This document shows positions 1-64,000 of a stretch of DNA of 64,000 nucleotides, one piece after another. Made by a program: the position numbers and the translations under genes. The number at the start of each line of letters is the position of its first letter. The first letter of the stretch is position 1. The notes beneath the pieces are model-generated. The model saw nothing but the letters and a program-made list of their open reading frames with translations, had not been told where the DNA came from and ran no database searches. The stretch comes from Salegentibacter salegens (lineage in GTDB: Bacteria > Bacteroidota > Bacteroidia > Flavobacteriales > Flavobacteriaceae): positions 2,170,001-2,234,000 of the forward strand of contig NZ_LT670848.1 in NCBI RefSeq assembly GCF_900142975.1, in the 5' to 3' direction.

Positions 1-504
1 GGAGACAAATCGGGAGAAAAAGGCGGGTTAAGGGGCCGCGTATTCTTTCTTACCTTAATTCTAATTGCTGAAGGTGTTATCCTTTCGCTATTCTCAATGG
101 CCGGCAGCCTTATTATAGCCATTGTACTCCTCACTGCATTCAGTCTCGCAGTACAAATGGCAGAGGGTGCAACATTTGCCGTAGTCCCATTTATCAATAA
201 AAAAGCTATAGGTTCAATTTCAGGAATCGTAGGTGCTGGCGGAAATGTAGGAGCATTTTTCGCAGCTTTATTCCTAAAAATTAAATCGGTTGCTGCTGAA
301 GAAGCAGCAATCGCTGCTAACGAAGGGCGAAGTAGTGAAATTATTGAAGCAGCAAGGGCTTCGGCATCTTCTGCAGCAATTTCTGATGCATTTTTATGGA
401 TTGGTTTCAGTATTCTGGCCGCAGGCCTCGTTAGCCTGGCAATTCGTTTTTCCCAGGAAGATGAAAAAGAGGCTGCATTAGAATTAAGCCACCAAAATGC
501 TTAG
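1..504 (+). CDS. narK: NarK-family nitrate/nitrite transporter, C-terminal part
   Basis: The frame is open from the first base, so the gene begins before the window; about 167 codons remain. The visible part holds hydrophobic helices and a glycine-rich segment, GIVGAGGNVGA, which matches the second nitrate-signature motif of the NarK/NNP branch of the major facilitator superfamily. An Ala/Glu-rich loop of about 40 residues follows, then one more membrane segment and a short charged cytoplasmic tail. The inferred role is nitrate uptake (or nitrite exchange) across the inner membrane. The nitrate reductase starts 114 bp downstream on the same strand, consistent with one assimilation cluster. 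Substrate preference cannot be decided from the fragment. Confidence 0.85.
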   Translation, partial: GDKSGEKGGLRGRVFFLTLILIAEGVILSLFSMAGSLIIAIVLLTAFSLAVQMAEGATFAVVPFINKKAIGSISGIVGAGGNVGAFFAALFLKIKSVAAEEAAIAANEGRSSEIIEAARASASSAAISDAFLWIGFSILAAGLVSLAIRFSQEDEKEAALELSHQNA

Positions 505-618
505 AAATCCTTTAATAATCGCCTGAGTTTTATAAGGATTTAGCAGAAAAAACGCATTCTTTTAATAAATTATAAGCGCTTAATAACCAGCGTTTAAGTA
601 TATTTTGTCGCTGATTGT

Positions 619-3600
619 ATGAAGAAAATACTAAAAGAAGAAATTAAAACTACCTGCTCCTATTGTGGGGTAGGCTGTGGTATCGTAGCACAAAAAAGCC
701 CAGATAATAAAATCACGGTTAAAGGTGATAAAGAGCATCCTGTAAACCGCGGAATGCTTTGTTCTAAAGGCATGAACCTTGATTATGTAGTGAATAATGT
801 ATCTGACAGGATCCTGTATCCTGAAATGCGTTGGAGCAAATCCCACCCGAGGGAACGGGTAAGCTGGGACCAGGGCCTTGATCGTGCTGCCCGAGTTTTT
901 AAAACCCTAATTCAAAAACATGGTCCCGATAGCGTTGGTTTCTACGTTTCGGGACAATGCCTAACTGAAGAGTATTATATCGCTAACAAACTTACCAAAG
1001 GCTTTCTTGGCACAAATAATATCGATACCAATTCCCGTTTATGCATGAGCTCGGCAGTAGTAGCTTATAAAAAAACTTTCGGGGAAGATTCAGTACCGGT
1101 TTCTTATGATGATATTGAAATGGCCGATTGCTTTTTAATCGCTGGTGCTAATCCGGCCTGGTGCCACCCTATCCTTTTCCGAAGACTTGAAAAACATAAA
1201 GAGGAAAATCCAGAAGAAGTAAAAGTAATTGTGGTAGACCCTCGCAAAACCGATTCTGCACGCTTCGCAGACCTGCATCTGCAACTTATCCCGGGGACCG
1301 ATATTATTCTGTTTAATGCTATTGGCCGCCGTTTAATAGAACGAGCTTATATCGATAAAAGTTTTATAAAAGAACACACTGAAAATTTTGCGGATTATAA
1401 AAAACAGGCATACTCACTTTCCCTGAAAAAAGCAGCTAAAGAATGTGGCGTTCCTGTAGAAGAAATTAAAGAAGCTGCTGAAATGATTGGCCGCTCCAAA
1501 GGCTTTATAAGTATGTGGGCTATGGGGCTCAATCAAAGTGCTGTGGGTACCGATAAAAATTTTGCGTTGCTGAATCTTTCCCTAATAACCGGACGGGTGG
1601 GAAAACCCGGCAATGGCCCGTTTTCGCTTACCGGCCAGCCCAATGCAATGGGCGGTCGTGAAGTTGGCGGAATGGCAAATTTACTCGCAGTTCATAAAAA
1701 CTTGAATAACCCTGATCATAGAAAGGAAGTTGCAGATTTTTGGGGTGTCGATAAAATTTCAGAAAAACCGGGATATACCGCTACAGAGATGTTTGATGCC
1801 CTGGAAAGCGGGAAATTAAAAGCGGTTTGGATTGCCTGTACCAATCCGCTGGTAAGTATGCCCGATGTCCGCAAAGCCGAAGCTGCACTTAAAAAAGCCA
1901 AATTTGTGGTGGTTCAGGAAATCTCACATAAATCGGACACCCTGGAACATGCCGATTTGGTCTTACCGGCTGCCGGATGGATGGAAAAGGAAGGGACCAT
2001 GACTAATTCTGAAAGACGAATTTCGTATTTGCCACAGGCGCTCACCCCACCTGGGGAAGCCCGTGCCGATGTGGAAATTTTTTGTGATTTTGCCCAAAGA
2101 ATGGGATTTCCTGAGTTCAACTATAATTCTACAGAAGAGATTTATGCGGAATATTGTGAAATGACTAAAGGGACCAATATTGATATTTCCCATCTAAATT
2201 ACGACCGACTCAAAAATGAAGGAAGTATTCAATGGCCCGTCCCTGAATATCGCCATCCCGGCACTAAAAGGTTGTTTGAAAACCAACAGTTTTACACACC
2301 TTCTAAAAAAGCGATTTTCAATATACCCGCATCAATTAATAATACATCTACGCAACCCGATGAAGATTTTCCATTAATCCTAACAACGGGAAGGGTTCGG
2401 GATCAATGGCACAGTATGACAAAAACCGGAAAAGTTTCCCGGCTTCGTACCCATTATTCTTCACCGGTATTGGAGATTAGTCCGGTAGATGGGATTAAAA
2501 ATTTTATTAAAAACGGCGAAGTCGTGGAAGTAAAAAGTGAAAATGGAAATGTTAGAATACGCGCAAAAATCACCAAAGACGTAAGGCCGGGCGTTCTGTT
2601 TTTACCGATGCACTGGGGAAAGCAACTTCAAAGTGACCTTAACCGGGCAAATAACTTAACCTTTAATCGCGTTGATCCGCAATCAAAAGAACCCGATTTC
2701 AAATTTACCAGGGTTTCGGTTTCGAAATATAAAAAACCGGTAGAAAAAATAATAATTATCGGTGCAGGAGCGGCAGCATTTCGGTTTGTTCAAAATTATC
2801 GTGAGCACAATAAGGATGATGAGTTACACGTATTTTCAGAAGAAGAACATCCTTTTTACAATCGTGTCTTACTGCCGGAATATGTTACGGAAGAACTCAG
2901 CTGGGAAAAACTTTTAAAAATTAAGGAAGTTGAATTGGGAAAATTAAATCTTCAGCTTCATAAAGGCTGTTCTATTTCCAAAATAGATAAAAAAGAGAAA
3001 TCGGTAACCGACAACCTGGGTGGAAAACATCATTTTAATAAATTGATTATTGCAACTGGAAGTCGGGCATTTGTTCCTAAAGATGCCCAGCTGGATTCGC
3101 CGGGAAGATTTACCATGAGAAGCAAAGCAGATGCAGATGAATTTAAAACCTACCTGGAAAACACTGGCCTTCCGCCCGCGGAACAACACGTGGTGATTGT
3201 AGGCGGCGGGCTGCTTGGTTTAGAGCTTGCGGCGGCACTACAGAAAGAAAATGTAAATATTACCATAGTACAACGTTCATCCCGCCTTATGGAACGCCAG
3301 CTTGATATCCTCTCCAGCAGGCTCCTGGCCAGGGACGTGCAGGAACGGGGAATTAATATTTATTTTGATAACGAAGTAAGTACTGTTTTTGATGATGAAG
3401 AAAATCCCGGAGAACTAAATATTAGTCTCAAAAGTGGAAAAATCCTTAACGCCCACGCCATTGCTTATGCCATTGGGACACGTCCAAATATTGAAATTGC
3501 TAAAGAAAGCGGTCTCACGTGTGGAAGAGGTGTAAAAGTAAACGAGCATTTACAAACCTCGAATCCTAATATTTTTGCAATTGGAGAAATTGCGGAATAT

Positions 3601-4143
3601 AAAGGTCAGCTTTTTGGCATCACCTCTGCCGCCGAAGAACAGGCCGAAACGCTATCCAACTTTTTGGCCGGCGATGTAGGCAGTATTTACCAGGGCTCCA
3701 TATTAATGAACATCCTGAAATTTAAAAACCTGGACCTTTGTAGTGTGGGAGATATTAATGTTCCCGCCAACGATCCTGCTTATGAAGAGATTATTTTTAC
3801 CGATGTTAATAAGCGGTATTATAAAAAATGCATTGTAAAAAATGATCTGCTCGTTGGGGCCATTTTAATGGGTAATAAAAATGAATTTGCTCAATTTAAA
3901 ACTCTTATTGAAAGCAAAATGGAACTGGCCGATAAGCGCGATACCCTATTACGCGGTTCGGGAAACAGTAAACCGGTAAAGGGAAAACTGGTTTGCTCCT
4001 GCAGCCAGGTAGGTGCCGGAAACTTACAGGAAGCTATTAAAAATGGAAATAAAGATTTTACAGCTCTCTGTAAAGAAACCGGAGCCGGTTTGGGTTGCGG
4101 AAGTTGCAAAACAGAAGTTCGGGAGCTTTTGGTTGCCGGGTAG
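619..4143 (+). CDS. nasA: Assimilatory nitrate reductase fused to FAD/NAD reductase and BFD-type [2Fe-2S] domain
   Basis: This 1174-residue protein joins modules that are separate polypeptides in many bacteria. Residues 1-60 carry a 4Fe-4S site (C13, C16, C20, C48). The bis-MGD molybdenum catalytic domain follows to about residue 695, with the likely Mo-ligand C142 in SRLCMSSAV. From about 705 comes a pyridine-nucleotide-disulfide reductase domain with FAD motif IIIIGAGAAAF and, near 857, NAD motif VVIVGGGLLGLE. The last 50 residues hold a BFD-like [2Fe-2S] domain (CSC... CGSC). The family role is cytoplasmic reduction of nitrate to nitrite. The fusion implies that NAD(P)H electrons pass through FAD and Fe-S to the Mo site in one chain, an inference from domain order. 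It sits between narK and a rubredoxin-domain gene. Confidence 0.9.
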   Translation: MKKILKEEIKTTCSYCGVGCGIVAQKSPDNKITVKGDKEHPVNRGMLCSKGMNLDYVVNNVSDRILYPEMRWSKSHPRERVSWDQGLDRAARVFKTLIQKHGPDSVGFYVSGQCLTEEYYIANKLTKGFLGTNNIDTNSRLCMSSAVVAYKKTFGEDSVPVSYDDIEMADCFLIAGANPAWCHPILFRRLEKHKEENPEEVKVIVVDPRKTDSARFADLHLQLIPGTDIILFNAIGRRLIERAYIDKSFIKEHTENFADYKKQAYSLSLKKAAKECGVPVEEIKEAAEMIGRSKGFISMWAMGLNQSAVGTDKNFALLNLSLITGRVGKPGNGPFSLTGQPNAMGGREVGGMANLLAVHKNLNNPDHRKEVADFWGVDKISEKPGYTATEMFDALESGKLKAVWIACTNPLVSMPDVRKAEAALKKAKFVVVQEISHKSDTLEHADLVLPAAGWMEKEGTMTNSERRISYLPQALTPPGEARADVEIFCDFAQRMGFPEFNYNSTEEIYAEYCEMTKGTNIDISHLNYDRLKNEGSIQWPVPEYRHPGTKRLFENQQFYTPSKKAIFNIPASINNTSTQPDEDFPLILTTGRVRDQWHSMTKTGKVSRLRTHYSSPVLEISPVDGIKNFIKNGEVVEVKSENGNVRIRAKITKDVRPGVLFLPMHWGKQLQSDLNRANNLTFNRVDPQSKEPDFKFTRVSVSKYKKPVEKIIIIGAGAAAFRFVQNYREHNKDDELHVFSEEEHPFYNRVLLPEYVTEELSWEKLLKIKEVELGKLNLQLHKGCSISKIDKKEKSVTDNLGGKHHFNKLIIATGSRAFVPKDAQLDSPGRFTMRSKADADEFKTYLENTGLPPAEQHVVIVGGGLLGLELAAALQKENVNITIVQRSSRLMERQLDILSSRLLARDVQERGINIYFDNEVSTVFDDEENPGELNISLKSGKILNAHAIAYAIGTRPNIEIAKESGLTCGRGVKVNEHLQTSNPNIFAIGEIAEYKGQLFGITSAAEEQAETLSNFLAGDVGSIYQGSILMNILKFKNLDLCSVGDINVPANDPAYEEIIFTDVNKRYYKKCIVKNDLLVGAILMGNKNEFAQFKTLIESKMELADKRDTLLRGSGNSKPVKGKLVCSCSQVGAGNLQEAIKNGNKDFTALCKETGAGLGCGSCKTEVRELLVAG

Positions 4144-4187
4144 TCTGCACGCGGCTCACGGTTGCTGTTTAAATTAAATAGATTATC

Positions 4188-5636
4188 ATGGAAAAATCAT
4201 TCTCAAGAATAATTATTAAAGGAGGCGTTTTATCTCCTGCGGAATTAAAGGAAATTGTAGAACTGGCCGAAGCATCGGGTTCAGATTCTATTTCGCTGGG
4301 CTCCCGTCAGGATATTTTGATTACCAAAGCAGTTGATGCCGAAACTTTTTCTGCTGAAAATAAATATCAAATAATTCCACCCAAAACTGAGGGGACTGAA
4401 AATATTGTTTCTTCTTATGTGGCTGCAGATATTTTTCCGGGAACGCACTGGCTTACCGGCGACCGTTATTTATATGTACTGGAACAGTTTAGGCTACCCC
4501 CGAATTTAAAAGTGAATATCACAGATCCTAAACAACGTTTGGTTCCTTTATTTACCGGTCATCTAAATTTTATCGCATCAGAACACGAAGATTATTGGTA
4601 TCTGTACATCAGACTACCAGAATGGCAAAAAATGCAGGTATATCCTGCGCTTATCTATACCTGGGATGTAGGCGATATTGTCTATGGAATTGAAGAAATG
4701 CTTCAGGAAGAACCCGAAGAGGTAGAGATGATTTTTAATTTGTTAAGTGACGCCATTGAAACCAATAATAGAACAATTGACAAATCCCTTGAAATCCCAT
4801 ATCATCCTTTTCCGTATTACGAGGGAATGAATAAGATTGGGATGGATAGTTATTGGCTGGGACTTTACTGGCGAAATAATAAATATTACACCAGCTTCCT
4901 CAAAGAAATGTGTGATTTATGCGCTGAATCTAAAATTGGGAAGATCTCAATTACACCCTGGAAATCTTTGATTATAAAAGGGATTCCTACAAACTCTAAA
5001 CTCGAGTGGGAAAAATTTCTAGGAAAGAGAGGGATTAACGTGCGGCACTCAATGTTAGAGCTAAACTGGCATATTCCGGTAGACAATGAAGAAGCATTGA
5101 AGCTAAAAAAATACCTGGTTTCCAATTTTGACCAAAATGATATTAGTACCTATGGATTGACTTTCGGAATTTTTGATTCAACTAAAAGGAGCAACTATTT
5201 TACCGCCGTGGTAATTGAGAAAAATAAAACACAAAAAATCTTAAATGAGATTCCGCTACGCGATACTTACAATCTACTTTATGCTCAAAATTTTGATCCA
5301 AATACACAAGATTATGTGATTCACGTGCAGGATGTGGATAAAGTTGAATTACCAGGTTTACTTATGGAATTGAGTAAAATGTACTTTAATCAATTGGGAA
5401 AAGAGAAAGAAAAGCCCAGAAAGAAGCCCGAGCCTGAACCCAAAAAAGAAAAATTGAGTAAAGAAATCTGGCAGTGTAAAGCCTGTCTAAGTATTTATGA
5501 TGCAGAATTTGGTGACATTACTCAGGAAATTCCTGCGGGAACTCACTTTGAAAATCTTCCGGCAACCTACGTCTGCCCGCTTTGTGAAGCTGCTAAGTCA
5601 GAATTTAAAAAATGCCTTCAGGAGAATGTTACTTAG
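4188..5636 (+). CDS. Rubredoxin-domain protein with nitrite/sulfite-reductase-like N-terminal region
   Basis: The 482-residue protein begins with a segment resembling the ferredoxin-like half-domain of siroheme nitrite/sulfite reductases. A second match lies near residue 250, where ITPWKSLIIKGIP resembles the conserved reductase core. The four-cysteine 4Fe-4S/siroheme signature (C-x5-C...C-x3-C) is not present; the only pair in the core is CDLC near residue 242. After a Pro/Lys/Glu-rich linker (about 404-424) a rubredoxin domain closes the protein, with CKAC near 430 and CPLC near 463. It follows the nitrate reductase by 44 bp. A role in electron delivery or assembly for nitrate or nitrite reduction is inferred; it is unlikely to be a catalytic siroheme enzyme because the ligands are missing. 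Confidence 0.75.
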   Translation: MEKSFSRIIIKGGVLSPAELKEIVELAEASGSDSISLGSRQDILITKAVDAETFSAENKYQIIPPKTEGTENIVSSYVAADIFPGTHWLTGDRYLYVLEQFRLPPNLKVNITDPKQRLVPLFTGHLNFIASEHEDYWYLYIRLPEWQKMQVYPALIYTWDVGDIVYGIEEMLQEEPEEVEMIFNLLSDAIETNNRTIDKSLEIPYHPFPYYEGMNKIGMDSYWLGLYWRNNKYYTSFLKEMCDLCAESKIGKISITPWKSLIIKGIPTNSKLEWEKFLGKRGINVRHSMLELNWHIPVDNEEALKLKKYLVSNFDQNDISTYGLTFGIFDSTKRSNYFTAVVIEKNKTQKILNEIPLRDTYNLLYAQNFDPNTQDYVIHVQDVDKVELPGLLMELSKMYFNQLGKEKEKPRKKPEPEPKKEKLSKEIWQCKACLSIYDAEFGDITQEIPAGTHFENLPATYVCPLCEAAKSEFKKCLQENVT

Positions 5637-5661
5637 TTTTAAATTGTATTAAAGAGAATAA

Positions 5662-6477
5662 TTATGCTGTTATAGGTAGATCGAAATAATTAAGATTCTG
5701 AAGGATAAATTCGTCAATCTCTGCAGTGTTTACGTCTTCATTATAAGCCTCACATTCTTTTACCACTTCTCCAATAACGATAACTGCCGGTGTTCCTATT
5801 TGGTGTTTTTGCACCAGTTTTTCGATATTACTGATATTTCCGGCAATTAGCTTTTGTTCTTTCCAGGTACCGTTTTGTATAATCGCAATGGGTAATTTCT
5901 CCTTAGCTTCTTCCTTATATAAAGCTACAATTTCAGCGAGTTTACCCATTCCCATTAAAATCACGACAGTTGCAGATGTTTTTGCAGCCAGGGCCACATC
6001 CTTAGAAAGTTTATGTCCCGAAGTAGTCCCGGTAATTACCCAAAAACTTTCGGCGATATGTCTTTTGGTAACCGGAATTCCCAACGAAGCCGGCACCGAA
6101 ATAGCCGAGGAAATCCCTGGCACCACTTCTACTATTACGCCGTGCTCACGAGCATATTTCTTCTCTTCACTTCCGCGTCCAAATACAAATGGATCACCGC
6201 CTTTTAAGCGCACCACAGGCCCTTTTTCCCGGGCAAATTTCACGATAAGTTCGTTTATCTGATCCTGGGCATAAGCATGGCAACCCTTTCTTTTCCCCAC
6301 AAAGATTTTCTCAGACTGAGAAGCGTGCTCCAGGATTTGAGGATTTATGAGTGCGTCATATAAAACCACGACACATTCATTTAATGCCTTTACAGCTTTT
6401 AAAGTTAGTAAATCTGGATCTCCGGGACCTGCACCCACAATTGTACATTTTGGTATATTGACTAGTGTTTTCATCAT
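5662..6477 (-). CDS. cobA: Uroporphyrinogen-III C-methyltransferase (SUMT)
   Basis: A 271-residue SAM-dependent methyltransferase of the tetrapyrrole methylase family. IVGAGPGDPDLLTLKA near the N-terminus, VRLKGGDPFVFGRG about a third of the way in and VVPGISSA are the three family signatures. The length is that of a stand-alone SUMT without the dehydrogenase/ferrochelatase domain of CysG. It methylates uroporphyrinogen III at C2 and C7 to precorrin-2, the first committed step to siroheme. Siroheme is the cofactor of assimilatory nitrite and sulfite reductases, which explains its place beside the nitrate genes. It converges with the rubredoxin-domain gene, the two stops being about 25 bp apart. 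Confidence 0.93.
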   Translation of the reverse strand: MMKTLVNIPKCTIVGAGPGDPDLLTLKAVKALNECVVVLYDALINPQILEHASQSEKIFVGKRKGCHAYAQDQINELIVKFAREKGPVVRLKGGDPFVFGRGSEEKKYAREHGVIVEVVPGISSAISVPASLGIPVTKRHIAESFWVITGTTSGHKLSKDVALAAKTSATVVILMGMGKLAEIVALYKEEAKEKLPIAIIQNGTWKEQKLIAGNISNIEKLVQKHQIGTPAVIVIGEVVKECEAYNEDVNTAEIDEFILQNLNYFDLPITA

Positions 6478-6930
6478 ATTCCGATTAATCTAAATCCTAA
6501 TTGAAGAATTAATTTTCTCAACTAAAATCTTCTATTTGAAAACACAATTTATAAAATTACACAGAAAACTAAGTATTTTTACGTAAGTAATTTGTAGACA
6601 TAAAGTATTTTTATGACCTTAGCATTTTTCTGGATTCAAAATTATTCAAACGCATTTTTAATTAGACGCTATTACGAATACATTAATTTAAAATTTATTA
6701 TTTTTAATGGCTTACTATTTTAAATATTCCCGGTTTGAAAGTCATTTGACTTCTATCACAAGCTTAAGGAAATTTGATAATTAGTAAACTACCTCGGGGC
6801 AAGCCCACGAGGCATTTTATAAGAAAAACATTTTGATTCGAGACAAGCCTCGGAGCATTTAAATCTCGATTATCGAGTAATCATGTGAATTGTCAGGAAA
6901 TTAAATCGAAACTCTATCCCTACCCCAGCT
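6478..6930. other. Intergenic region with small palindromic repeats
   Basis: This 453-bp AT-rich gap lies between the divergent cobA and the receiver-PAS gene. I see no gene. Around 6792-6812 there is a hairpin CCTCG...CGAGG, followed at 6837-6880 by a related pair (TCGAG...CCTCGGAGCATTT, then CTCGATTATCGAG). The segments after the two CCTCG arms share GCATTT, which suggests decayed copies of one dispersed flavobacterial repeat. Confidence 0.5.
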
Positions 6931-7932
6931 ATGTTTAAGAATAAACCCTACCATTTCCTATTAATAGAGGATAATGATGGAGATTATTATTTAATCTCTG
7001 ATTACTTAAAAGAAAAATTACCACAGCATTCCCTCATCCGGTATAGTAAATTCTCAGATTTAAAAGAGAATGAACTAAGTGTGCCATATGATGCCATTTT
7101 GCTTGATCTCAACCTGCCCGATAACAAAGGAAACGACCTGGTAAACAAAGTATGCCACCTATTCGCTGAAATTCCTATAATTGTATTAACAGGAGAAGTT
7201 TTTGAAGAATTTGCGTTAGATGCTATTTCCCTGGGTGCTTCAGATTATTTAATTAAAGATAACCTGAACCCCGATATTCTCTATAAAAGTATAATTTACA
7301 GTATTGAACGAAAAGCAAACCTTCTATTGATTAAAAAATCGCAGCAACTATATTTCGATTTGTTTGAGTTTAATCCCCAGCCTACCTGGGTCTACGATTT
7401 AGATACTTTAAAGTTTCTGGATGTAAATGAGAAAGCTATAAAACATTATGGATATTCTAAGGAAGAATTCTTAAATATGACGATAAAAGATATACGTCCA
7501 CCAGAAGAAATTCCTATGATGGAGGCTTCTCTAAAAGATTTTAAAGCTGAAAAAAAGTTAGAAGGAAATAGAATCTTTACTCATTTAAAACAAAATGGTT
7601 CAGCGATTCAGGTGAAAATTGACAGTAAAATAATCACTTATATGAATCGGAGGGCTGCAATAATTGTAGCCACAGATATAACTGAAGAAATTGCACACCA
7701 ACAAATCATTGAAAAGCAAAATGAAGAATTAAAAAATATAACCTGGATCCAGTCTCATTTAGTTAGGGCGCCGGTTGCTAAAATTCTTAGTATTGTAAAA
7801 GAAACTTCATGGGAAGAGTTAGACCAGGATGAACGCTATTTTTTATTTACAGGTTTAAATGAATCGGCTACTGAATTAGACGGTATTACCCGCCAAATAA
7901 TCGGGAAATCTGAAGCTATTCTTCAGCTATAG
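6931..7932 (+). CDS. Receiver-PAS protein with a lone histidine-kinase dimerisation segment
   Basis: The 333-residue protein starts with a response-regulator receiver domain (about residues 7-128; acidic pair near E13/D14, phospho-acceptor D59 in LLDLNLPD, LTGE at 86-89, K109). A PAS domain follows at about 136-255 (FEFNPQPTWVYDLDTLKFLDVN). The tail, about 258-333, resembles a HisKA dimerisation helix with a possible phospho-acceptor H276 in IQSHLVRAP. The chain ends without the N, G1 or G2 boxes of an ATPase domain, so it cannot autophosphorylate alone. It may be a phosphorelay intermediate or a truncated hybrid kinase. No partner kinase lies next to it. Confidence 0.75.
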   Translation: MFKNKPYHFLLIEDNDGDYYLISDYLKEKLPQHSLIRYSKFSDLKENELSVPYDAILLDLNLPDNKGNDLVNKVCHLFAEIPIIVLTGEVFEEFALDAISLGASDYLIKDNLNPDILYKSIIYSIERKANLLLIKKSQQLYFDLFEFNPQPTWVYDLDTLKFLDVNEKAIKHYGYSKEEFLNMTIKDIRPPEEIPMMEASLKDFKAEKKLEGNRIFTHLKQNGSAIQVKIDSKIITYMNRRAAIIVATDITEEIAHQQIIEKQNEELKNITWIQSHLVRAPVAKILSIVKETSWEELDQDERYFLFTGLNESATELDGITRQIIGKSEAILQL

Positions 7933-7965
7933 ATATTAAGCTATTTTTAGGCGGCCAGTGAAAAA

Positions 7966-9192
7966 CTAAGGCTGTTTTCCATCTGAATTGTTAGCCAATT
8001 GATAATACCATTTAGAAAAGGCTAAACTGCTTAGGCCATGAATTACTGTAGAAGCCATTACCACCAAACTGGTAATAATCCATGCATTTTCATCTTTAGT
8101 CTTTTCAAAAGTTAATACAGCATAATAGAGTGCAGCCACACCAATGGGGCCAAACCAGCCCATTAATAACTGATCCTTAAATTTAGATTTAAATTGAGGA
8201 GCTGCTTTAAGAATCAATAGAAAACCGGGAATCCTTCTGAATAAAATAATTGCCAGAATTAGGGTTAAAGAAGTCCAGATTCCTAAATCGAACCACTCTT
8301 TCCAGGGAAGGAGTAAACCAAAAATAAAGAAAACAGGCATAGTAAAAATACGATCCATAGATTCCTGAATACGTTCTTCCTGAATTGTTTCATTTTCAGA
8401 AATTTCAGAAGAAAATGCCAAACCACCTATAAAAACACTAAAAATTCCATTCATACCTATAGCATTAAAACCCGATAAGAGTAAGAATGCGAGCGCCAAC
8501 GAAAAAGGTAACACCGCTTTAGTTGTCATCCACCCATTTACGTGAGCCTTATGCATAAGTTTACCGAATAATTTCCCTGAACCGAATGCTAAAAAACCAC
8601 AGAGAACAGTAGCAAACAATAAATCTTTTAAAAACCAATCTTGCAAATTTTGTTCATTAGTTATCAAAATAAGCAGTAAGAGAATTAATGGATAAACCAG
8701 CCCGTCGTTTACACCAGATTCAAGCGAAATTGTATTTCGTATTCTTGCCGGTAAGAATTTCTTTGCATTCTCTCCAGAAACAATGGTAGATGCCACTACG
8801 GGATCTGTAGGCGTTATAATAGCTCCTATAAGGCAACTTTCAAGCAGCGACAAAGGTAACAACCAAAATAAAATTATCGAACTGCATAAAAACATTGCAA
8901 GGATACCTAAAACAATAACTATGGACTGTGTTTTTAAATGCTTTCTGAAGTAGTTAGTGGGAATTCGTAATGCAGTAGCCATAAGAGCAACTGCCATTGT
9001 AAACTCTGTAGCTTTTTTGAGAATATCCATAGATTTACCAGTCTCCAGCGATATGAAGTTGAATAATTCGGGGCCAAGTACTACCCCAAAAATTAATGCA
9101 ATTAAAGAATCTGTTATATAGTGATTTTCCAGCTTTTTATAAAAGGTGCCAGATAAAATAATTAAAGCGCTAATAGTAAAGATTAATAGCAT
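7966..9192 (-). CDS. Na+/H+ (cation:proton) antiporter, CPA1/NhaP type
   Basis: A 408-residue integral membrane protein with about 12 hydrophobic segments. The core motif TPTDPVVASTIVSGENAKKF, then ESGVNDGLVYPLIL, is typical of CPA1 exchangers; the paired acidic residue in ESGVND is the ion-binding position in this family. It exchanges monovalent cations for protons across the inner membrane and supports pH and salt homeostasis, which fits a marine organism. There is no regulatory TrkA-N or cyclic-nucleotide domain, so it is a minimal transporter. It is transcribed alone and converges with the receiver-PAS gene. Ion specificity (Na+ or K+) cannot be read from the sequence. Confidence 0.85.
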   Translation of the reverse strand: MLLIFTISALIILSGTFYKKLENHYITDSLIALIFGVVLGPELFNFISLETGKSMDILKKATEFTMAVALMATALRIPTNYFRKHLKTQSIVIVLGILAMFLCSSIILFWLLPLSLLESCLIGAIITPTDPVVASTIVSGENAKKFLPARIRNTISLESGVNDGLVYPLILLLLILITNEQNLQDWFLKDLLFATVLCGFLAFGSGKLFGKLMHKAHVNGWMTTKAVLPFSLALAFLLLSGFNAIGMNGIFSVFIGGLAFSSEISENETIQEERIQESMDRIFTMPVFFIFGLLLPWKEWFDLGIWTSLTLILAIILFRRIPGFLLILKAAPQFKSKFKDQLLMGWFGPIGVAALYYAVLTFEKTKDENAWIITSLVVMASTVIHGLSSLAFSKWYYQLANNSDGKQP

Positions 9193-9443
9193 ATTACAAG
9201 GCTTTATAAGTTGTAGTTTAGAGATAATACAGTTGTGCTAAAAACTAAGTTATTAAATTATTAATACTAAATATAAATTAGAGCTTTTATCTCTTTTAAA
9301 AAATCATATTGAAGAAAATACATTATCGCAATAAATCATTATTTCAAAATCCCCACGTTTGCAAAATTCTTTTAAAGGAAATTCAGAAATTTAATTTCCT
9401 GAATTCTATTCTTGATAATTCATTTTAAAAACAGGACATAAAA
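9193..9443. other. AT-rich intergenic region
   Basis: About 250 bp of AT-rich DNA lies upstream of the antiporter gene and before the terminator of the TPR gene. I see no convincing gene, RNA or repeat in it. Confidence 0.4.
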
Positions 9444-9467
9444 AAACCACCGGAATTCCGGTGGTTT
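9444..9467 (-). terminator. Rho-independent terminator of the gyrA-TPR transcript
   Basis: A perfect 24-bp palindrome with 12-bp arms (AAACCACCGGAA and its complement) has no unpaired loop. Read on the minus strand it is followed by a run of T. It lies just past the stop codon of the TPR gene and closes the gyrA transcript. Confidence 0.85.
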
Positions 9468-9491
9468 CAATTATAAATTAAGAAGCTTTAT

Positions 9492-10730
9492 TTACTCTAA
9501 GCGAGCTTTAAGCTCTGCAGCTTTCTCTTCTTCCCCTAATTGGGTGTAGATATTTATTGTAGTTCTTATCGCGTTAACATTCTCGGGATCATTTTCAATC
9601 ACCTTTTCAAGATAAGGAACAGCTTCTTCATAAATCTCTTTACGCTCTTCTTCAAGCTCCTCATAACGTTTGTTATCTTCTTTACTCATTCCAAGCTCAT
9701 TCATCTGGTCAATTAGGTCACGTTCCTTTGCCAGGATGGCTACCACAATATTCATTCTTGCATTGGTCATCTCAGGATCAATTTCAAGAGCTTTTTCATA
9801 ATACTCAATAGCCTGTTCATTATTACCTAAATCTGCAGCTGTTACGCCAAGATTATAATAAACGTTAGGATCATTAGGATTTTTCTTCACAATTTCCTGC
9901 ATCAGTTCATTGTACTTTTCCTTATCACCCATTCTGTAATAAACATCGGCTTCTGCCTGGATTAATGCAATATTGTCAGGATTTTCAGCTTTAGCATCCT
10001 GAATAGCATCTATTGCTTTTTCATCTTCACCTTCCTGGATATAGATTAAGGCAATATTTTTAGCAATCTCTCCTTTTTTAGTAGGAATTTTACGTTCTTG
10101 AGGATCTTCGTACTCGCCGGTTTTAATCATTAAATCCCGCTGCTCTTTCTGCATTACTTCTTGTTCACCACTTTCTACATTGGTGGCAAGATATTCTACA
10201 CCAGAACCGTCAAAACCTAATTCTTTTAGATCTTCATAGTATCCCAACGCGGTAGTATAATCCTGAGCGTTTAATGAGTTGGCAGCAGCATAGTATAAAT
10301 AAAGTGTATCCTGCTTATTTAACTGGTAGCTGTAATGCAATTTATCTGAAGCGCTCTCATAATTTTCGGAATTTTGATCGTTAATAGCACTTTGTACCAA
10401 AGCGTTTCTAACCTGTTCAAAACCCTGTACTGCTTCATCCTCATTCCCCATTTCCTGGGCTTTCTTAAAAGCTTCGGCAGCTACTTCCAGGTCTTCCAGA
10501 GAAGCATTTTCTCCATTTCCTAAATATGCCTGACCTTTATAAAGGTAGAATCGCTCTGTCCATTTCTCATTTGCTTCAGAAAGCATAGATTCGGCAGTTT
10601 GTAATTCAGTTTTGGCTTCTGCATAGTTGCCATCTTCTACGGCATCGCCTGCATCTCTAATTTCACCTTTTTGTGCAACGGCAGCCACCGATAATAATGA
10701 CAACGCAACAGTAAAAATATTAGTTTTCAT
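9492..10730 (-). CDS. Tetratricopeptide-repeat protein, exported
   Basis: A 412-residue protein with an N-terminal signal peptide (MKTNIFTVALSLLSVAAVAQ) and at least six TPR-like helix pairs. The clearest are NPNDPNVYYNLGVTAADLGN (about 285-305) and the following block to 325. TPR arrays bind other proteins, so a periplasmic scaffold role is likely; no enzyme motif is visible. It starts 21 bp after gyrA and shares its strand and terminator, so the two are probably cotranscribed. This gyrA-TPR arrangement is common in Flavobacteriia as I recall it. The protein is acidic, with many Glu residues. No specific function can be given. Confidence 0.8.
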   Translation of the reverse strand: MKTNIFTVALSLLSVAAVAQKGEIRDAGDAVEDGNYAEAKTELQTAESMLSEANEKWTERFYLYKGQAYLGNGENASLEDLEVAAEAFKKAQEMGNEDEAVQGFEQVRNALVQSAINDQNSENYESASDKLHYSYQLNKQDTLYLYYAAANSLNAQDYTTALGYYEDLKELGFDGSGVEYLATNVESGEQEVMQKEQRDLMIKTGEYEDPQERKIPTKKGEIAKNIALIYIQEGEDEKAIDAIQDAKAENPDNIALIQAEADVYYRMGDKEKYNELMQEIVKKNPNDPNVYYNLGVTAADLGNNEQAIEYYEKALEIDPEMTNARMNIVVAILAKERDLIDQMNELGMSKEDNKRYEELEEERKEIYEEAVPYLEKVIENDPENVNAIRTTINIYTQLGEEEKAAELKARLE

Positions 10731-10751
10731 CTTGTTTTGGTTTTATTATAG

Positions 10752-13283
10752 TTATTCTTCACTATCGTCTGCAATAGTTGTGCCATTCGGGTTTTCTTCA
10801 GCGTCTTCGGCCTTCTCAGGGTCTTCCATCAATTCAACATCGTCTTCATCGTGCAATACTTTTGCAACAGCGGCAATGGCATCATTCCCTTTAAGATTGA
10901 TTAATCTAACTCCCTGAGTTGCACGTCCCATCACTCGAAGATTTGCAACTTCCATTCTAATTACAATTCCAGATTTATTGATGATCATTATATCTTCATC
11001 ATCTGAAACATTTTTAATAGTAACAAGACTACCGGTTTTTTCGGTTATGGAAATTGTTTTAACTCCTTTTCCTCCCCTATTTGTTATTCTATAGTCTTCA
11101 AGACTGGATCTTTTACCGTATCCATTTTCAGAAACAACAAGAATATCAGAATTGAAATCTTCTACTGAAATCATCCCTACAACTTCATCTTTATCATCGG
11201 CTAGGGTAATTCCTCTAACACCAGAAGCGTTTCTACCCATAGGTCGGGTTTTGCCCTCTTCAAACCTAATTGCCTTACCACTTCTTACCGCAAGCATTAC
11301 CTGGCTATCGCCATTGGTTAACTTTGCTTCCAGTAGTTCGTCGTCTTCTCTAATGGTAATTGCATTTATCCCGTTAGTTCTGGGTCTGGAATACTGCTCT
11401 AGTGAAGTTTTCTTCACCTGACCTTTTTTAGTGGCCATAATTACGTAATGCTTATTTACATACTCTTCATCCTTAAGATCCTGAGTACAGATAAAAGCTT
11501 TTACGCGATCGTCAGGATCAATATTAATAAGGTTTTGAATAGCTCTTCCTTTTGAAGCTTTACTGCCTTCCGGAATTTCGTAAACCCGCATCCAGAAACA
11601 TTTTCCTTTTTGGGTAAAGAACAACATATACTGGTGATTGGTTCCTGAGAAAAGATATTCAAGGAAATCTTCATTTCTTGTATTAGAACCTTTTTGGCCA
11701 ACTCCTCCCCTATTTTGAGTTTTGTATTCGGTTAAGGAAGTCCTTTTAATATATCCGGCGTGAGAAATTGTAATTACCACACGTTCATCGGGGATCATAT
11801 CTTCAATACTCAAATCACCTCCGGCATATTCTATAGTAGAACGTCTCTCGTCTCCGTATTTCTCTTTTATTTCTAGAAGCTCGTCCTTAATAACCTGCAT
11901 ACGGCGTTCTTTTCGCGCCAAAATGTCTTTAAGGTCTTCTATGGTATTCATTATTTCTTCATACTCTGCACGCAGTTTGTCCTGCTCTAATCCAGTAAGC
12001 TGGCGTAAACGCATTTCTACAATGGCCTTGGCCTGTAGCTCGCTTAACTCAAAGCGTTCAATTAATTTATTCCTGGCTTCTTCAGCATTGCTGGAAGAAC
12101 GAATTAAGGCAATAACCTCATCTATATTATCTGAGGCGATAATTAAACCTTCCAGGATATGAGCCCTATCTTCAGCTTTTCGAAGTTCGTATTCTGTTCT
12201 TCTTACCACAACTTCGTGCCTGTGCTCTACAAAATGATAAATAATATCTTTTAGGTTAAGCATCTCTGGTCTTCCTTTTACTAGCGCAATATTATTGACA
12301 CTAAAGGAAGTTTGTAAAGCAGTGTGTTTATATAAGGTATTTAATACTATGTTTGGAATGGCGTCACGTTTTAATTGGTAAACGACACGCATTCCGTTTC
12401 TATCAGATTCATCCCTAATGAGACTAATCCCTTCAATTTTCTTCTCGTTAACAAGATCGGCAGTTTTCTTGATCATATCTGCCTTATTCACCTGGTAAGG
12501 AATTTCGGTAACGACAAGAAACTCTTTTCCGTTAATCTCTTCTAACGAAGATTTGGCGCGCATAACAATACGGCCTCTTCCGGTTTTAAAAGCTTCACGA
12601 ACCCCATCGTACCCATAAATAGTTCCACCGGTAGGAAAATCGGGAGCTTTAATGTGCTCCATCAATTCTTCTATCTCAATATCGTTATTTTCAATATAGG
12701 CAATGGTTCCGTCTATTACCTCAGATATATTGTGAGGTGCCATATTGGTAGCCATACCTACGGCAATACCGCTGGCACCATTCACCAAAAGGTTTGGGAT
12801 ACGAGTTGGCATTACTACCGGCTCGTTTAAAGAATCATCAAAGTTTAGCTGGGTATCTACCGTTTCCTTATCGATATCAGCGAGCATATCCTCACTAATT
12901 TTTCGCATCCTGGCTTCGGTATAACGCATAGCCGCAGGACTATCTCCATCTACAGATCCAAAGTTACCCTGCCCGTCTACAAGCATATAACGCATACTCC
13001 AGTGTTGGGCCATCCTAACCATGGTATCGTAAACCGAAGAATCTCCGTGAGGGTGATACTTACCAAGTACTTCCCCTACGATCCTGGCCGATTTTTTATA
13101 AGACCGGTTAGAGAGTACTCCAAGTTCATACATCCCAAATAATACCCGGCGATGCACCGGTTTTAAGCCATCACGAACATCTGGTAAAGCACGTGACACA
13201 ATGACCGACATTGAATAATCAATGTAAGCCGATTTCATTTCATCTTCAATATTTATAGGAATAAGCTTTTCTCCTTCAGCCAT
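10752..13283 (-). CDS. gyrA: DNA gyrase subunit A
   Basis: The 843-residue breakage-reunion subunit of the type II topoisomerase that introduces negative supercoils. The catalytic tyrosine is Y121 in [10 protein letters not shown]. The quinolone-resistance region reads [10 protein letters not shown] at 77-86, so the positions equivalent to E. coli S83 and D87 are Ser82 and Asp86; no classical quinolone-resistance change is seen there. The C-terminal beta-pinwheel contains the GyrA box [11 protein letters not shown] near residue 530, which favours gyrase over topoisomerase IV. An acidic tail ends the chain. A TPR gene follows in the same transcript. An IS4-family element now sits about 96 bp upstream of the start codon. 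Confidence 0.97.
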
Positions 13284-13369
13284 ATTGTAAAGTTTATTTT
13301 AGTTCTCTAATCTAACGTGCCAATTTACGTATTTTATAGATGTTCAAGCCTTGTTTGGCGTATTGTTTA

Positions 13370-13378
13370 CCCAAATTT
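13370..13378. repeat. Target site duplication, left copy
   Basis: The 9-mer CCCAAATTT directly abuts the left inverted repeat of the IS4-family element and is repeated exactly at 14767-14775 on the other side. This fixes the insertion point and the 9-bp staggered cut. Confidence 0.85.
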
Positions 13379-14766
13379 CACACTCATCCGAAAGTTTTTG
13401 ACTTTAAACCTAAAACCTTCGGCCACCCCTATTTTCAGGCTTCAATTAGGGCTAATGGGAGAAAATAAGTCTGGATCTACCCTATAGTGGAGTTTGGTCT
13501 GACCCCTTATTCTTTTCGCCCCTTCTCCTACGGTATTGCAGGCATAATCGAGGGTAAGATAAAAACATAGACAGATCCTGATCTTTTCCACGAAATTGGA
13601 AAATGCATGTTCTTTTTTGGCTATTGTCCTCACAATTATCTGGAGCAGCAAATAGGTTATGAGCGCGATGTATATTTGTGATTTTACGGCGTTCTCACTG
13701 GTTCCAAGGAAGGTCTTTATTTGGAGGTTCTGTTTTATCGCCTTAAAAAAAAGTTCAATATCCCATCGTTTTTTATAAAGGTCCGCGATGGTCCTGGCGC
13801 TCCAATCCAAGTTGTTGGTGATTATTTCTATCACTTTGTTCTCGTCCTGCTTATAAACGTGCACCAACCGGAGAGGGTGTTCCGCAATGCCTGTTTCCAC
13901 GGCCTTCTTGCTTGGTAAAACGATGATCTCGTCTTTTAGGATATCCTGATCGCTACCTTCGGGGAGCTCCAGTTCTTCCAAGGTTTGATAGACCGTATTG
14001 ATCTTGATGCGAGTGACAAAAACATTTTCTGCCGCGATCCTCTGGCGCATCAACAGAAAATCGAAGTACGCCCTGTCCTCCACGATGACCGTTCCCTTTC
14101 GGAAAACGGATTGGGCCAGTCCTTTGCTGTCATGGAGCTTTGCCTCTGTTATATTGACCATATCGGGGATCATCATGGCATCGTCCCAGCAGGTATGTAT
14201 TTTTATACCTCCTTTAGCTGTCCGAAACTTTGCCCAATCGAACATGGACAGACATAGACTGATCGTGGTGCTGTCGATCAATTTTATGTCACGGTCTTTG
14301 ATTTCCTTGATTATATGAGACTGTCCGTGCTTCGACAATAGTCGGCCATAGTGCCCTAACAACCGGTAATATAAGCTCTCGAAGACTTTATAACTCCTCT
14401 TTTTGTTGCCATCGCTCATGGTAGAACGCGCTGGGCTCTGCTCAAGACCCAAATCCGAAATAAATGTTTCGCTGACCCCGATACCAGTGGAAATGTCACT
14501 AAGAGTGTAGCATTTATTCAGCTGTCCGAAAGTTTGGGCAACGAATTGATCGTAGGTCTTATATCTGCTGCACCCCTTGTCGCCATTGTGCTCATCGGCA
14601 CAACGCGTGAGCATCCAGCGAGGACATAGGTCAATTATTTGTCGAAGAAGAGGTTTGTTTGTATTTTTAGTGCGCCTGAAGAGTCCCATAAAAATTATTT
14701 TTTTTGTCCAAAACAAAAATAAGGGATTCTCAGGCTATTTTATTTTTCAACTTTCGGATGGTTGTG
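13379..14766 (-). mobile_element. Complete IS4-family insertion sequence (1388 bp)
   Basis: The element is bounded by imperfect 18-bp terminal inverted repeats: 13379-13396 (CACACTCATCCGAAAGTT) and the complement of 14749-14766 (CACAACCATCCGAAAGTT), with 16 of 18 identical. A 9-bp direct duplication, CCCAAATTT, lies just outside both ends. It carries one transposase gene on the minus strand. The intact ends, exact duplication and open transposase frame point to a recent insertion. Removing it together with one duplication restores an intergenic region between the divergent gyrA and clpC genes. Confidence 0.9.
13442..14716 (-). CDS. IS4-family DDE transposase
   Basis: A 424-residue transposase of the DDE_Tnp_1 type. 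The YREK signature of IS4 elements (Y-x2-R-x3-E-x6-K) is present in YKKRWDIELFFKAIK about 90 residues from the C-terminus, giving the catalytic Glu; catalytic Asp candidates are in KLIDSTTISL and VEDRAYFDF. An upstream Met gives 424 residues; an internal Met at residue 11 (MGLFRRTKNTN) is an equally plausible start, since typical relatives begin with such a basic segment. The frame is intact, so the element may be active. Codon use and higher local GC differ from the surrounding chromosome. Confidence 0.92.
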   Translation of the reverse strand: MFWTKKIIFMGLFRRTKNTNKPLLRQIIDLCPRWMLTRCADEHNGDKGCSRYKTYDQFVAQTFGQLNKCYTLSDISTGIGVSETFISDLGLEQSPARSTMSDGNKKRSYKVFESLYYRLLGHYGRLLSKHGQSHIIKEIKDRDIKLIDSTTISLCLSMFDWAKFRTAKGGIKIHTCWDDAMMIPDMVNITEAKLHDSKGLAQSVFRKGTVIVEDRAYFDFLLMRQRIAAENVFVTRIKINTVYQTLEELELPEGSDQDILKDEIIVLPSKKAVETGIAEHPLRLVHVYKQDENKVIEIITNNLDWSARTIADLYKKRWDIELFFKAIKQNLQIKTFLGTSENAVKSQIYIALITYLLLQIIVRTIAKKEHAFSNFVEKIRICLCFYLTLDYACNTVGEGAKRIRGQTKLHYRVDPDLFSPISPN

Positions 14767-14775
14767 CCCAAATTT
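14767..14775. repeat. Target site duplication, right copy
   Basis: CCCAAATTT is identical to 13370-13378 and directly adjoins the right inverted repeat of the IS4-family element. Confidence 0.85.
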
Positions 14776-14928
14776 TATTAACAAATATTTAGTGGGTTAT
14801 CGTTAATAAGTTCCTTATTTTACCCTTTGAATATTGAAAGTAATTTTGTCAATTAGCTAATATCATAGGATTAGGTATAATTTTTGAAAGTTTTGTACTG
14901 AATAAATAAGAGAGAAAGGAAGATAAAG

Positions 14929-17490
14929 ATGGATGATAATTTTTCACCAAGAGTAAAAGATGTAATTGCATATAGCAAAGAAGAAGCATTGCGTTTAGGT
15001 CACGATTTTATTGGAACTGAACACCTTATGCTTGGTTTGCTGCGAGATGGAGATGGTAAAGCCATAGATATTTTAAATGCATTAGATATAGATTTAAGTC
15101 ATTTAAGACGTAAAGTAGAAATACTTAGCCCGGCCAATCCCGAATCTACTGCGGTTTCTAACGAAAAAAGAAACTTGCACCTTACCCGCCAGGCAGAGCG
15201 GGCCTTAAAAACAACTTTTTTAGAAGCCAAGCTTTTTCAAAGTTCTAATATAAATACTGCGCACCTATTGCTATGTATTTTACGAAATGAAAACGATCCC
15301 ACTACGAAACTACTTAATAAACTTAAGATAGATTATGATGGGGTTAAAGACCAGTTTAAATATATGATTGCCAGCGACGAAACTGATTTTCAGGATAGTC
15401 CTACGGCCGAATCATTTTCTGACGACGATAGCAGTACCGATGACGCTACTAAAGATAATCCGTTTAGCGGAGGTGGTAGCGGCCCGGGAAAAACTTCCAA
15501 AAAGTCTAAAACCCCTGTTTTAGATAACTTCGGAAGGGATCTAACCGCGATGGCTGAGAATGATAAACTGGATCCCGTTGTTGGACGTGAGAAAGAGATT
15601 GAAAGAGTTTCGCAAATTCTGAGTAGAAGAAAGAAAAACAACCCATTGCTAATCGGTGAACCCGGAGTTGGTAAATCGGCTATTGCTGAAGGTTTAGCAC
15701 TTAGAATTATACAGCGTAAAGTTTCAAGAATACTGTTTGATAAACGCGTGGTTACTTTGGATCTTGCGAGTTTAGTAGCAGGAACAAAATACCGCGGCCA
15801 GTTTGAAGAACGTATGAAGGCTGTAATGAATGAGCTTGAAAAGAATGATGATATTATTCTTTTTATAGATGAAATTCATACCATTGTAGGTGCCGGTGGC
15901 GCCACAGGAAGTCTGGATGCCAGTAATATGTTCAAACCAGCCTTAGCCAGAGGTGAAATTCAATGTATTGGTGCTACTACTTTAGATGAATACAGGCAGT
16001 ATATTGAAAAAGATGGTGCTTTAGAAAGAAGGTTCCAAAAGGTGATTGTTGAACCTACTACGGTAGAGGAAACTATTGAGATTTTGAATAATATTAAAGA
16101 TAAATACGAAGATCACCATAATGTTTCTTACACCGATGATGCGATTGAAGCCTGTGTGAATTTAACCAACAGGTATTTAACCGATCGTTTTCTTCCAGAT
16201 AAAGCAATTGATGCGTTGGATGAAGCAGGTGCCCGTGTACATATCACCAACATAGACGTACCAAAACAAATTTTAGATTTGGAGCGTAGATTGGAAGAAG
16301 TACGCGAAAAGAAAAATTCCGTAGTTAAAAAACAGAAATACGAAGAAGCTGCAAAACTTAGGGATGACGAGAAAAACCTTGAAAAAGAATTGCAAATAGC
16401 CCAGGAAAAATGGGAAGAGGAATCTAAGAAACATAAAGAAACGGTTGATGAAGATAGTGTTGCCGATGTTGTTTCTATGATGACCGGGGTACCCGTAAAT
16501 AGAATTGCACAAACTGAAAGCAATAAACTGGTTGAACTTCCTAATAAAATAAAAGGGAAAGTAATTGGCCAGGACGATGCAGTAGGCAAAGTAGTAAAAG
16601 CCATTCAAAGAAACCGTGCCGGACTTAAAGATCCCAACAAACCCATTGGGTCATTTATATTTCTAGGTCAAACCGGTGTTGGAAAAACACAGCTGGCTAA
16701 AGTACTTGCCCGTGAGTTATTTGATAATGACGATTCACTTATTCGAATAGATATGAGTGAATATATGGAGAAGTTTGCCATCTCAAGATTGGTTGGAGCG
16801 CCTCCGGGATATGTTGGTTACGAAGAAGGTGGCCAGCTTACCGAAAAAGTGCGTAGAAAACCTTACGCGGTTATTCTCCTCGATGAGGTAGAAAAAGCGC
16901 ATCCAGATGTTTTCAATATGCTGCTTCAGGTACTGGATGATGGGTATTTAACCGATAGCTTAGGAAGAAAGATAGATTTTAGAAATACGATTATCATCAT
17001 GACCTCCAATATAGGAGCAAGAAAACTTAAAGATTTCGGACAGGGAGTTGGATTTGGTACCGCTTCACAGCGTTCTCAAGTAGATGAAAATGCAAGAAGT
17101 GTAATTGAAAACGCGCTTAAAAAAGCATTTGCCCCTGAGTTCTTGAACAGGATTGATGATGTAGTAATCTTTAACAGTCTTGAACGTGAAGACATTCATA
17201 AGATTATTGATATTGAATTAGTGAAATTATTTAGTAGAATTGGAAGTCTTGGTTACAACTTGACCTTAAGTGATAAAGCCAAGGATTTTATTGCTGAAAA
17301 AGGATTTGATAAACAATATGGTGCAAGGCCACTAAATAGAGCAATTCAGAAATATATTGAAGATGCGTTGGCTGAAGAAATTATCACTTCAAAACTAGCT
17401 GAAGGTGATAAGATTTTTATGGATCTCGATGAAGAAAAAAATGAATTAACGATAAAAATCGATAAAGCGGTTAAAGAAACCGAATCTTAG
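14929..17490 (+). CDS. clpC: ClpC, ATP-dependent protease ATP-binding subunit
   Basis: The 853-residue Hsp100 unfoldase has the order typical of ClpC: an N-terminal double Clp-N repeat (1-147), a Ser/Asp/Gly-rich linker (150-195), AAA domain 1 (Walker A GEPGVGKS at 243-250, Walker B ILFIDEIHT), a coiled-coil middle region with a UVR-like stretch (KQKYEEAAKLRDDEKNLE near 465), and AAA domain 2 (Walker A GQTGVGKT near 580). The ClpP-binding loop of the second domain lies around IGARKLKDFGQGVGFG. It unfolds substrates for ClpP in the cytoplasm and is linked to protein quality control. It diverges from gyrA; the IS4-family insertion separates the two promoters, and its right end lies 162 bp before this start. 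Confidence 0.95.
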   Translation: MDDNFSPRVKDVIAYSKEEALRLGHDFIGTEHLMLGLLRDGDGKAIDILNALDIDLSHLRRKVEILSPANPESTAVSNEKRNLHLTRQAERALKTTFLEAKLFQSSNINTAHLLLCILRNENDPTTKLLNKLKIDYDGVKDQFKYMIASDETDFQDSPTAESFSDDDSSTDDATKDNPFSGGGSGPGKTSKKSKTPVLDNFGRDLTAMAENDKLDPVVGREKEIERVSQILSRRKKNNPLLIGEPGVGKSAIAEGLALRIIQRKVSRILFDKRVVTLDLASLVAGTKYRGQFEERMKAVMNELEKNDDIILFIDEIHTIVGAGGATGSLDASNMFKPALARGEIQCIGATTLDEYRQYIEKDGALERRFQKVIVEPTTVEETIEILNNIKDKYEDHHNVSYTDDAIEACVNLTNRYLTDRFLPDKAIDALDEAGARVHITNIDVPKQILDLERRLEEVREKKNSVVKKQKYEEAAKLRDDEKNLEKELQIAQEKWEEESKKHKETVDEDSVADVVSMMTGVPVNRIAQTESNKLVELPNKIKGKVIGQDDAVGKVVKAIQRNRAGLKDPNKPIGSFIFLGQTGVGKTQLAKVLARELFDNDDSLIRIDMSEYMEKFAISRLVGAPPGYVGYEEGGQLTEKVRRKPYAVILLDEVEKAHPDVFNMLLQVLDDGYLTDSLGRKIDFRNTIIIMTSNIGARKLKDFGQGVGFGTASQRSQVDENARSVIENALKKAFAPEFLNRIDDVVIFNSLEREDIHKIIDIELVKLFSRIGSLGYNLTLSDKAKDFIAEKGFDKQYGARPLNRAIQKYIEDALAEEIITSKLAEGDKIFMDLDEEKNELTIKIDKAVKETES

Positions 17491-17515
17491 AGTTTTAAAG
17501 GATTATTAGTAATAT

Positions 17516-17554
17516 AAAAGGCTATTTGAAAGATTCATTTCAAATAGCCTTTTT
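17516..17554 (+). terminator. Terminator of clpC
   Basis: A 16-bp stem (AAAAGGCTATTTGAAA paired with its complement) around a GATTCA loop runs into a T tract, 25 bp after the clpC stop codon. Confidence 0.9.
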
Positions 17555-17577
17555 TTAATATATTCCCTGAAATATAT

Positions 17578-17585
17578 TAAGTTTG
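17578..17585 (+). promoter_or_regulatory. Possible -7 promoter box
   Basis: TAAGTTTG fits the Bacteroidota -7 consensus TAnnTTTG and lies 22 bp before the start codon of the next gene. No clear -33 TTG at the usual distance is visible, so this is only a half match. Confidence 0.4.
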
Positions 17586-17607
17586 CAAAGAATTAATCCC
17601 TACATTA

Positions 17608-17982
17608 ATGACTACTGATAAAATGGAATTGAAATTTGGGCGGGTGCGCATTTTTCAAAATATCCTAATTGCCGAATTGAATGAAGGCGTCCTGTTCACA
17701 TCAGAAGATAATCAAGAATTATTAGCTATTGGAAAAGAGGTGTTTAAGGATAGAGCCTATGGTTACATTTCTTTGCGTCAAAATTCTTATGCCGTAGATC
17801 CTATGGTTTATAGGGAATCTGCCCGGGCCCAAAATTTGAAAGCTATTGCAGTGGTAAGCGAAAATGAGCTTATTCGGTTAAATGCACATAAAGTAGAACG
17901 CCAGTTTTATAAAGCCCCAAATTCTTTTGAGGTTTTTGACAATTTAGACCAGGCAATAAATTGGATTAAATATAAAATTTAA
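17608..17982 (+). CDS. Conserved hypothetical protein, STAS/SpoIIAA-like fold suspected
   Basis: A 124-residue soluble protein with no signal peptide or membrane segment. The pattern of short beta-strands and helices, with LKAIAVVSENELIRLNAHKVERQF in two parts near residues 75-98, resembles small flavobacterial proteins of the STAS/SEC14-like group. This is impression rather than a motif match, and I do not know a function. A second possible start lies at residue 6 (MELKFG). It is preceded by a -7 type promoter box and overlaps the 3' end of the convergent hutH gene by four bases. Confidence 0.6.
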   Translation: MTTDKMELKFGRVRIFQNILIAELNEGVLFTSEDNQELLAIGKEVFKDRAYGYISLRQNSYAVDPMVYRESARAQNLKAIAVVSENELIRLNAHKVERQFYKAPNSFEVFDNLDQAINWIKYKI

Positions 17983-19487
17983 TCAAAAATATTTTCTTTA
18001 AAACTAAAGTTTGCCAAATAAGATTTTGCCGCTTTTATGTGTGGCGCCATTGTCTCATCGTTATGTAAGATAGGTACTACCTCTCTAAATTCGGTTAAAA
18101 CATCATTTAACATTGCCGAAGTTTTTGCCGGCTCTCTAAAGTGCATGGCCTGCGATGCATTAAATAACTCGATAGCAAGAACACTATTTAAGTTTTCTAC
18201 TACTTTTAAAAGTTTTGTTGCGCCGTTAGCGCCCATGCTCACGTGATCTTCCTGCCCATTGGAAGAAACTATAGAATCTACTGAAGCGGGAACCGCAAGT
18301 TGTTTATTCTGGCTCACAATACTGGCTGCGGTGTACTGCGGAATCATAAAACCGCTATTTAAACCGGGATTTTCAACCAAAAATGCCGGCAACCCGCGAA
18401 GCCCGGAAACCAATTGATAAGTTCTTCTTTCTGAAATATTAGCAAGTTCTGCCAACGCAATTGCTAAATAATCTACTGCTAAAGCCAGAGGCTGTCCGTG
18501 AAAATTCCCCCCGGAAATGATCTTATCTTCTTCAATAAAAATATTGGGATTATCGGTTACCGAATTAATTTCAGTTTTAATTGTTTTTCTTACAAAACTC
18601 AAGGTGTCTTTACTCGCGCCGTGAACCTGGGGTATACATCTAAAACTATAAGGATCTTGTACATTTTCTTTCTCACTTTGGGCAATCTGGCTATCATCTA
18701 AAAATCTACGAATGCGTTCAGCAGTTTTTATCTGCCCGCGATGTGGCCTTGCCATATGCACCAGTTCATCAAAAGGAGATAAATTACAATCAAAAGCATC
18801 TATAGAAACCGAACCAATAAGATCGGCCAGGTAAGACAATTTATAAGATTTTAGTAGTGCGTAAACTGCGTGGGCACTCATAAATTGAGTACCATTAAGC
18901 AAAGCCAAACCTTCTTTAGATTGCAGTTTTAAAGCTTCCCAATTTTGGCGTTTTAGCAAGTCTGCACCGCTAATAATTTCTCCTTCAATACAAACTTCTC
19001 CTTCCCCAATTAAAGGAAGTGCCAGGTGAGCAAGCGGCGCAAGATCTCCGGAAGCTCCTAAAGAACCCTGTTCATAAACTATGGGCAAAATATCCTGGTT
19101 GTAAAAATCTATAAGCCTTAAAACGGTTTCCAGGGCAATGCCGGAATTCCCGTAGCTTAAAGATTGAATTTTCAACAGAAGCATCAATTTTACAATCTCT
19201 TTATTCACCTTATCGCCGGTTCCACAGGCGTGTGATTTCACCAGGTTTTCCTGAAGTTCGGTTAATTTACCCGGACTTATCTTTACATTACATAAAGCTC
19301 CAAAACCGGTATTTATTCCATAAACTGGAGTATTACTTTCGGTAATTTTTTTGTTTAAGTATTTTCTGGATTTCTGGATATTAGATTCAGCTTCTTCACT
19401 AAGCGCTAATTTTTTATCATTTACCAGTATATCTTCAATAGTTTCTAAATCTAAAATGGCTGAACTGATATAATGATGAGACTGCAT
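17979..19487 (-). CDS. hutH: Histidine ammonia-lyase
   Basis: The 502-residue lyase removes ammonia from histidine to give trans-urocanate, the first step of histidine catabolism. The Ala-Ser-Gly triad that forms the MIO prosthetic group is at residues 145-147 in GSLGASGDLAPLAH. Other family blocks are YGINTGFG near 56 and QDPYSFRC with SVTDNP further on. The length is standard for HutH. No hutU, hutI or hutG lies beside it, so the pathway must be encoded elsewhere or the enzyme serves another aromatic amino acid. The active-site histidine of HutH-type lyases (SHACGTG near 85) is present, supporting histidine as substrate. Confidence 0.9.
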   Translation of the reverse strand: MQSHHYISSAILDLETIEDILVNDKKLALSEEAESNIQKSRKYLNKKITESNTPVYGINTGFGALCNVKISPGKLTELQENLVKSHACGTGDKVNKEIVKLMLLLKIQSLSYGNSGIALETVLRLIDFYNQDILPIVYEQGSLGASGDLAPLAHLALPLIGEGEVCIEGEIISGADLLKRQNWEALKLQSKEGLALLNGTQFMSAHAVYALLKSYKLSYLADLIGSVSIDAFDCNLSPFDELVHMARPHRGQIKTAERIRRFLDDSQIAQSEKENVQDPYSFRCIPQVHGASKDTLSFVRKTIKTEINSVTDNPNIFIEEDKIISGGNFHGQPLALAVDYLAIALAELANISERRTYQLVSGLRGLPAFLVENPGLNSGFMIPQYTAASIVSQNKQLAVPASVDSIVSSNGQEDHVSMGANGATKLLKVVENLNSVLAIELFNASQAMHFREPAKTSAMLNDVLTEFREVVPILHNDETMAPHIKAAKSYLANFSFKENIFD

Positions 19488-19739
19488 AAATTACAATTTT
19501 AGATATTGAAGATATATTCTGAACTTATTGAAACTTCAGTAAATTCAGACTTGTGTTAGTAATTAAAAACGATATAATTAATTGCGAAAAAAGGTTAATA
19601 ATCAATATTTCAGCTATAAAATAAAATCATTTTAATTTTCTGCGCCAAAATTCTTATTTCTATTGATGCAATCCAAATTTAAAACCGAAATTTTAAGAAT
19701 TTCTCAAATTAAAGTTTTAAACAATTCTAAAAGAAGAAC

Positions 19740-21263
19740 CTATATCTTCTTTTCATCATTCATTAAAGCCAAAAATGCTTTTCCCAGGTTATCACTTATA
19801 TCACCCGAAATTAAAGCCTCATACCCTTTTTCTTCAGCACAAATATCACCTGAAAGTCCGTGTAAATAAACCCCTAAAATCGCTGCCACAAGAGGCTCAT
19901 ATTCTTGCGACATTAAACCAGCAATAATTCCTGAAAGAACATCACCACTTCCAGCTGTTGCCATTCCGGGATTTCCAGAGTTATTAATATAAGTGTGTTT
20001 ACCACTAAAAATAAAGCTGTGAGCTCCTTTTAAAACCAGAATTATTTTATATTTTTTAGTGAATTTTTCGATTTTATCCATCTTCTCAAAATCGTCTTCC
20101 CACTTCCCTATTAGTCGCTCCAATTCCTTAGGATGCGGTGTTAGTACTGAATGTTTTGGAAGCAAATTAAGAAGTTCATTATTTTCTGAAAGCATATTTA
20201 ATCCATCAGCATCAATAAGCATAGGTTTTTGGGTTTGTTCTAATAAGGCTTTAAAAGCTTTTACGGTTTTAGAAGATTTCCCGGCCCCCATTCCAAAACA
20301 GATCACATCTGGTTCAAGATCGGTTTCAATATTGGTGAGTTCGTGCTCATCTTTATCGGTAATTAGCATCGCTTCAGGAAAGCTGGTTTGTAATATATCG
20401 TATCCGCATTTTGGAATAAAAACACTACATAAACCGGCACCCGCTCTTAAGACAGATTTAGCCGAAAGCACCATACTTCCAATTTTCCCATAACTTCCAC
20501 CAACAACAAGAGTATGGCCGTAATCGCCTTTATGGGAATTCTTATCGCGTGGTTTATAAAGCTGCCTGGCTTCACGTTTACCAATTAGCTGTGCCTTGGC
20601 CTTGACTTCTTTTAGATAGGCACGATCCAAACCAATATCCATAACCTGAACTTCACCCGCATATTTCATTGTTTCCGGCAGAAAAAATACCAGTTTAGGC
20701 GTTTGGAATGTAAGGGTATAATTTGCTTTTATCACAGCGGCATCTTCTCCCGGCACCTTATTGGGAAACAATCCCGATGGCATATCTACTGCCAGGCAAA
20801 AAGCTCCAGAATTATTAATATGTAACAACAATTTCGCGAGCCAGCCTTCAGCAGGACGGTTTAGTCCTATTCCAAAAATAGCGTCTACACAAAAATCGCC
20901 AGGAGATATTTCAGGAAAATCTTCTTCTCTTTTTATCAATGCAGGCCAGGTGTTGCTTTCCTTTTTATACCTATCATAATTCACAAGAAAATCATCTGAA
21001 CGCTTATCACTGTAATTCACTACATACACTTCAACTTTATAGCCGTATTTATGGAGCAAACGCGCAACTACGAGGCCGTCTCCACCGTTATTTCCTATTC
21101 CGCAAAAAATTTTAATATTAATATCTGCACCTTCCAGCCTTGTGTGAATCTCACTAAAAACCAGGCTTGCCGCACGCTCCATTAAACGCGTGCTTGAAAT
21201 TCCTTCGTTTTTAAGCGTGACTTCATCGGCTTCTTTTAATTGTTCCGCAGATAATATTTTCAT
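19740..21263 (-). CDS. nnr: Bifunctional NAD(P)H-hydrate repair enzyme
   Basis: The 507-residue fusion repairs hydrated NAD(P)H. The N-terminal half (1 to about 215) is the YjeF-N epimerase domain, with IKIFCGIGNNGGDGLVVARL near residue 50 and VDAIFGIGLNRP near 108. The C-terminal half (about 225-505) is the ADP/ATP-dependent dehydratase of ribokinase fold, with VVGGSYGKIGSMVLS and the catalytic GNPGMATAGSGDVLSGIIAG. Both sets of signature residues are intact. Neither neighbour is functionally linked, and the gene appears to be transcribed alone. Confidence 0.93.
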   Translation of the reverse strand: MKILSAEQLKEADEVTLKNEGISSTRLMERAASLVFSEIHTRLEGADINIKIFCGIGNNGGDGLVVARLLHKYGYKVEVYVVNYSDKRSDDFLVNYDRYKKESNTWPALIKREEDFPEISPGDFCVDAIFGIGLNRPAEGWLAKLLLHINNSGAFCLAVDMPSGLFPNKVPGEDAAVIKANYTLTFQTPKLVFFLPETMKYAGEVQVMDIGLDRAYLKEVKAKAQLIGKREARQLYKPRDKNSHKGDYGHTLVVGGSYGKIGSMVLSAKSVLRAGAGLCSVFIPKCGYDILQTSFPEAMLITDKDEHELTNIETDLEPDVICFGMGAGKSSKTVKAFKALLEQTQKPMLIDADGLNMLSENNELLNLLPKHSVLTPHPKELERLIGKWEDDFEKMDKIEKFTKKYKIILVLKGAHSFIFSGKHTYINNSGNPGMATAGSGDVLSGIIAGLMSQEYEPLVAAILGVYLHGLSGDICAEEKGYEALISGDISDNLGKAFLALMNDEKKI

Positions 21264-21455
21264 AATAGTTTTTGTTAAAAAATTATTCTTATAAAATTAC
21301 AAATTAAAGCTTGAAAGCTTCGATCTAAAAATTTAATCTAAACTTAAAATTCCTATAGATTTGCCAATAATAGTTTAATATGGCAACTATAAACAAAAGA
21401 ATCACCTGCTCGCATTAGAATGCTAAGGATTCTTCATAAAAAGCCTTTTTTAATA

Positions 21456-21484
21456 TTGTATTCAAAGTGAAATCAATAAATTTG
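21456..21484 (+). promoter_or_regulatory. Promoter of gcvT
   Basis: A -33 TTG (21456-21458), 18 bp of spacer and a -7 TAAATTTG (21477-21484) fit the Bacteroidota housekeeping consensus. The start codon lies 16 bp beyond, giving a very short leader. Confidence 0.7.
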
Positions 21485-21500
21485 CCCAAATTTTAGAAAA

Positions 21501-22583
21501 ATGAAAGAAGTTGCCCTCGCTGCCAGACATAAAGAATTAAATGCCAAAATGGTACCTTTTGCAGGTTATAATATGCCTGTTTCTTACGAAGGTGTGAATA
21601 TAGAACACCAGAACGTTCGTGAAAAATTAGGGGTTTTTGATGTTTCCCATATGGGGGAATTCTTAATTACCGGCGATAAGGCTTTAGAGCTTATCCAAAA
21701 AATCACCACCAACGATGCTTCAAAACTGGTAGATGGGAAAGCGCAATATACCGTGATGCCCAACGAAACCGGTGGAATTGTTGACGATCTAATTATTTAC
21801 AGGATTAATTCTGAAAAATATTTACTGGTAGTAAATGCTTCTAATATAGATAAAGACTGGAATTGGATTGCGCAACACAATTCAATGGATGCCACAATGC
21901 GTGATATGTCTGACGAATTTTCACTTTTGGCTATACAGGGACCAAAAGCGGCTGAAGCAATGCAATCATTGACAGATGTAGATCTTTCTAATATGAAATT
22001 CTACACTTTTGAAGTAGCCGAATTTGCAGGTATTGATAAAGTAATTATTTCGGCTACGGGTTACACCGGGAGCGGCGGATTTGAGATCTATTTTAAAAAT
22101 GAAGATGCCGAACTAATTTGGGATCGCATCATGGAAGCAGGAAAAGACTTCGGGATAAAACCTATTGGTTTAGCAGCCCGCGATACTTTAAGGCTTGAAA
22201 TGGGTTTTTGTCTCTACGGTAATGATATAGATGAAACCACTTCCCCAATTGAAGCAAAACTGGGATGGATCACAAAATTCACTAAAGACTTTATTAATTC
22301 TGAAGAGTTAAAAAAGGAAAAAGAAGAAGGGCCAAAACGAAAGCTTATCGCTTTTGAACTGGAAGAACGTGGAATCCCACGCCAGGGTTACGAAATTGAA
22401 GATGAAGATGGCAAGGTTATTGGCGAAGTAACTTCAGGTACAATGTCACCATCGCTGGAAAAAGGAATAGGTTTAGGCTACGTGCCTTCTGAAGTTGCTA
22501 AATTTGGCAACAAGATTTTTATAAAAGTTAGAAAAAAATCCATTCCGGCCGTACAGGTGAAATTGCCCTTTTATAAAGGCTAA
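21501..22583 (+). CDS. gcvT: Aminomethyltransferase, glycine cleavage T protein
   Basis: The 360-residue T protein transfers the methylene group from aminomethyl-lipoyl H protein to tetrahydrofolate and releases ammonia. Family blocks are visible in order: [15 protein letters not shown] near 18-32, [10 protein letters not shown] near 45, [11 protein letters not shown] near 113, [12 protein letters not shown] near 190 and a C-terminal barrel with [20 protein letters not shown]. The length is normal. gcvH and gcvP are not in the window. A strong promoter match lies just upstream. The next gene starts four bases after the stop and may be cotranscribed. Confidence 0.95.
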
Positions 22584-22587
22584 TTTT

Positions 22588-23403
22588 TTGAAACGAATTT
22601 TAATTTTAGGAGCAAGCGGCTTTATAGGCAACGCCTTATATAAAGAGCTATGCTCCTTTTTTGATACCCACGGTACCTACCACACTCCAAACCGCGCTTT
22701 TGAAGAAAATCATCAGTTTCACCATTTTGATATGGAAACTGAAAATATTGAAATTTTACTTCAGAATTTAAAGCCTACTATAATTATTTCTGCCGTTCGG
22801 GGAAATTTTGATGCGCAAATTATCACTCATTTTGAAATAATTAATTACATCCTTACCCATAAATGTAAATTGCTGTTTATATCATCGGCCAATGTATTTG
22901 ATGCTTTTACCAATTACCCATCTTATGAATACGACAAGACTTTATCGCAAAGTATTTACGGCAGGTTTAAAATTAAGATTGAGAATGCACTGCTAAGACT
23001 TCCAAACGATAAATACAACATTTTACGCTTACCAATGGTTTTTGGCCATAATTCTCCCCGACTAAACCAGATTAAAAATCTAATTGATTTAGATGAAGCC
23101 ATAGAAGTTTTCCCAAACGTGGTGATTAATGTTACCGAAATAGAAAAAGTAACCCAGCAAATTCATTATATCATCAATAGAAAAAAACAGGGGGTCTTTC
23201 ATCTAGGCAGTTCTGATTTAGTGCACCAAAAAGATTTTATTGAAGAGGTTTGCGAAGTTTTAGGTTACAAAAACCTGGTTTTCAAAAATATCTACGACTC
23301 TAATTTCGATCGATTTTTGGCAGTTTTACCAAAAGAAAATATTCTACCTAAAAACTTACAGGTTTCGGTGCAGCAGGTCGCGAAGGCTTCAATAAAGAAT
23401 TAG
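22588..23403 (+). CDS. NAD-dependent epimerase/dehydratase (RmlD-like sugar-nucleotide-binding protein)
   Basis: A 271-residue Rossmann-fold protein of the extended short-chain dehydrogenase group. The dinucleotide motif ILGASGFIGNALY begins at residue 6, and the YxxxK region appears as SIYGRFKIKIENAL near 125. The start is a TTG codon at 22588; it places the first beta strand directly after the N-terminus and follows gcvT by four bases, so I prefer it over later ATGs, which would remove the cofactor motif. The substrate is unknown. Similarity in layout to dTDP-4-dehydrorhamnose reductase is clear, but the rest of the rhamnose pathway is absent here. Confidence 0.75.
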   Translation: MKRILILGASGFIGNALYKELCSFFDTHGTYHTPNRAFEENHQFHHFDMETENIEILLQNLKPTIIISAVRGNFDAQIITHFEIINYILTHKCKLLFISSANVFDAFTNYPSYEYDKTLSQSIYGRFKIKIENALLRLPNDKYNILRLPMVFGHNSPRLNQIKNLIDLDEAIEVFPNVVINVTEIEKVTQQIHYIINRKKQGVFHLGSSDLVHQKDFIEEVCEVLGYKNLVFKNIYDSNFDRFLAVLPKENILPKNLQVSVQQVAKASIKN

Positions 23404-23491
23404 GTGTTAATCTTGTACTAAAAGTGATTTAGATTAAGAAATCAGCCTTTAGTTGCTTAAATTTAAAGGACTAATCACAAAAATAATTCTA

Positions 23492-23782
23492 ATGAAAAAG
23501 CTTAGCGAAGACGAAATAAACAAAAAGCTGGAGAATCTTGATGGATGGGTTTATAAAGATAATGCTATACACACCTCTTTTCAGTTTGCCAATTTTAAAG
23601 ATGCTTTTACGGTTATGACGCGTATAGCTTTTGAAGCCGAAGCGCAGCAGCACCATCCAAACTGGGGAAATGTATATAACGAACTGGAAATCTCCCTTTC
23701 TACCCACGATGCCGATGGAGTAACAGAAAAGGATTTTAAGCTGGCAAAAGCGGTTGAAGAAATAGTAGAGGCTTCAGCTTAA
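23492..23782 (+). CDS. 4a-hydroxytetrahydrobiopterin dehydratase (pterin-4a-carbinolamine dehydratase)
   Basis: A 96-residue protein with the complete PCD motif: E-x3-H-H-P-x5-Y-x9-H-x-D in EAQQHHPNWGNVYNEL and STHDADG. It recycles the carbinolamine formed by aromatic amino-acid hydroxylases and may also serve as a moonlighting or molybdopterin-related enzyme in bacteria without them. The frame extends upstream to a TTG at 23453, but the ATG at 23492 gives the family's usual length and the expected MKKLSEDEI start. A terminator follows directly. No phenylalanine hydroxylase gene is in the window. Confidence 0.9.
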   Translation: MKKLSEDEINKKLENLDGWVYKDNAIHTSFQFANFKDAFTVMTRIAFEAEAQQHHPNWGNVYNELEISLSTHDADGVTEKDFKLAKAVEEIVEASA

Positions 23783-23808
23783 TTTTAGAAAAAATAACAC
23801 AAAAATTT

Positions 23809-23843
23809 AAAGCTTCCAATTTTTAAATTGAATTGGAAGCTTT
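23809..23843 (+). terminator. Terminator of the pterin dehydratase gene
   Basis: A 13-bp stem, AAAGCTTCCAATT paired with its complement around a nine-base loop, runs into six or more T residues. Its right arm overlaps the predicted yebC promoter. Confidence 0.88.
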
Positions 23844-23855
23844 TTTATATTTTTG
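23828..23855 (+). promoter_or_regulatory. Promoter of yebC
   Basis: A -33 TTG at 23828-23830, 17 bp of spacer and a -7 TATTTTTG at 23848-23855 match the Bacteroidota consensus. The ATG is 22 bp beyond. The promoter overlaps the right arm of the preceding terminator. Confidence 0.6.
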
Positions 23856-23877
23856 CCTCAATTTTTATTCAGAATAA

Positions 23878-24597
23878 ATGGGAAGAGCATTTGAATTTAG
23901 AAAGGCGCGTAAGATGAAACGCTGGTCTGCAATGGCCAAAGCCTTTACCCGCATTGGAAAAGATATCGTAATGGCTGTTAAAGAAGGCGGCCCCGATCCT
24001 GATACCAATGCCAAATTAAGAGCGGTTATCCAAAACGCGAAAAGCGTAAATATGCCCAAAGACAATATTGAGCGTGCCATAAAAAGGGCGAGCGACAAAA
24101 GTCAGGGCGATTATAAAATTGTTTTATTTGAAGGTTATGCACCCCACGGAATTGCCGTGCTAGTAGAAACCGCAACCGATAATAATAACCGTACCGTTGC
24201 CAATGTTCGCTCCCATTTTAATAAATGTGACGGAAACCTGGGAACTTCAGGATCGGTTGAATTTATGTTTGACCATACTTGCAATTTTAGGTTAAATGCA
24301 GAAGGACTGGATGTGGAAGAACTGGAACTGGAATTTATAGATTTTGGCGCTGAAGAAGTTTTTGAAGATGAGGATGGTATCCATATTTATGCACCCTTTG
24401 AATATTTTGGAGCCATTCAAAAAGAATTGGAAAACCGGGAAATTGAAATACTTTCTTCAGGATTTGAAAGAATCCCGCAGGTAACAAAACCCCTTGCAGC
24501 TGAAGAAGTTGCCGATGTTGAAAAACTACTGGAACGCCTGGAAGAAGATGATGATGTGCAAAATGTATATCACACTATGGAAGAAACTGAAGCTTAA
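23878..24597 (+). CDS. yebC: YebC/PmpR-family DNA-binding or translation-linked regulator
   Basis: A 239-residue member of the YebC family, recognised from MGRAFEFRKARKMKRWSAMA at the start, then TRIGKDIVMAVKEGGPDP and NARLRAV-like NAKLRAVIQNAK. The rest follows the three-domain layout, with an acidic C-terminal tail rather than the more basic one of E. coli. Relatives bind DNA as transcription regulators, and some relieve ribosome stalling at proline runs, so the exact role here is open. The length is normal. It has its own promoter, and a composite repeat with terminator-like arms lies downstream. Confidence 0.93.
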   Translation: MGRAFEFRKARKMKRWSAMAKAFTRIGKDIVMAVKEGGPDPDTNAKLRAVIQNAKSVNMPKDNIERAIKRASDKSQGDYKIVLFEGYAPHGIAVLVETATDNNNRTVANVRSHFNKCDGNLGTSGSVEFMFDHTCNFRLNAEGLDVEELELEFIDFGAEEVFEDEDGIHIYAPFEYFGAIQKELENREIEILSSGFERIPQVTKPLAAEEVADVEKLLERLEEDDDVQNVYHTMEETEA

Positions 24598-24618
24598 TCT
24601 TCTTTATTATAAGACATA

Positions 24619-24765
24619 AAAAAGCTGTTTAGAATTAAGTTTTTTAATAACGTCATTCTGAACTTGTTTCAGAATCTATTATGTTAGAACTCCGAAAAAA
24701 TTTCGGAGCAGGCTCTGAAATTTGTTCAGGTTGACGTTTAAAGAACTAACCCTAAACAGCTTTTT
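24619..24765. repeat. Composite inverted repeat between yebC and proline dehydrogenase (bidirectional terminator arms enclosing a CGTCA element)
   Basis: The outer arms AAAAAGCTGTTTAG (24619-24632) and CTAAACAGCTTTTT (24752-24765) pair perfectly and resemble a bidirectional terminator. Between them lies a second inverted repeat running from AACGTCATTCTGAAC (24649) to its counterpart ending TTGACGTT (24738), with 20 of 25 arm positions matching. A smaller hairpin, CTCCGAAA...TTTCGGAG, sits at the centre. A structurally identical unit with related arms occurs at 62839-62972. Confidence 0.75.
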
Positions 24766-24770
24766 AATTT

Positions 24771-25973
24771 TTAATGCTCTCCCCTATCGTGTTTGGTAGG
24801 TTGGCCCTTTCGGCGTTTCTTTTCTTCTTCTAAAAGTGAAAGTTCACGACCTGTTTGCCCTTTAACCGAAGTATTTTCCTGCGCTCGTCTTAATAAGTAA
24901 GGCACTACTTCCCTTACGGGACCAAAAGGCAATAATTTAGCTGAGTTATATCCCTTTTTTGCAAGGTTATAACTAATATGATCACTCATCCCATACAACT
25001 GGCTAAACCATATACGATCGTCGTTTAAAGGCAAACCTTTATCTTCCATACTTTGTAAGGCGAGATAATTACTCACCTCGTTATGAGTACCTATAAATAA
25101 ATGAATATCATTAAGGTTTGCTAAACAGTAAGACATCACACTGTTAAAGTTAACATCGGTGGCTTCTTTGTTTTCGCAAATTGGGGTAGTATAATTATAT
25201 TTTTTAGCACGTGCATTTTCCTTCTCCATATAAGCTCCACGCACAATTTTAGCGCCTATTTTAAAGCCTTCTTCTTTAGCTCTTTCGTGAAGATTTTTTA
25301 CATACTCCAACCTGTCCCAACGGTAGCACTGAAAAGTATTATAAATAAGGATTTTCTCTTTATTATACTTCTTCATCATTTCTTCCATCAATTCATCGGC
25401 TGCAAGTTGCATCCAGCTTTCCTCGGCATCAGCATACAATCTTACGTTATTATCGTAAGCGCATTTACAAAGGCTATCTACTCGCTCCTTAACACGTTCC
25501 CATTCTTCCTTTTCTTCGTCGCTAAGATTAATGCGTTCTGTGATTTTTTCCCAGATAGCAAACCTTCCAATTCCAGTTGGTTTAAAAAGGGAGAAAGGTA
25601 ATTCGTTACTTTTAGCAGCGAATTTTATCAGCTTCATTTTCTTATCCAAGGCGGCATCAAACTGTTCTTCAGTCTCTTTGCCTTCTACCGAATAATCAAG
25701 TATACCGTGCAGTTTTTCAGCATACATCTCTTTGGTTAACGGCTTACAATCATCTTCGGTTACACCCCCACAAAATTGTTCAAAAATGGTTTTTTTAATC
25801 AATCCCTCTACAGGCAGGTGAAGTTTTAAAGAAATTTTAGTTAACCAGGAACCGGCGTCTACCAGTTGCTTGTTCTTCATCATGCTAAATAAAAAGATAG
25901 CACGATCCAGTTCTAAATCAGATTTTAATTTAAAAGCTGTTTTAGTATCATTAAAAATTTTTCTATTAATCAT
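24771..25973 (-). CDS. Proline dehydrogenase
   Basis: A 400-residue flavoenzyme of the PRODH family that oxidises proline to pyrroline-5-carboxylate and passes electrons to the quinone pool. The barrel core carries KIGAKIVRGAYMEKENARAK near 240 and the C-terminal flavin-binding helix motif AKLLPFGPVREVVPYLLRRAQEN near 345-370, in which the paired Arg residues bind proline. It is a stand-alone enzyme without the P5C dehydrogenase half of PutA. Upstream of the start a TATATTTG box on the minus strand (25994-26001) may be the -7 promoter element. The P5C dehydrogenase is not in the window. Confidence 0.93.
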   Translation of the reverse strand: MINRKIFNDTKTAFKLKSDLELDRAIFLFSMMKNKQLVDAGSWLTKISLKLHLPVEGLIKKTIFEQFCGGVTEDDCKPLTKEMYAEKLHGILDYSVEGKETEEQFDAALDKKMKLIKFAAKSNELPFSLFKPTGIGRFAIWEKITERINLSDEEKEEWERVKERVDSLCKCAYDNNVRLYADAEESWMQLAADELMEEMMKKYNKEKILIYNTFQCYRWDRLEYVKNLHERAKEEGFKIGAKIVRGAYMEKENARAKKYNYTTPICENKEATDVNFNSVMSYCLANLNDIHLFIGTHNEVSNYLALQSMEDKGLPLNDDRIWFSQLYGMSDHISYNLAKKGYNSAKLLPFGPVREVVPYLLRRAQENTSVKGQTGRELSLLEEEKKRRKGQPTKHDRGEH

Positions 25974-26081
25974 GGGGTATGTCTTAATTAGCGCAAATAT
26001 AATTATTGAAGTTTGATTTCATTATGAATATTTCTGCTTATTTTCGAACCCGAATCACAAATACTAAAAACGTCAGGAAAT

Positions 26082-27149
26082 ATGTCTAATATGGCAGCTA
26101 AAGGGCCGGTCTACTATCAGGAAGATGGTTTTCTTAAGATAAATACTTATTTAAAGGAATCAAAACCTTCTAAAGTCTTTATTTTAGTAGATAATAATAC
26201 GCATCGTGAATGCCTGCCTGCTTTTCTACAGAAAATTGATACTTCAGAAAATTTTGAGATTTTAGAAATTGAAGCCGGGGAAATTAATAAAAACCTGGAA
26301 ACCTGTACCGGCGTTTGGAATGCTCTTTCAGAATTAGACGCAGATCGCAAAAGCCTAATAATAAATGTGGGTGGCGGCGTAGTAACCGATCTTGGCGGAT
26401 TTGTTGCTTCTATCTTTAAACGTGGCATTAGCTATATAAACGTGCCCACCAGTTTACTGGCTATGGTAGATGCATCGGTTGGCGGAAAAACCGGTGTTGA
26501 TCTTGGAAATTTAAAGAACCAGATTGGGGTAATTAATCACGCCGAGATGGTGGTAATAGATCCGGCTTTCCTCGCCACCTTACCACAGGCCGAAATGCGA
26601 AGTGGATTGGCTGAAATTCTAAAACACGCCTTAATTAGTAGCGAAGCTTATTGGAACAAAGTGACGAATTTGAGCGAACTTACTTTAGATGATCTTGATG
26701 ATATTATTAAAGAATCGGTAGAAATAAAATCTAAAGTAGTAACCGAAGATCCCCAGGAAAACGGATTGCGGAAAACCTTAAATTACGGCCATACGCTGGG
26801 TCACGCCATAGAATCTTACTTTTTAACTCATCCAGAAAAAACCACCTTACTCCATGGCGAAGCTATTGCAGTAGGGATGATCCTGGCCACTTACCTTTCT
26901 AAAGAACTGCAGGAGTTTCCTGAAGAAAAATTAAAGGAAATTACCAGTAAAATTCTGGATATTTATGAAAGAGTAGAATTTATAAAGGAAGATATTCAGC
27001 AAATCATAGATTTGATGAAATACGATAAGAAAAATTCTCACGGAAATATAAATTTTGTGCTGCTAAAAGATATAGGAGACAGCGTGATAGATTGCAAAGT
27101 ACCTAACGAGCTAATTTGGAATGCTTTTGAATATTACAAGAAAACTTGA
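26082..27149 (+). CDS. aroB: 3-dehydroquinate synthase
   Basis: The 355-residue NAD- and Zn-dependent enzyme converts DAHP to 3-dehydroquinate, the second step of the shikimate pathway. The NAD motif is INVGGGVVTDLGGFVAS near 95-110, followed by VPTSLLAMVDASVGGKTGVD and the metal-binding region LNYGHTLGHAIE near 231-245, with the second metal His in LLHGEAIAVGM. The length is normal. Two Met codons lie four residues apart; the first (MSNMAAKG) is used. It diverges from the proline dehydrogenase gene with about 108 bp between, and the small acidic gene downstream may be cotranscribed. Confidence 0.95.
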   Translation: MSNMAAKGPVYYQEDGFLKINTYLKESKPSKVFILVDNNTHRECLPAFLQKIDTSENFEILEIEAGEINKNLETCTGVWNALSELDADRKSLIINVGGGVVTDLGGFVASIFKRGISYINVPTSLLAMVDASVGGKTGVDLGNLKNQIGVINHAEMVVIDPAFLATLPQAEMRSGLAEILKHALISSEAYWNKVTNLSELTLDDLDDIIKESVEIKSKVVTEDPQENGLRKTLNYGHTLGHAIESYFLTHPEKTTLLHGEAIAVGMILATYLSKELQEFPEEKLKEITSKILDIYERVEFIKEDIQQIIDLMKYDKKNSHGNINFVLLKDIGDSVIDCKVPNELIWNAFEYYKKT

Positions 27150-27210
27150 TTTATAATATAAAAACAGTATTTTTAAAACCTACTAACCACATCCTCATAA
27201 ACTTTTATTT

Positions 27211-27504
27211 ATGAAAAGAATTATTGTTGACTACAAAAAATTAACTCCGGAAATCCTCGGACTTTTAGTTGAGAAATATCCCGACGGGTATGATGACGAC
27301 CAGATCATTTCCTTTAAAAATGCAAAAAATGAAACGGTTGAAGCGGTTGAAGTAAAGACCGAAGACGCTATTTACCTGGTAAAAGTAAGTACGCGACTTG
27401 AAAATACTATGGCCAATTTTGATGAAGACGATTACGATGATTCAGATTATAACGAGCCAATCGTAGAGATTCCTGAAAAAGACGAAGAGGAAGACAAAGA
27501 CTAA
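27211..27504 (+). CDS. Small acidic hypothetical protein
   Basis: A 97-residue cytoplasmic protein that begins with a short ordered segment (MKRIIVDYKKLTPEILGLLV) and ends in a very acidic tail, with more than half of the last 35 residues Asp or Glu. I recall proteins of this form as conserved in Flavobacteriaceae but know no function. It lies 61 bp after aroB on the same strand and is followed by a strong terminator, so it is probably the last gene of that transcript. The tail suggests a binding partner that is basic, but this is speculation. Confidence 0.65.
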   Translation: MKRIIVDYKKLTPEILGLLVEKYPDGYDDDQIISFKNAKNETVEAVEVKTEDAIYLVKVSTRLENTMANFDEDDYDDSDYNEPIVEIPEKDEEEDKD

Positions 27505-27524
27505 AAAATTGTACAACATAAATT

Positions 27525-27562
27525 TAAAAAAGGGATTTTTCTGAAGGAAGAATCCCTTTTTT
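27525..27562 (+). terminator. Terminator after the small acidic gene
   Basis: AAAAAAGGGATT pairs with AATCCCTTTTTT around a 14-base loop, ending in a T run, about 20 bp past the stop codon. Confidence 0.88.
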
Positions 27563-28099
27563 AATGAATTATTTTTAACTGTATTCACCGAATCATTCAC
27601 TGGATAGGGTGATATCAAATGATATCATAAAAACAAAAAACACTGAAAATAAATAGTTTAACAGTGTTTTTATATCCTTTTAAAGAAGGCTCGTCGGGGT
27701 GGCAGAACGCTTTTAAAACGTTGAAAACCCCAGTATTTGTATGGTTTCACGAAGCTTCAATTTCTTGAACTCACGATTAACTCACAATTTAAATAGAACG
27801 TATTGGTGCAGTTTGATATTCTGACCTAACCAAATATACAAATAATTGGATTAGTAATTCGCTCAAATTTGTTGAAGGAAATTAAAAGTTCCGTTTCCAA
27901 ATAAATTCAAAGATTATTGCATCGAACCTGTTCAATTCGGAAAGTTTAGAAAAAAACCAATTTACTTTTTTCATCTGGAACATTTTCCTTTTGCCGACGA
28001 AAAGAAAAAATAGTGTAGATCAGGTTGAACAGGTTTATTTTTTTTATTCATTTACTTCTTCCAGTGCCATCGCATTCCCTTTTGATGCTTGATCATTGG
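27563..28099. other. Gene-free stretch with hairpin and tRNA-like scrap, left edge of the accessory island
   Basis: There is no open gene. A hairpin at 27636-27671 (AAAAACACTG with its complement) looks like a bidirectional terminator. At 27691-27705 the sequence TCGTCGGGGTGGCAG is, on the minus strand, what the 3' end of a flavobacterial tRNA-Pro (acceptor CACCCCG, discriminator A) would look like, but nothing tRNA-like follows. The remainder is AT-rich and unassigned up to the IS256 end at 28100. Confidence 0.4.
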
Positions 28100-28125
28100 G
28101 AGTGTTAGCTCAACTCTGTCTGCTT

Positions 28126-28153
28126 CTTCTCCCGGGGGTACCCCCGGGAGAAG
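28126..28153. repeat. 28-bp perfect GC-rich palindrome at the IS256 left end
   Basis: Two 14-bp arms (CTTCTCCCGGGGGT and its exact complement) abut with no loop, directly between the terminal repeat and the transposase stop codon. It is not followed by a T run on either strand, so it is unlikely to be an ordinary Rho-independent terminator. The GC content contrasts sharply with the AT-rich surroundings. Confidence 0.8.
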
Positions 28154-28159
28154 AAAATT

Positions 28160-29398
28160 TTAGTTTTTCGTTTCATTGGTGGCTAAGTCCAACTCTAGCC
28201 GACCTTCAAATTTAATAGCTAATTGTTGAACTACCAAACCCCAGTTCTGCAGTGGGGCGTTCCATTTCTTTTCAATTCTTCTGGTAGCTAGGTAAACCAG
28301 CTTCAATAGTGCCATATCATTGGTAAAAGCGCCTTTGGTCTTGGTTACTTTTCTTACCTGCCGGTGAAAAGCCTCTACGGCATTTGTGGTGTATATGAGT
28401 TTTCTAATGGGTGCGGTATATTCAAAATAAGCACTCAATCGGTCCCAGTTATCATTCCAGGAACGGATCACTATGGGATATCTTTTGCCCCATTTTTCTT
28501 CCAGATCCAGTAAAGCCGATTCAGCCTGGTCTTTGGTGTCAGCCTTGTACACCAGTTTAAGGTCTTTCATAAAATCTTTTTGATCCTTACTGGCCACATA
28601 CTTCATACTATTGCGGATCTGGTGGACAATACATAGCTGAATATCAGTCTTGGGATAAACAGAATGAATGGCTTCACTAAAGCCCGTAAGATTATCCGTA
28701 CAGGCAATCAGAATATCTTTTAAGCCACGGTTGTTTAATTGGGTCAGCACCTGAAGCCAAAAATTGGCCCCTTCACTTTCCGAGATATACATACCCAGCA
28801 CTTCCTTTCTTCCAGCTTTATTTATTCCTAAAATATTATACAAGGCCTTGTGCTTTACTTTGCCTTCTTCGCGTACCTTGAAGTGCATCGCGTCGAGCCA
28901 TAGGATGCAATATACCGGCTCCAAGGGGCGATCCTGCCATTCCTTAACCTTGGGAATCACCCGGTCCGTAATATCACTTAGAACGTGTGTGGATATCTTG
29001 GAATCATACATTTCCTCTATATGAGCTGAGATATCCCGCAGGCTATTGCCCATCCCGTACATGCCTATAATCTGCTTTTCTAAATTATCGGCCAGGATAC
29101 GCTGGCGTTTCGCTACGATCTCCGGCTCAAAGGTACTGTTACGATCCTGGGGCGTGTTAATGGTGACGTCCCCTTGGCTGCTCTTTAGGGTCTTTTTGCC
29201 TTTGCCATTACGCTTATTACCTGCTTTTGAGCCTTTTTCTTCATCGGAAAGGTGCGAAGACATTTCTGCTTCCAGGGCCTCTTCCATAAACTCCCTAAGC
29301 ATTGGAGCAAAAGCGCCGTTTTTGCCGGTTAGGGATTCTCCTGATAAAAATTGTTTTAATGCTTTTTCCTTTAATTCCTTAATCTCTTCTTGTGTCAT
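28160..29398 (-). CDS. IS256-family (Mutator-like) DDE transposase
   Basis: A 412-residue transposase with the full DDE catalytic arrangement: first Asp in CILWLDAMHFKVRE near 168, second in LIACTDNLTGFSEAIH near 234, and the Glu in TTNAVEAFHRQVRK near 343. The C/H signature between them, IQLCIVHQIRNSMKYV, is characteristic of the IS256/MULE group. The N-terminal 120 residues form the DNA-binding region with a basic stretch (KAGNKRNGKGKKTLK). The frame is intact from start to stop, so activity is possible. It is the left-hand gene of the accessory island. Confidence 0.95.
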   Translation of the reverse strand: MTQEEIKELKEKALKQFLSGESLTGKNGAFAPMLREFMEEALEAEMSSHLSDEEKGSKAGNKRNGKGKKTLKSSQGDVTINTPQDRNSTFEPEIVAKRQRILADNLEKQIIGMYGMGNSLRDISAHIEEMYDSKISTHVLSDITDRVIPKVKEWQDRPLEPVYCILWLDAMHFKVREEGKVKHKALYNILGINKAGRKEVLGMYISESEGANFWLQVLTQLNNRGLKDILIACTDNLTGFSEAIHSVYPKTDIQLCIVHQIRNSMKYVASKDQKDFMKDLKLVYKADTKDQAESALLDLEEKWGKRYPIVIRSWNDNWDRLSAYFEYTAPIRKLIYTTNAVEAFHRQVRKVTKTKGAFTNDMALLKLVYLATRRIEKKWNAPLQNWGLVVQQLAIKFEGRLELDLATNETKN

Positions 29399-29458
29399 AA
29401 TCTAGTCTAAAAATTTTAATTTAATTTTCAAAGTCTAGACAGACTTGAGATTACACCC

Positions 29459-29734
29459 TCTCCTATGGTTTACATTTCAACTATTAAATATCTAATTACT
29501 TAGAGCTCTAAACTCAAATATCTTTTTATCTGAGGCATTTTCCAAATTTAAAAAATTAATTTCTTAGATTTTTTTGCAAAATAATTTACCAACGTAGTTT
29601 CTCCTACTTTCCCCTCTGATTACTAAAGTCTTTCTATCTGTATTTTCTTTCTATTTCTTTAAATGGCCACCTATGTACCTTTTGAAATTGAGATTTTTAT
29701 GTTATACAATAAGGGTTATCCTATAAAAACTGAA
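29459..29734. other. AT-rich non-coding stretch
   Basis: About 275 bp lie between the IS256 right end and the small DUF6660-type gene. It is pyrimidine-rich on the plus strand and has no open frame or repeat that I can support. Confidence 0.35.
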
Positions 29735-30061
29735 TTAAACTTTTGGAGAATCAAAAAAAGAAAGAATAGGTTCTTCTACTGAACTGTCAAAATGAACAAA
29801 AGCTTTTGATGGAATTTCAGTAATCAAAGGCCTGAAATTTGAAGAACCAAAATCTACTGTATGTACATGGCAACAATGGCAACTACAAAAAGGAGGGCAT
29901 AAATCCGCTACTTTGTCATGTGAATGATCAATATCTAAATTTTGGACATTAACCATTGTTATTTCTGAATCAGAATTAACTTGTGAACTATCACTGTCAT
30001 TACAGGCTAAAAAATTTAGCCCCATTACATATAAAGATAATATGAATGCCATTATTTTCAC
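29735..30061 (-). CDS. Small exported Cys/His-rich protein resembling DUF6660, orphan
   Basis: With a GTG start at 30061 the protein has 108 residues and begins MKIMAFILSLYVMGLNFLAC, a signal or membrane-anchor segment; a longer frame to 30100 exists but would bury it. The middle is metal-ligand rich: DIDHSHDKVADLCPPFCSCH, then CCHVHTV. This layout matches, as I remember it, the DUF6660 proteins of Bacteroidota that precede TonB-dependent receptors and CusA/CzcA heavy-metal efflux genes. Those partners are missing here, so this is probably a stranded first gene of a lost metal-resistance operon. Family assignment is from memory. Confidence 0.55.
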   Translation of the reverse strand: MKIMAFILSLYVMGLNFLACNDSDSSQVNSDSEITMVNVQNLDIDHSHDKVADLCPPFCSCHCCHVHTVDFGSSNFRPLITEIPSKAFVHFDSSVEEPILSFFDSPKV

Positions 30062-30149
30062 AATGTAAAGATAGTAAATACCTATGCACAGGGTGTGCAA
30101 AAAGAATAGGAACAGAATTCAAAAGGTTTATCTAATATTTTGGTAATAA

Positions 30150-30278
30150 TTTCATTTAAAAAAATTACTAGGATCACATCCTGAAGAATTAGAACATGGT
30201 TTATCAAATAAGCTATTTAAAGAAATAGTGAATTATATAAACCCTCCAAATTACAGGCCTACTCTTCGTATGAGATAG
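30150..30278 (+). pseudogene. C-terminal remnant of an unknown gene
   Basis: A 42-codon open stretch reads like real protein (KKLLGSHPEELEHGLSNKLF, then KEIVNYINPPNYRPTLRMR and a stop) but has an in-frame stop just before it and no start codon in place. The composition is balanced and unlike the AT-rich junk around it. I do not recognise the family. It is best treated as the tail of a gene whose upstream part was lost during island rearrangement. Confidence 0.35.
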
Positions 30279-30338
30279 GAAATGTCGTCAAATAATGTGA
30301 ATTAACATTAATTCTTATGAAATTTTCAAATTACGAAA

Positions 30339-30359
30339 ATGTTGTACCTATGTTGTACC
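30339..30359. repeat. Two direct repeats of ATGTTGTACC
   Basis: The 10-mer occurs at 30339-30348 and again at 30350-30359, one helical turn apart, just downstream of the 3' end of the tRNA-Met fragment and its terminator. Paired short repeats next to a tRNA end look like recombinase arm-binding sites; this is inference. Confidence 0.55.
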
Positions 30360-30365
30360 CAGTCC

Positions 30366-30398
30366 AAAAAAAAAGGCTTCACATTTCTGTGAAGCCTT
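30366..30398 (-). terminator. Terminator behind the tRNA-Met fragment
   Basis: AAGGCTTCAC (30373-30382) pairs with GTGAAGCCTT (30389-30398) over a six-base loop; on the minus strand it ends in a long T run. It would terminate transcription of the tRNA-Met gene of which only half remains. Confidence 0.85.
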
Positions 30399-30409
30399 GT
30401 CTTTGCTAG

Positions 30410-30456
30410 TAGCGGGAACTGGACTCGAACCAGTGACCTTCGGGTTATGAGGCCGA
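30410..30456 (-). pseudogene. 3' half of a tRNA-Met(CAT), truncated at the anticodon stem
   Basis: Read on the minus strand, the segment contains the anticodon loop CTCATAA, the 3' anticodon stem CCCGA, the variable loop, a perfect T arm (ACTGG TTCGAGT CCAGT), the acceptor 3' strand TCCCGCT and discriminator A. The 5' side of the anticodon stem is present with one mismatch (30452-30456), and then homology stops: the D arm and 5' acceptor strand are absent. The following bases belong to a GH3 beta-glucosidase gene. The fragment cannot give a functional tRNA. Confidence 0.85.
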
Positions 30457-30841
30457 TTATAATCCGCAATTTTCTTTTGGAGATGGTTTAAGTTATACCC
30501 ATTTTGAAGTAAAAGATCTAGAATTAGATAAAACTTCAATCAACACAAAGGGAGAAATTAATATTGATGTCAAAATAACCAATACAGGTAAGAGAAAGGG
30601 GAAGGAAGTCATTGAAGTCTATACTTCCGATCTTTATGCTTCAGGAATTACACCTGATGTGAAACGTTTAAGAAGGTTTACCAAATTAGAATTAAACCCT
30701 GGAGAAACCAAAACTGTTTCATTCACTATTAAAGCTCAAGATTTAGCATATTTCAACAAAAATGGAGATCCTGTAGTTGAACCTGGTGAATTTGAATTAA
30801 TGGATAAAGATTTAAAACAGACTTTTAAAATAGTGGAATAG
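30453..30841 (+). pseudogene. C-terminal fragment of a GH3 beta-glucosidase (fibronectin III-like domain)
   Basis: From about 30455 the frame reads DYNPQFSFGDGLSYTHFEVK, the hallmark that links the GH3 catalytic sandwich to its C-terminal Fn3-like domain, and continues to a stop at 30841 through NTGKRKGKEVIEVYTSD and FTKLELNPGETKTVSFTI. That is about 128 codons of an enzyme normally 700-800 residues long. The first GTG in frame (30659) is internal, so there is no true start. The missing 5' part is replaced by half a tRNA-Met gene; the two share GCCGA at the joint. A terminator follows. Confidence 0.85.
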
Positions 30842-30868
30842 ATCCAACTATAAAATTCAAAAATAATT

Positions 30869-30911
30869 AACCGCTATAAAAATGGTTTTCAAAATCATCT
30901 TTATAGCGGTT
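30869..30911 (+). terminator. Terminator behind the GH3 fragment
   Basis: AACCGCTATAAA pairs with TTTATAGCGGTT around a 19-base loop and ends TTTTATTT. It probably ended the original beta-glucosidase transcript. Confidence 0.75.
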
Positions 30912-31082
30912 TTATTTGTGATAGTAAATGCAATGATTTTACTTACTAAACATATTCAAAAAAAACTAAAATCTAATTGGTATCTCACCACTTAGTCTCC
31001 TTAGTAAAATCCCTTATTTTACCCTATAGCTATTTTAACTAACCACAATTCACTTACTTAACTATTTAATTTAGTACTTCCT

Positions 31083-32078
31083 ATGAAAGGCTTATTAATT
31101 TTATTTATAATTTTTTCAAGTCTACCTTTATCCTTGTATTCGCAACAGGATTTAGAGGGAAGTTCAGATCACCCCATGATAACCAGATACCCCGGAGCCT
31201 ATATTGCAGGTTACGAGGTAGAGAAATTTAGAGAATATAGCCTGGCCACAGGACCGGTCACCGGATACCGCTATATAGCTGAAAGAGATACAGTTTCAGG
31301 CAAACTTACCCGCATAACCTATTACCTTCTAATGTCTAAAGAGGAACTTTCTATCACTGAAGTATATCAGGATAATTTACAGGCTTTAGAAAAAGCAGGA
31401 ATAAATATCCTGGCAAAAGGGTCTCATCCACAATCTAAACCACAAGGGGAAGTAGGAATGGGAGGTTGGATTGGAACGGAATTAAGCCCAAATAGTTTTG
31501 GGAGCAATTCGGCTGCAAATCTATTATTTAAAGGCACCAGTAGTTCTGGAGGCACATTTAGCATCGTAGGTCAAATCCAAAATCCTGAAGGAAATGTTTA
31601 CATAGCACAATATGGGGAGCGACATAGCAACGAATTAATAATGTATCAGGTAGACATCATTGAAGAGAAAACAGCAGAAACCGGTAAAGTTTCAGCAAAT
31701 GCGGATTTTATCAAAAAAGAGATAGAAATGCAGGGAAGCGCCACTATCTATGGAATTAATTTTGATTCTAACAGTTCTAATCTTAAAGAACAATCCCAGC
31801 CGGTGATCGCTGAAATTGCCAAATATTTAGAACAAAATCCCGAAATCTCTCTTTATGTAGTGGGACATACAGATATGGATGGAAGCCTAGAATATAACCT
31901 TAAACTATCTAAAGATAGAGCCCGCGCTGTAGTAAACGAATTAACCAAAAACTATGGAATTTCTACCTCAAGATTAACCGGCGATGGAGTTGGTTTTCTG
32001 TCACCAAAAGCTTCAAATATCACTGATGAATGCAAGGCTCTCAATAGACGCACAGAACTCGTAAAAAAATCAAATTAA
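31083..32078 (+). CDS. OmpA-family protein with DUF4892-like N-terminal region
   Basis: A 331-residue exported protein with signal peptide MKGLLILFIIFSSLPLSLYS. The middle (about 30-200) resembles DUF4892 (TRYPGAYIAGYEVEKFREYS, LTRITYYL), of unknown function. The C-terminal 110 residues are an OmpA peptidoglycan-binding domain, with IYGINFDSNSSNLKEQSQPV near 222, VVGHTDMDGSLEYNLKLSKD near 258, and a closing NRRTELV. It is predicted to sit in the periplasm or outer membrane and touch peptidoglycan. It lies alone between a GH3 fragment and an integrase, so it may be island cargo. Confidence 0.85.
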   Translation: MKGLLILFIIFSSLPLSLYSQQDLEGSSDHPMITRYPGAYIAGYEVEKFREYSLATGPVTGYRYIAERDTVSGKLTRITYYLLMSKEELSITEVYQDNLQALEKAGINILAKGSHPQSKPQGEVGMGGWIGTELSPNSFGSNSAANLLFKGTSSSGGTFSIVGQIQNPEGNVYIAQYGERHSNELIMYQVDIIEEKTAETGKVSANADFIKKEIEMQGSATIYGINFDSNSSNLKEQSQPVIAEIAKYLEQNPEISLYVVGHTDMDGSLEYNLKLSKDRARAVVNELTKNYGISTSRLTGDGVGFLSPKASNITDECKALNRRTELVKKSN

Positions 32079-32150
32079 TTGATGAATATTCCGCCCAGGC
32101 AGGTATTTTGAAAATTTGAAATAAAATGAGATTATTATCTACTCCGCCCG

Positions 32151-33416
32151 CTACTCTTCATTCCTCGACTCTCTTTTGGCTTCACCTTCCTTTTGTTCCT
32201 GTAAAAGCCGAAGTTGCTCCTGTAACTTTTCCATATCCTTTTCTATCTTCTCATCCAAAACCTTTGCATAGATCTGAGTTGTTTTAAGTGATCTATGTCC
32301 TAACATCTTGCTTACAGACTCTATAGGAACACCTTTAGACAGTGTTACGGTCGTTGCAAATGTATGACGAGCTAAATGAGTGGTAAGATTCTTTTTGATG
32401 CCGCAAATGGTCGCTATTTCCTTCAAATAAGCATTATACTTTTGATTAGAATTAACCGGCAACACTACTTTTCCGATTTTCACCTGGGGATGATCCTTAT
32501 ATTTCTCAAGTAGTGCTTTTGGAATATCAAGTAAAGGTACGCTGCTTAGCGATTTGGTTTTTTGTCTTTCGGTTTTAATCCATTGTTTACCTTTTATATC
32601 CGTGACGATATCATCTTCACTAAGTTTTTCTACATCAGAGAATGATAGTCCGGTATAACAGCAAAAGACGAAAATATCCCTCATCCGATCCAGGCGCGGA
32701 ATTTCAAATTCCTGTTCCACCAAATTCTGAAGTTCAATATCTGTAAGATATTTCCGTTCGGAAGTTTTCCAACTCCCTTTCCAATGGAAAAAGGGATCTT
32801 TTTCTATCCATTGATTAGCATATGCGATCCGAATGATCTTTTTAAAGTTCACAATATACTTTTGGGCAGTATTGTGAGCACAGTTTTTTTCTGATTTTAA
32901 GTAATGATTAAACCCGACAATAAATTGATGATCCACATCTTCTACAGGTAGATCTTTTGTTTTAAACCGGAACGCAATGTAATCTTCAATATGTTTTTTA
33001 CAGGCATTATATCGCTGCAAAGTTCCTTTGGTATATCCTTTTCCGATTAGTTTTTCCATATCGTCATTATGATCCTGGAAAATTTCTACCAGCATATACT
33101 GCTTCTCTCCCTTGCCCATATAGATATCCTTGACAATCTTCGCGGAAACTCTTTTCCCCTCTCTTACCAGGCGATCGTGAATATCATATATGGCAGCTCG
33201 CATATCATCAAGGTATCTTTTTAATGCTTTTGCCTCCGTCGAATTCCCCCTGGTACTATTCGTATGGCTATTCCATTTGGCTGCATCAATTTTCCGTGAT
33301 GTTGTAAAATCTGTGCGCTTACTGTTATATGTAAGACGTGCGTAAATAACGGCCTTCGTGTTTTGATTAGAAGTCGTTTTTTTCGGATAAAAAGTAATAA
33401 ATAGTGAATTGATCAT
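32151..33416 (-). CDS. Tyrosine-type site-specific recombinase, CTnDOT/IntDOT-like
   Basis: The 421-residue integrase has the Bacteroidota three-part layout: an arm-type DNA-binding domain (about 1-90, SLFITFYPKKTTSNQNTKAV), a SAM-like core-binding domain (100-205) and a catalytic domain. In the catalytic domain HLARHTFATT gives His/Arg and LGHRSLKTTQIYAKV gives the last His and the nucleophilic Tyr. The first catalytic Arg is replaced: the sequence is CYTGLSFSDV, with Ser where most family members have Arg. The same replacement is known in IntDOT. A charged Glu/Lys tail ends the protein. It is probably the sole surviving mobility gene of an integrated element. Confidence 0.9.
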   Translation of the reverse strand: MINSLFITFYPKKTTSNQNTKAVIYARLTYNSKRTDFTTSRKIDAAKWNSHTNSTRGNSTEAKALKRYLDDMRAAIYDIHDRLVREGKRVSAKIVKDIYMGKGEKQYMLVEIFQDHNDDMEKLIGKGYTKGTLQRYNACKKHIEDYIAFRFKTKDLPVEDVDHQFIVGFNHYLKSEKNCAHNTAQKYIVNFKKIIRIAYANQWIEKDPFFHWKGSWKTSERKYLTDIELQNLVEQEFEIPRLDRMRDIFVFCCYTGLSFSDVEKLSEDDIVTDIKGKQWIKTERQKTKSLSSVPLLDIPKALLEKYKDHPQVKIGKVVLPVNSNQKYNAYLKEIATICGIKKNLTTHLARHTFATTVTLSKGVPIESVSKMLGHRSLKTTQIYAKVLDEKIEKDMEKLQEQLRLLQEQKEGEAKRESRNEE

Positions 33417-33430
33417 CGGTGCTTGTTTTA

Positions 33431-33542
33431 AATATGCACCTCAAGGTATAAAATTAAAGTGTTAAAAAAACGCTGCAACTATTTTATTAACAGGTTGTTA
33501 GGAGTTTCGAGGTGCATATAATTTCATAAAAAAATATGCACC
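33431..33542. repeat. Arm-type-like repeats upstream of the integrase
   Basis: AATATGCACC occurs exactly at 33431-33440 and 33533-33542, and in inverted orientation with one change at 33511-33520 (GGTGCATATA). All lie between the integrase start and tRNA-Asp. Repeats of this spacing next to an IntDOT-like gene are what recombinase arm sites look like. Confidence 0.6.
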
Positions 33543-33599
33543 GAATTCAGCACCAATCACTTAGCATTATTTGTGTTATTTTGATACTTTGGGGAATAA

Positions 33600-33633
33600 A
33601 AAAAGCCTCAAATCATTGATTTTGAGGCTTTTT
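33600..33633 (-). terminator. Terminator of tRNA-Asp
   Basis: AAAAAGCCTCAAA pairs with TTTGAGGCTTTTT; read on the minus strand it follows the tRNA by 23 bp and ends in a T run. Confidence 0.88.
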
Positions 33634-33656
33634 GGGATATTTTGATATTTAAAAAG

Positions 33657-33730
33657 CGGTCTGGACGAGACTCGAACTCGCGACCCCCTGCGTGACAGGC
33701 AGGTATTCTAACCAACTGAACTACCAGACC
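33657..33730 (-). tRNA. tRNA-Asp (GTC)
   Basis: A complete 74-nt cloverleaf reads on the minus strand. The acceptor GGTCTGG pairs with CCAGACC, the discriminator is G, the D arm follows TAGTTCAGTTGGTTAGA, the anticodon loop CTGTCAC holds GTC, and the T arm is CGAGTTCGAGTCTCG. CCA is not encoded. The gene is intact although an integrase sits 240 bp downstream. Confidence 0.95.
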
Positions 33731-33816
33731 GTTGCGTTATTGCGAGTGCAAATATACACCTGTTTTATAATTACACAAACCTTTTTTTAAAGTTTTTTCA
33801 GCATTTTTTTAGAGCA

Positions 33817-34749
33817 CTAGGCAAACTTTTGTCTTTCAATAAAATAGGTTGTCAAAATTTTATCGAAGTTCTTATTAATATCGGCTTCCACGTAGTTAAT
33901 CTTGTATTTTGCGCATTCTAATTTTAGATCTGCAACATACTTGTGCACCGCCTTTTGGTAGTTTTCTCGAATATTTTCAGAATATAGGTCTATTTCTGCA
34001 CCGGTTTCCACATCGGTAAATCGCTTGGGAATATTCTCAAAGTCAAAATCGAATTCCCGCTTTTTATCCATTACGTGAAACAACACCACTTCGTGCCGAT
34101 TATATTTTAAATGCCGTAAAGCTTCAAAAAGTGCTGCTTCTTCGGTATCTGCCTGGAACATATCGGTAAACAAAAACACCAGTGAACGTCGTTTTAATTT
34201 TTCAGCAATCTGGTGTAAAAAAGTATAGGTTTTGGTGGCTTTATGATCGGTTTTCTTCTGCAGACTTTTATTTAACGCGTCCAGTAACATATGCTGATGC
34301 CGATCGCTACCTTTTTCAGGCGCATAGAATTCAAATTCATCGCTATATATGCTAAGACCCACAGCATCGCGCTGGCGCTTTAAAATTTGCATTATACTAG
34401 CTATGGATAATACTGAAAATCCAACCTTATTAAGCGAGTTTATCGAAAAGTTCTTTACTTCGGGATAATGCATCGAAGCCGAATTATCCATAATAAAATG
34501 ACAACGTAAATTGGTTTCCTCCTCGTAGCGTTTTGTGTAGAGCTTATCGGTTTTAGCAAAAAGCTTCCAGTCTATATGCTTGGTGCTTTCGCCATTATTG
34601 TAAATCTTATGCTCGGCAAATTCCGCAGAAAAACCGTGAAACGGACTCTTATGAATTCCCGAAATATAACCTTCTACAACCTGTCTCGCCAAAAGCTCTA
34701 ACTGCGTAAACCCTGCTGCCGAACTATATATTTCTTCTTTTAAATTCAT
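33817..34749 (-). CDS. DUF58-domain protein (vWA-like)
   Basis: A 310-residue protein with the DUF58 block GESTKHIDWKLFAKTDKLYT near 54-73 and a following von Willebrand A-like fold: a MIDAS-type start FIMDNSASMHYP near 88, and LVFLFTDMF near 192. Such proteins usually act beside MoxR AAA ATPases and may be chaperone partners; no MoxR gene is adjacent here, so the genes of its usual operon lie elsewhere or are lost. There is no signal peptide and it is predicted cytoplasmic. It is followed by trxA on the same strand after about 100 bp. Confidence 0.85.
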   Translation of the reverse strand: MNLKEEIYSSAAGFTQLELLARQVVEGYISGIHKSPFHGFSAEFAEHKIYNNGESTKHIDWKLFAKTDKLYTKRYEEETNLRCHFIMDNSASMHYPEVKNFSINSLNKVGFSVLSIASIMQILKRQRDAVGLSIYSDEFEFYAPEKGSDRHQHMLLDALNKSLQKKTDHKATKTYTFLHQIAEKLKRRSLVFLFTDMFQADTEEAALFEALRHLKYNRHEVVLFHVMDKKREFDFDFENIPKRFTDVETGAEIDLYSENIRENYQKAVHKYVADLKLECAKYKINYVEADINKNFDKILTTYFIERQKFA

Positions 34750-34805
34750 ACCCCACTAAGATAAATAAAAGCAGCTGTTTTTTTACTTAAAAAGCGGCCA
34801 ATAAA

Positions 34806-34828
34806 AAACCCGGCACAAGACCGGGTTT
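34806..34828 (-). terminator. Terminator of trxA
   Basis: AAACCCGG pairs with CCGGGTTT over a seven-base loop. On the minus strand the stem ends in a T run. It lies 25 bp past the trxA stop. Confidence 0.8.
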
Positions 34829-34852
34829 ATAAATTATATAAAATGCTAAAAC

Positions 34853-35170
34853 TTATAGCAATTCGTCTAAAGCCTCAGCGTAAGTATTTTTTGGCGCAAC
34901 ACCTACCTGGCGGCCTACTACTTCTCCATTTTGAAAAATAAGTACAGTTGGAATATTTCTCACTCCGTATTTCGCAGCAAACTCCTGGTTTGCATCAACA
35001 TCTAGTTTTCCTACAACGGCTTTCCCGTCATATTCAGTACTAATTTCCTCAATAATTGGTCCTACCATTCTGCACGGTCCGCACCATGCAGCCCAAAAAT
35101 CTACCATTACAGGTTTGTCACTTTTTAGTACCTGCTCTTCAAAATTCGCATCAGTTATTTCAATAGCCAT
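34853..35170 (-). CDS. trxA: Thioredoxin
   Basis: A 105-residue thioredoxin with active site WCGPC at about residues 30-34 in MVDFWAAWCGPCRMVGPI. The cis-proline lies in GVRNIPTVLIF. It has no signal peptide, so it is a cytoplasmic disulfide reductant served by thioredoxin reductase. It is transcribed alone with its own terminator; dnaE lies upstream on the same strand but 464 bp away across a repeat-rich gap. The length and motif are entirely standard. Confidence 0.95.
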   Translation of the reverse strand: MAIEITDANFEEQVLKSDKPVMVDFWAAWCGPCRMVGPIIEEISTEYDGKAVVGKLDVDANQEFAAKYGVRNIPTVLIFQNGEVVGRQVGVAPKNTYAEALDELL

Positions 35171-35634
35171 AATTATCTATTTTTAATTTCTGTTATTATC
35201 ATTAAAGTGTAAAATTAGTCAATTATTTTTGCTTTCCTTACACAAGCGATATTGTATTTGGTTATACGCTTATTCAAGGCATTTATTTGGCGGTTTCCCC
35301 GCGCTCGTGGCGCGGGGTCGGGCTTTCAGCGCTACACGGTAGCTTGCTTCAATCCCTAACCGGAAAAATCAGTTTTCAGTTGGCAGTGAGCAGTTGTTTA
35401 GTTGGCAGTAAGCAGTAGCAGTAGACAGTAAAAAATAATTATTATTGAAATCGTGACTTATATAGATAACTGCAAATTGCCAAAGAAACTAAAATAAAAG
35501 ATAATAAAAGATTGCCGCAGTCGCCTAAAAAGGCTCCTTCGCAAGGACGAATAAATATTCGTGAATTCGTGGCTTTAAAAATTTATTACTGCCACTGCAA
35601 AACCGCCCACTGCGACTGCTTACTGAAGACTGAA
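35171..35634. other. Repeat-rich intergenic region between dnaE and trxA
   Basis: This gap holds no gene but several repeats. A GC-rich hairpin has arms CCCCGCGC (35297-35304) and GCGCGGGG (35310-35317). Two near-copies of TTGGCAGTnAGCAGT lie at 35380-35416. A decayed member of the ATTGC(C/T)GCAGTCGC...CGCAAGGACG palindrome family lies near 35510-35550. The GC-rich part and the following GCTTGCTTCAATCCCTAAC look like a dispersed Bacteroidota repeat I recall from other genomes. Confidence 0.5.
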
Positions 35635-38600
35635 TCAGTTCAACTTATACATCACCTGCTCATCTTCCAAAGTATGTAAAAGCTCTTGCGAAATTTTCAC
35701 TTTCTGTTTCTTGCTCGGCATATGTAATTTCACCTGCTCTTTCATCTCATACACCACAAAATTCAGTTTATGATCACCTCTATGTGTTCTAAAAACATCC
35801 TTAAACCAGTTGATTTTCTCTTCGTGGAGATCGGCAATATCCAGTTGAATCGTAAGCTTTTTCGCAAACTGATCCATCACGTCGTGCAGTAAATAAATAT
35901 TATTAAACTGAATTCTTGGATCTCCCTTTTTACCGGTTTCTTTGTTGGTCCAGCCTTCTTTCACAAAGATCTTGATATGCACAAAAGAATTCGGAACCAG
36001 AAAATGCCTGAATTTCAAGTATTCCTCACCGAACATTCTAAATTCATAGGTGTCGGTATAATCCTCTACACTAAACATCGCCCAGCCTTTACCCATTTTT
36101 GAAACACGATGTTGCACGTCGCTAATCACACCGCCAAAAGTAAGGTCTCGGTTTACGCATCTCTCAAGATCATTAAATTCTCCCAATTTTGAGTTACAGA
36201 AATAATCCATTTCATACCTAAAATCGTCCAGCGGGTGACCCGAAATATAAATCCCGACAACTTCGCGTTCGCGCCTTAACTTCTCCATAGTACCCCACTC
36301 TTCACAAGGCGGCACAACAGGTTCCGGAATTTGCACTTCGCTAGCCTCCCCAAACAAACTCACCTGGGAAGAATTCTCATTTTCCTGAAATTTTGCGGCA
36401 TATTTTATCACCTTTTCCAAAAAGGTAATTCCGTCGCCATCATCATGAAAATATTGTGCGCGGTGTGTATCCCCAAATCCGTCGAAACCGCCCGCTAAAG
36501 CAAGATTTTCAAAAGCTTTTTTATTAGCCGAACGTAAATCAATACGTTTCGCCATATCAAAAATAGATTTATAGGGCCCAGATTCTGTTTTTCGGTTTTC
36601 TACAATAGTTGCCACCGCTCCGGAACCTACTCCTTTAATGGCTCCCATTCCAAAACGAACCGCATAATCTTTATTTACCGAAAACTTATAGAAAGATTCA
36701 TTTACATCTGGACCCAGGACATCAAGCTTCATTCGTTTACATTCCTCCATAAAGAAAGTAACCTGCTTAATGTCGTTCATATTATTAGAAAGCACCGCCG
36801 CCATATATTCCGCAGGATAATGCGCTTTTAAATAGGCGGTTTGGTAAGCGATCCAGGCATAACACGTAGAGTGAGATTTGTTAAAGGCATAAGCTGCAAA
36901 AGCCTCCCAGTCTTTCCAAATCTTCTCTAAAACATCCCTTGGATGACCTTTTGCTTCACCACCATCTAAAAATTTAGGCTTTAATTGTTCCAGTAAGGCG
37001 AAGATTTTTTTACCCATTGCTTTCCGCAAAACATCGGCTTCACCTTTACTAAAGCCAGCCAGCTTTTGCGAAAGAAGCATCACCTGCTCCTGGTAAACCG
37101 TAATCCCATAAGTTTCCTGGAGGTATTCTTCCATTTCGGGTAGATCATAGGCGATTTCCTCGCTCCCGTGCTTACGTGCAATAAAACTCGGGATATATTC
37201 CATCGGTCCCGGGCGGTACAAGGCGTTCATGGCAATAAGGTCATCAAAAACCGTAGGTTTAAGATCTTTCATATGCTTCTGCATTCCCGGCGATTCATAT
37301 TGAAAAATCCCTACCGTTTCCCCACGTTGGAAAAGTTTATAGGTTTCTTCATCATCCAACGGAAATTCATCGGGCACCAGATCTATATTATGCCTGCCTT
37401 TTACAATCTGAACCGTATCTTTAATAAGGGTTAGTGTTTTTAACCCCAAGAAGTCCATTTTTAGTAATCCGGCGCTTTCTACAACCGAGTTATCAAACTG
37501 GGTTACATAAAGATCGGAATCCTTGGCTACCGAAACCGGTACGTAATTAGTAATATCACCTGGCGTAATAATTACCCCACAAGCGTGAATCCCGGTATTC
37601 CTTACCGAACCTTCCAAAACCCGCGCCTGATTTACAGTTTGGGCTTCCAGATCGTCCCCTTCAGCAATATTTAAAAGTTCATTTACTTTTTCTAAATCCT
37701 CACTTCTAAATTTCTTTTTCAGCTCCTTTTCGTCCATCCCGAAAATCTTTCCGAGTTTGGACATGGTAGGGATCAATTTCGAAATCCTATCGGCGTCTCC
37801 TAACGGAAGATCCAGCACCCTAGCCGTATCCCGAATTGAAGATTTGGCGGCCATGGTTCCGTAAGTGATAATTTGCGCAACCTGGTTGGCGCCGTATTTC
37901 TCAATTACATAATCCATAACCCGACTTCGACCTTCATCATCAAAATCAATATCAATATCGGGCATACTCACACGATCGGGATTCAGGAAACGCTCAAAAA
38001 GCAGATCGTATTTTAAAGGGTCTATATTGGTGATCCAGAGGCAATAGGCTACCACACTTCCGGCAGCAGAACCCCGACCGGGACCTACCGAAACATCCAT
38101 TTCACGAGCGGCCCGAATAAAATCTTCAGTAATTAAAAAATATCCCGGATAACCGGTGTTTTCAATAACCGAAAGTTCAAAATTAAGCCGGTCTTCAATT
38201 TCCTGGGTAATTTCTTTGTAGCGTTTTTTAGCTCCAACAAAAGTGAGGTGTTTCAGGTAAGCATTTTCTCCTCTTTTACCACCGTCTGTTTTATCTTCTT
38301 CAACTAAAAATGCTTCCGGAATCGTAAACGCAGGTAACAAAACATCTCGAGCCAGCTCAAAAGGCTCGATTTTATCTACCACGTCCTGCACGTTACTAAT
38401 GGCTTGTGGCAGGTCTTTAAAGAGATTTTTCATCTCCTCCCCGCTCTTAAAATAATATTCCTGGTTTGGCAAACCATAACGATAACCACGACCCCGGCCA
38501 ATTGGAGTCGCCTGTTTTTCACCGTCTTTTATACACAATAAAATATCGTGGGCATTGGCATCTCCTTTAGCGCAATAATAGGTATTGTTGGTAGCCACCA

Positions 38601-40026
38601 GGTTTACTTTATGTTTTTTGGCAAAATCGACTAAAACAGTATTTACCCGGTCTTCATCTTCCTGGTCGTGGCGCATAATCTCGATATAAAGATCATCACC
38701 AAATTCTTCTTTCCACCAAAGTAAAGCTTCTTCGGCCTGGTTTTCTCCCACATTTAAAACTTTACTCGGCACTTCTCCGTAAAGGTTACCGGTAAGCACA
38801 ATAATGTCTTCTTTGTATTCCTTTATAATCTCTTTGTCAATTCGCGGCACATAATAAAACCCATCGGTATAGGCTTTTGAAGACATTTTTGCCAGATTAT
38901 GATAGCCTTTTTTGTTCTTGGCCAACATCACTACCTGGTAGCCATTATCTTTTCGGGATTTATCGGCATGATTTTCACAAACAAAGAATTCGCAACCTAC
39001 AATACCTTTTAACTCCCTGGCTTCTGCCGGCTCATTATTGGCAAGTGCCTCTTCATTTTTTGCTCTAATCGCTTTATTATAATCGCCTATTTCCTTCACA
39101 AAATGGAAAGCACCCATCATATTTGCATGGTCTGTAAGCGCTACAGCAGGCATATTTTGTTCTGCAGCTACATTAACCAGGTCTTTTATGCTAATGGTAG
39201 ATTGCAATACCGAAAACTGCGAGTGGTTATGCAAATGTGCAAAAGGAACCTCATCCAGTTTTTCGAGGTTTTCCTCGATTTCTTCGGTGGTAATTTCTTC
39301 GGTAGGTTGTTGCTTCTGAAGTCTTTTTCTAATTTCTTCTGAAGCTTTTTTAAGGTTTATGTGTTTTAAACCAATAAGTTCTATTCGCTGCGGATTCGCT
39401 TCTGAAAAATTCTCAAAATAATCTGCAGGTACATCCAGCTGCTCTTTCGTAAAAACTCTTTGACGCACCAATTCCAAAAAACAACGTGTAGTCGCTTCCA
39501 CATCTGCAGTGGCGTTGTGGGCTTCTCCAAAAGGCTCATCGAATAAAAATTCGTGTAATTCGGTTAGGGTAGGTAATTTAAATTTACCGCCACGCCCACC
39601 GGGAATTTTACACATTTGGGCGGTCACTTCGGTACAGGTATCCAAAACAGGTAATTCCTGGAGGTTATTATCCATCGCTTCTCTATGGAATTCGGCACCC
39701 ATAATATTCAGGTCAAAACCCACATTTTGTCCTACTACAAACTTGGTTTTATTCAGCACTTCCTGAAATTTCTCAAGCATTTCAGTTAAGGAAATTCCTT
39801 CTTCAGCAGCAAGCTCGGTAGAGATTCCGTGCACTTTCTCGGCATCATAAGGAATATTAAAACCTTCAGGCTTTACCAGATAATCCTGACTTTCTACAAG
39901 TCGCCCCATTTCATCGTGCAACTGCCAGGCAATTTGAATACATCTTGGCCAGTTATCAGAATCGGTTAAAGGAGCGTCCCAACGTTTGGGAAGACCGGTA
40001 GTTTCGGTATCAAAAATAAGGTACAT
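35635..40026 (-). CDS. dnaE: DNA polymerase III alpha subunit with N-terminal 3'-5' exonuclease domain
   Basis: The 1463-residue replicative polymerase begins with a DnaQ-like exonuclease domain (about 1-220; Exo I motif FDTETTG at 5-11, Exo II NVGFDLN, Exo III HNATADVEAT). A PHP domain starts near 263 (HLHNHSQFS). The polymerase palm carries the metal-binding PDIDIDF near 690, followed by fingers, a helix-hairpin-helix region and an OB-fold near the C-terminus. Fusion of the proofreading exonuclease to DnaE is usual in Bacteroidota, so a separate epsilon subunit may not be needed. It is the main chromosome-replicating polymerase in the cytoplasm. Confidence 0.95.
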   Translation of the reverse strand: MYLIFDTETTGLPKRWDAPLTDSDNWPRCIQIAWQLHDEMGRLVESQDYLVKPEGFNIPYDAEKVHGISTELAAEEGISLTEMLEKFQEVLNKTKFVVGQNVGFDLNIMGAEFHREAMDNNLQELPVLDTCTEVTAQMCKIPGGRGGKFKLPTLTELHEFLFDEPFGEAHNATADVEATTRCFLELVRQRVFTKEQLDVPADYFENFSEANPQRIELIGLKHINLKKASEEIRKRLQKQQPTEEITTEEIEENLEKLDEVPFAHLHNHSQFSVLQSTISIKDLVNVAAEQNMPAVALTDHANMMGAFHFVKEIGDYNKAIRAKNEEALANNEPAEARELKGIVGCEFFVCENHADKSRKDNGYQVVMLAKNKKGYHNLAKMSSKAYTDGFYYVPRIDKEIIKEYKEDIIVLTGNLYGEVPSKVLNVGENQAEEALLWWKEEFGDDLYIEIMRHDQEDEDRVNTVLVDFAKKHKVNLVATNNTYYCAKGDANAHDILLCIKDGEKQATPIGRGRGYRYGLPNQEYYFKSGEEMKNLFKDLPQAISNVQDVVDKIEPFELARDVLLPAFTIPEAFLVEEDKTDGGKRGENAYLKHLTFVGAKKRYKEITQEIEDRLNFELSVIENTGYPGYFLITEDFIRAAREMDVSVGPGRGSAAGSVVAYCLWITNIDPLKYDLLFERFLNPDRVSMPDIDIDFDDEGRSRVMDYVIEKYGANQVAQIITYGTMAAKSSIRDTARVLDLPLGDADRISKLIPTMSKLGKIFGMDEKELKKKFRSEDLEKVNELLNIAEGDDLEAQTVNQARVLEGSVRNTGIHACGVIITPGDITNYVPVSVAKDSDLYVTQFDNSVVESAGLLKMDFLGLKTLTLIKDTVQIVKGRHNIDLVPDEFPLDDEETYKLFQRGETVGIFQYESPGMQKHMKDLKPTVFDDLIAMNALYRPGPMEYIPSFIARKHGSEEIAYDLPEMEEYLQETYGITVYQEQVMLLSQKLAGFSKGEADVLRKAMGKKIFALLEQLKPKFLDGGEAKGHPRDVLEKIWKDWEAFAAYAFNKSHSTCYAWIAYQTAYLKAHYPAEYMAAVLSNNMNDIKQVTFFMEECKRMKLDVLGPDVNESFYKFSVNKDYAVRFGMGAIKGVGSGAVATIVENRKTESGPYKSIFDMAKRIDLRSANKKAFENLALAGGFDGFGDTHRAQYFHDDGDGITFLEKVIKYAAKFQENENSSQVSLFGEASEVQIPEPVVPPCEEWGTMEKLRREREVVGIYISGHPLDDFRYEMDYFCNSKLGEFNDLERCVNRDLTFGGVISDVQHRVSKMGKGWAMFSVEDYTDTYEFRMFGEEYLKFRHFLVPNSFVHIKIFVKEGWTNKETGKKGDPRIQFNNIYLLHDVMDQFAKKLTIQLDIADLHEEKINWFKDVFRTHRGDHKLNFVVYEMKEQVKLHMPSKKQKVKISQELLHTLEDEQVMYKLN

Positions 40027-40194
40027 GTGCGGCGAAAATTAGGAATTAAGCTGAATATCAAGCGATTATTTCAGAAGAAAAACCACCTGATCTGAGGCTA
40101 AAATTACATATAATTTAGCGCAGTCTCAAGTTAATTTATCAGGATTTATTAACGATTTGCATTCCTTGTATTTAGGCCATTTTTAATAAAAAAA

Positions 40195-40229
40195 GCCTCA
40201 CAAATACCGTTTCCGGTAAGCTGTGAGGC
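40195..40229 (-). terminator. Terminator of the two four-helix genes
   Basis: GCCTCAC (40195-40201) pairs with GTGAGGC (40223-40229), with a further small internal stem ACCG/CGGT. On the minus strand it runs into T residues, 27 bp past the stop. Confidence 0.85.
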
Positions 40230-40255
40230 CTATACGAACACTAAAAACTACTACT

Positions 40256-40705
40256 TCAATCAAACATCTGTTCGTACACTTTTACATTATTAATGCTACT
40301 TTGTATATTTTGTTGCTGCCTGTTAAGTTTAGAACTTAGGGTGGGCGGTAAATCTTTTTCTTTGGTAATTTCTTTGTAATCTTCTAAAGCCGCTTTTTCA
40401 CCACGCAGACTTTCTTCTAACATAGCTTCATCATTATCACTTTCTACAGAAGATTTTAATTTCATCCAGGTACGGTGCATATCTCCCTTGGTACTGCCAT
40501 CTTCTTTAGGCACTTGCCCATAACCGGCAATTTCCTCTCTCAATTCCTTTATAAAAATCTCCCGCTCCTGTGACTTCTGTTTAAAAAACTCCTGGAGCTT
40601 CCTGTTTTTTGCGTTTTTAGAAGCAGCATTAAAACCTTCCCGGGCATCGTAACTTTTTTCAAGTAATTCATTGAGCTTATCGCCCATTTCTTCTTTGGTT
40701 CTCAT
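40256..40705 (-). CDS. PA2169-family four-helix-bundle protein (DUF2383), second copy
   Basis: A 149-residue protein predicted to be four amphipathic helices, as in the DUF2383/PA2169 family, which has a ferritin-like bundle of unknown function. The helix containing KLNELLEKSYDAREGFNAAS and the segment DMHRTWMKLKSSVES are shared with its upstream neighbour at about half of the positions, so the pair arose by duplication. The ferritin iron-binding ExxH motifs are not clear. It follows the other copy by 24 bp in one transcript and is closed by a terminator. Relatives are often stress-induced, but no regulator is visible here. Confidence 0.82.
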   Translation of the reverse strand: MRTKEEMGDKLNELLEKSYDAREGFNAASKNAKNRKLQEFFKQKSQEREIFIKELREEIAGYGQVPKEDGSTKGDMHRTWMKLKSSVESDNDEAMLEESLRGEKAALEDYKEITKEKDLPPTLSSKLNRQQQNIQSSINNVKVYEQMFD

Positions 40706-40729
40706 ATTTTGTTAGTTTTTGGTTTACGA

Positions 40730-41182
40730 TTAGGCTTCTAATTCCATACTCTTTAATTTATTGAGAGCGGCCACAATACCATTTTTTTGTTTTAATAATA
40801 AATTTGCCGTAGTAGGTGGTATTTCAGGATCTTTCAAAACATCTTCATACTCATCTACGGCAACTTTCTCTCCTCTTATTGCCTCCTCAAGCGCAGCCTC
40901 ATCTTTATTTCCTGAAAAATTTGTTTTTAGGTTCATCCACGTGCGATGGGCATCACCGGCTAAACTGGAACCTTTATCGGGGTTTTCCCCGAAATCGCGG
41001 ATTTCAGTTTTAAGCTCGTGGCCAAAATCGTATCGTTCCTGAGCCCTTTCAGAAAAAAAAGCTTTTAGCTGTGGGTTCTTAGCATTTTCAGAAGCATATT
41101 TATAACCTTTCTCGGCATCATAATTCTTTTCAAGTAAGGCATTCAATTTCTTTGAAACTTTTTCAGAATATCTCATCTTCAC
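40730..41182 (-). CDS. PA2169-family four-helix-bundle protein (DUF2383), first copy
   Basis: A 150-residue paralog of the next gene, with the same helical blocks (KLNALLEKNYDAEKGYKYAS, AGDAHRTWMNLKTNFSG, LEEAIRGEKVAVDEYEDVL). It has no signal peptide. A start two residues later (MRYSEKV) is equally possible. The upstream region on the minus strand contains TATCTTTA at 41208-41215 with a TTG 17 bp before it, a one-mismatch match to the Bacteroidota promoter. A stress-linked role is known for some members of the family but not shown here. Confidence 0.82.
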   Translation of the reverse strand: MKMRYSEKVSKKLNALLEKNYDAEKGYKYASENAKNPQLKAFFSERAQERYDFGHELKTEIRDFGENPDKGSSLAGDAHRTWMNLKTNFSGNKDEAALEEAIRGEKVAVDEYEDVLKDPEIPPTTANLLLKQKNGIVAALNKLKSMELEA

Positions 41183-41365
41183 TTCGCTTTTTTAATAATT
41201 TCAGTTATAAAGATAAAGCGCATAATCTACAGCAACAACCTGTTTAACAGGGTTTAGCACTAATTAACTGCTTTTAACAGCAGCCGGTTATTTTAACCTA
41301 AAAACTTCCCAAATTCAGTAGTTTTTGGCTCGGCTAGTGCTTAAAATTTATTTAAGTCCAACTCC

Positions 41366-41394
41366 TTGTGAATTAGAAAAATGTAGTATCTTTG
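41366..41394 (+). promoter_or_regulatory. Promoter of rpsP-rimM
   Basis: TTG at 41366-41368, an 18-bp spacer and TATCTTTG at 41387-41394 give a full match to the Bacteroidota consensus. The rpsP start codon is 46 bp beyond, leaving a leader that contains GGGGTCGGGAACCCC, a short hairpin. Confidence 0.8.
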
Positions 41395-41440
41395 CAGCCT
41401 TATTAATAATCGGGGTCGGGAACCCCACAAATTAATTTTT

Positions 41441-42019
41441 ATGCCAGTAAAATTAAGATTACAAAGACACGGTAAAAAAGGGAAACCTTTTTTCTGGATC
41501 GTAGCCGCAGATGCGCGCTCAAAAAGAGATGGTAAATTCTTAGATAAACTAGGAATCTACAATCCAAACACCAACCCAGCTACTATCGAGTTAGATGTAG
41601 ACGGAGCGGTAAAATGGTTAGAAAATGGTGCACAGCCAACAGATACAGCTCGTGCTATTCTTTCTTACAAAGGAGCTTTACTTAAAAAACACCTTGCCGG
41701 TGGCGTTAAAAAAGGCGCTTTAACTGAAGAAGAAGCTGAGAAGAAATTCGAAGCCTGGTTGGAAGAAAAAGATGCTAAAATCGCTGCTAAGAAAGACAAC
41801 CTTACCAAAGAACAACAAGAAGCAAGAAAGAAAGCTCTTGATGCTGAAAAAGAGGTGAACGCTAAGCGTGAAGCTGAAGCAAAAGAAGCCGAAGCGGCAG
41901 CTGCTGCTGAAGCTGAAGGTGCTGCGGTAACCGAAGAAGGTGAACCAGAGGCTAATGTGGAAAAGGAAGTTGATCAAGAGACTGCCGAAGAAGCAAAAAC
42001 CGAAGAAAAAAAAGGCTAA
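41441..42019 (+). CDS. rpsP: 30S ribosomal protein S16 with long C-terminal extension
   Basis: The first 80 or so residues are S16 (MPVKLRLQRHGKKGKPFFWI, then GIYNPNTNPATIELD and WLENGAQPTDTAR). They are followed by about 100 extra residues, first Lys/Glu-rich and helical, then Ala/Glu-rich with almost no hydrophobics. S16 stabilises 30S assembly. Extended tails are common in Bacteroidota; this one is long even so, at 192 residues total. The gene has a clear promoter, and rimM follows by 14 bp, the usual order for this operon; trmD and rplS are not next. Confidence 0.95.
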   Translation: MPVKLRLQRHGKKGKPFFWIVAADARSKRDGKFLDKLGIYNPNTNPATIELDVDGAVKWLENGAQPTDTARAILSYKGALLKKHLAGGVKKGALTEEEAEKKFEAWLEEKDAKIAAKKDNLTKEQQEARKKALDAEKEVNAKREAEAKEAEAAAAAEAEGAAVTEEGEPEANVEKEVDQETAEEAKTEEKKG

Positions 42020-42033
42020 AACCTTAACTGGCG

Positions 42034-42561
42034 ATGACTAAAGATGAATGTTTCTTTTTAGGAAAGATCGTTGGTAAATTTAGCTTTAAGGGCGAGGTGC
42101 TTATTAAATTAGACACCGATGTTCCCGAAATGTATTTAGAAATGGAATCAGTGCTCATTGAATATAATGAGAACCTGGTTCCATTTTTTATTGAAAGAAG
42201 TAACCTGCAAAAAAGCACCTTACTTCGCGTTAAATTTGAAGATATAGAAACCGAGCAGGATGCCGAAGACCTTATAGGGGCACTCACTTATCTTCCGCTT
42301 ACTATGCTTCCAGACCTGGAAGACGACCAGTTTTACTTTCATGAAATTATTGGTTTTGAGGTAATAGACGCCACCCACGGCAATATTGGCAAAATCACTT
42401 CTATAAATGACAGTACCGCACAGGCTCTTTTTGAAATTCAGAAAGGCGAAAAGCAAATCCTTATCCCCATGAATGATGAGTTTATAGATAAAATAGATAA
42501 GGAAAATAACACCATCTATTTAACTACTCCCGAAGGTTTGGTGGAGCTGTATCTTAGTTAG
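42034..42561 (+). CDS. rimM: 16S rRNA processing protein RimM
   Basis: A 175-residue RimM, which binds S19 and helps mature the 30S head. The N-terminal beta-barrel carries LGKIVGKFSFKGEVLIKLDT, and the C-terminal PRC-barrel-like half contains DDQFYFHEIIGFEVID and ILIPMNDEFIDKIDKENNTI. The length matches the family. It is cotranscribed with rpsP. Directly downstream begins a repeat-rich region rather than the usual trmD. Confidence 0.93.
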   Translation: MTKDECFFLGKIVGKFSFKGEVLIKLDTDVPEMYLEMESVLIEYNENLVPFFIERSNLQKSTLLRVKFEDIETEQDAEDLIGALTYLPLTMLPDLEDDQFYFHEIIGFEVIDATHGNIGKITSINDSTAQALFEIQKGEKQILIPMNDEFIDKIDKENNTIYLTTPEGLVELYLS

Positions 42562-42845
42562 CAGTTTTTTAGTGGGCAGTAATTTTAAGCGTCATTGCGA
42601 GAAACAATTCGACGGTAGGAGAATTGTGACGCGGCAATCTTTCATTATTTACTGCATCTTTTCAAGATTAGTTCCTCGCAAGAAAAGATTGCTTCAGTTG
42701 CAGAAAAGCAACTTCACAATGACGTAACCCAGAAGGATTCGTGACTAACCATAAAGCTGCCTTTGCTTTCAATTCAATAGATTGCTTCAGTCGCGCCTCC
42801 CTCGCAAGGACGGGAGATTTGGGGAGCGCGGCAATCTTATATTAT
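42562..42845. repeat. Cluster of palindromic intergenic repeats (left of the GIY-YIG locus)
   Basis: Three members of one family lie here: one from about 42591 (GCGTCATTGCGAG... to GACGCGGCAATCT), one at 42688-42725 (GATTGCTTCAGTTGC... CACAATGACG), and one near 42779-42838 (GATTGCTTCAGTCGC... GCGGCAATCT). Each is an imperfect palindrome about 40-60 bp long. There is no gene. Confidence 0.75.
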
Positions 42846-42986
42846 TTATCCTAAAATCATATCTTTTGAAAGATCAATCCAATCTGGATTCTGAGCGTTT
42901 ATAAGTTTTTCCTTTCTCGCTCTATTCCCACCTTTTATCTTCTTTTCATACTCAATTCCCTGAGTTATATCACTAAAATCTTCAAA
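42846..42986 (-). pseudogene. GIY-YIG nuclease gene, 3' part (split by IS200-type element)
   Basis: Read on the minus strand, 46 codons and a stop give FEDFSDITQGIEYEKKIKGG then NRARKEKLINAQNPDWIDLS. This is the C-terminal half of the small UvrC-like GIY-YIG family, with its conserved E-K-K region. It has no start. It fits exactly to the 5' part at 43555-43710: joining W52 to this F keeps the frame and yields a normal 98-residue protein. Confidence 0.85.
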
Positions 42987-43554
42987 CTAAACCACTCTGC
43001 ACTCCAAGTGCAGAGGTTTTTTTACTAGGGACTGAAAGTCCCCAAGCTATTCCAATATGAAATTGGAATTATCATTCGTGTCTCGACGATGATGTTCCAA
43101 ATATTCATTAACCATCTCATCGGTGATATTTCCTGTACTCCTAACTCCATAACCACTTGCCCAAAAATGTTGTCCCCAATACCGCTCCTTCAGTTTGGGA
43201 AATTCTTGTTGAAGTTTTCTGGAAGTTCTACCTTTTAACTTCTTTAAGATGGTGCTTACATTTAGTTTCGGAGCATATTCAATATGCATGTGGACATGAT
43301 CAGAACTAACGACTCCTTTTAATATTTCTATTCCCTCTGCTTCACAGATTTGGATTAAAACATCTCGACAACGCACTTGTATATCACCGCGAAGAACTTT
43401 GTATCGATATTTGGTCACCCAAACAACATGACAAGTCAAATGACTAACAGTATGAGAACCTTTTCGCTGATAACTCATGGTCCGAAAATATGGATTTTTT
43501 CGCAATACTAAAGTTCTGCAATAAAATTGCAGGGTTTAAATCCCTATTTTGAGA
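42987..43554 (-). mobile_element. IS200/IS605-family element (568 bp)
   Basis: The ends are set by the frame-perfect junction of the interrupted GIY-YIG gene. It encodes only a Y1 transposase, with no tnpB. Both ends carry the subterminal hairpins expected of this family: CTCTGCACT...AGTGCAGAG and GGGACT...AGTCCC near the right end (42993-43040), and CTGCAA...TTGCAG with GGGTTTAAATCCC near the left end (43515-43545). No target duplication is made, as the family predicts. On the coding strand the left end follows ATTGG. Confidence 0.85.
43047..43478 (-). CDS. tnpA: IS200/IS605-family Y1 transposase TnpA
   Basis: With the start MSYQRKGSHTVSHLTCHVVW the protein has 143 residues; an earlier Met at 43505 would add nine residues of unlike composition. 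The HUH metal-binding motif is HVHMHIEYAP near residue 62, and the catalytic Tyr is in the ASGYGVRSTGNIT region or the following helix (EMVNEYLEHH). The enzyme cuts and rejoins single-stranded DNA at hairpin ends. The frame is intact, so the element could still move. The other gene of IS605 elements, tnpB, is absent. Confidence 0.92.
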   Translation of the reverse strand: MSYQRKGSHTVSHLTCHVVWVTKYRYKVLRGDIQVRCRDVLIQICEAEGIEILKGVVSSDHVHMHIEYAPKLNVSTILKKLKGRTSRKLQQEFPKLKERYWGQHFWASGYGVRSTGNITDEMVNEYLEHHRRDTNDNSNFILE

Positions 43555-43710
43555 CCAATAAACCAGTTTATCACAATTGTACTTCGTCGCAAACCCTTTA
43601 TTTATTTTATTCTTATGCTCATACATTCTTTTCTGAAGGTTGGAAGTAACTCCGGTATAAAGAACCGTATTGTTTTTGCTGGTAATTATATACACCCAAG
43701 AAGCTTTCAT
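43555..43710 (-). pseudogene. GIY-YIG nuclease gene, 5' part (split by IS200-type element)
   Basis: The first 52 codons read MKASWVYIITSKNNTVLYTG, then VTSNLQKRMYEHK and finish KYNCDKLVYW. They contain the VYII...LYTG core and the catalytic Arg of GIY-YIG nucleases. A reading frame continues past W52 into the insertion element for 36 more codons to a stop at 43444, but that tail is IS DNA. The original gene would have been 98 codons. A truncated product without the conserved Glu is unlikely to be active. Confidence 0.88.
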
Positions 43711-44087
43711 TTTATAAAATTAGAAACCTGCTGTAGTTAAAGAAATAAGGGATTTTACGCTTTTCTGATTGAGATTGCTTCAGTTGCAAAAAAGCAACTT
43801 CGCAATGACGTTTGCGCAAGAAGTATTCGTCATTGCGAGGAAGGCCATAGCCTGACGTGGCAATCTATTCTATTTGAACCAGACCAACCTGAAAGCCACC
43901 ATTGCCTTCAATTCAAAAAATTGCTTAAGCCATAAAAAATGGCTACGCAATGACTCTGAAGTTAGTTTTCCGTCATTTCGAGCGACGAAGAAGTGCGGCA
44001 ATCTGTTCTTAGTTTTTGCGATATTTTTCTGAAAGAGATTACTTCAGTTGCAAAAAAAAGCAGTTTCACAATGACGCTATTTAAAAC
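43711..44087. repeat. Cluster of palindromic intergenic repeats (right of the GIY-YIG locus)
   Basis: At least four repeat units follow one another. 43771-43809 (GATTGCTTCAGTTGC... CGCAATGACG) is nearly identical to 42688-42725. 43831-43875 reads GTCATTGCGAGG... TGGCAATCT. Decayed units lie near 43920-43950 and 43973-44003, and another at 44036-44077. No gene is visible in the gap. Confidence 0.75.
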
Positions 44088-44119
44088 AAAAAATCCGTTC
44101 TCAATTAAGGAAACGGATT
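44088..44119 (-). terminator. Terminator of leuS
   Basis: AATCCGTT (44092-44099) pairs with AACGGATT (44112-44119) around a 12-base loop; on the minus strand a T run follows. It lies 38 bp past the leuS stop codon. Confidence 0.82.
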
Positions 44120-44156
44120 CTCAAATCTTCAAAATTATATAATTTTCTAAGCCTTT

Positions 44157-47100
44157 CTAACCTACAATATTTACAATTTTTCCCGGCACTACAATCACTT
44201 TTTTAGGTGCGCGACCATCTAATTGTTTCTGAGTTCGTTCATCTGCCATCACGGTTTTTTCGATTTCTTCTTTTGCCATATCCAACGGAAGTTCCATTGT
44301 AAATCGCATTTTCCCGTTGAAAGAAACCGGGTAATTTTTTGTGCTTTCTACCAGGTATTTTTCTTCAAAAACCGGATATTCAGCGGTTACTACAGATTCT
44401 GAATTTCCAAGTTTACTCCATAACTCTTCTGAAATATGCGGCGCGTAAGGCGCCAGTAAAATAACAAGTGGCTCCAACACTTCCCTGCTATTGCATTTTT
44501 GTACTGAAAGCTCATTTACACATATCATAAAGGTGGAAACCGAAGTATTAAAACTGAATTCTTCGATATCTTCAGTAACCTTTTTAATGGTTTTATGCAG
44601 ACTTTTTAAAGAATCTGCTGAAGCTTTTTCATCTGAAACTTCAAACTGCTCGCCGTTGTGATATAGCTTCCAAAGCTTTTTGAGGAAATTATGCACGCCG
44701 GTAATTCCTGCGGTATTCCAGGGTTTAGCCTGCTCTAATGGCCCAAGGAACATCTCGTACATCCTTAAAGTATCAGCGCCATAGTCTTCACAAATATCAT
44801 CGGGATTTACCACGTTATCCTTAGATTTTGACATTTTTTCAACCTCCATTCTACATATTAATTCTTCATCTGTAAAAAATTGGGCGAAAATAAACCTGGA
44901 ATGTTCTTTTAACTTCTCTTTTATTATTGAATAATTTTTAGGATCTACACAGCTATATGGAATTCTCTTTTCTGGTTGATATGAGTATCCGTTTACAACA
45001 ACCTCTATTTTTTCATCGATTATCTTTTCCTTGTCTTTTACTTGACTATAATTCTCAATAATTTGTTCTTTAACATTTGAGCAAATTTCACTATCATTTA
45101 CAATTTCATCAGAATCTTGAAAAACTGTAATATTTAATGTGGTTTCCGCCACAGACTCTCTAATATGCGGAATCTCATCCCACTTTTCAGTTAATTTTGA
45201 TTTAACGGTTAAAGTATAATCATACGCAGGATGGAACATGCTTTCTCCCAAAATCATTCCCTGATTGATCAACTTCTTAAAAGGTTCTTCTACCGAAAGA
45301 TATCCGCGGTCTCGTAAAAACTTTGTCCAGAATCGGGAATACAATAAATGACCGGTGGCGTGTTCACTTCCGCCTATATAGAGATCTACATTTTCCCAGT
45401 AGTTTTGAGCTTCTTTAGATACAAATTCTTCACTATTTCCAGAGTCCATATAACGGAAAAGATACCAGGAACTCCCGGCCCAACCGGGCATCGTGTTTAA
45501 TTCCAAAGAAAACACGGTTTTATTATCGATCTTATCATTGGAAACAACTTCATTTTTTTCGGCATCCCAGGCCCAATCGGTAGCATTTCCTAACGGTGGT
45601 TCGCCTGTTTCGGTTGGTAGGTATTTTTCAACCTCGGGAAGATGCAAAGGCAAATGCTGCGCATCTATCATTTGCGGCATTCCGTTTACGTAATACACCG
45701 GGAATGGCTCTCCCCAATAACGCTGGCGACTAAATACCGCATCGCGCAAACGATAATTTGTTTTCCCGTAACCGTGACCGGTTTTTTCCAATTCTAAAAT
45801 CACTTTTTGAAGTGCTTCTTTGTATTCGAGTCCGCTAAGGAAATCAGAATTTGCGATTACCGTTCCTTCTTTTCCGGAGAACGCAGTTTCAGAAATATCA
45901 GTGTTTTCAAAAATATTTTTAATTGGTATATCAAAATGTCTGGCAAAATCATAGTCCCGCTGGTCTCCGCAAGGCACGGCCATTACGGCTCCGGTTCCGT
46001 AACCTGCAAGCACATAATCCCCAATCCAGATAGGTATTGACTCCCCTGTAAAAGGATGCTCGGCATAAGCGCCGGTAAAAACCCCGGTAATACTTTTCAC
46101 ATCGGCCATACGTTCGCGCTCACTGCGTTTTGCACTGGCAGCGATATAGGCTTCAATTTCTTCTTTTTGTTGAGGCGTGGTTATCTTTTTAACCAATTCG
46201 TGTTCTGGAGCCAAAGTCATAAAAGTCACTCCAAAAACAGTATCGGGTCTGGTGGTGAAAACCCAGATCCCCCCATCCCCCGAAGGGGGAGCTTTTTGAT
46301 CCTGATCATTCGAAATATTAGGTTGCTCCCGAAGAGAAGTCTCAATCCTTTCTAAAACTTGATCAATATCTCCAATAACCTCTTCATTTCTAAACCTAAT
46401 AACCTTAAATCCTTTGCTTTCCAGAATTTTTGTTCGGTTTTCATCCTGTTCAACCTGTTGATCGTGAATGTCTCCATCTACTTCAATCACCAGTCTTTTC
46501 GATAAACAAACAAAATCAACTATAAAGTCATCTATTAGATGTTGCTGACGGAATTTGAAGCCTAAATTCTTATTTCTCAAATAATTCCAAAGCGCTTTTT
46601 CAGCATCTGTAGGATTATTTCTGTTTTCCCTTGCCTTTTCAAGAAGTAAATAAGCATTGTTTCCTCCGGTCATATATCCCGGCGTTGCTTTCTCTTCCCC
46701 TTTGGGGAAGGATAGGATGGGGAATTTCACCATTGCCCCAACCGATTTCCCGATCCAGTTACGCTGACTTTCCTTTAAACTTTCGGTCCAGTCCAGTTGA
46801 TCTAAACCTTGTAATAAACGTTCTGAAAATGCCGAAATTCGCATACTCCATTGCGTCATTTTTTTGCGAACTACGGGATAGCCACCACGTTCGGAAACGC
46901 CGTTTACAATCTCGTCGTTAGCTAAAACGGTTCCCAGTTGCGGGCACCAGTTTACTTCGGTTTCAGCTAAATATGTAAGTCTGTATTTTAGTAATATTTG
47001 TTGTTTTTCTTCTGAAGAAAAAGCTTTCCAGGCATCAGCTGAAAATTCCTCTACCTCATCATCACAGGCCGCATTTAAACGAGAGTTCCCTTCCGCAGCA

Positions 47101-47591
47101 AAAATCTCTTCAAGCTCAGAAATATCTCTTGATTTTTCAGCTTCCATATCGTACCAACTTTCAAAAAGCTGAATAAAGATCCACTGTGTCCACTTATAAT
47201 ATTCGGGATCGCTGGTGCGCACTTCCCTACTCCAATCGAATGAAAAGCCTATTTTATCCAGCTGCTCGCGATATCTTTTAATATTCTTAGCCGTGGTAAG
47301 CGCAGGATGTTGCCCGGTTTGAATTGCATATTGCTCGGCAGGCAGACCGAAACTATCGTAACCCTGCGGATGCAGCACATTAAACCCTGAGTGGCGCTTG
47401 TACCGTGCATAAATATCACTGGCAATATAACCAAGCGGGTGCCCAACGTGAAGCCCGGCGCCCGATGGATATGGAAACATATCCAACACATAATATTTAG
47501 GTTTATCGGATGAATTGCTGGCGCGAAAAGTTTGATTTTCGGCCCAGTATTTTTGCCATTTGGCTTCAATTTCGTTGAAGTTGTAACTCAT
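44157..47591 (-). CDS. leuS: Leucyl-tRNA synthetase with an in-frame DUF559 nuclease-domain insertion
   Basis: LeuRS charges tRNA-Leu. Class I signatures are intact: HVGH at 48-51 in PSGAGLHVGHPLGY, and KMSKS near 919. The editing domain resumes at WVFTTRPDTVFGVTF (443 onward), with YGTGAVMAVPCGDQRDYDFA near 531-550. The protein has 1144 residues against about 930 in relatives. Most of the excess is a 151-residue block (about 291-441) that splits the entry of the editing domain and encodes a complete DUF559 domain. A second divergent region (about 785-910), ahead of KMSKS, is some 60 residues longer than I expect. Both leave the frame open, so a full-length chain is predicted. Whether editing works is unknown. 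Confidence 0.93.
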   Translation of the reverse strand: MSYNFNEIEAKWQKYWAENQTFRASNSSDKPKYYVLDMFPYPSGAGLHVGHPLGYIASDIYARYKRHSGFNVLHPQGYDSFGLPAEQYAIQTGQHPALTTAKNIKRYREQLDKIGFSFDWSREVRTSDPEYYKWTQWIFIQLFESWYDMEAEKSRDISELEEIFAAEGNSRLNAACDDEVEEFSADAWKAFSSEEKQQILLKYRLTYLAETEVNWCPQLGTVLANDEIVNGVSERGGYPVVRKKMTQWSMRISAFSERLLQGLDQLDWTESLKESQRNWIGKSVGAMVKFPILSFPKGEEKATPGYMTGGNNAYLLLEKARENRNNPTDAEKALWNYLRNKNLGFKFRQQHLIDDFIVDFVCLSKRLVIEVDGDIHDQQVEQDENRTKILESKGFKVIRFRNEEVIGDIDQVLERIETSLREQPNISNDQDQKAPPSGDGGIWVFTTRPDTVFGVTFMTLAPEHELVKKITTPQQKEEIEAYIAASAKRSERERMADVKSITGVFTGAYAEHPFTGESIPIWIGDYVLAGYGTGAVMAVPCGDQRDYDFARHFDIPIKNIFENTDISETAFSGKEGTVIANSDFLSGLEYKEALQKVILELEKTGHGYGKTNYRLRDAVFSRQRYWGEPFPVYYVNGMPQMIDAQHLPLHLPEVEKYLPTETGEPPLGNATDWAWDAEKNEVVSNDKIDNKTVFSLELNTMPGWAGSSWYLFRYMDSGNSEEFVSKEAQNYWENVDLYIGGSEHATGHLLYSRFWTKFLRDRGYLSVEEPFKKLINQGMILGESMFHPAYDYTLTVKSKLTEKWDEIPHIRESVAETTLNITVFQDSDEIVNDSEICSNVKEQIIENYSQVKDKEKIIDEKIEVVVNGYSYQPEKRIPYSCVDPKNYSIIKEKLKEHSRFIFAQFFTDEELICRMEVEKMSKSKDNVVNPDDICEDYGADTLRMYEMFLGPLEQAKPWNTAGITGVHNFLKKLWKLYHNGEQFEVSDEKASADSLKSLHKTIKKVTEDIEEFSFNTSVSTFMICVNELSVQKCNSREVLEPLVILLAPYAPHISEELWSKLGNSESVVTAEYPVFEEKYLVESTKNYPVSFNGKMRFTMELPLDMAKEEIEKTVMADERTQKQLDGRAPKKVIVVPGKIVNIVG
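46269..46721 (-). mobile_element. DUF559 (Vsr-like endonuclease) insertion inside leuS
   Basis: A 453-bp, exactly 151-codon block lies between LeuRS residues 290 and 442. Its ends are inverted GC-rich repeats: on the leuS strand it starts CCCATCC...TTCCCCAAAGGGGAA and ends CCCCCTTCGGGGGATGGGG, each also holding a local hairpin. Inside, residues 326-417 form a DUF559 domain: NNPTDAEKALWNYLRNK, KFRQQHLIDDFIVDF (D359), RLVIEVDGDIHD (E370, D372), and GFKVIRFRNEEVI. The acidic residues are those of the restriction-like fold. The insert begins as free-standing DUF559 proteins do, so a whole gene seems to have been carried in. Confidence 0.8.
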
Positions 47592-47902
47592 TGTTTTATT
47601 TTTCTTACCTGCGGCTTACGCGCAACGCGACTTTATATTAATGCCTGCAAATTTACAATTTTAAACCACTTATGGGAATTTAGGCATAAGGGATTAGAAG
47701 ATAAGTTTCTATCTGAAACAAATCTTATAATAACAAATAGAAACAGTTTTAAGACTTCCTTAATGCAGCTTATCCTATTATTTCAGTAGATTTATAAGGA
47801 AATAGTGATAAGAAGGGATATAATTTTAAAATTTTACAAAAAACGTCCTTAAAATCATTAAAACAACCTGATTAACTAAAATAATCTCACAAGAATTTTA
47901 AT
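47592..47902. other. Divergent intergenic region between leuS and glgA
   Basis: A 311-bp AT-rich gap must hold promoters for both genes. I see no full TTG-N17-20-TAnnTTTG match, no RNA and no repeat of the families found elsewhere in the window. Confidence 0.4.
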
Positions 47903-49312
47903 ATGAACGTGATACACGTAAGCGCTGAATGTTACCCAATCGCAAAAGTTGGAGGCCTGGGAGATGTTGTAGGTTCTTTACCAAAATATCAGCAACAGTC
48001 GGGGATTGGAGCGAAGGTAGTAATGCCATTTTATGACAATAAATTTACCGCTACGCACAAATTTGAAAGTGTTTACGATTCAGAATTGGTTTTGGGGCAA
48101 GATATTTATCCTTATAAAATTCTGAAATTAAAAAAAGATGTCTTAGATATTGAAGTCCTGTTTGTGGATATTCCTGAACTGTTGTTTAAGGATTATGTTT
48201 ACTCTACAGATGATACTGCGCGTTTTACCGCTTTTCAAATTGCGGTGATGGATTGGATGTTGACCCTAAAAACCAAACCTTCTATAATTCATTGTCACGA
48301 TCATCATACAGGATTAATTCCTTTTATGGCGCAGGAATGTTTTAAATACGAAGCCTTGAATCAAATTCCTGTTATTCTTACTATTCACAACGCGCAATAC
48401 CAGGGCTGGTTTGCTCACGATAAAGTACATTTTCTACCGGCTTTTGATATTTCTAATATTGGCTTACTTGATTGGGACGGTGTTATAAATCCATTGGCTG
48501 CGGGAATAAAATGCGCCTGGCGGGTAACTACGGTTTCCCCAAGTTATATGGAGGAATTGCAACAAGCTGCAAACGGATTGGAAAGTTTGCTGAGCCACGA
48601 AAATAAAAAATGTGTTGGGATTTTAAACGGAATTGACACTGATGTATGGAATCCCGAAACCGATGAATTTATTGTAAAAAATTATGCGGCTAAAAATATT
48701 CAAACCGGGAAAACAGCTAATAAAAAATGGCTGTGTAAAGAATTTGGCTTTTCAGCATCAAAACCTTTATCCGCTTTTATTGGCAGACTGGTTCTTGAAA
48801 AAGGAACCGATTTACTACCGGAAGTATTTGATGAAATTCTCTCAAAAAAAGAATGCAATATTCTCATTTTAGGTTCTGGGAATCCTGAAATAGAAGACAG
48901 CTTAAAAGCTTTAAAGAAAAAACATAAGGGCGTTTATAACACTTTTATTGGTTATGATGAAAAACTCTCGCACCTCATCTATGCTGGCGCAGATTTCTTA
49001 TTAATGCCTTCCCGGGTTGAACCCTGCGGACTAAACCAGTTATATTCCCTTCGTTATGGAACCATCCCGGTTGTGCGAAGTATTGGCGGCTTAAAAGATA
49101 CCGTTATAGATGTTGAAGATGGTGGTTTTGGGTTTTCGCACCAGGAAGCTTCAGAAGTTGATATTCTTCAAACTTTAAACAGGGCCATAGCATTTTATAA
49201 GGATCAACCCGCATTTAAAAAAACCAGAAAACATATTATGGGCATTGACCATTCCTGGAATGTTTCGGCCCAACAGTATATCGATTTGTATAACTCACTA
49301 AAAAGCGACTAA
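47903..49312 (+). CDS. glgA: Glycogen synthase (ADP-glucose dependent)
   Basis: The 469-residue GT5 glycosyltransferase extends alpha-1,4-glucan from ADP-glucose. The substrate motif KVGGLGDVVGSLP is at residues 15-27, and the C-terminal half carries FIGRLVLEKGTDLLPEVFDE near 300 and the nucleotide-binding PSRVEPCGLNQLYSLRYG near 370. It opens a tight operon: glgC starts two bases after its stop and glgB one base after that of glgC. Activity depends on the ADP-glucose made by GlgC. The length is standard. Confidence 0.95.
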   Translation: MNVIHVSAECYPIAKVGGLGDVVGSLPKYQQQSGIGAKVVMPFYDNKFTATHKFESVYDSELVLGQDIYPYKILKLKKDVLDIEVLFVDIPELLFKDYVYSTDDTARFTAFQIAVMDWMLTLKTKPSIIHCHDHHTGLIPFMAQECFKYEALNQIPVILTIHNAQYQGWFAHDKVHFLPAFDISNIGLLDWDGVINPLAAGIKCAWRVTTVSPSYMEELQQAANGLESLLSHENKKCVGILNGIDTDVWNPETDEFIVKNYAAKNIQTGKTANKKWLCKEFGFSASKPLSAFIGRLVLEKGTDLLPEVFDEILSKKECNILILGSGNPEIEDSLKALKKKHKGVYNTFIGYDEKLSHLIYAGADFLLMPSRVEPCGLNQLYSLRYGTIPVVRSIGGLKDTVIDVEDGGFGFSHQEASEVDILQTLNRAIAFYKDQPAFKKTRKHIMGIDHSWNVSAQQYIDLYNSLKSD

Positions 49313-49314
49313 TC

Positions 49315-50583
49315 ATGCTAAACGACAAAGTATTATCGGTTATTCTTGGGGGCGGTCAGGGTACCAGGCTCCATCCTTTAACAGAAAGCAGGTCTAAGCC
49401 TGCTGTTCCTATTGCGGGTAAATATAGGCTGGTAGATATTCCCATTTCCAACTGCCTTAATTCAAACATAAAAAGGATGTATGTGTTAACGCAGTTCAAT
49501 TCGGCTTCTCTGAACATGCACATTAAAAATACCTTTCACTTTAGCTTTTTTAGTTCGGCATTTGTAGATGTTCTGGCGGCAGAACAAACCCCGAATAACA
49601 AAACCTGGTACCAGGGAACTGCAGATGCGGTTAGACAGGGAATGCATCATTTTAGAAAACATAAATTCGATTATTTCCTTATACTTTCAGGAGATCAATT
49701 GTATCATATGGATTACAACTTAATGGTGCAGCAGCATATAGATACCGGCGCCGATATTACCATTGGAACCGTTCCGGTAAATGCGAAGGATGCTCCCAGT
49801 TTCGGAATTATGAAAACTGACAAAGACAATAATATCACTTCATTTATTGAAAAACCGAAATCTGAACTTTTACCCGACTGGACTTCGCCTGTAGGCCCCG
49901 AAATGGAAGCTGAAGGTAGAAACTACCTGGGCTCCATGGGGATTTATGTTTTTAACCGAAAATTGTTGGAAAAATTAATGGACGATCCTAACACCGTAGA
50001 TTTTGGTAAAGAGATCATCCCGCAGGCAATAGGAAATAAAAAAGTTTGCGGTTATCAATTTGAAGGTTATTGGACAGATATTGGGAATATAGAATCGTTC
50101 TTTGAAGCAAATATTGGCTTAACCGAAGATATTCCCAAATTCAATCTATATGACATGGACAACCAGGTGTATACCCACGCCAGGATTCTCCCAACTTCAA
50201 AATACACCAATACTAAACTCAAAAAAGCAGTTATTGCTGAAGGTTGCATTATTCACGCCGATAAGATTGAATCTTCGGTAATTGGCGTCAGGTCCAGGAT
50301 TGGAAAAGGTTCAGTTATAAAAAATTGCTATATGATGGGAACCGATTTCTATGAATCTTTAGAGGAAATTGAAAATAATAAAATTGAAATCCTCGCAGGA
50401 ATTGGAGAAAATTGTAATATTAAAAATGCAATAATCGATAAAAATTGTAGAGTTGGAGACAATACTACCATCAATGGCGGCACCCATCTCGAGGATAGTG
50501 AAACCGATGCTTACGTAATAAAGGAAGGAATTGTAGTGCTTAAAAAAGAAGCAGTACTTCCACCCGGAACAACTATAGGATAA
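49315..50583 (+). CDS. glgC: Glucose-1-phosphate adenylyltransferase (ADP-glucose pyrophosphorylase)
   Basis: A 422-residue nucleotidyltransferase making ADP-glucose from glucose-1-phosphate and ATP, the rate-setting step of glycogen synthesis. The N-terminal GGGQGTRLHPLTESRSKPAV at about 11-30 and PISNCLNS form the nucleotide site; FIEKPKS and YWTDIG give the sugar-phosphate site. The C-terminal third is a left-handed beta-helix with hexapeptide repeats. In other species the enzyme is allosterically controlled; the effector here cannot be read from the sequence. It lies between glgA and glgB in the operon. Confidence 0.95.
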   Translation: MLNDKVLSVILGGGQGTRLHPLTESRSKPAVPIAGKYRLVDIPISNCLNSNIKRMYVLTQFNSASLNMHIKNTFHFSFFSSAFVDVLAAEQTPNNKTWYQGTADAVRQGMHHFRKHKFDYFLILSGDQLYHMDYNLMVQQHIDTGADITIGTVPVNAKDAPSFGIMKTDKDNNITSFIEKPKSELLPDWTSPVGPEMEAEGRNYLGSMGIYVFNRKLLEKLMDDPNTVDFGKEIIPQAIGNKKVCGYQFEGYWTDIGNIESFFEANIGLTEDIPKFNLYDMDNQVYTHARILPTSKYTNTKLKKAVIAEGCIIHADKIESSVIGVRSRIGKGSVIKNCYMMGTDFYESLEEIENNKIEILAGIGENCNIKNAIIDKNCRVGDNTTINGGTHLEDSETDAYVIKEGIVVLKKEAVLPPGTTIG

Positions 50584-50584
50584 T

Positions 50585-52495
50585 ATGGCAGAAGTTATAA
50601 CGCACAGTTTATTTTCAGAATTTGATATTGATCTATTTAAGTCGGGGAAACATTATCGGCTTTATGAGAAATTTGGCTCCCACCCACTCACTTTAAATAA
50701 GGTTAAAGGAACTTATTTTGCCGTTTGGGCTCCAGGCGCGAAACAAGTCTCGGTAATTGGAGACTTTAATTTCTGGAAAGATGGGGAGCTCCAACTAAAT
50801 GTGCGTTGGGACGGCAGCGGGATTTGGGAAGGTTTTATTCCTGAGGTGGAAAAAGGGAATTTATACAAGTATAAAATCCATAGTAACCATAACAAAATTA
50901 TTACCGAGAAAGCCGATCCTTATGCGAGGCGATGCGAACATCCGCCAAATACAGCTTCGGTGGTTTGGGAAGATGATTACAAGTGGAAAGATAAATCCTG
51001 GCTGCAAAAACGCAAAAAGAATAATTCTTTACAAGCCCCTTATTCGGTTTACGAAGTGCATTTATCTTCCTGGAAGAAGAAAACCGAAGAAAACAGGTCG
51101 CTTTCTTATGGGGAACTTGCCACCGATCTAGTTTCCTATGTTAAGGAAATGGGCTTTACTCACGTAGAGTTTATGCCTATTATGGAATATCCCTATGACC
51201 CGAGTTGGGGATATCAAATTACTGGATATTTTGCCCCAACCTCTCGGTTTGGTTATCCAGATGAATTTAAATTTTTAGTAGATAAACTTCATGAAAATGA
51301 CATTGGAGTGATCCTGGATTGGGTGCCTTCACATTTTCCGGAAGACAGCCACGGACTCGGTTATTTTGATGGCACACATCTTTATGAACACCCCGACCCT
51401 AAAAGAGGTTACCATCCCGATTGGAAAAGTTTGATTTTCAACTACAGCCGAAACGAAGTAAGAGCTTTTTTGATTAGTAATGCTTTATATTGGCTAGAAC
51501 AGTTTCATATTGACGGGCTTCGGGTAGATGCCGTTGCTTCTATTCTTTACCTGGATTATTCCCGGGAAGAAGGCGAATGGGAACCCAATGAGTATGGCGA
51601 AAATAAAAACCTGGAAGCCATCTCGTTTTTAGAAGAACTAAACAAAGAAGTTTACGCCTCTTTTCCCGATGTACAAACCATTGCCGAAGAATCTACTGCC
51701 TATAGCGGAGTTTCAAAACCCGTGTTTTTAGGCGGACTCGGTTTCGGGATGAAATGGATGATGGGCTGGATGCACGATACACTGCAGTATTTTGCAAAAG
51801 AACCTATATACCGTAAACATCATCAAAACAATATTACTTTTTCCCTCACTTATACCTTTACCGAGAATTTTATGCTGCCTTTATCTCACGATGAAGTGGT
51901 TTACGGCAAGCATTCTATTTTAGGAAGAATGCCGGGAGACCAATGGCAACGGTTTGCCAATCTACGCCTGCTTTATGCATATATGTTTACCCACCCTGGA
52001 ACAAAATTATTATTCCAGGGTTGTGAATTTGGACAAAGTGAAGAATGGAATTTTCAAAAAAGTTTAGACTGGCATCTATTGGAATACGACTCGCACAAAG
52101 GAATGCAGGAATTGATAAAAGCTTTAAATGAATTCTATAGATCTGAGCCCGCTTTATATGAAAAGCAATTTGTGCCCGAGGGCTTTGAATGGATAGATTA
52201 CAGCGACGCCGAGAATTCAGTTATTAGCTTTATCAGAAAAGGAAATGAACCAAAAGACAATTTGATTATTGTTTGTAACCTGACTCCAATTCCGCGTGAA
52301 AATTATAAAATCGGTTTACCTGAAGGCGGTAAACTAGAAGAAATCTTCAATAGCAATGAAAAGAAATTTTATGGCACAGGAGATTACAAAAATGCAGCTA
52401 AAATAATTACAAATAAAGCCTGGCATTCCAGGAAGTATTCAATAGAAATTGATATTCCGCCTTTAGCGATGCTTGCGTTTAAGTATTCGGATTAG
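50585..52495 (+). CDS. glgB: 1,4-alpha-glucan branching enzyme
   Basis: A 636-residue GH13 enzyme that makes alpha-1,6 branches. After an N-terminal CBM48 domain (YFAVWAPGAKQVSVIGDFNFW near 43-63) the barrel shows the four GH13 regions: DWVPSHF, GLRVDAVASILYLDY with nucleophile Asp near 317, the acid/base Glu in QTIAEEST, and LPLSHDEVVYGKHS. The C-terminus is a small beta domain. It is the third gene of the glycogen operon. The next genes on the same strand are a hypothetical protein and a GH31 alpha-glucosidase. Confidence 0.95.
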   Translation: MAEVITHSLFSEFDIDLFKSGKHYRLYEKFGSHPLTLNKVKGTYFAVWAPGAKQVSVIGDFNFWKDGELQLNVRWDGSGIWEGFIPEVEKGNLYKYKIHSNHNKIITEKADPYARRCEHPPNTASVVWEDDYKWKDKSWLQKRKKNNSLQAPYSVYEVHLSSWKKKTEENRSLSYGELATDLVSYVKEMGFTHVEFMPIMEYPYDPSWGYQITGYFAPTSRFGYPDEFKFLVDKLHENDIGVILDWVPSHFPEDSHGLGYFDGTHLYEHPDPKRGYHPDWKSLIFNYSRNEVRAFLISNALYWLEQFHIDGLRVDAVASILYLDYSREEGEWEPNEYGENKNLEAISFLEELNKEVYASFPDVQTIAEESTAYSGVSKPVFLGGLGFGMKWMMGWMHDTLQYFAKEPIYRKHHQNNITFSLTYTFTENFMLPLSHDEVVYGKHSILGRMPGDQWQRFANLRLLYAYMFTHPGTKLLFQGCEFGQSEEWNFQKSLDWHLLEYDSHKGMQELIKALNEFYRSEPALYEKQFVPEGFEWIDYSDAENSVISFIRKGNEPKDNLIIVCNLTPIPRENYKIGLPEGGKLEEIFNSNEKKFYGTGDYKNAAKIITNKAWHSRKYSIEIDIPPLAMLAFKYSD

Positions 52496-52524
52496 TTAAA
52501 TGAATAATAACCTACAAAACATTT

Positions 52525-53232
52525 ATGAGAAGCTTACTGACAATGATTTTATTGACGCTATTCTGGAACTGTTTAGGTCAGAATCAATCTCAACAACTGA
52601 TTGAACAAACTGCTCAAAAAGTTGGAATTCAAAATTCAGACATATTTTCCAGACTTGCGACCTCACAAAAATTCGATAACGGTATTTTAATAGTAATCCC
52701 TGAAATCACTGAAGAAGGAGAAGGATATATAATTTTAAACAGTAATATTATTTTTACCGATAATAAAACCGGTGCAGTAAAAGCAAAATATAGTGGCCAG
52801 AAAGACTGGTCTATCGATGCTGTTTCCATTGATAAAATCGAAATAGAACCCAAACTTTATCAATTGAACGAATTAACTACAGCCTTCGCACTTAAAATAT
52901 TTTATTCAAACCAGAGCCGACCAAATCCTTATTCAAGTACACAATTATCATTATACGCTTTGGAAGGAAATGAATTGAACCGTGTATTGAAAGATTTTCC
53001 AATGAAGTCTTTTAATGGTGAAACAGACACAACTTGCAAAGGTGAATTTGAAGAGCATTCCAAAAATATGCAGGTATTAAACACTTTCTCAAATAATTAT
53101 GCCGACTTAAAATTCATCGATAAGATTGAGTTGAGTGAAAGGAATGAAGACTGCGAAAAAGTAAAAGCAGATACCAGGAAGGAATTTGAAATACTAAAAT
53201 ACGAGAATGGTGAGTATAAAAACAAGGCTTGA
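52525..53232 (+). CDS. Exported hypothetical protein
   Basis: A 235-residue protein with an N-terminal signal peptide (MRSLLTMILLTLFWNCLG, followed by QNQSQQLI). I recognise no domain. The mature part is polar and of mixed strand/helix composition, with one cysteine pair late in the chain (TTCKGEF and NEDCEKV) that could form a disulfide in the periplasm. It begins 29 bp after glgB on the same strand, but a link to glycogen metabolism is not implied by its sequence, since glycogen enzymes are cytoplasmic. Confidence 0.65.
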   Translation: MRSLLTMILLTLFWNCLGQNQSQQLIEQTAQKVGIQNSDIFSRLATSQKFDNGILIVIPEITEEGEGYIILNSNIIFTDNKTGAVKAKYSGQKDWSIDAVSIDKIEIEPKLYQLNELTTAFALKIFYSNQSRPNPYSSTQLSLYALEGNELNRVLKDFPMKSFNGETDTTCKGEFEEHSKNMQVLNTFSNNYADLKFIDKIELSERNEDCEKVKADTRKEFEILKYENGEYKNKA

Positions 53233-53371
53233 ACTTGTCCTAAAACGAAACTTCCTGCTCGCTTGCAACGCCTGATTGTTCTGCGGAAAAATGAAGATCG
53301 CACGCACGCACTGTGTTTCTACGAAACGACATAGTTAATAAACGCTCATAAATACTTTGACAATTCTAACT

Positions 53372-53379
53372 TATATTTG
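53372..53379 (+). promoter_or_regulatory. Possible -7 promoter box of the GH31 gene
   Basis: TATATTTG matches the Bacteroidota -7 box and lies 44 bp before the start codon. The nearest upstream TTTG (53356-53359) is only 12 bp away, shorter than usual, so the match is partial. Confidence 0.45.
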
Positions 53380-53423
53380 CAAACTATTCAGTTTTTTTAC
53401 CTTACAGCAATCCATTATAAAAT

Positions 53424-55835
53424 ATGATCACCAATACCGAGTTAGAACAAAAGGGAAATGCTTTTCCATCTAGTGTAATTTCCTTCCGTAAAGATGTAGA
53501 TACGCTCTATTTCACCACAGAAAATGATGTGTCATTGCAAATTACAATCCTTCGGGATGGGCTGCTTCGCTTTAGATATTCCACTACTGGAATGTTTGCT
53601 AAAGATTTTTCTTACGCGATTACCAAACACGCAAGCATAGGTTACAATCAATTAGATATTGAAGAAAAAGAGGATAATTACAATATTACCACTACTAAAA
53701 TTATCTGTGAGGTTTCTAAAAAGGGTTTAAAAGTTAAGATTTATGATCGTACAGACGGCACATTGATTAACGAAGATGAGCTCGGTTTTCATTGGGAAGA
53801 CAGCTACGAATTTGGTGGTGACATCGTGAAAATGAGTAAAGTTTCTCACGATGGTGAGAGCTATTTTGGACTTGGCGATAAACCAGGGCATCTTAATTTA
53901 AAAGGAAAGCGCTTTGAAAATTGGGTAACCGATTCTTATGCCTACGGAAAAGATACCGATCCAATTTATAAAACAATTCCGTTTTACACCGGGCTTCACA
54001 ACAAGAAAGCCTACGGAATTTTCTTTGATAACACCTTTAGATCTTATTTTGATTTTGCACAGGAACGTCGATTTGTAACCAGCTTTTGGGCGCAGGGTGG
54101 CGAGATGAATTATTATTTTATCTACGGCCCTAAAATGACCGATGTGGTAGAATACTATACCGATCTTACCGGAAAACCAGATTTACCACCTCTTTGGGCC
54201 TTAGGGTTTCACCAGTGTAAATGGAGCTATTATCCTGAAAGCAAGGTAAAAGAAATCACTTCTAAATTCAGGGAATTGCAAATCCCCTGCGATGCTATCT
54301 ACCTGGATATTGATTATATGGAAGGTTTCCGCTGCTTTACCTGGAACAAAGAATATTTCCCCGATCCTAAACGAATGGTGAAAGAACTTGAAGAAGATGG
54401 TTTTAAAACTGTAGCCATTATTGACCCGGGAATTAAAATTGATAAAAATTACTGGGTTTATAGAGAAGGACTTGAAAACGATTACTTCTGTAAGCGTGCC
54501 GATGGCCCTTATATAAAAGGAAAAGTTTGGCCGGGAGAGTGTTATTTCCCCGATTTCACCAATCCTAAAGTAAGAGAATGGTGGTCTGGGCTTTTCAAAG
54601 AATTAATAGAAGATATTGGGGTAAAAGGTATCTGGAACGATATGAACGAGCCTGCGGTAATGGAAGTGCCCAATAAGACATTTCCACACGATGTAAGGCA
54701 CGATTATGATGAAAATCCCTGTAGCCATAGAAAAGCCCACAATATTTACGGGATGCAAATGGCACGCGCAACCTACCACGGGGTAAAAAAATTCTCCCAT
54801 CCTAAACGCCCGTTTGTAATTACCAGAGCGGCCTATTCGGGAACGCAGCGATATACCTCAACCTGGACCGGAGATAACATCGCCAACTGGGAACATTTAT
54901 GGATTGCCAACGTGCAGGTACAGCGCCTGGCAATGTCTGGTTTTTCTTTTGCAGGTAGTGATATTGGCGGTTTTGCTGAACAACCTCACGGCGAATTATT
55001 TACCAGGTGGATTCAATTAGCAACTTTTCACCCGTTTTTTAGGGTGCATTCTTCGGGAGATCACGGCGACCAGGAACCCTGGACTTTTGATGAAGATATT
55101 ACCGATATAGTGCGAAAGTTTATCGAATTGCGGTATCAATTACTTCCTTATCTCTACACCGCATTTTGGGATTATACCGAGAAAGGCATTCCGTTGATAA
55201 AATCTTTGGTGATGTTTGACCAGGAAGATATAAACACCCACTATAGAATAGATGAGTTTATTTTTGGAGACAGTATTCTTGCCTGCCCCGTAATCGAACC
55301 AAACGCGAAAGGCAGACGTATGTATGTGCCGCGCGGAAATTGGTACAACTACTGGACCGACGAGCTGGTAAAAGGCGGTAAAGAAATCTGGGTAGATGCC
55401 GATATAGATAGTATGCCGGTCTTTATTAAAGAAGGTGCTATTATTCCAAAATACCCTGTACAGCAGCACGTAGCCGAGAAAAAAATAGAAGAAGTAACCC
55501 TGGAAGTTTACTACAAAAAAGGCAAAGAAGATTCACAATTTTTTGAGGATGCCCACGATGGTTACGATTATACCAAGGGGCGTTTTTGTTTGAGAAGTTT
55601 CAAACTTACTGGCAGAAAAAATCAACTAATTATTCAGCAGCATAAAGAAGGTTCTTTTGACGGTGATTGTAAAAATTTCAAATTAAAAATTCACGGATTG
55701 CCATTTGAAATAAAAACCATTCAGTTAGATAATGAAACTAAATCTTTAGAGCATTTACAGGTTAACGGCTGCCTCACCATGATTATAGATGAAAACTTTA
55801 CCGAACTGGATTTCAATGGGGAAAACGGCGAATAG
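53424..55835 (+). CDS. GH31 alpha-glucosidase
   Basis: The 803-residue GH31 hydrolase releases glucose from the non-reducing ends of alpha-glucans or maltodextrins. The catalytic nucleophile is the Asp of GIWNDMNEPAVMEVP near residue 410, and the acid/base is the Asp of TWTGDNIANWEHLW near 485. The N-terminal sandwich, barrel and C-terminal sandwich are all represented. There is no signal peptide, so it is cytoplasmic, and with the neighbouring glycogen genes it probably degrades stored or imported alpha-glucan. It has its own candidate promoter box. It ends directly against the convergent panE gene. Confidence 0.92.
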   Translation: MITNTELEQKGNAFPSSVISFRKDVDTLYFTTENDVSLQITILRDGLLRFRYSTTGMFAKDFSYAITKHASIGYNQLDIEEKEDNYNITTTKIICEVSKKGLKVKIYDRTDGTLINEDELGFHWEDSYEFGGDIVKMSKVSHDGESYFGLGDKPGHLNLKGKRFENWVTDSYAYGKDTDPIYKTIPFYTGLHNKKAYGIFFDNTFRSYFDFAQERRFVTSFWAQGGEMNYYFIYGPKMTDVVEYYTDLTGKPDLPPLWALGFHQCKWSYYPESKVKEITSKFRELQIPCDAIYLDIDYMEGFRCFTWNKEYFPDPKRMVKELEEDGFKTVAIIDPGIKIDKNYWVYREGLENDYFCKRADGPYIKGKVWPGECYFPDFTNPKVREWWSGLFKELIEDIGVKGIWNDMNEPAVMEVPNKTFPHDVRHDYDENPCSHRKAHNIYGMQMARATYHGVKKFSHPKRPFVITRAAYSGTQRYTSTWTGDNIANWEHLWIANVQVQRLAMSGFSFAGSDIGGFAEQPHGELFTRWIQLATFHPFFRVHSSGDHGDQEPWTFDEDITDIVRKFIELRYQLLPYLYTAFWDYTEKGIPLIKSLVMFDQEDINTHYRIDEFIFGDSILACPVIEPNAKGRRMYVPRGNWYNYWTDELVKGGKEIWVDADIDSMPVFIKEGAIIPKYPVQQHVAEKKIEEVTLEVYYKKGKEDSQFFEDAHDGYDYTKGRFCLRSFKLTGRKNQLIIQQHKEGSFDGDCKNFKLKIHGLPFEIKTIQLDNETKSLEHLQVNGCLTMIIDENFTELDFNGENGE

Positions 55836-56762
55836 TTAACTTTTTCTCGCTTCCATTTCCATAGGCAATAAACACTCGTAGATCATTTTATTTACGGGTG
55901 TTGCAATGCCTAATTTTTTGGCTTCTTTCACAATAAATCCGTTGAAATTTTTTAATTCTGAAGGCCTCCCTGCCATAATATCGCGTTGTGTAGAAGCGGT
56001 AGTTCCCGGCGGCTGATTTTCAATAATCTCAAAAGCTTTTTCCAAATGCTCTTCTGCCAGCGGAATTCCCTTAGCATTGGCTACCAGTTTAATTTCCTGC
56101 GCAGTTTTTTTCAGTAAATCAAACAAGTATTCGCTCTCCCTTATTCTATCTATAGAAACCCGTGTTAACCCAGCAAGACCACTAATTGTGGCAATAAACA
56201 AAAACTTTTTCCAGGTTTCCAACTGAATATTTTCCGGGTTAAAAGTGCTAATTCCAGCTTTATCAAACACTGATTTTAATTGCTGAATTCTTTCTGAATT
56301 TGAATTATCAATCTCACCAAAAGTGATGCGCGGTTCAAAAGAAACGTGTTTTATCTTTCCCGGTCTTTCTACAAAACTCACAATATGGCAAAGCCCGGCC
56401 AAAACATTTCGCTTCGGTAGAATTTCCAGCAGTATTTCTACATTATTCGCACCATTTTGTAAAGGTAAAACCATAGTTCCAGCTGAAATTATTGATTTTA
56501 GTTGCCCGGCCACTTCGGGAATTTGCCAGGATTTTACACCTAAAATTACCAGGTTTGGCGTATGGACTTCAGCCAAATTATCGGTTACCAGTTGAGGTTT
56601 CACATTAAAGCTACCATTGATGCTTTCAATTTCAAGTCCGTTACTCCTGATTTCCTCGAGGTGTTTTCCGCGGGCAATCATGGTTACGTCAACACCTGCC
56701 TGGGCGAGTTTTCCACCAAAATAACCGCCTACGCCTCCAATTCCGAAGATTAATATTTTCAT
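55836..56762 (-). CDS. panE: 2-dehydropantoate 2-reductase
   Basis: A 308-residue NADP-dependent reductase of pantothenate synthesis (ketopantoate to pantoate). The dinucleotide motif FGIGGVGGYFGGKLAQAG starts at residue 5, and the family's catalytic Lys lies in ETWKKFLFIATISGLAGLTR near 180-200. The C-terminal domain has the usual GRPSELKNFNG block. The length is normal. Its stop codon abuts that of the GH31 gene, so the two are convergent with no spacer. panB and panC are not in the window. Confidence 0.92.
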   Translation of the reverse strand: MKILIFGIGGVGGYFGGKLAQAGVDVTMIARGKHLEEIRSNGLEIESINGSFNVKPQLVTDNLAEVHTPNLVILGVKSWQIPEVAGQLKSIISAGTMVLPLQNGANNVEILLEILPKRNVLAGLCHIVSFVERPGKIKHVSFEPRITFGEIDNSNSERIQQLKSVFDKAGISTFNPENIQLETWKKFLFIATISGLAGLTRVSIDRIRESEYLFDLLKKTAQEIKLVANAKGIPLAEEHLEKAFEIIENQPPGTTASTQRDIMAGRPSELKNFNGFIVKEAKKLGIATPVNKMIYECLLPMEMEARKS

Positions 56763-56834
56763 AGTGTTCTGCTTTTCAACATAAAATTAGAAATATGTTT
56801 AAACTCTAAACATATTTCAGCATCTAAGTTAGTG

Positions 56835-56869
56835 AACATGTTAGAAGCTGAAACAAGTTCAGCTTGACG
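56835..56869. repeat. 35-bp dispersed repeat, copy A
   Basis: The segment beginning AACATGTTAGAAGCTG and ending TTCAGCTTGACG is identical over all 35 bases to 63684-63718. It contains an inverted core, AGCTGAA...TTCAGCT. It lies upstream of panE and before ftsX. Confidence 0.85.
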
Positions 56870-57018
56870 AAATTATAATCATTCACAGATACCTTATGGT
56901 AATTTCTTATGTTCCTGAATAAAAAATTCATGTCTTTGCTAATTTTTTTAAACTTTAAACGTTTTAAAGAAAATGAACGCTTAACTTTTATATTTTTACA
57001 AAAAATCTAAGGTCACCT

Positions 57019-57897
57019 ATGAGCACATCTTTTGAAAAGTACCAGAGACGTCGATTAATCTCGTCTTATTTTTCGGTAGTGATTAGTATTGCTTTAGTCC
57101 TTTTTTTATTGGGAATGTTGGGATTACTGGTTTTAAACACTAAAAAAGTAGCCGATCATTTTAAAGAGCAAATTGCGCTTACCGTATATTTAAAAGATAC
57201 CGCCAAAGAGGTTGAAATTGAACAGCTCAAGAAAAGCCTGGCGATGGCCGAGTATACCAAATCTACCACCTACGTTTCTAAAGAAGCCGCCGCCGAGGCG
57301 CACAGCGAGGAAATAGGCGAGGATTTTATGGAGTTTTTAGGCTATAATCCCTTACAGAATTCTATAGATGTGTATATGAACGCCGATTTTGTCTCTGGAG
57401 AACAGGTAGACGAAATAGCAACCGATCTTACTTCTAAAAACTTTGTAGATGAAGTGGTTTACGACAAACCGCTTATCGCACTTTTAAACGAAAACGTAAA
57501 GAAAATTAGTTTTTGGGTACTTATTGCCAGCGGGATTTTCACATTTATTGCGGTATTGCTTATAAATAGTTCTATTAGGCTTTCGGTATATTCTAAACGA
57601 TTTATTATAAAAACCATGCAAATGGTAGGCGCTACCAAAGGTTTTATTCGCAAGCCTTTTATCTGGCAAAGTGTAAAATTGGGAATAATAGGTGCCATTA
57701 TCGCGCTTGTTGGTATGGCCGGAGCGCTTTATTACCTCAACAACAGCTTCCCGCAGCTTTCATTAACTTCAGATGTGAAATTACTCGCTGCTTTATTTAT
57801 AGGCGTTTTCGTTATGGGAATCCTTATCACCTGGCTAAGTACATTTTTTGCCACTTCAAGGTTCTTAAACCTAAAAACCGACGAGCTTTATTACTAA
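57019..57897 (+). CDS. ftsX: Cell-division protein FtsX
   Basis: A 292-residue permease-like protein with four membrane segments: one near 20-42 followed by a large extracytoplasmic loop (45-165), then three in the C-terminal half. The FtsX signature is VLINSSIRLSVYSKRFIIKT followed by MQMVGATKGFIRKPF near 190-215. With the ATPase FtsE it controls peptidoglycan hydrolases at the septum. FtsE is not adjacent. In many Flavobacteriia a DUF3098 gene, uppP and truB follow ftsX; they are absent here. Confidence 0.92.
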   Translation: MSTSFEKYQRRRLISSYFSVVISIALVLFLLGMLGLLVLNTKKVADHFKEQIALTVYLKDTAKEVEIEQLKKSLAMAEYTKSTTYVSKEAAAEAHSEEIGEDFMEFLGYNPLQNSIDVYMNADFVSGEQVDEIATDLTSKNFVDEVVYDKPLIALLNENVKKISFWVLIASGIFTFIAVLLINSSIRLSVYSKRFIIKTMQMVGATKGFIRKPFIWQSVKLGIIGAIIALVGMAGALYYLNNSFPQLSLTSDVKLLAALFIGVFVMGILITWLSTFFATSRFLNLKTDELYY

Positions 57898-58151
57898 GAA
57901 GCTTGCTTTAGCTTTCTTTTTGTTCAACTATAGAAATAATTCGAAATATTTTTCTAATTTTTTAAGCCTAAAAATCTTTTTTATATTGAAATCGCAAACG
58001 TTTTAGTTAGCGAAAACCCTTGTAAACACTATAAAGTCCTTTATCGTGTCTCTTAAAATTCTTTCTCAGAAATATTCTCAAACCTGATTCTCGTCATAGA
58101 TTCTGCTGCATTTCTACCCCAACTTTGTACCAAACTTAAAAACCTAATATC

Positions 58152-58739
58152 ATGAAAGTTTTAAAATCATATCAAGTTATTCTTACAGGCGTATTTTTTA
58201 TGTTGCTAACCGCAGGCAGCATGTTCGGGCAAAATTTCAAAATGGATAATTCTTCAGAAATTATTGTTGAAGGAACCTCTAATATCCACGATTGGGAAAT
58301 GAATGCAACCTCAAAACAAGGAGGTGCAACCATTACCACCGAAGACGGGAAATTAACAGGAATCTCTAAACTTCAGGTAAGCATTCCTGCTGAAAGCCTG
58401 GAAAGTGGAAAAGGCGGAATGGATAAAAATGCATACAAAGCACTTAATACCAAAAAATATAAAACTATCGAATTCAAGCTGGACGAGGTTAAGAAAATCG
58501 AGTCCAACGGCAGCAACTCTTATAAAGTAAACGGTATGGCCACGCTAAAAATTTCAGGAGTTTCTAAACAAGTTCCGGTTGAATTTACCGCCAAGCTTAA
58601 CGGAAACAAATTGGAAATAAACGGGGAAGAAAGCCTAAATATGACCAATTACAAGATTGACCCTCCTACTGCTATGTTTGGAACAATTACTACAGGAGAA
58701 GAACTAACTATTAAATTCAAATCAACATTTTCTAAATAA
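58152..58739 (+). CDS. YceI-family periplasmic protein
   Basis: A 195-residue exported protein with signal peptide MKVLKSYQVILTGVFFMLLT. The mature part is a YceI-type lipid-binding barrel (EGTSNIHDWEMNATSK near 40, then LKISGVSKQVPVEFTAKLNG). YceI relatives bind polyisoprenoid or other amphiphilic ligands in a hydrophobic cavity; the ligand here is unknown. It begins 254 bp after ftsX and 25 bp before a beta-barrel gene, so the two are probably coexpressed. A second YceI member follows that gene. Confidence 0.88.
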   Translation: MKVLKSYQVILTGVFFMLLTAGSMFGQNFKMDNSSEIIVEGTSNIHDWEMNATSKQGGATITTEDGKLTGISKLQVSIPAESLESGKGGMDKNAYKALNTKKYKTIEFKLDEVKKIESNGSNSYKVNGMATLKISGVSKQVPVEFTAKLNGNKLEINGEESLNMTNYKIDPPTAMFGTITTGEELTIKFKSTFSK

Positions 58740-58764
58740 CTATTCAATTTTAAAAATTATCACA

Positions 58765-60039
58765 ATGAAAAATTCAATCAAATATTTCGGCTTAATTGCA
58801 TTCGTTCTTTTTGGCTTGCAAATGCAGGCACAAGACAGAGACCTGGACAACTTTAGACCTTTAGACCAACGTGGCATTAACATGTTTGAAGCTCCAAAAG
58901 ATACCGTTTCAACTTTTGATGGTGTAAAAGTAAGAGTTGGTGGAGCATCTACTATCCAGTTCCAGGCGCTAGATCACGAATCTTCAGGACAATGGACAAA
59001 TGAAGATGGAAGCGTGGGAAGATTACCAGAAATAGGCGCAAACTTTAACCTGCCTACTGCTAACCTTGACCTTGATGTTGCTCTTTACGACGGAGTTAGA
59101 ATGCACCTTAGAACATACCTATCTTCTCGTCACCACCCAGAACCATATGTAAAAGACGGGTATATTCAAATTGACAAACTGGAGTTTGTACGTCCAGGCT
59201 TTATGGAAGACCTAATGAACAAAGTGACTATTAAAATTGGTCATATGGAAAACAACTATGGTGATGCTCACTTTAGAAGAACCGATAATGCGCAGGCCAT
59301 TTACAACCCATTTGTAGGTAACCTTATTATGGATGCTTTCACTACCGAAGTTGGTGCTGAAGTTTACTACCGAAGCAATGGATTTATTGGAATGGTTGGA
59401 GCTACCAACGGTAAATTAAACCAATCTGTTGTTAATCCAGATGCCAACGGGGTATCATGGTTAGCTAAATTAGGATACGACAACCAGCAATTTACTGGTG
59501 CAGATGATCTAAGAGTAAGATTAACAGGATCTGTATATCACACTAACCGTGTAGCAAGCTCTTACCTTTACGGTGCTGACCGTGCAGGATCAAGATACTA
59601 CGATGTTATGGGAGAAGGTTTTGCCTCTGGTAGATACAACCCTCGCTATGGAAATGAAATTACTGCCTTTATGGTAAACCCATTCTTAAAGTATGGCGGA
59701 CTTGAATTCTTCGGAACTTTTGAAAGATCTAGTGGAAAACAACTTTCTCAATCTGAAGACCGTAGTTTCACCCAACTTGCTGGAGAACTTATCTACCGAT
59801 TTGGACAAAACGAGAACTTCTACGTAGCTGGACGTTACAACACTGTAAACGGTGACCACGCAAGCGGTGATGAAATTGACATCAATAGAGTTCAAGCCTC
59901 TGCAGGATGGTTTATGACTAAAAACATCCTTGCGAAAATAGAATATGTAAACCAGGAGTATGATGGTTATAATACAAGTTCACCTTTAAACGGAGGACAA
60001 TTCAACGGACTTATGCTAGAAGCAGCGATTAGTTTTTAA
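58765..60039 (+). CDS. Outer-membrane beta-barrel protein, porin-like
   Basis: A 424-residue protein with signal peptide MKNSIKYFGLIAFVLFGLQM and an all-beta pattern of alternating polar/hydrophobic strands rich in Tyr, Gly and Asn. It ends in AAISF, with the terminal Phe that directs barrels to the BAM complex. The layout resembles trimeric porins that take anions or small solutes, but I cannot name a substrate. It lies between two YceI genes, the first only 25 bp upstream, and is followed by a terminator. Codon use looks optimised (few rare codons), suggesting high expression. Confidence 0.8.
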   Translation: MKNSIKYFGLIAFVLFGLQMQAQDRDLDNFRPLDQRGINMFEAPKDTVSTFDGVKVRVGGASTIQFQALDHESSGQWTNEDGSVGRLPEIGANFNLPTANLDLDVALYDGVRMHLRTYLSSRHHPEPYVKDGYIQIDKLEFVRPGFMEDLMNKVTIKIGHMENNYGDAHFRRTDNAQAIYNPFVGNLIMDAFTTEVGAEVYYRSNGFIGMVGATNGKLNQSVVNPDANGVSWLAKLGYDNQQFTGADDLRVRLTGSVYHTNRVASSYLYGADRAGSRYYDVMGEGFASGRYNPRYGNEITAFMVNPFLKYGGLEFFGTFERSSGKQLSQSEDRSFTQLAGELIYRFGQNENFYVAGRYNTVNGDHASGDEIDINRVQASAGWFMTKNILAKIEYVNQEYDGYNTSSPLNGGQFNGLMLEAAISF

Positions 60040-60050
60040 GTTGAATGTTG

Positions 60051-60092
60051 AGCCCCGGATGTTATCTCCCAAGAGATTATCCGGGGCTTTTT
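60051..60092 (+). terminator. Terminator of the beta-barrel gene
   Basis: AGCCCCGGAT pairs with ATCCGGGGCT over an 18-base loop and runs into TTTTTATTT, 12 bp after the stop codon. Confidence 0.9.
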
Positions 60093-60167
60093 ATTTCCTG
60101 TTGCCAACCATTTCTTAACCAGAATTCAATTACTTATCTTTATAGAAATGCCCTAAATCAAACCAGG

Positions 60168-60746
60168 ATGAAAACTTATTTTCCTTTACTTTTTATATTA
60201 TTTTTTACTATTACGGGAGTAGCACAGACTGGTATAGAAACCAAAAAAATTGATATCCTCCCAGATAGCCACCTAAGTATTAAAGGCACCACCAATATCA
60301 ACGATTTTGAATGTGACTTTAATACCCTTAGGTTTAAAAATGAAACTTTTAAAGTGCATTATACAGAGAATGGTGAAATTCTTCATTTTAAGAATAGTGT
60401 TTTACCCCTGGAAAATGTGAATTTTGATTGTGGAAACCGAAAAATAAATAAAGACTTTCACGAGCTTTTAAAATCTAAAGAACATCCAGAAATCCTGCTG
60501 AAACTAAAGAAAATAGATATGCGCGGGGAAGGAAATTCTATAGTAACCATAGGCTTTACAATTGCAGGAGTTAATAAGGATTATAAATTTCCGGTAGAGA
60601 TTACCAGGGAGCAGCAACTTTGTTTTAATGGAAAACTGAAACTTAACATCAAAGATTTTAACCTGGAAGCACCGAGTAAGATCTTTGGTTTAATTGTGCT
60701 GGATGAAGAGATAGAAATTAATTTCAACCTTAATGTTAAAACCTAA
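60168..60746 (+). CDS. YceI-family protein, second copy
   Basis: A 192-residue exported protein from the ATG at 60168, which places signal peptide MKTYFPLLFILFFTITGVAQ at the N-terminus; the frame extends further upstream but through the terminator. The mature domain is YceI-like (LSIKGTTNINDFECDFNTL, then ITIAGV-like TIAGVNKDYKFPVEITREQ). It is clearly related in layout to the protein at 58152 but divergent in sequence. It begins 78 bp after the terminator of the barrel gene and its stop almost touches the start of the CoA-transferase gene. Confidence 0.85.
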   Translation: MKTYFPLLFILFFTITGVAQTGIETKKIDILPDSHLSIKGTTNINDFECDFNTLRFKNETFKVHYTENGEILHFKNSVLPLENVNFDCGNRKINKDFHELLKSKEHPEILLKLKKIDMRGEGNSIVTIGFTIAGVNKDYKFPVEITREQQLCFNGKLKLNIKDFNLEAPSKIFGLIVLDEEIEINFNLNVKT

Positions 60747-60747
60747 C

Positions 60748-62025
60748 ATGCTGAAACATTTAAAAATATTATCGGCGCAAAATGCGGTTGCCACAGTAAA
60801 ATCTGGTGACCGCATTTTTATTCAGGGTGCCGCAATGACGCCGGTGACCCTAATTGATGCGTTATGCGACCGTTATAATGAATTGACCGATGTTGAAATT
60901 ATACAAATTCATACCGAGGGAAAAGCAAAATACACCGAAGAACCTTACGCCGGTTCTTTTAGCATAAACACTTGTTTTGTTGCCGGCAATGTTAGACATG
61001 CAGTTAACTCACATAAAGGAACCTATATTCCCATATTTCTAAGTGAAATTCATAACCTTTTCCGAAGGGATATTTTGCCATTAGATGTTGCTTTTATCCA
61101 GGTTTCCCCTCCCGATAAACACGGCTATTGTTCCCTTGGAGTTTCAGTAGATATTACTTTACCTGCTATTCAAAAGGCCAAAAAAGTAATCGCGCAAATA
61201 AACCCAAATGTACCAAGAACCCACGGGGACGGCATTATCCACAGCAGCCAAATTGATGCTGCTATAGAAGTTAATCAACCTATTTTTTCCACAAGCATTA
61301 CCGCTCCTACCGAAATTGAAAGGCAAATAGGCAAACATGTAGCCGAACTAATTGAAGATGGCGCTACCCTACAAATGGGAATTGGTGGAATCCCCAATGT
61401 GGTTTTAAATAATCTCCAAAACCATAAAAACCTGGGAATACATACCGAAATGTTTTCTGACGGAATTTTGCCATTGGTTAAATCGGGAGTAATAACCGGT
61501 GCAAATAAGGAAATAAAAACCGGGAAACTGGTGACGTGTTTTGCCATAGGTTCGCCTGATTTATATGATTTTATTGATGATAATCCCATTGTGCACTTTA
61601 AAGAAGCAGCCTATACAAATGATACAGCCATAATTAGACAAAATCCCAAAGTTACCGCAATAAATTCTGCTATAGAAATAGATCTTACCGGCCAGGTTTG
61701 TGCTGATACTATTGGGAAATATCAATTCTCTGGAGTTGGCGGGCAAATGGATTTTATAAGAGGCGCAGCACTTTCTGAAGGTGGCAAACCCATTATCGCT
61801 ATGCCATCTATCACCAAAAAAGGAATTTCCAAGATTGTGCCCTTTCTAAAAGAAGGTGCCGGCGTAACCACAACCAGGGCTCACGTGCATTACATTGCTA
61901 CAGAATATGGGGTAGTAAATCTCTACGGAAAAAACCTAAAACAAAGAGCAAAGGAACTTATCTCTATAGCCCATCCCAACCATAGGGAGCAATTGGAGAA
62001 AGATTCTCACAATCAATTTCGGTAA
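60748..62025 (+). CDS. Acetyl-CoA hydrolase/transferase (4-hydroxybutyrate CoA-transferase-like)
   Basis: A 425-residue CoA-transferase of the Cat1/AtoA-like group. The catalytic Glu is in GIHTEMFSDGIL near residue 232, with QMGIGGIPN shortly before and the C-terminal GVGGQMDFIRGA block typical of the family. It either hydrolyses acetyl-CoA or moves CoA between short acyl groups; the sequence does not decide. I use the ATG at 60748 (MLKHLKILSAQNAV); an ATG at 60733 is in frame but overlaps the preceding gene. A terminator follows directly. Confidence 0.88.
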   Translation: MLKHLKILSAQNAVATVKSGDRIFIQGAAMTPVTLIDALCDRYNELTDVEIIQIHTEGKAKYTEEPYAGSFSINTCFVAGNVRHAVNSHKGTYIPIFLSEIHNLFRRDILPLDVAFIQVSPPDKHGYCSLGVSVDITLPAIQKAKKVIAQINPNVPRTHGDGIIHSSQIDAAIEVNQPIFSTSITAPTEIERQIGKHVAELIEDGATLQMGIGGIPNVVLNNLQNHKNLGIHTEMFSDGILPLVKSGVITGANKEIKTGKLVTCFAIGSPDLYDFIDDNPIVHFKEAAYTNDTAIIRQNPKVTAINSAIEIDLTGQVCADTIGKYQFSGVGGQMDFIRGAALSEGGKPIIAMPSITKKGISKIVPFLKEGAGVTTTRAHVHYIATEYGVVNLYGKNLKQRAKELISIAHPNHREQLEKDSHNQFR

Positions 62026-62044
62026 AATTTTTTATAATGATTTT

Positions 62045-62080
62045 AAGCCTGGAGAAACTTAATTTTCTCCAGGCTTTTTT
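62045..62080 (+). terminator. Terminator of the CoA-transferase gene
   Basis: AAGCCTGGAGAAA pairs with TTTCTCCAGGCTT around a short loop and ends in six T, 20 bp past the stop codon. Confidence 0.9.
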
Positions 62081-62155
62081 ATTGAATTATGATTGTACTC
62101 ATAAGACGCCAGCCTCTTCAGCCTTAATTTTACATCTCATTAAAAATTAAAAACT

Positions 62156-62437
62156 ATGAAACTTTACAAAAATTTACTGGCCGATTTTGAAGAAATGAGT
62201 ATGGGGTATTCTGCCATTGGTATTATCGCCTCTAGTTGTTTAGGATCTGTGGCTGCAATGCTAATTTTAATGAATGGGCATACATTTGTAGATATGCTTC
62301 AGCTTTTTATAGTGGTTGTGGTTTGTATGGGCTTCAATACCGTAATTTTAGCGCAGTTTAAATCAAAAATTGTATTTAACTCACTTTTGCTAAGCCTTGC
62401 CATATCCTCTATCTTTATTCTTATAAATATTTTCTAA
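62156..62437 (+). CDS. Small membrane protein, unknown function
   Basis: A 93-residue protein with three hydrophobic segments (about 17-36, 42-62, 72-92) and a short polar N-terminus, predicted to lie in the inner membrane. I recognise no motif. It ends 9 bp before the truncated hemoglobin gene on the same strand, so cotranscription is likely and a link to respiration or gas sensing is conceivable, but nothing in the protein supports a specific role. Confidence 0.65.
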   Translation: MKLYKNLLADFEEMSMGYSAIGIIASSCLGSVAAMLILMNGHTFVDMLQLFIVVVVCMGFNTVILAQFKSKIVFNSLLLSLAISSIFILINIF

Positions 62438-62446
62438 AACCACTTT

Positions 62447-62839
62447 ATGAAAAATGATATTAAAACCCGGGAAGATGTTTTTCTACTGGTTACCGGATTT
62501 TATAAAAAAGTAAGGCAAAATCCTGAAATTGGTCATTTTTTCAATGAGGTAATAGAAGACTGGGATGCACATTTTGAGAAGTTAACCGATTTCTGGGAAA
62601 GCAACCTCTTTTTTAAAGCAACCTACAAAGGCAATCCCCAAAAAGTTCACGTAAAAGTAGACCAGGAAAACAACCAGGCGATTTCCAATTATCATTTTGG
62701 GATTTGGCTAAACTTATGGTTTGAAACTATAGACGAATTATATGAAGGTGAACTCGCCAACCGGGCAAAAAATAACGCCAGGAAGATGTCTTCACATTTA
62801 TATTTAAAGATGTTTCAGGAGAGAGAAAAGAATAAATAA
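62447..62839 (+). CDS. Group III truncated hemoglobin
   Basis: A 130-residue trHb3. It opens with DVFLLVTGFYKKVRQNPEIG and carries the proximal His in NYHFGIWLNLWFETIDELY near residue 86. The absence of the Gly-Gly pairs of group I/II members and the WxxF-like segment near DFWESNLFF fit group III. It binds oxygen or nitric oxide through heme; nitrite or NO detoxification is a reasonable guess in a nitrate-assimilating organism. It is cotranscribed with the small membrane protein. The downstream composite repeat carries terminator-like arms. Confidence 0.88.
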   Translation: MKNDIKTREDVFLLVTGFYKKVRQNPEIGHFFNEVIEDWDAHFEKLTDFWESNLFFKATYKGNPQKVHVKVDQENNQAISNYHFGIWLNLWFETIDELYEGELANRAKNNARKMSSHLYLKMFQEREKNK

Positions 62840-62972
62840 ATAAGCTGTCTAAAAAGGCCTAATTTCGTCAAGCTGAACTGGTTTCAGATTCTAAGATGTT
62901 TCGATTCCAAACAACTTAGATTCTGAATAGAAATCAGAATGACGGTTTAAAAAACTTTTTAGACAGCCTATT
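62839..62972. repeat. Composite inverted repeat between the hemoglobin and carbonic anhydrase genes
   Basis: The outer arms at 62839-62856 (AATAAGCTGTCTAAAAAG) and 62955-62972 pair at 17 of 18 positions. They enclose a second inverted repeat that runs from CGTCAAGCTGAACTGG (62866) to ATCAGAATGACG (62944), with a further inner pair TTCAGATTCTAAG/CTTAGATTCTGAA. This is the same architecture and arm type as 24619-24765. Confidence 0.75.
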
Positions 62973-62995
62973 TAAAATTTCACTTCTCGGATATA

Positions 62996-63562
62996 TTATA
63001 GAAAATCTACTTTCCCGGAGTCTAAATTATAATAAGCCGGTACGATTTTCACTTTTCCGCTATCTGCAGCATCTTTAATGATGGTAGAACGCGTTTTAAG
63101 CTCTTCAGCCGTCAGCTGTGCATTTTTCTTCACTACATCATTCACCGGTGCATCTTTGGCTGAAGCAGCGATTGCCGGAGCAATGTGAGAAACAAGGTGG
63201 TTTAAGTTGTAACCATTGTCTCCCCCACTCATTGCCGCAGTTACAGCTCCACAACTTTCGTGACCCATTACTACAATAATTTCGGTTCCAAGATTAGCAA
63301 CTGCATATTCCATACTCGCAATAGAAGAACTATTGGCTATATTTCCGGCTACACGCACGGTAAATAATTCACCCAGGCCGGTATCAAAAGCAAGTTCTGG
63401 TACTACACGGCTATCGGCACAGCTTAAAACAATTGCATAAGGCTCCTGGCCTTTGGTTAATTCTTCCCGGCGAGATTTATCCTGTAACTTTCCTTCTTTT
63501 TTATCCGCAGTAAAACGGCCGTTACCATCTTTAAGTCTATTTAATACTTCGTCTTTAGTCAT
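62996..63562 (-). CDS. Beta-class carbonic anhydrase
   Basis: A 188-residue beta carbonic anhydrase, which interconverts CO2 and bicarbonate. The Zn ligands are visible: Cys and the Asp-Arg pair in VLSCADSRVVPE near residue 48, and His/Cys in VMGHESCGAV near 100. There is no signal peptide, so it is cytoplasmic. It converges with the hemoglobin gene, with the composite repeat between them. The length is slightly short but all catalytic positions are present. Confidence 0.92.
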   Translation of the reverse strand: MTKDEVLNRLKDGNGRFTADKKEGKLQDKSRREELTKGQEPYAIVLSCADSRVVPELAFDTGLGELFTVRVAGNIANSSSIASMEYAVANLGTEIIVVMGHESCGAVTAAMSGGDNGYNLNHLVSHIAPAIAASAKDAPVNDVVKKNAQLTAEELKTRSTIIKDAADSGKVKIVPAYYNLDSGKVDFL

Positions 63563-63683
63563 AATTTCTTTTTTAAGAATTTTATTATTTTATTGTAAAC
63601 AAAAGAGACAGGCTGAAAAAATAAAAACATCATTCTGCCCCGAAACGTCGGGATATTTCAGAATCTAAGTTGTTATTGTTCTA

Positions 63684-63718
63684 AACATGTTAGAAGCTGA
63701 AACAAGTTCAGCTTGACG
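63684..63718. repeat. 35-bp dispersed repeat, copy B
   Basis: Identical over 35 bases to 56835-56869. It sits upstream of the carbonic anhydrase gene and is preceded by a related segment, TTTCAGAATCTAAGTTG, as in the composite repeats. Confidence 0.85.
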
Positions 63719-63854
63719 GCAATAAAATCTTTCAGACACCCCATTTTGCTTGAACTATAAACATAAGGTTTTCTACTATAATTAGCAAAGCAGCAAGCCG
63801 CTAAAGGGCTAACTTTAATAGCCTAACAGAAAACTTTAACCTAATTTTAGAAAT

Positions 63855-64000
63855 TTAACCGTGAAGTATAAGAACCGGAAGATTTTGTTTCCGGGTTTCG
63901 GTAGCTGAAAGCCTGTTTAAAAGCTTTTCTGTAATATGAAGTTGGCGCGCAAAAAACACAATAACATTGGCCTTTATATTTGCCTCTGGCCAAAATTTCC
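63855..64000 (-). CDS. C-terminal part of a minus-strand gene, possibly a universal stress protein
   Basis: Read on the minus strand from the right edge, 48 codons give FWPEANIKANVIVFFARQLH, then ITEKLLNRLSATETRKQNLP and VLILHG before a stop at 63855. The end, a Ser/Thr segment followed by LPVLILHG, resembles the C-terminal strand of Bacteroidota universal stress proteins, but the fragment is too short to be sure. The start lies beyond the window. Confidence 0.4.
   Translation of the reverse strand, partial: KFWPEANIKANVIVFFARQLHITEKLLNRLSATETRKQNLPVLILHG

Follow-up and report, generated by a model that had tools for sequence, protein, structure and literature searches.

The window analysed here is a DNA stretch of 64,000 nucleotides whose complementary strand carries leuS at 44157-47591 as one open frame of 1144 aa, a leucyl-tRNA synthetase (LeuRS) with an embedded nuclease. 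The insert comprises aa 291-441, i.e. 151 codons at 46269-46721, the same coordinates as in the first-pass annotation, which had reported an in-frame DUF559 module here. Judged by its GC-rich ends, the element runs from 46269 to 46722 (454 nt). In the Pfam scan DUF559 (PF04480) lies at aa 318-420 (E 1.8e-35; 121.5 bits against a gathering score of 20.6) and the editing-domain match starts after it, at aa 441; also, all 34 rows of the block alignment (A3) score above the DUF559 gathering score. On comparison with PDB 1h3n, a Thermus LeuRS, residues 205-292 correspond to chain positions 148-236 and residues 442-789 to 243-586, and six residues of 1h3n (237-242) occupy the place of 149 residues in the window LeuRS. 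The full-length LeuRS model is weak (pLDDT 73) and was used only for the strands and the low-confidence linkers around the block. As leuS gives a single match in its own genome (G000) at E<=1e-50, the LeuRS works with the block inside unless something removes it. The features, in gene order, are as follows.

44157..47591, minus strand: leuS with embedded nuclease (ORF, Pfam and NCBIfam scans)
46723..46760, minus strand: LeuRS segment directly before the element, NWIGKSVGAMVKF (allele comparison)
46269..46722, minus strand: in-frame element, end to end (ends read; compared with empty alleles)
46694..46722, minus strand: 5′ end of the element in gene orientation, CCCCATCCTATCCTTCCCCAAAGGGGAAG, with a hairpin at 46694-46710; encodes PILSFPKGE
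46641..46693, minus strand: N-terminal extension typical of the in-frame subtype, here PGYMTGGNNAYLLLEKA, elsewhere YxTADxxxYxLLKExA (block comparison)
46332..46640, minus strand: DUF559 nuclease core, aa 318-420, with D359, E370, D372 and H376 (Pfam, alignments)
46269..46292, minus strand: 3′ end in gene orientation, the inverted counterpart, with a hairpin at 46277-46289; encodes APPSGDGG
46230..46268, minus strand: LeuRS segment directly after the element, IWVFTTRPDTVFG (allele comparison)

Just downstream of leuS, at 43047-43710, overlapping frames were recognised by eye as IS200-type transposase-like and GIY-YIG-like; repeat-like stretches such as cgtcattgcgaggaaggcc and its variants lie at 43800-44080, and an S16-Flavobacteria ribosomal protein leader (Rfam RF03138) at 41402-41436. 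The gene also has a second variable place: the 110-residue segment before KMSKS (aa 787-897; 44901-45233, minus strand) is unlike that of most congeners, and odd, mutually different segments stand there in the LeuRS of G002, G003, G011 and P0005.

Hairpin ends and nuclease core

In the in-frame blocks the host sequence is followed by a Pro/Gly/Ser-rich hairpin linker, the extension, the DUF559 core, a second linker and again the host, the extension resembling YxTADxxxYxLLKExAxxxRxxPTEAE. The ends of the LeuRS element (CCCCCCATCCCCCGAAGGGGGAGC and CCCCATCCTATCCTTCCCCAAAGGGGAAG) are mutually inverted, each with its own hairpin; the inverted arms are 39 nt long and 72% complementary, extending slightly into the host, and when the two ends are translated in all frames, 11 of the 12 readings contain no stop codon. 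The GC-rich inverted ends with internal hairpins that had been claimed for this element are borne out, the end motif having 15 matches in the own genome (<=3 mismatches) against 0 for the reversed pattern. We scored hairpins at the ends of 35 distinct in-frame elements from fetched loci and in 138 control windows in host genes. At a score of 12 or more there were 18 left and 20 right ends, both in 13 elements, against 4 of the 138 controls; a score of 11 or more gave 20 left and 22 right ends (controls 8 of 138), and 13 or more gave 9 and 9 (controls 1 of 138). Strong hairpins are thus a property of roughly half of the copies, those of the remainder being weak or worn. End-type hairpins also occur alone: in the own genome they lie inside or at the start of open frames (L002, L003, L010, L015), including glycosyltransferase-like and HemW-like ones (names by eye), and leuS of G004 (L021/L046) has, besides its block, a solo hairpin-type in-frame insertion near KMSKS, ADSSPSGRPGGA. 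These solo hairpins may be remains or short mobile units.

The residues D359, E370, D372 and H376 are present and invariant in a 38-row alignment of LeuRS, in agreement with the earlier statement that the acidic residues of the domain are intact, and of 381 distinct in-frame blocks 377 retain all four core residues (D, E, D, H). Among the nine metH blocks of the genus, three have a substituted catalytic acid (E to A in G005; D to E in G002 and G009). When 34 blocks are combined into a profile, it finds PDB 3hrl (E 2.3e-29) and 3r3p, entitled 'Mobile intron protein' (E 1.4e-7), and the block model (pLDDT 76.7) gives 3hrl at Foldseek rank 1, 3r3p at 2-3 and 1vsr at 5. The match of the model to the catalytic domain of I-Bth0305I has a Foldseek probability of 1.00 and a TMt of 0.79, E. 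coli Vsr is matched also, and the PADLOC 'homing endonuclease' profile matches the block with E 1.1e-6. On profile and predicted fold, a relationship of the block nuclease to a homing endonuclease is supported, and with it the Vsr-like, homing-type affinity suggested earlier. On profile comparison (100% probability, 37% identity) free-standing DUF559 proteins and the in-frame blocks are one family; the free-standing copies are without the YxTADxxxYxLLK extension, and a Met immediately precedes the core in 23 of 28.

Host genes and distribution

DUF559 was found at E<=1e-8 in 112 of the 299 genomes sampled from the source's family. Among the 150 matches listed, 46 are within open frames at least 340 aa long, so in this family the domain is often not free-standing, against the normally free-standing state named in the first-pass annotation. 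Of these 46, nine are free-standing-type DUF559 running into HemD, a read-through without a stop (L054, L064, L066, L072, L082-L085, L090). Protein searches with the blocks of LeuRS, HisD and IleRS, each in its own length range, gave 1107, 213 and 1193 proteins respectively, the best 120 of each being listed; they detect coding copies only, and broken copies are thus uncountable there. By precomputed Pfam accession the block is present in at least 28 host families among the best 120 per search, nearly all of Bacteroidota, about eleven of these families resting on one protein each. Named by their accessions, the families are LeuRS, IleRS, ValRS, MetRS, MetH, RecG, PurL, HisD, TsaB/TsaD type, guanylate kinase, urocanase, WecB, CinA, IspG, IspF, chorismate synthase, methylmalonyl-CoA mutase, IcmF/MeaB, GH31, glycosyltransferase, DegT, CoA transferase, LplA/BPL, M23 peptidase, Lhr-type helicase, DNA2/UvrD-type helicase, HemD and a PF14667/PF01370 protein. 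Further hosts, identified by eye from the flanks, are RecJ, acetyl-CoA synthetase and type I restriction subunits.

By the cut-offs applied here, the block is internal in 311 of 355 proteins (354 listed and 1 translated locus), near the N-terminus in 25 and near the C-terminus in 19, and two or three blocks are present in 28 of 429 proteins and locus frames, one gene being counted twice. In LeuRS, IleRS and ValRS the blocks stand at a matching place of the editing domain, before TTRPDT, TTTPWT and TTRPET respectively (flanks by eye). Across the phylum sample, the block profile has matches at E<=1e-20 in 118 of 296 genomes; this profile also catches free-standing copies, and many of the listed matches are in short frames. 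When the best 80 loci in named genomes are considered, the block is in a frame of 300 aa or more in 67, and 78 have Bacteroidota names (one name checked); the others are metagenome-assembled genomes named Candidatus Marithrix (Gammaproteobacteria) and Candidatus Paceibacterota. A general habit of small nuclease genes was rejected as an explanation, the GIY-YIG and 23S IVP matches listed for 80 family genomes being mostly without such embedding: the long GIY-YIG frames are about 600 aa, the size of UvrC, except for one of 874 aa (G067:C4:563301-563519), and no 23S IVP match listed is in a frame above 164 aa.

Filled alleles, empty alleles and exchange

Three places with DUF559 were found by family search in the own genome, i.e. 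leuS, MetH and a broken copy. The second is an in-frame block inside a 1046-aa MetH (C1:582812-583132), so a second genomic copy with ends like those of leuS does exist, its ends being of the same build though worn. The broken copy lies between hairpins and between two genes (G000:C1:126861-127176; two matches; L018 1262-1789).

Among the 15 genomes searched in the genus, leuS was found in 14 and contains the block in only 2, the own genome and G004. Fixation in all relatives, named beforehand as the outcome that would speak against a mobile element, is therefore not what we find. The 12 block-free genes have a loop of 8 residues (NVQDSDDK type) in 6 cases and of 22 residues (NLYGETLKKVKDDGSLSEHQKR type) in the other 6. 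These loop residues, 8 or 22, are absent from the filled leuS, which therefore did not arise by a simple insertion; the comparison of relatives that had been proposed thus yielded uninterrupted alleles but left the exact empty site undefined. For metH, also found in 14 of the 15 genomes, 9 genes are filled (G000, G002, G004, G005, G007, G008, G009, G012, G014) and 5 are empty (G001, G003, G006, G010, G011), giving uninterrupted alleles for this gene as well. The segment between two fixed motifs is always 540 nt in filled and always 135 nt in empty metH, and the filled genes are without about 6 loop residues of the empty ones, so that a clean insertion is seen in neither leuS nor metH. By eye, the ends of the MetH block are worn in G000, G005, G009 and G014. 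In all filled congeners seen, the block continues the reading frame of its host, both in leuS and in metH. In trees built from the metH flanks, filled G007 is paired with empty G001 (support 0.948 and 1.000) and filled G004 with empty G006 (0.998 and 0.884). The gene trees of the genus are mutually discordant.

Between G004 and the window the LeuRS hosts are 97% identical and the blocks 79%, while for P0003 the values are 84% and 86%. In the G000-G004 pair the block has dN 0.160 and dS 0.99 against dN of 0.011 and 0.023 and dS of 0.40 and 0.59 for the two host flanks; a different codon bias could explain part of the excess of block dS over host dS. An AU test with 39 blocks chosen from 145 at the LeuRS site rejected a clade formed by the G000 block and the G004 block (p-AU 0.0055), the sister relation of the two hosts having a support of only 0.879 in a reticulated genus. 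Blocks have also been exchanged between sites. The HutU block of P0237 is closer to a block from IleRS (73% identity) than to that of the other HutU (45%), and in PurL P0018 two blocks are 89% identical and accompanied by a third, short block without a nuclease. Short in-frame stretches resembling both linkers without the nuclease were noted in PurL P0018 (aa 83-119) and in a ValRS (L289). On one contig of G228 two MetH blocks resemble each other over the stretch between and including AGCCCCCC and GGGGGGGGCT (418 bp in each, 345 of 418 identical) and have imperfect inverted ends of 26-27 bp that stop where the homology stops. As proteins they are 86% identical to each other, their nearest same-site relatives being at 58% and 76%. 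Their synonymous distance is 1.8 (dS), so the copying was not recent or was followed by conversion.

In a FastTree tree of 410 distinct blocks (of 457) the 41 labels, one of them being the free-standing copies, need 65 changes, against a minimum of 40 and a shuffled mean of 266; the blocks are thus mostly faithful to their site and sometimes jump. Across LeuRS, block identity to the window copy correlates with host identity (Pearson 0.75, n=135), which indicates that much of the inheritance is vertical. Over 802 columns including the block, which lies at the same loop, the LeuRS from Paceibacterota (L216) has 37% identity to the window LeuRS. The 12 best BLAST matches of this Paceibacterota block are all LeuRS-site blocks; its placement with LeuRS blocks in the tree has no support (11/0), the nearest row by path being a RecG block. 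The distribution is site-faithful, patchy and partly horizontal, as for a homing element, and a vertical signal is also present.

Interpretation and comparison with known systems

We consider, with a probability of roughly 0.6, that the leuS block is a copy of a non-splicing, in-frame, homing-type family of mobile nucleases whose hairpin ends also encode Pro/Gly/Ser linkers. The filled/empty polymorphism in the genus and the second copy in MetH support the earlier reading as a mobile in-frame nuclease element. We infer homing by cutting of empty alleles, permanent residence in the enzyme and locking of the frame by the host. The element would be a Vsr-like (DUF559) nuclease without a stop codon between short inverted GC-rich hairpins, presumably translated as a lasting domain of the host enzyme by way of the linkers that the hairpins encode. 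Homing in bacteria requires two alleles in one cell. The predicted nuclease would cut incoming DNA that carries a block-free allele of the same gene, and the block would be copied in when the break is repaired on the filled allele as template. A frameshift or nonsense mutation in the nuclease would break the essential enzyme too, so the element would be locked in and an intein or intron would be unneeded. Rare jumps to new genes would use the hairpin ends.

The same hairpin ends may be explained in another way, by a hairpin-ended transposon whose ends would be the mobile part, moved by an enzyme in trans, with DUF559 as cargo or helper and no homing enzyme. Of the 15 end-motif places in the own genome only leuS coincides with DUF559, the short block in PurL P0018 is nuclease-less, hairpins are present at free-standing DUF559 genes (left side 14 of 20, right side 14 of 20, both sides 10 of 20, with no separate control for these), and terminal inverted repeats, a transposon criterion, are found both at the window element and, imperfectly over 26-27 bp, as matching ends of the MetH block pair. 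We nevertheless regard this explanation as doubtful: by eye the 15 bases flanking the two MetH sites on each side show no target-site duplication, a clean empty site being absent there, the blocks are largely faithful to a single site in a single gene (65 label changes, compared with 266 on shuffling) and the nuclease core is so widely kept (377 of 381). The block-host identity correlation (0.75, n=135), the purifying selection on the block (dN/dS about 0.16 for G000-G004) and the occurrence of 145 of the 457 blocks at one LeuRS loop would suit old domain fusions used by the hosts, either for regulation or for defence with the nuclease watching a core enzyme, and inherited vertically with occasional loss. 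Yet the 28 host families by Pfam accession, the difference in presence among near congeners, the rejection of the G000 and G004 LeuRS blocks as sisters, and blocks such as that of HutU P0237, nearer to those of other hosts than to those of their own, make it improbable, and a fixed old domain as the whole story was rejected on the genus comparison together with the clade test.

It is very improbable that the block is removed after transcription or translation as an intron or intein of an unrecognised kind or by translational bypass. Homing nucleases in conserved genes usually accompany self-splicing elements, according to a review (PMC3943268), yet the Pfam and NCBIfam scans of LeuRS gave no intein or other splicing domain, Rfam gave no intron family, group I or II, at the gathering threshold, and block and host share one frame in all filled leuS and metH of the genus; an intein or intron of known type was rejected on these grounds. 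An artefact of assembly or annotation, or chance, can hardly be the cause, the same block being found in many genomes and databases. Two further candidates were rejected. For a defence system, the block had no PADLOC match beyond the homing endonuclease profile and a weak one to a restriction profile. For a phage vehicle, the closest of 60 viral-contig loci with a relative is L289 (51% identity), a ValRS gene with the block and therefore probably chromosomal sequence; among the viral-contig loci with a profile match 5 of 59 have that match in a frame of 300 aa or more, L289 alone having been read.

If the homing-type reading is true, homing elements colonise conserved genes without splicing, and stop-poor hairpins read as flexible linkers suffice for this, whereas according to the review homing nucleases are free to invade highly conserved genes through their association with self-splicing sequences (PMC3943268). 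A nuclease of that kind is present here in essential enzymes from 28 host families (counted by Pfam accession), no splicing element having been detected, and the blocks are often filed under the name of the host enzyme itself. Among titles and abstract openings of the open-access literature, a scope with subscription papers and preprints mostly outside it, we found no description of DUF559 blocks inside enzymes. If the fusion is real, the blocks mark, as a list made by nature, the loops at which aminoacyl-tRNA synthetases, MetH, RecG and other enzymes tolerate a folded domain of 100-150 residues, and they are also a source of compact nucleases whose sites may be readable from the host genes. 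We see an even chance that they constitute a separate class of mobile DNA, namely hairpin-ended homing-type nucleases in frame in loops of essential enzymes as a permanent domain, with the frame kept open by the need of the host.

Among known systems, REP repeats with RAYT enzymes are dispersed hairpin repeats, and dispersed hairpins are likewise seen here (the own genome has the end motif at 15 places and DUF559 at 3), but with a Vsr-like nuclease instead of a transposase and with insertion inside genes. Rickettsia palindromic elements are short palindromic DNA in frame in protein genes, as here, except that the present palindromes are the ends of a nuclease-coding element. Inteins with a homing endonuclease stand in frame in conserved enzymes, at more than one site per host gene and with presence/absence polymorphism. 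The blocks have all three properties but are without a splicing domain. Free-standing DUF559 proteins (PRK09767/NF007294), among them VsrA of Caulobacter (PMC12907096), have the same domain, whereas the in-frame blocks also carry the YxTADxxxYxLLK extension. With respect to the EDxHD or Vsr-like homing endonucleases (I-Bth0305I, PDB 3r3p), the blocks differ in having no detected intron or intein, in using the frame of the host enzyme and in their hairpin ends; also the extended DNA-binding region of I-Bth0305I, as described in PMC3943268, is not seen in the blocks beyond a short N-terminal extension. The likeness to this type lies in the catalytic domain, by profile and fold, and in the location in conserved genes with a site-faithful and patchy distribution.
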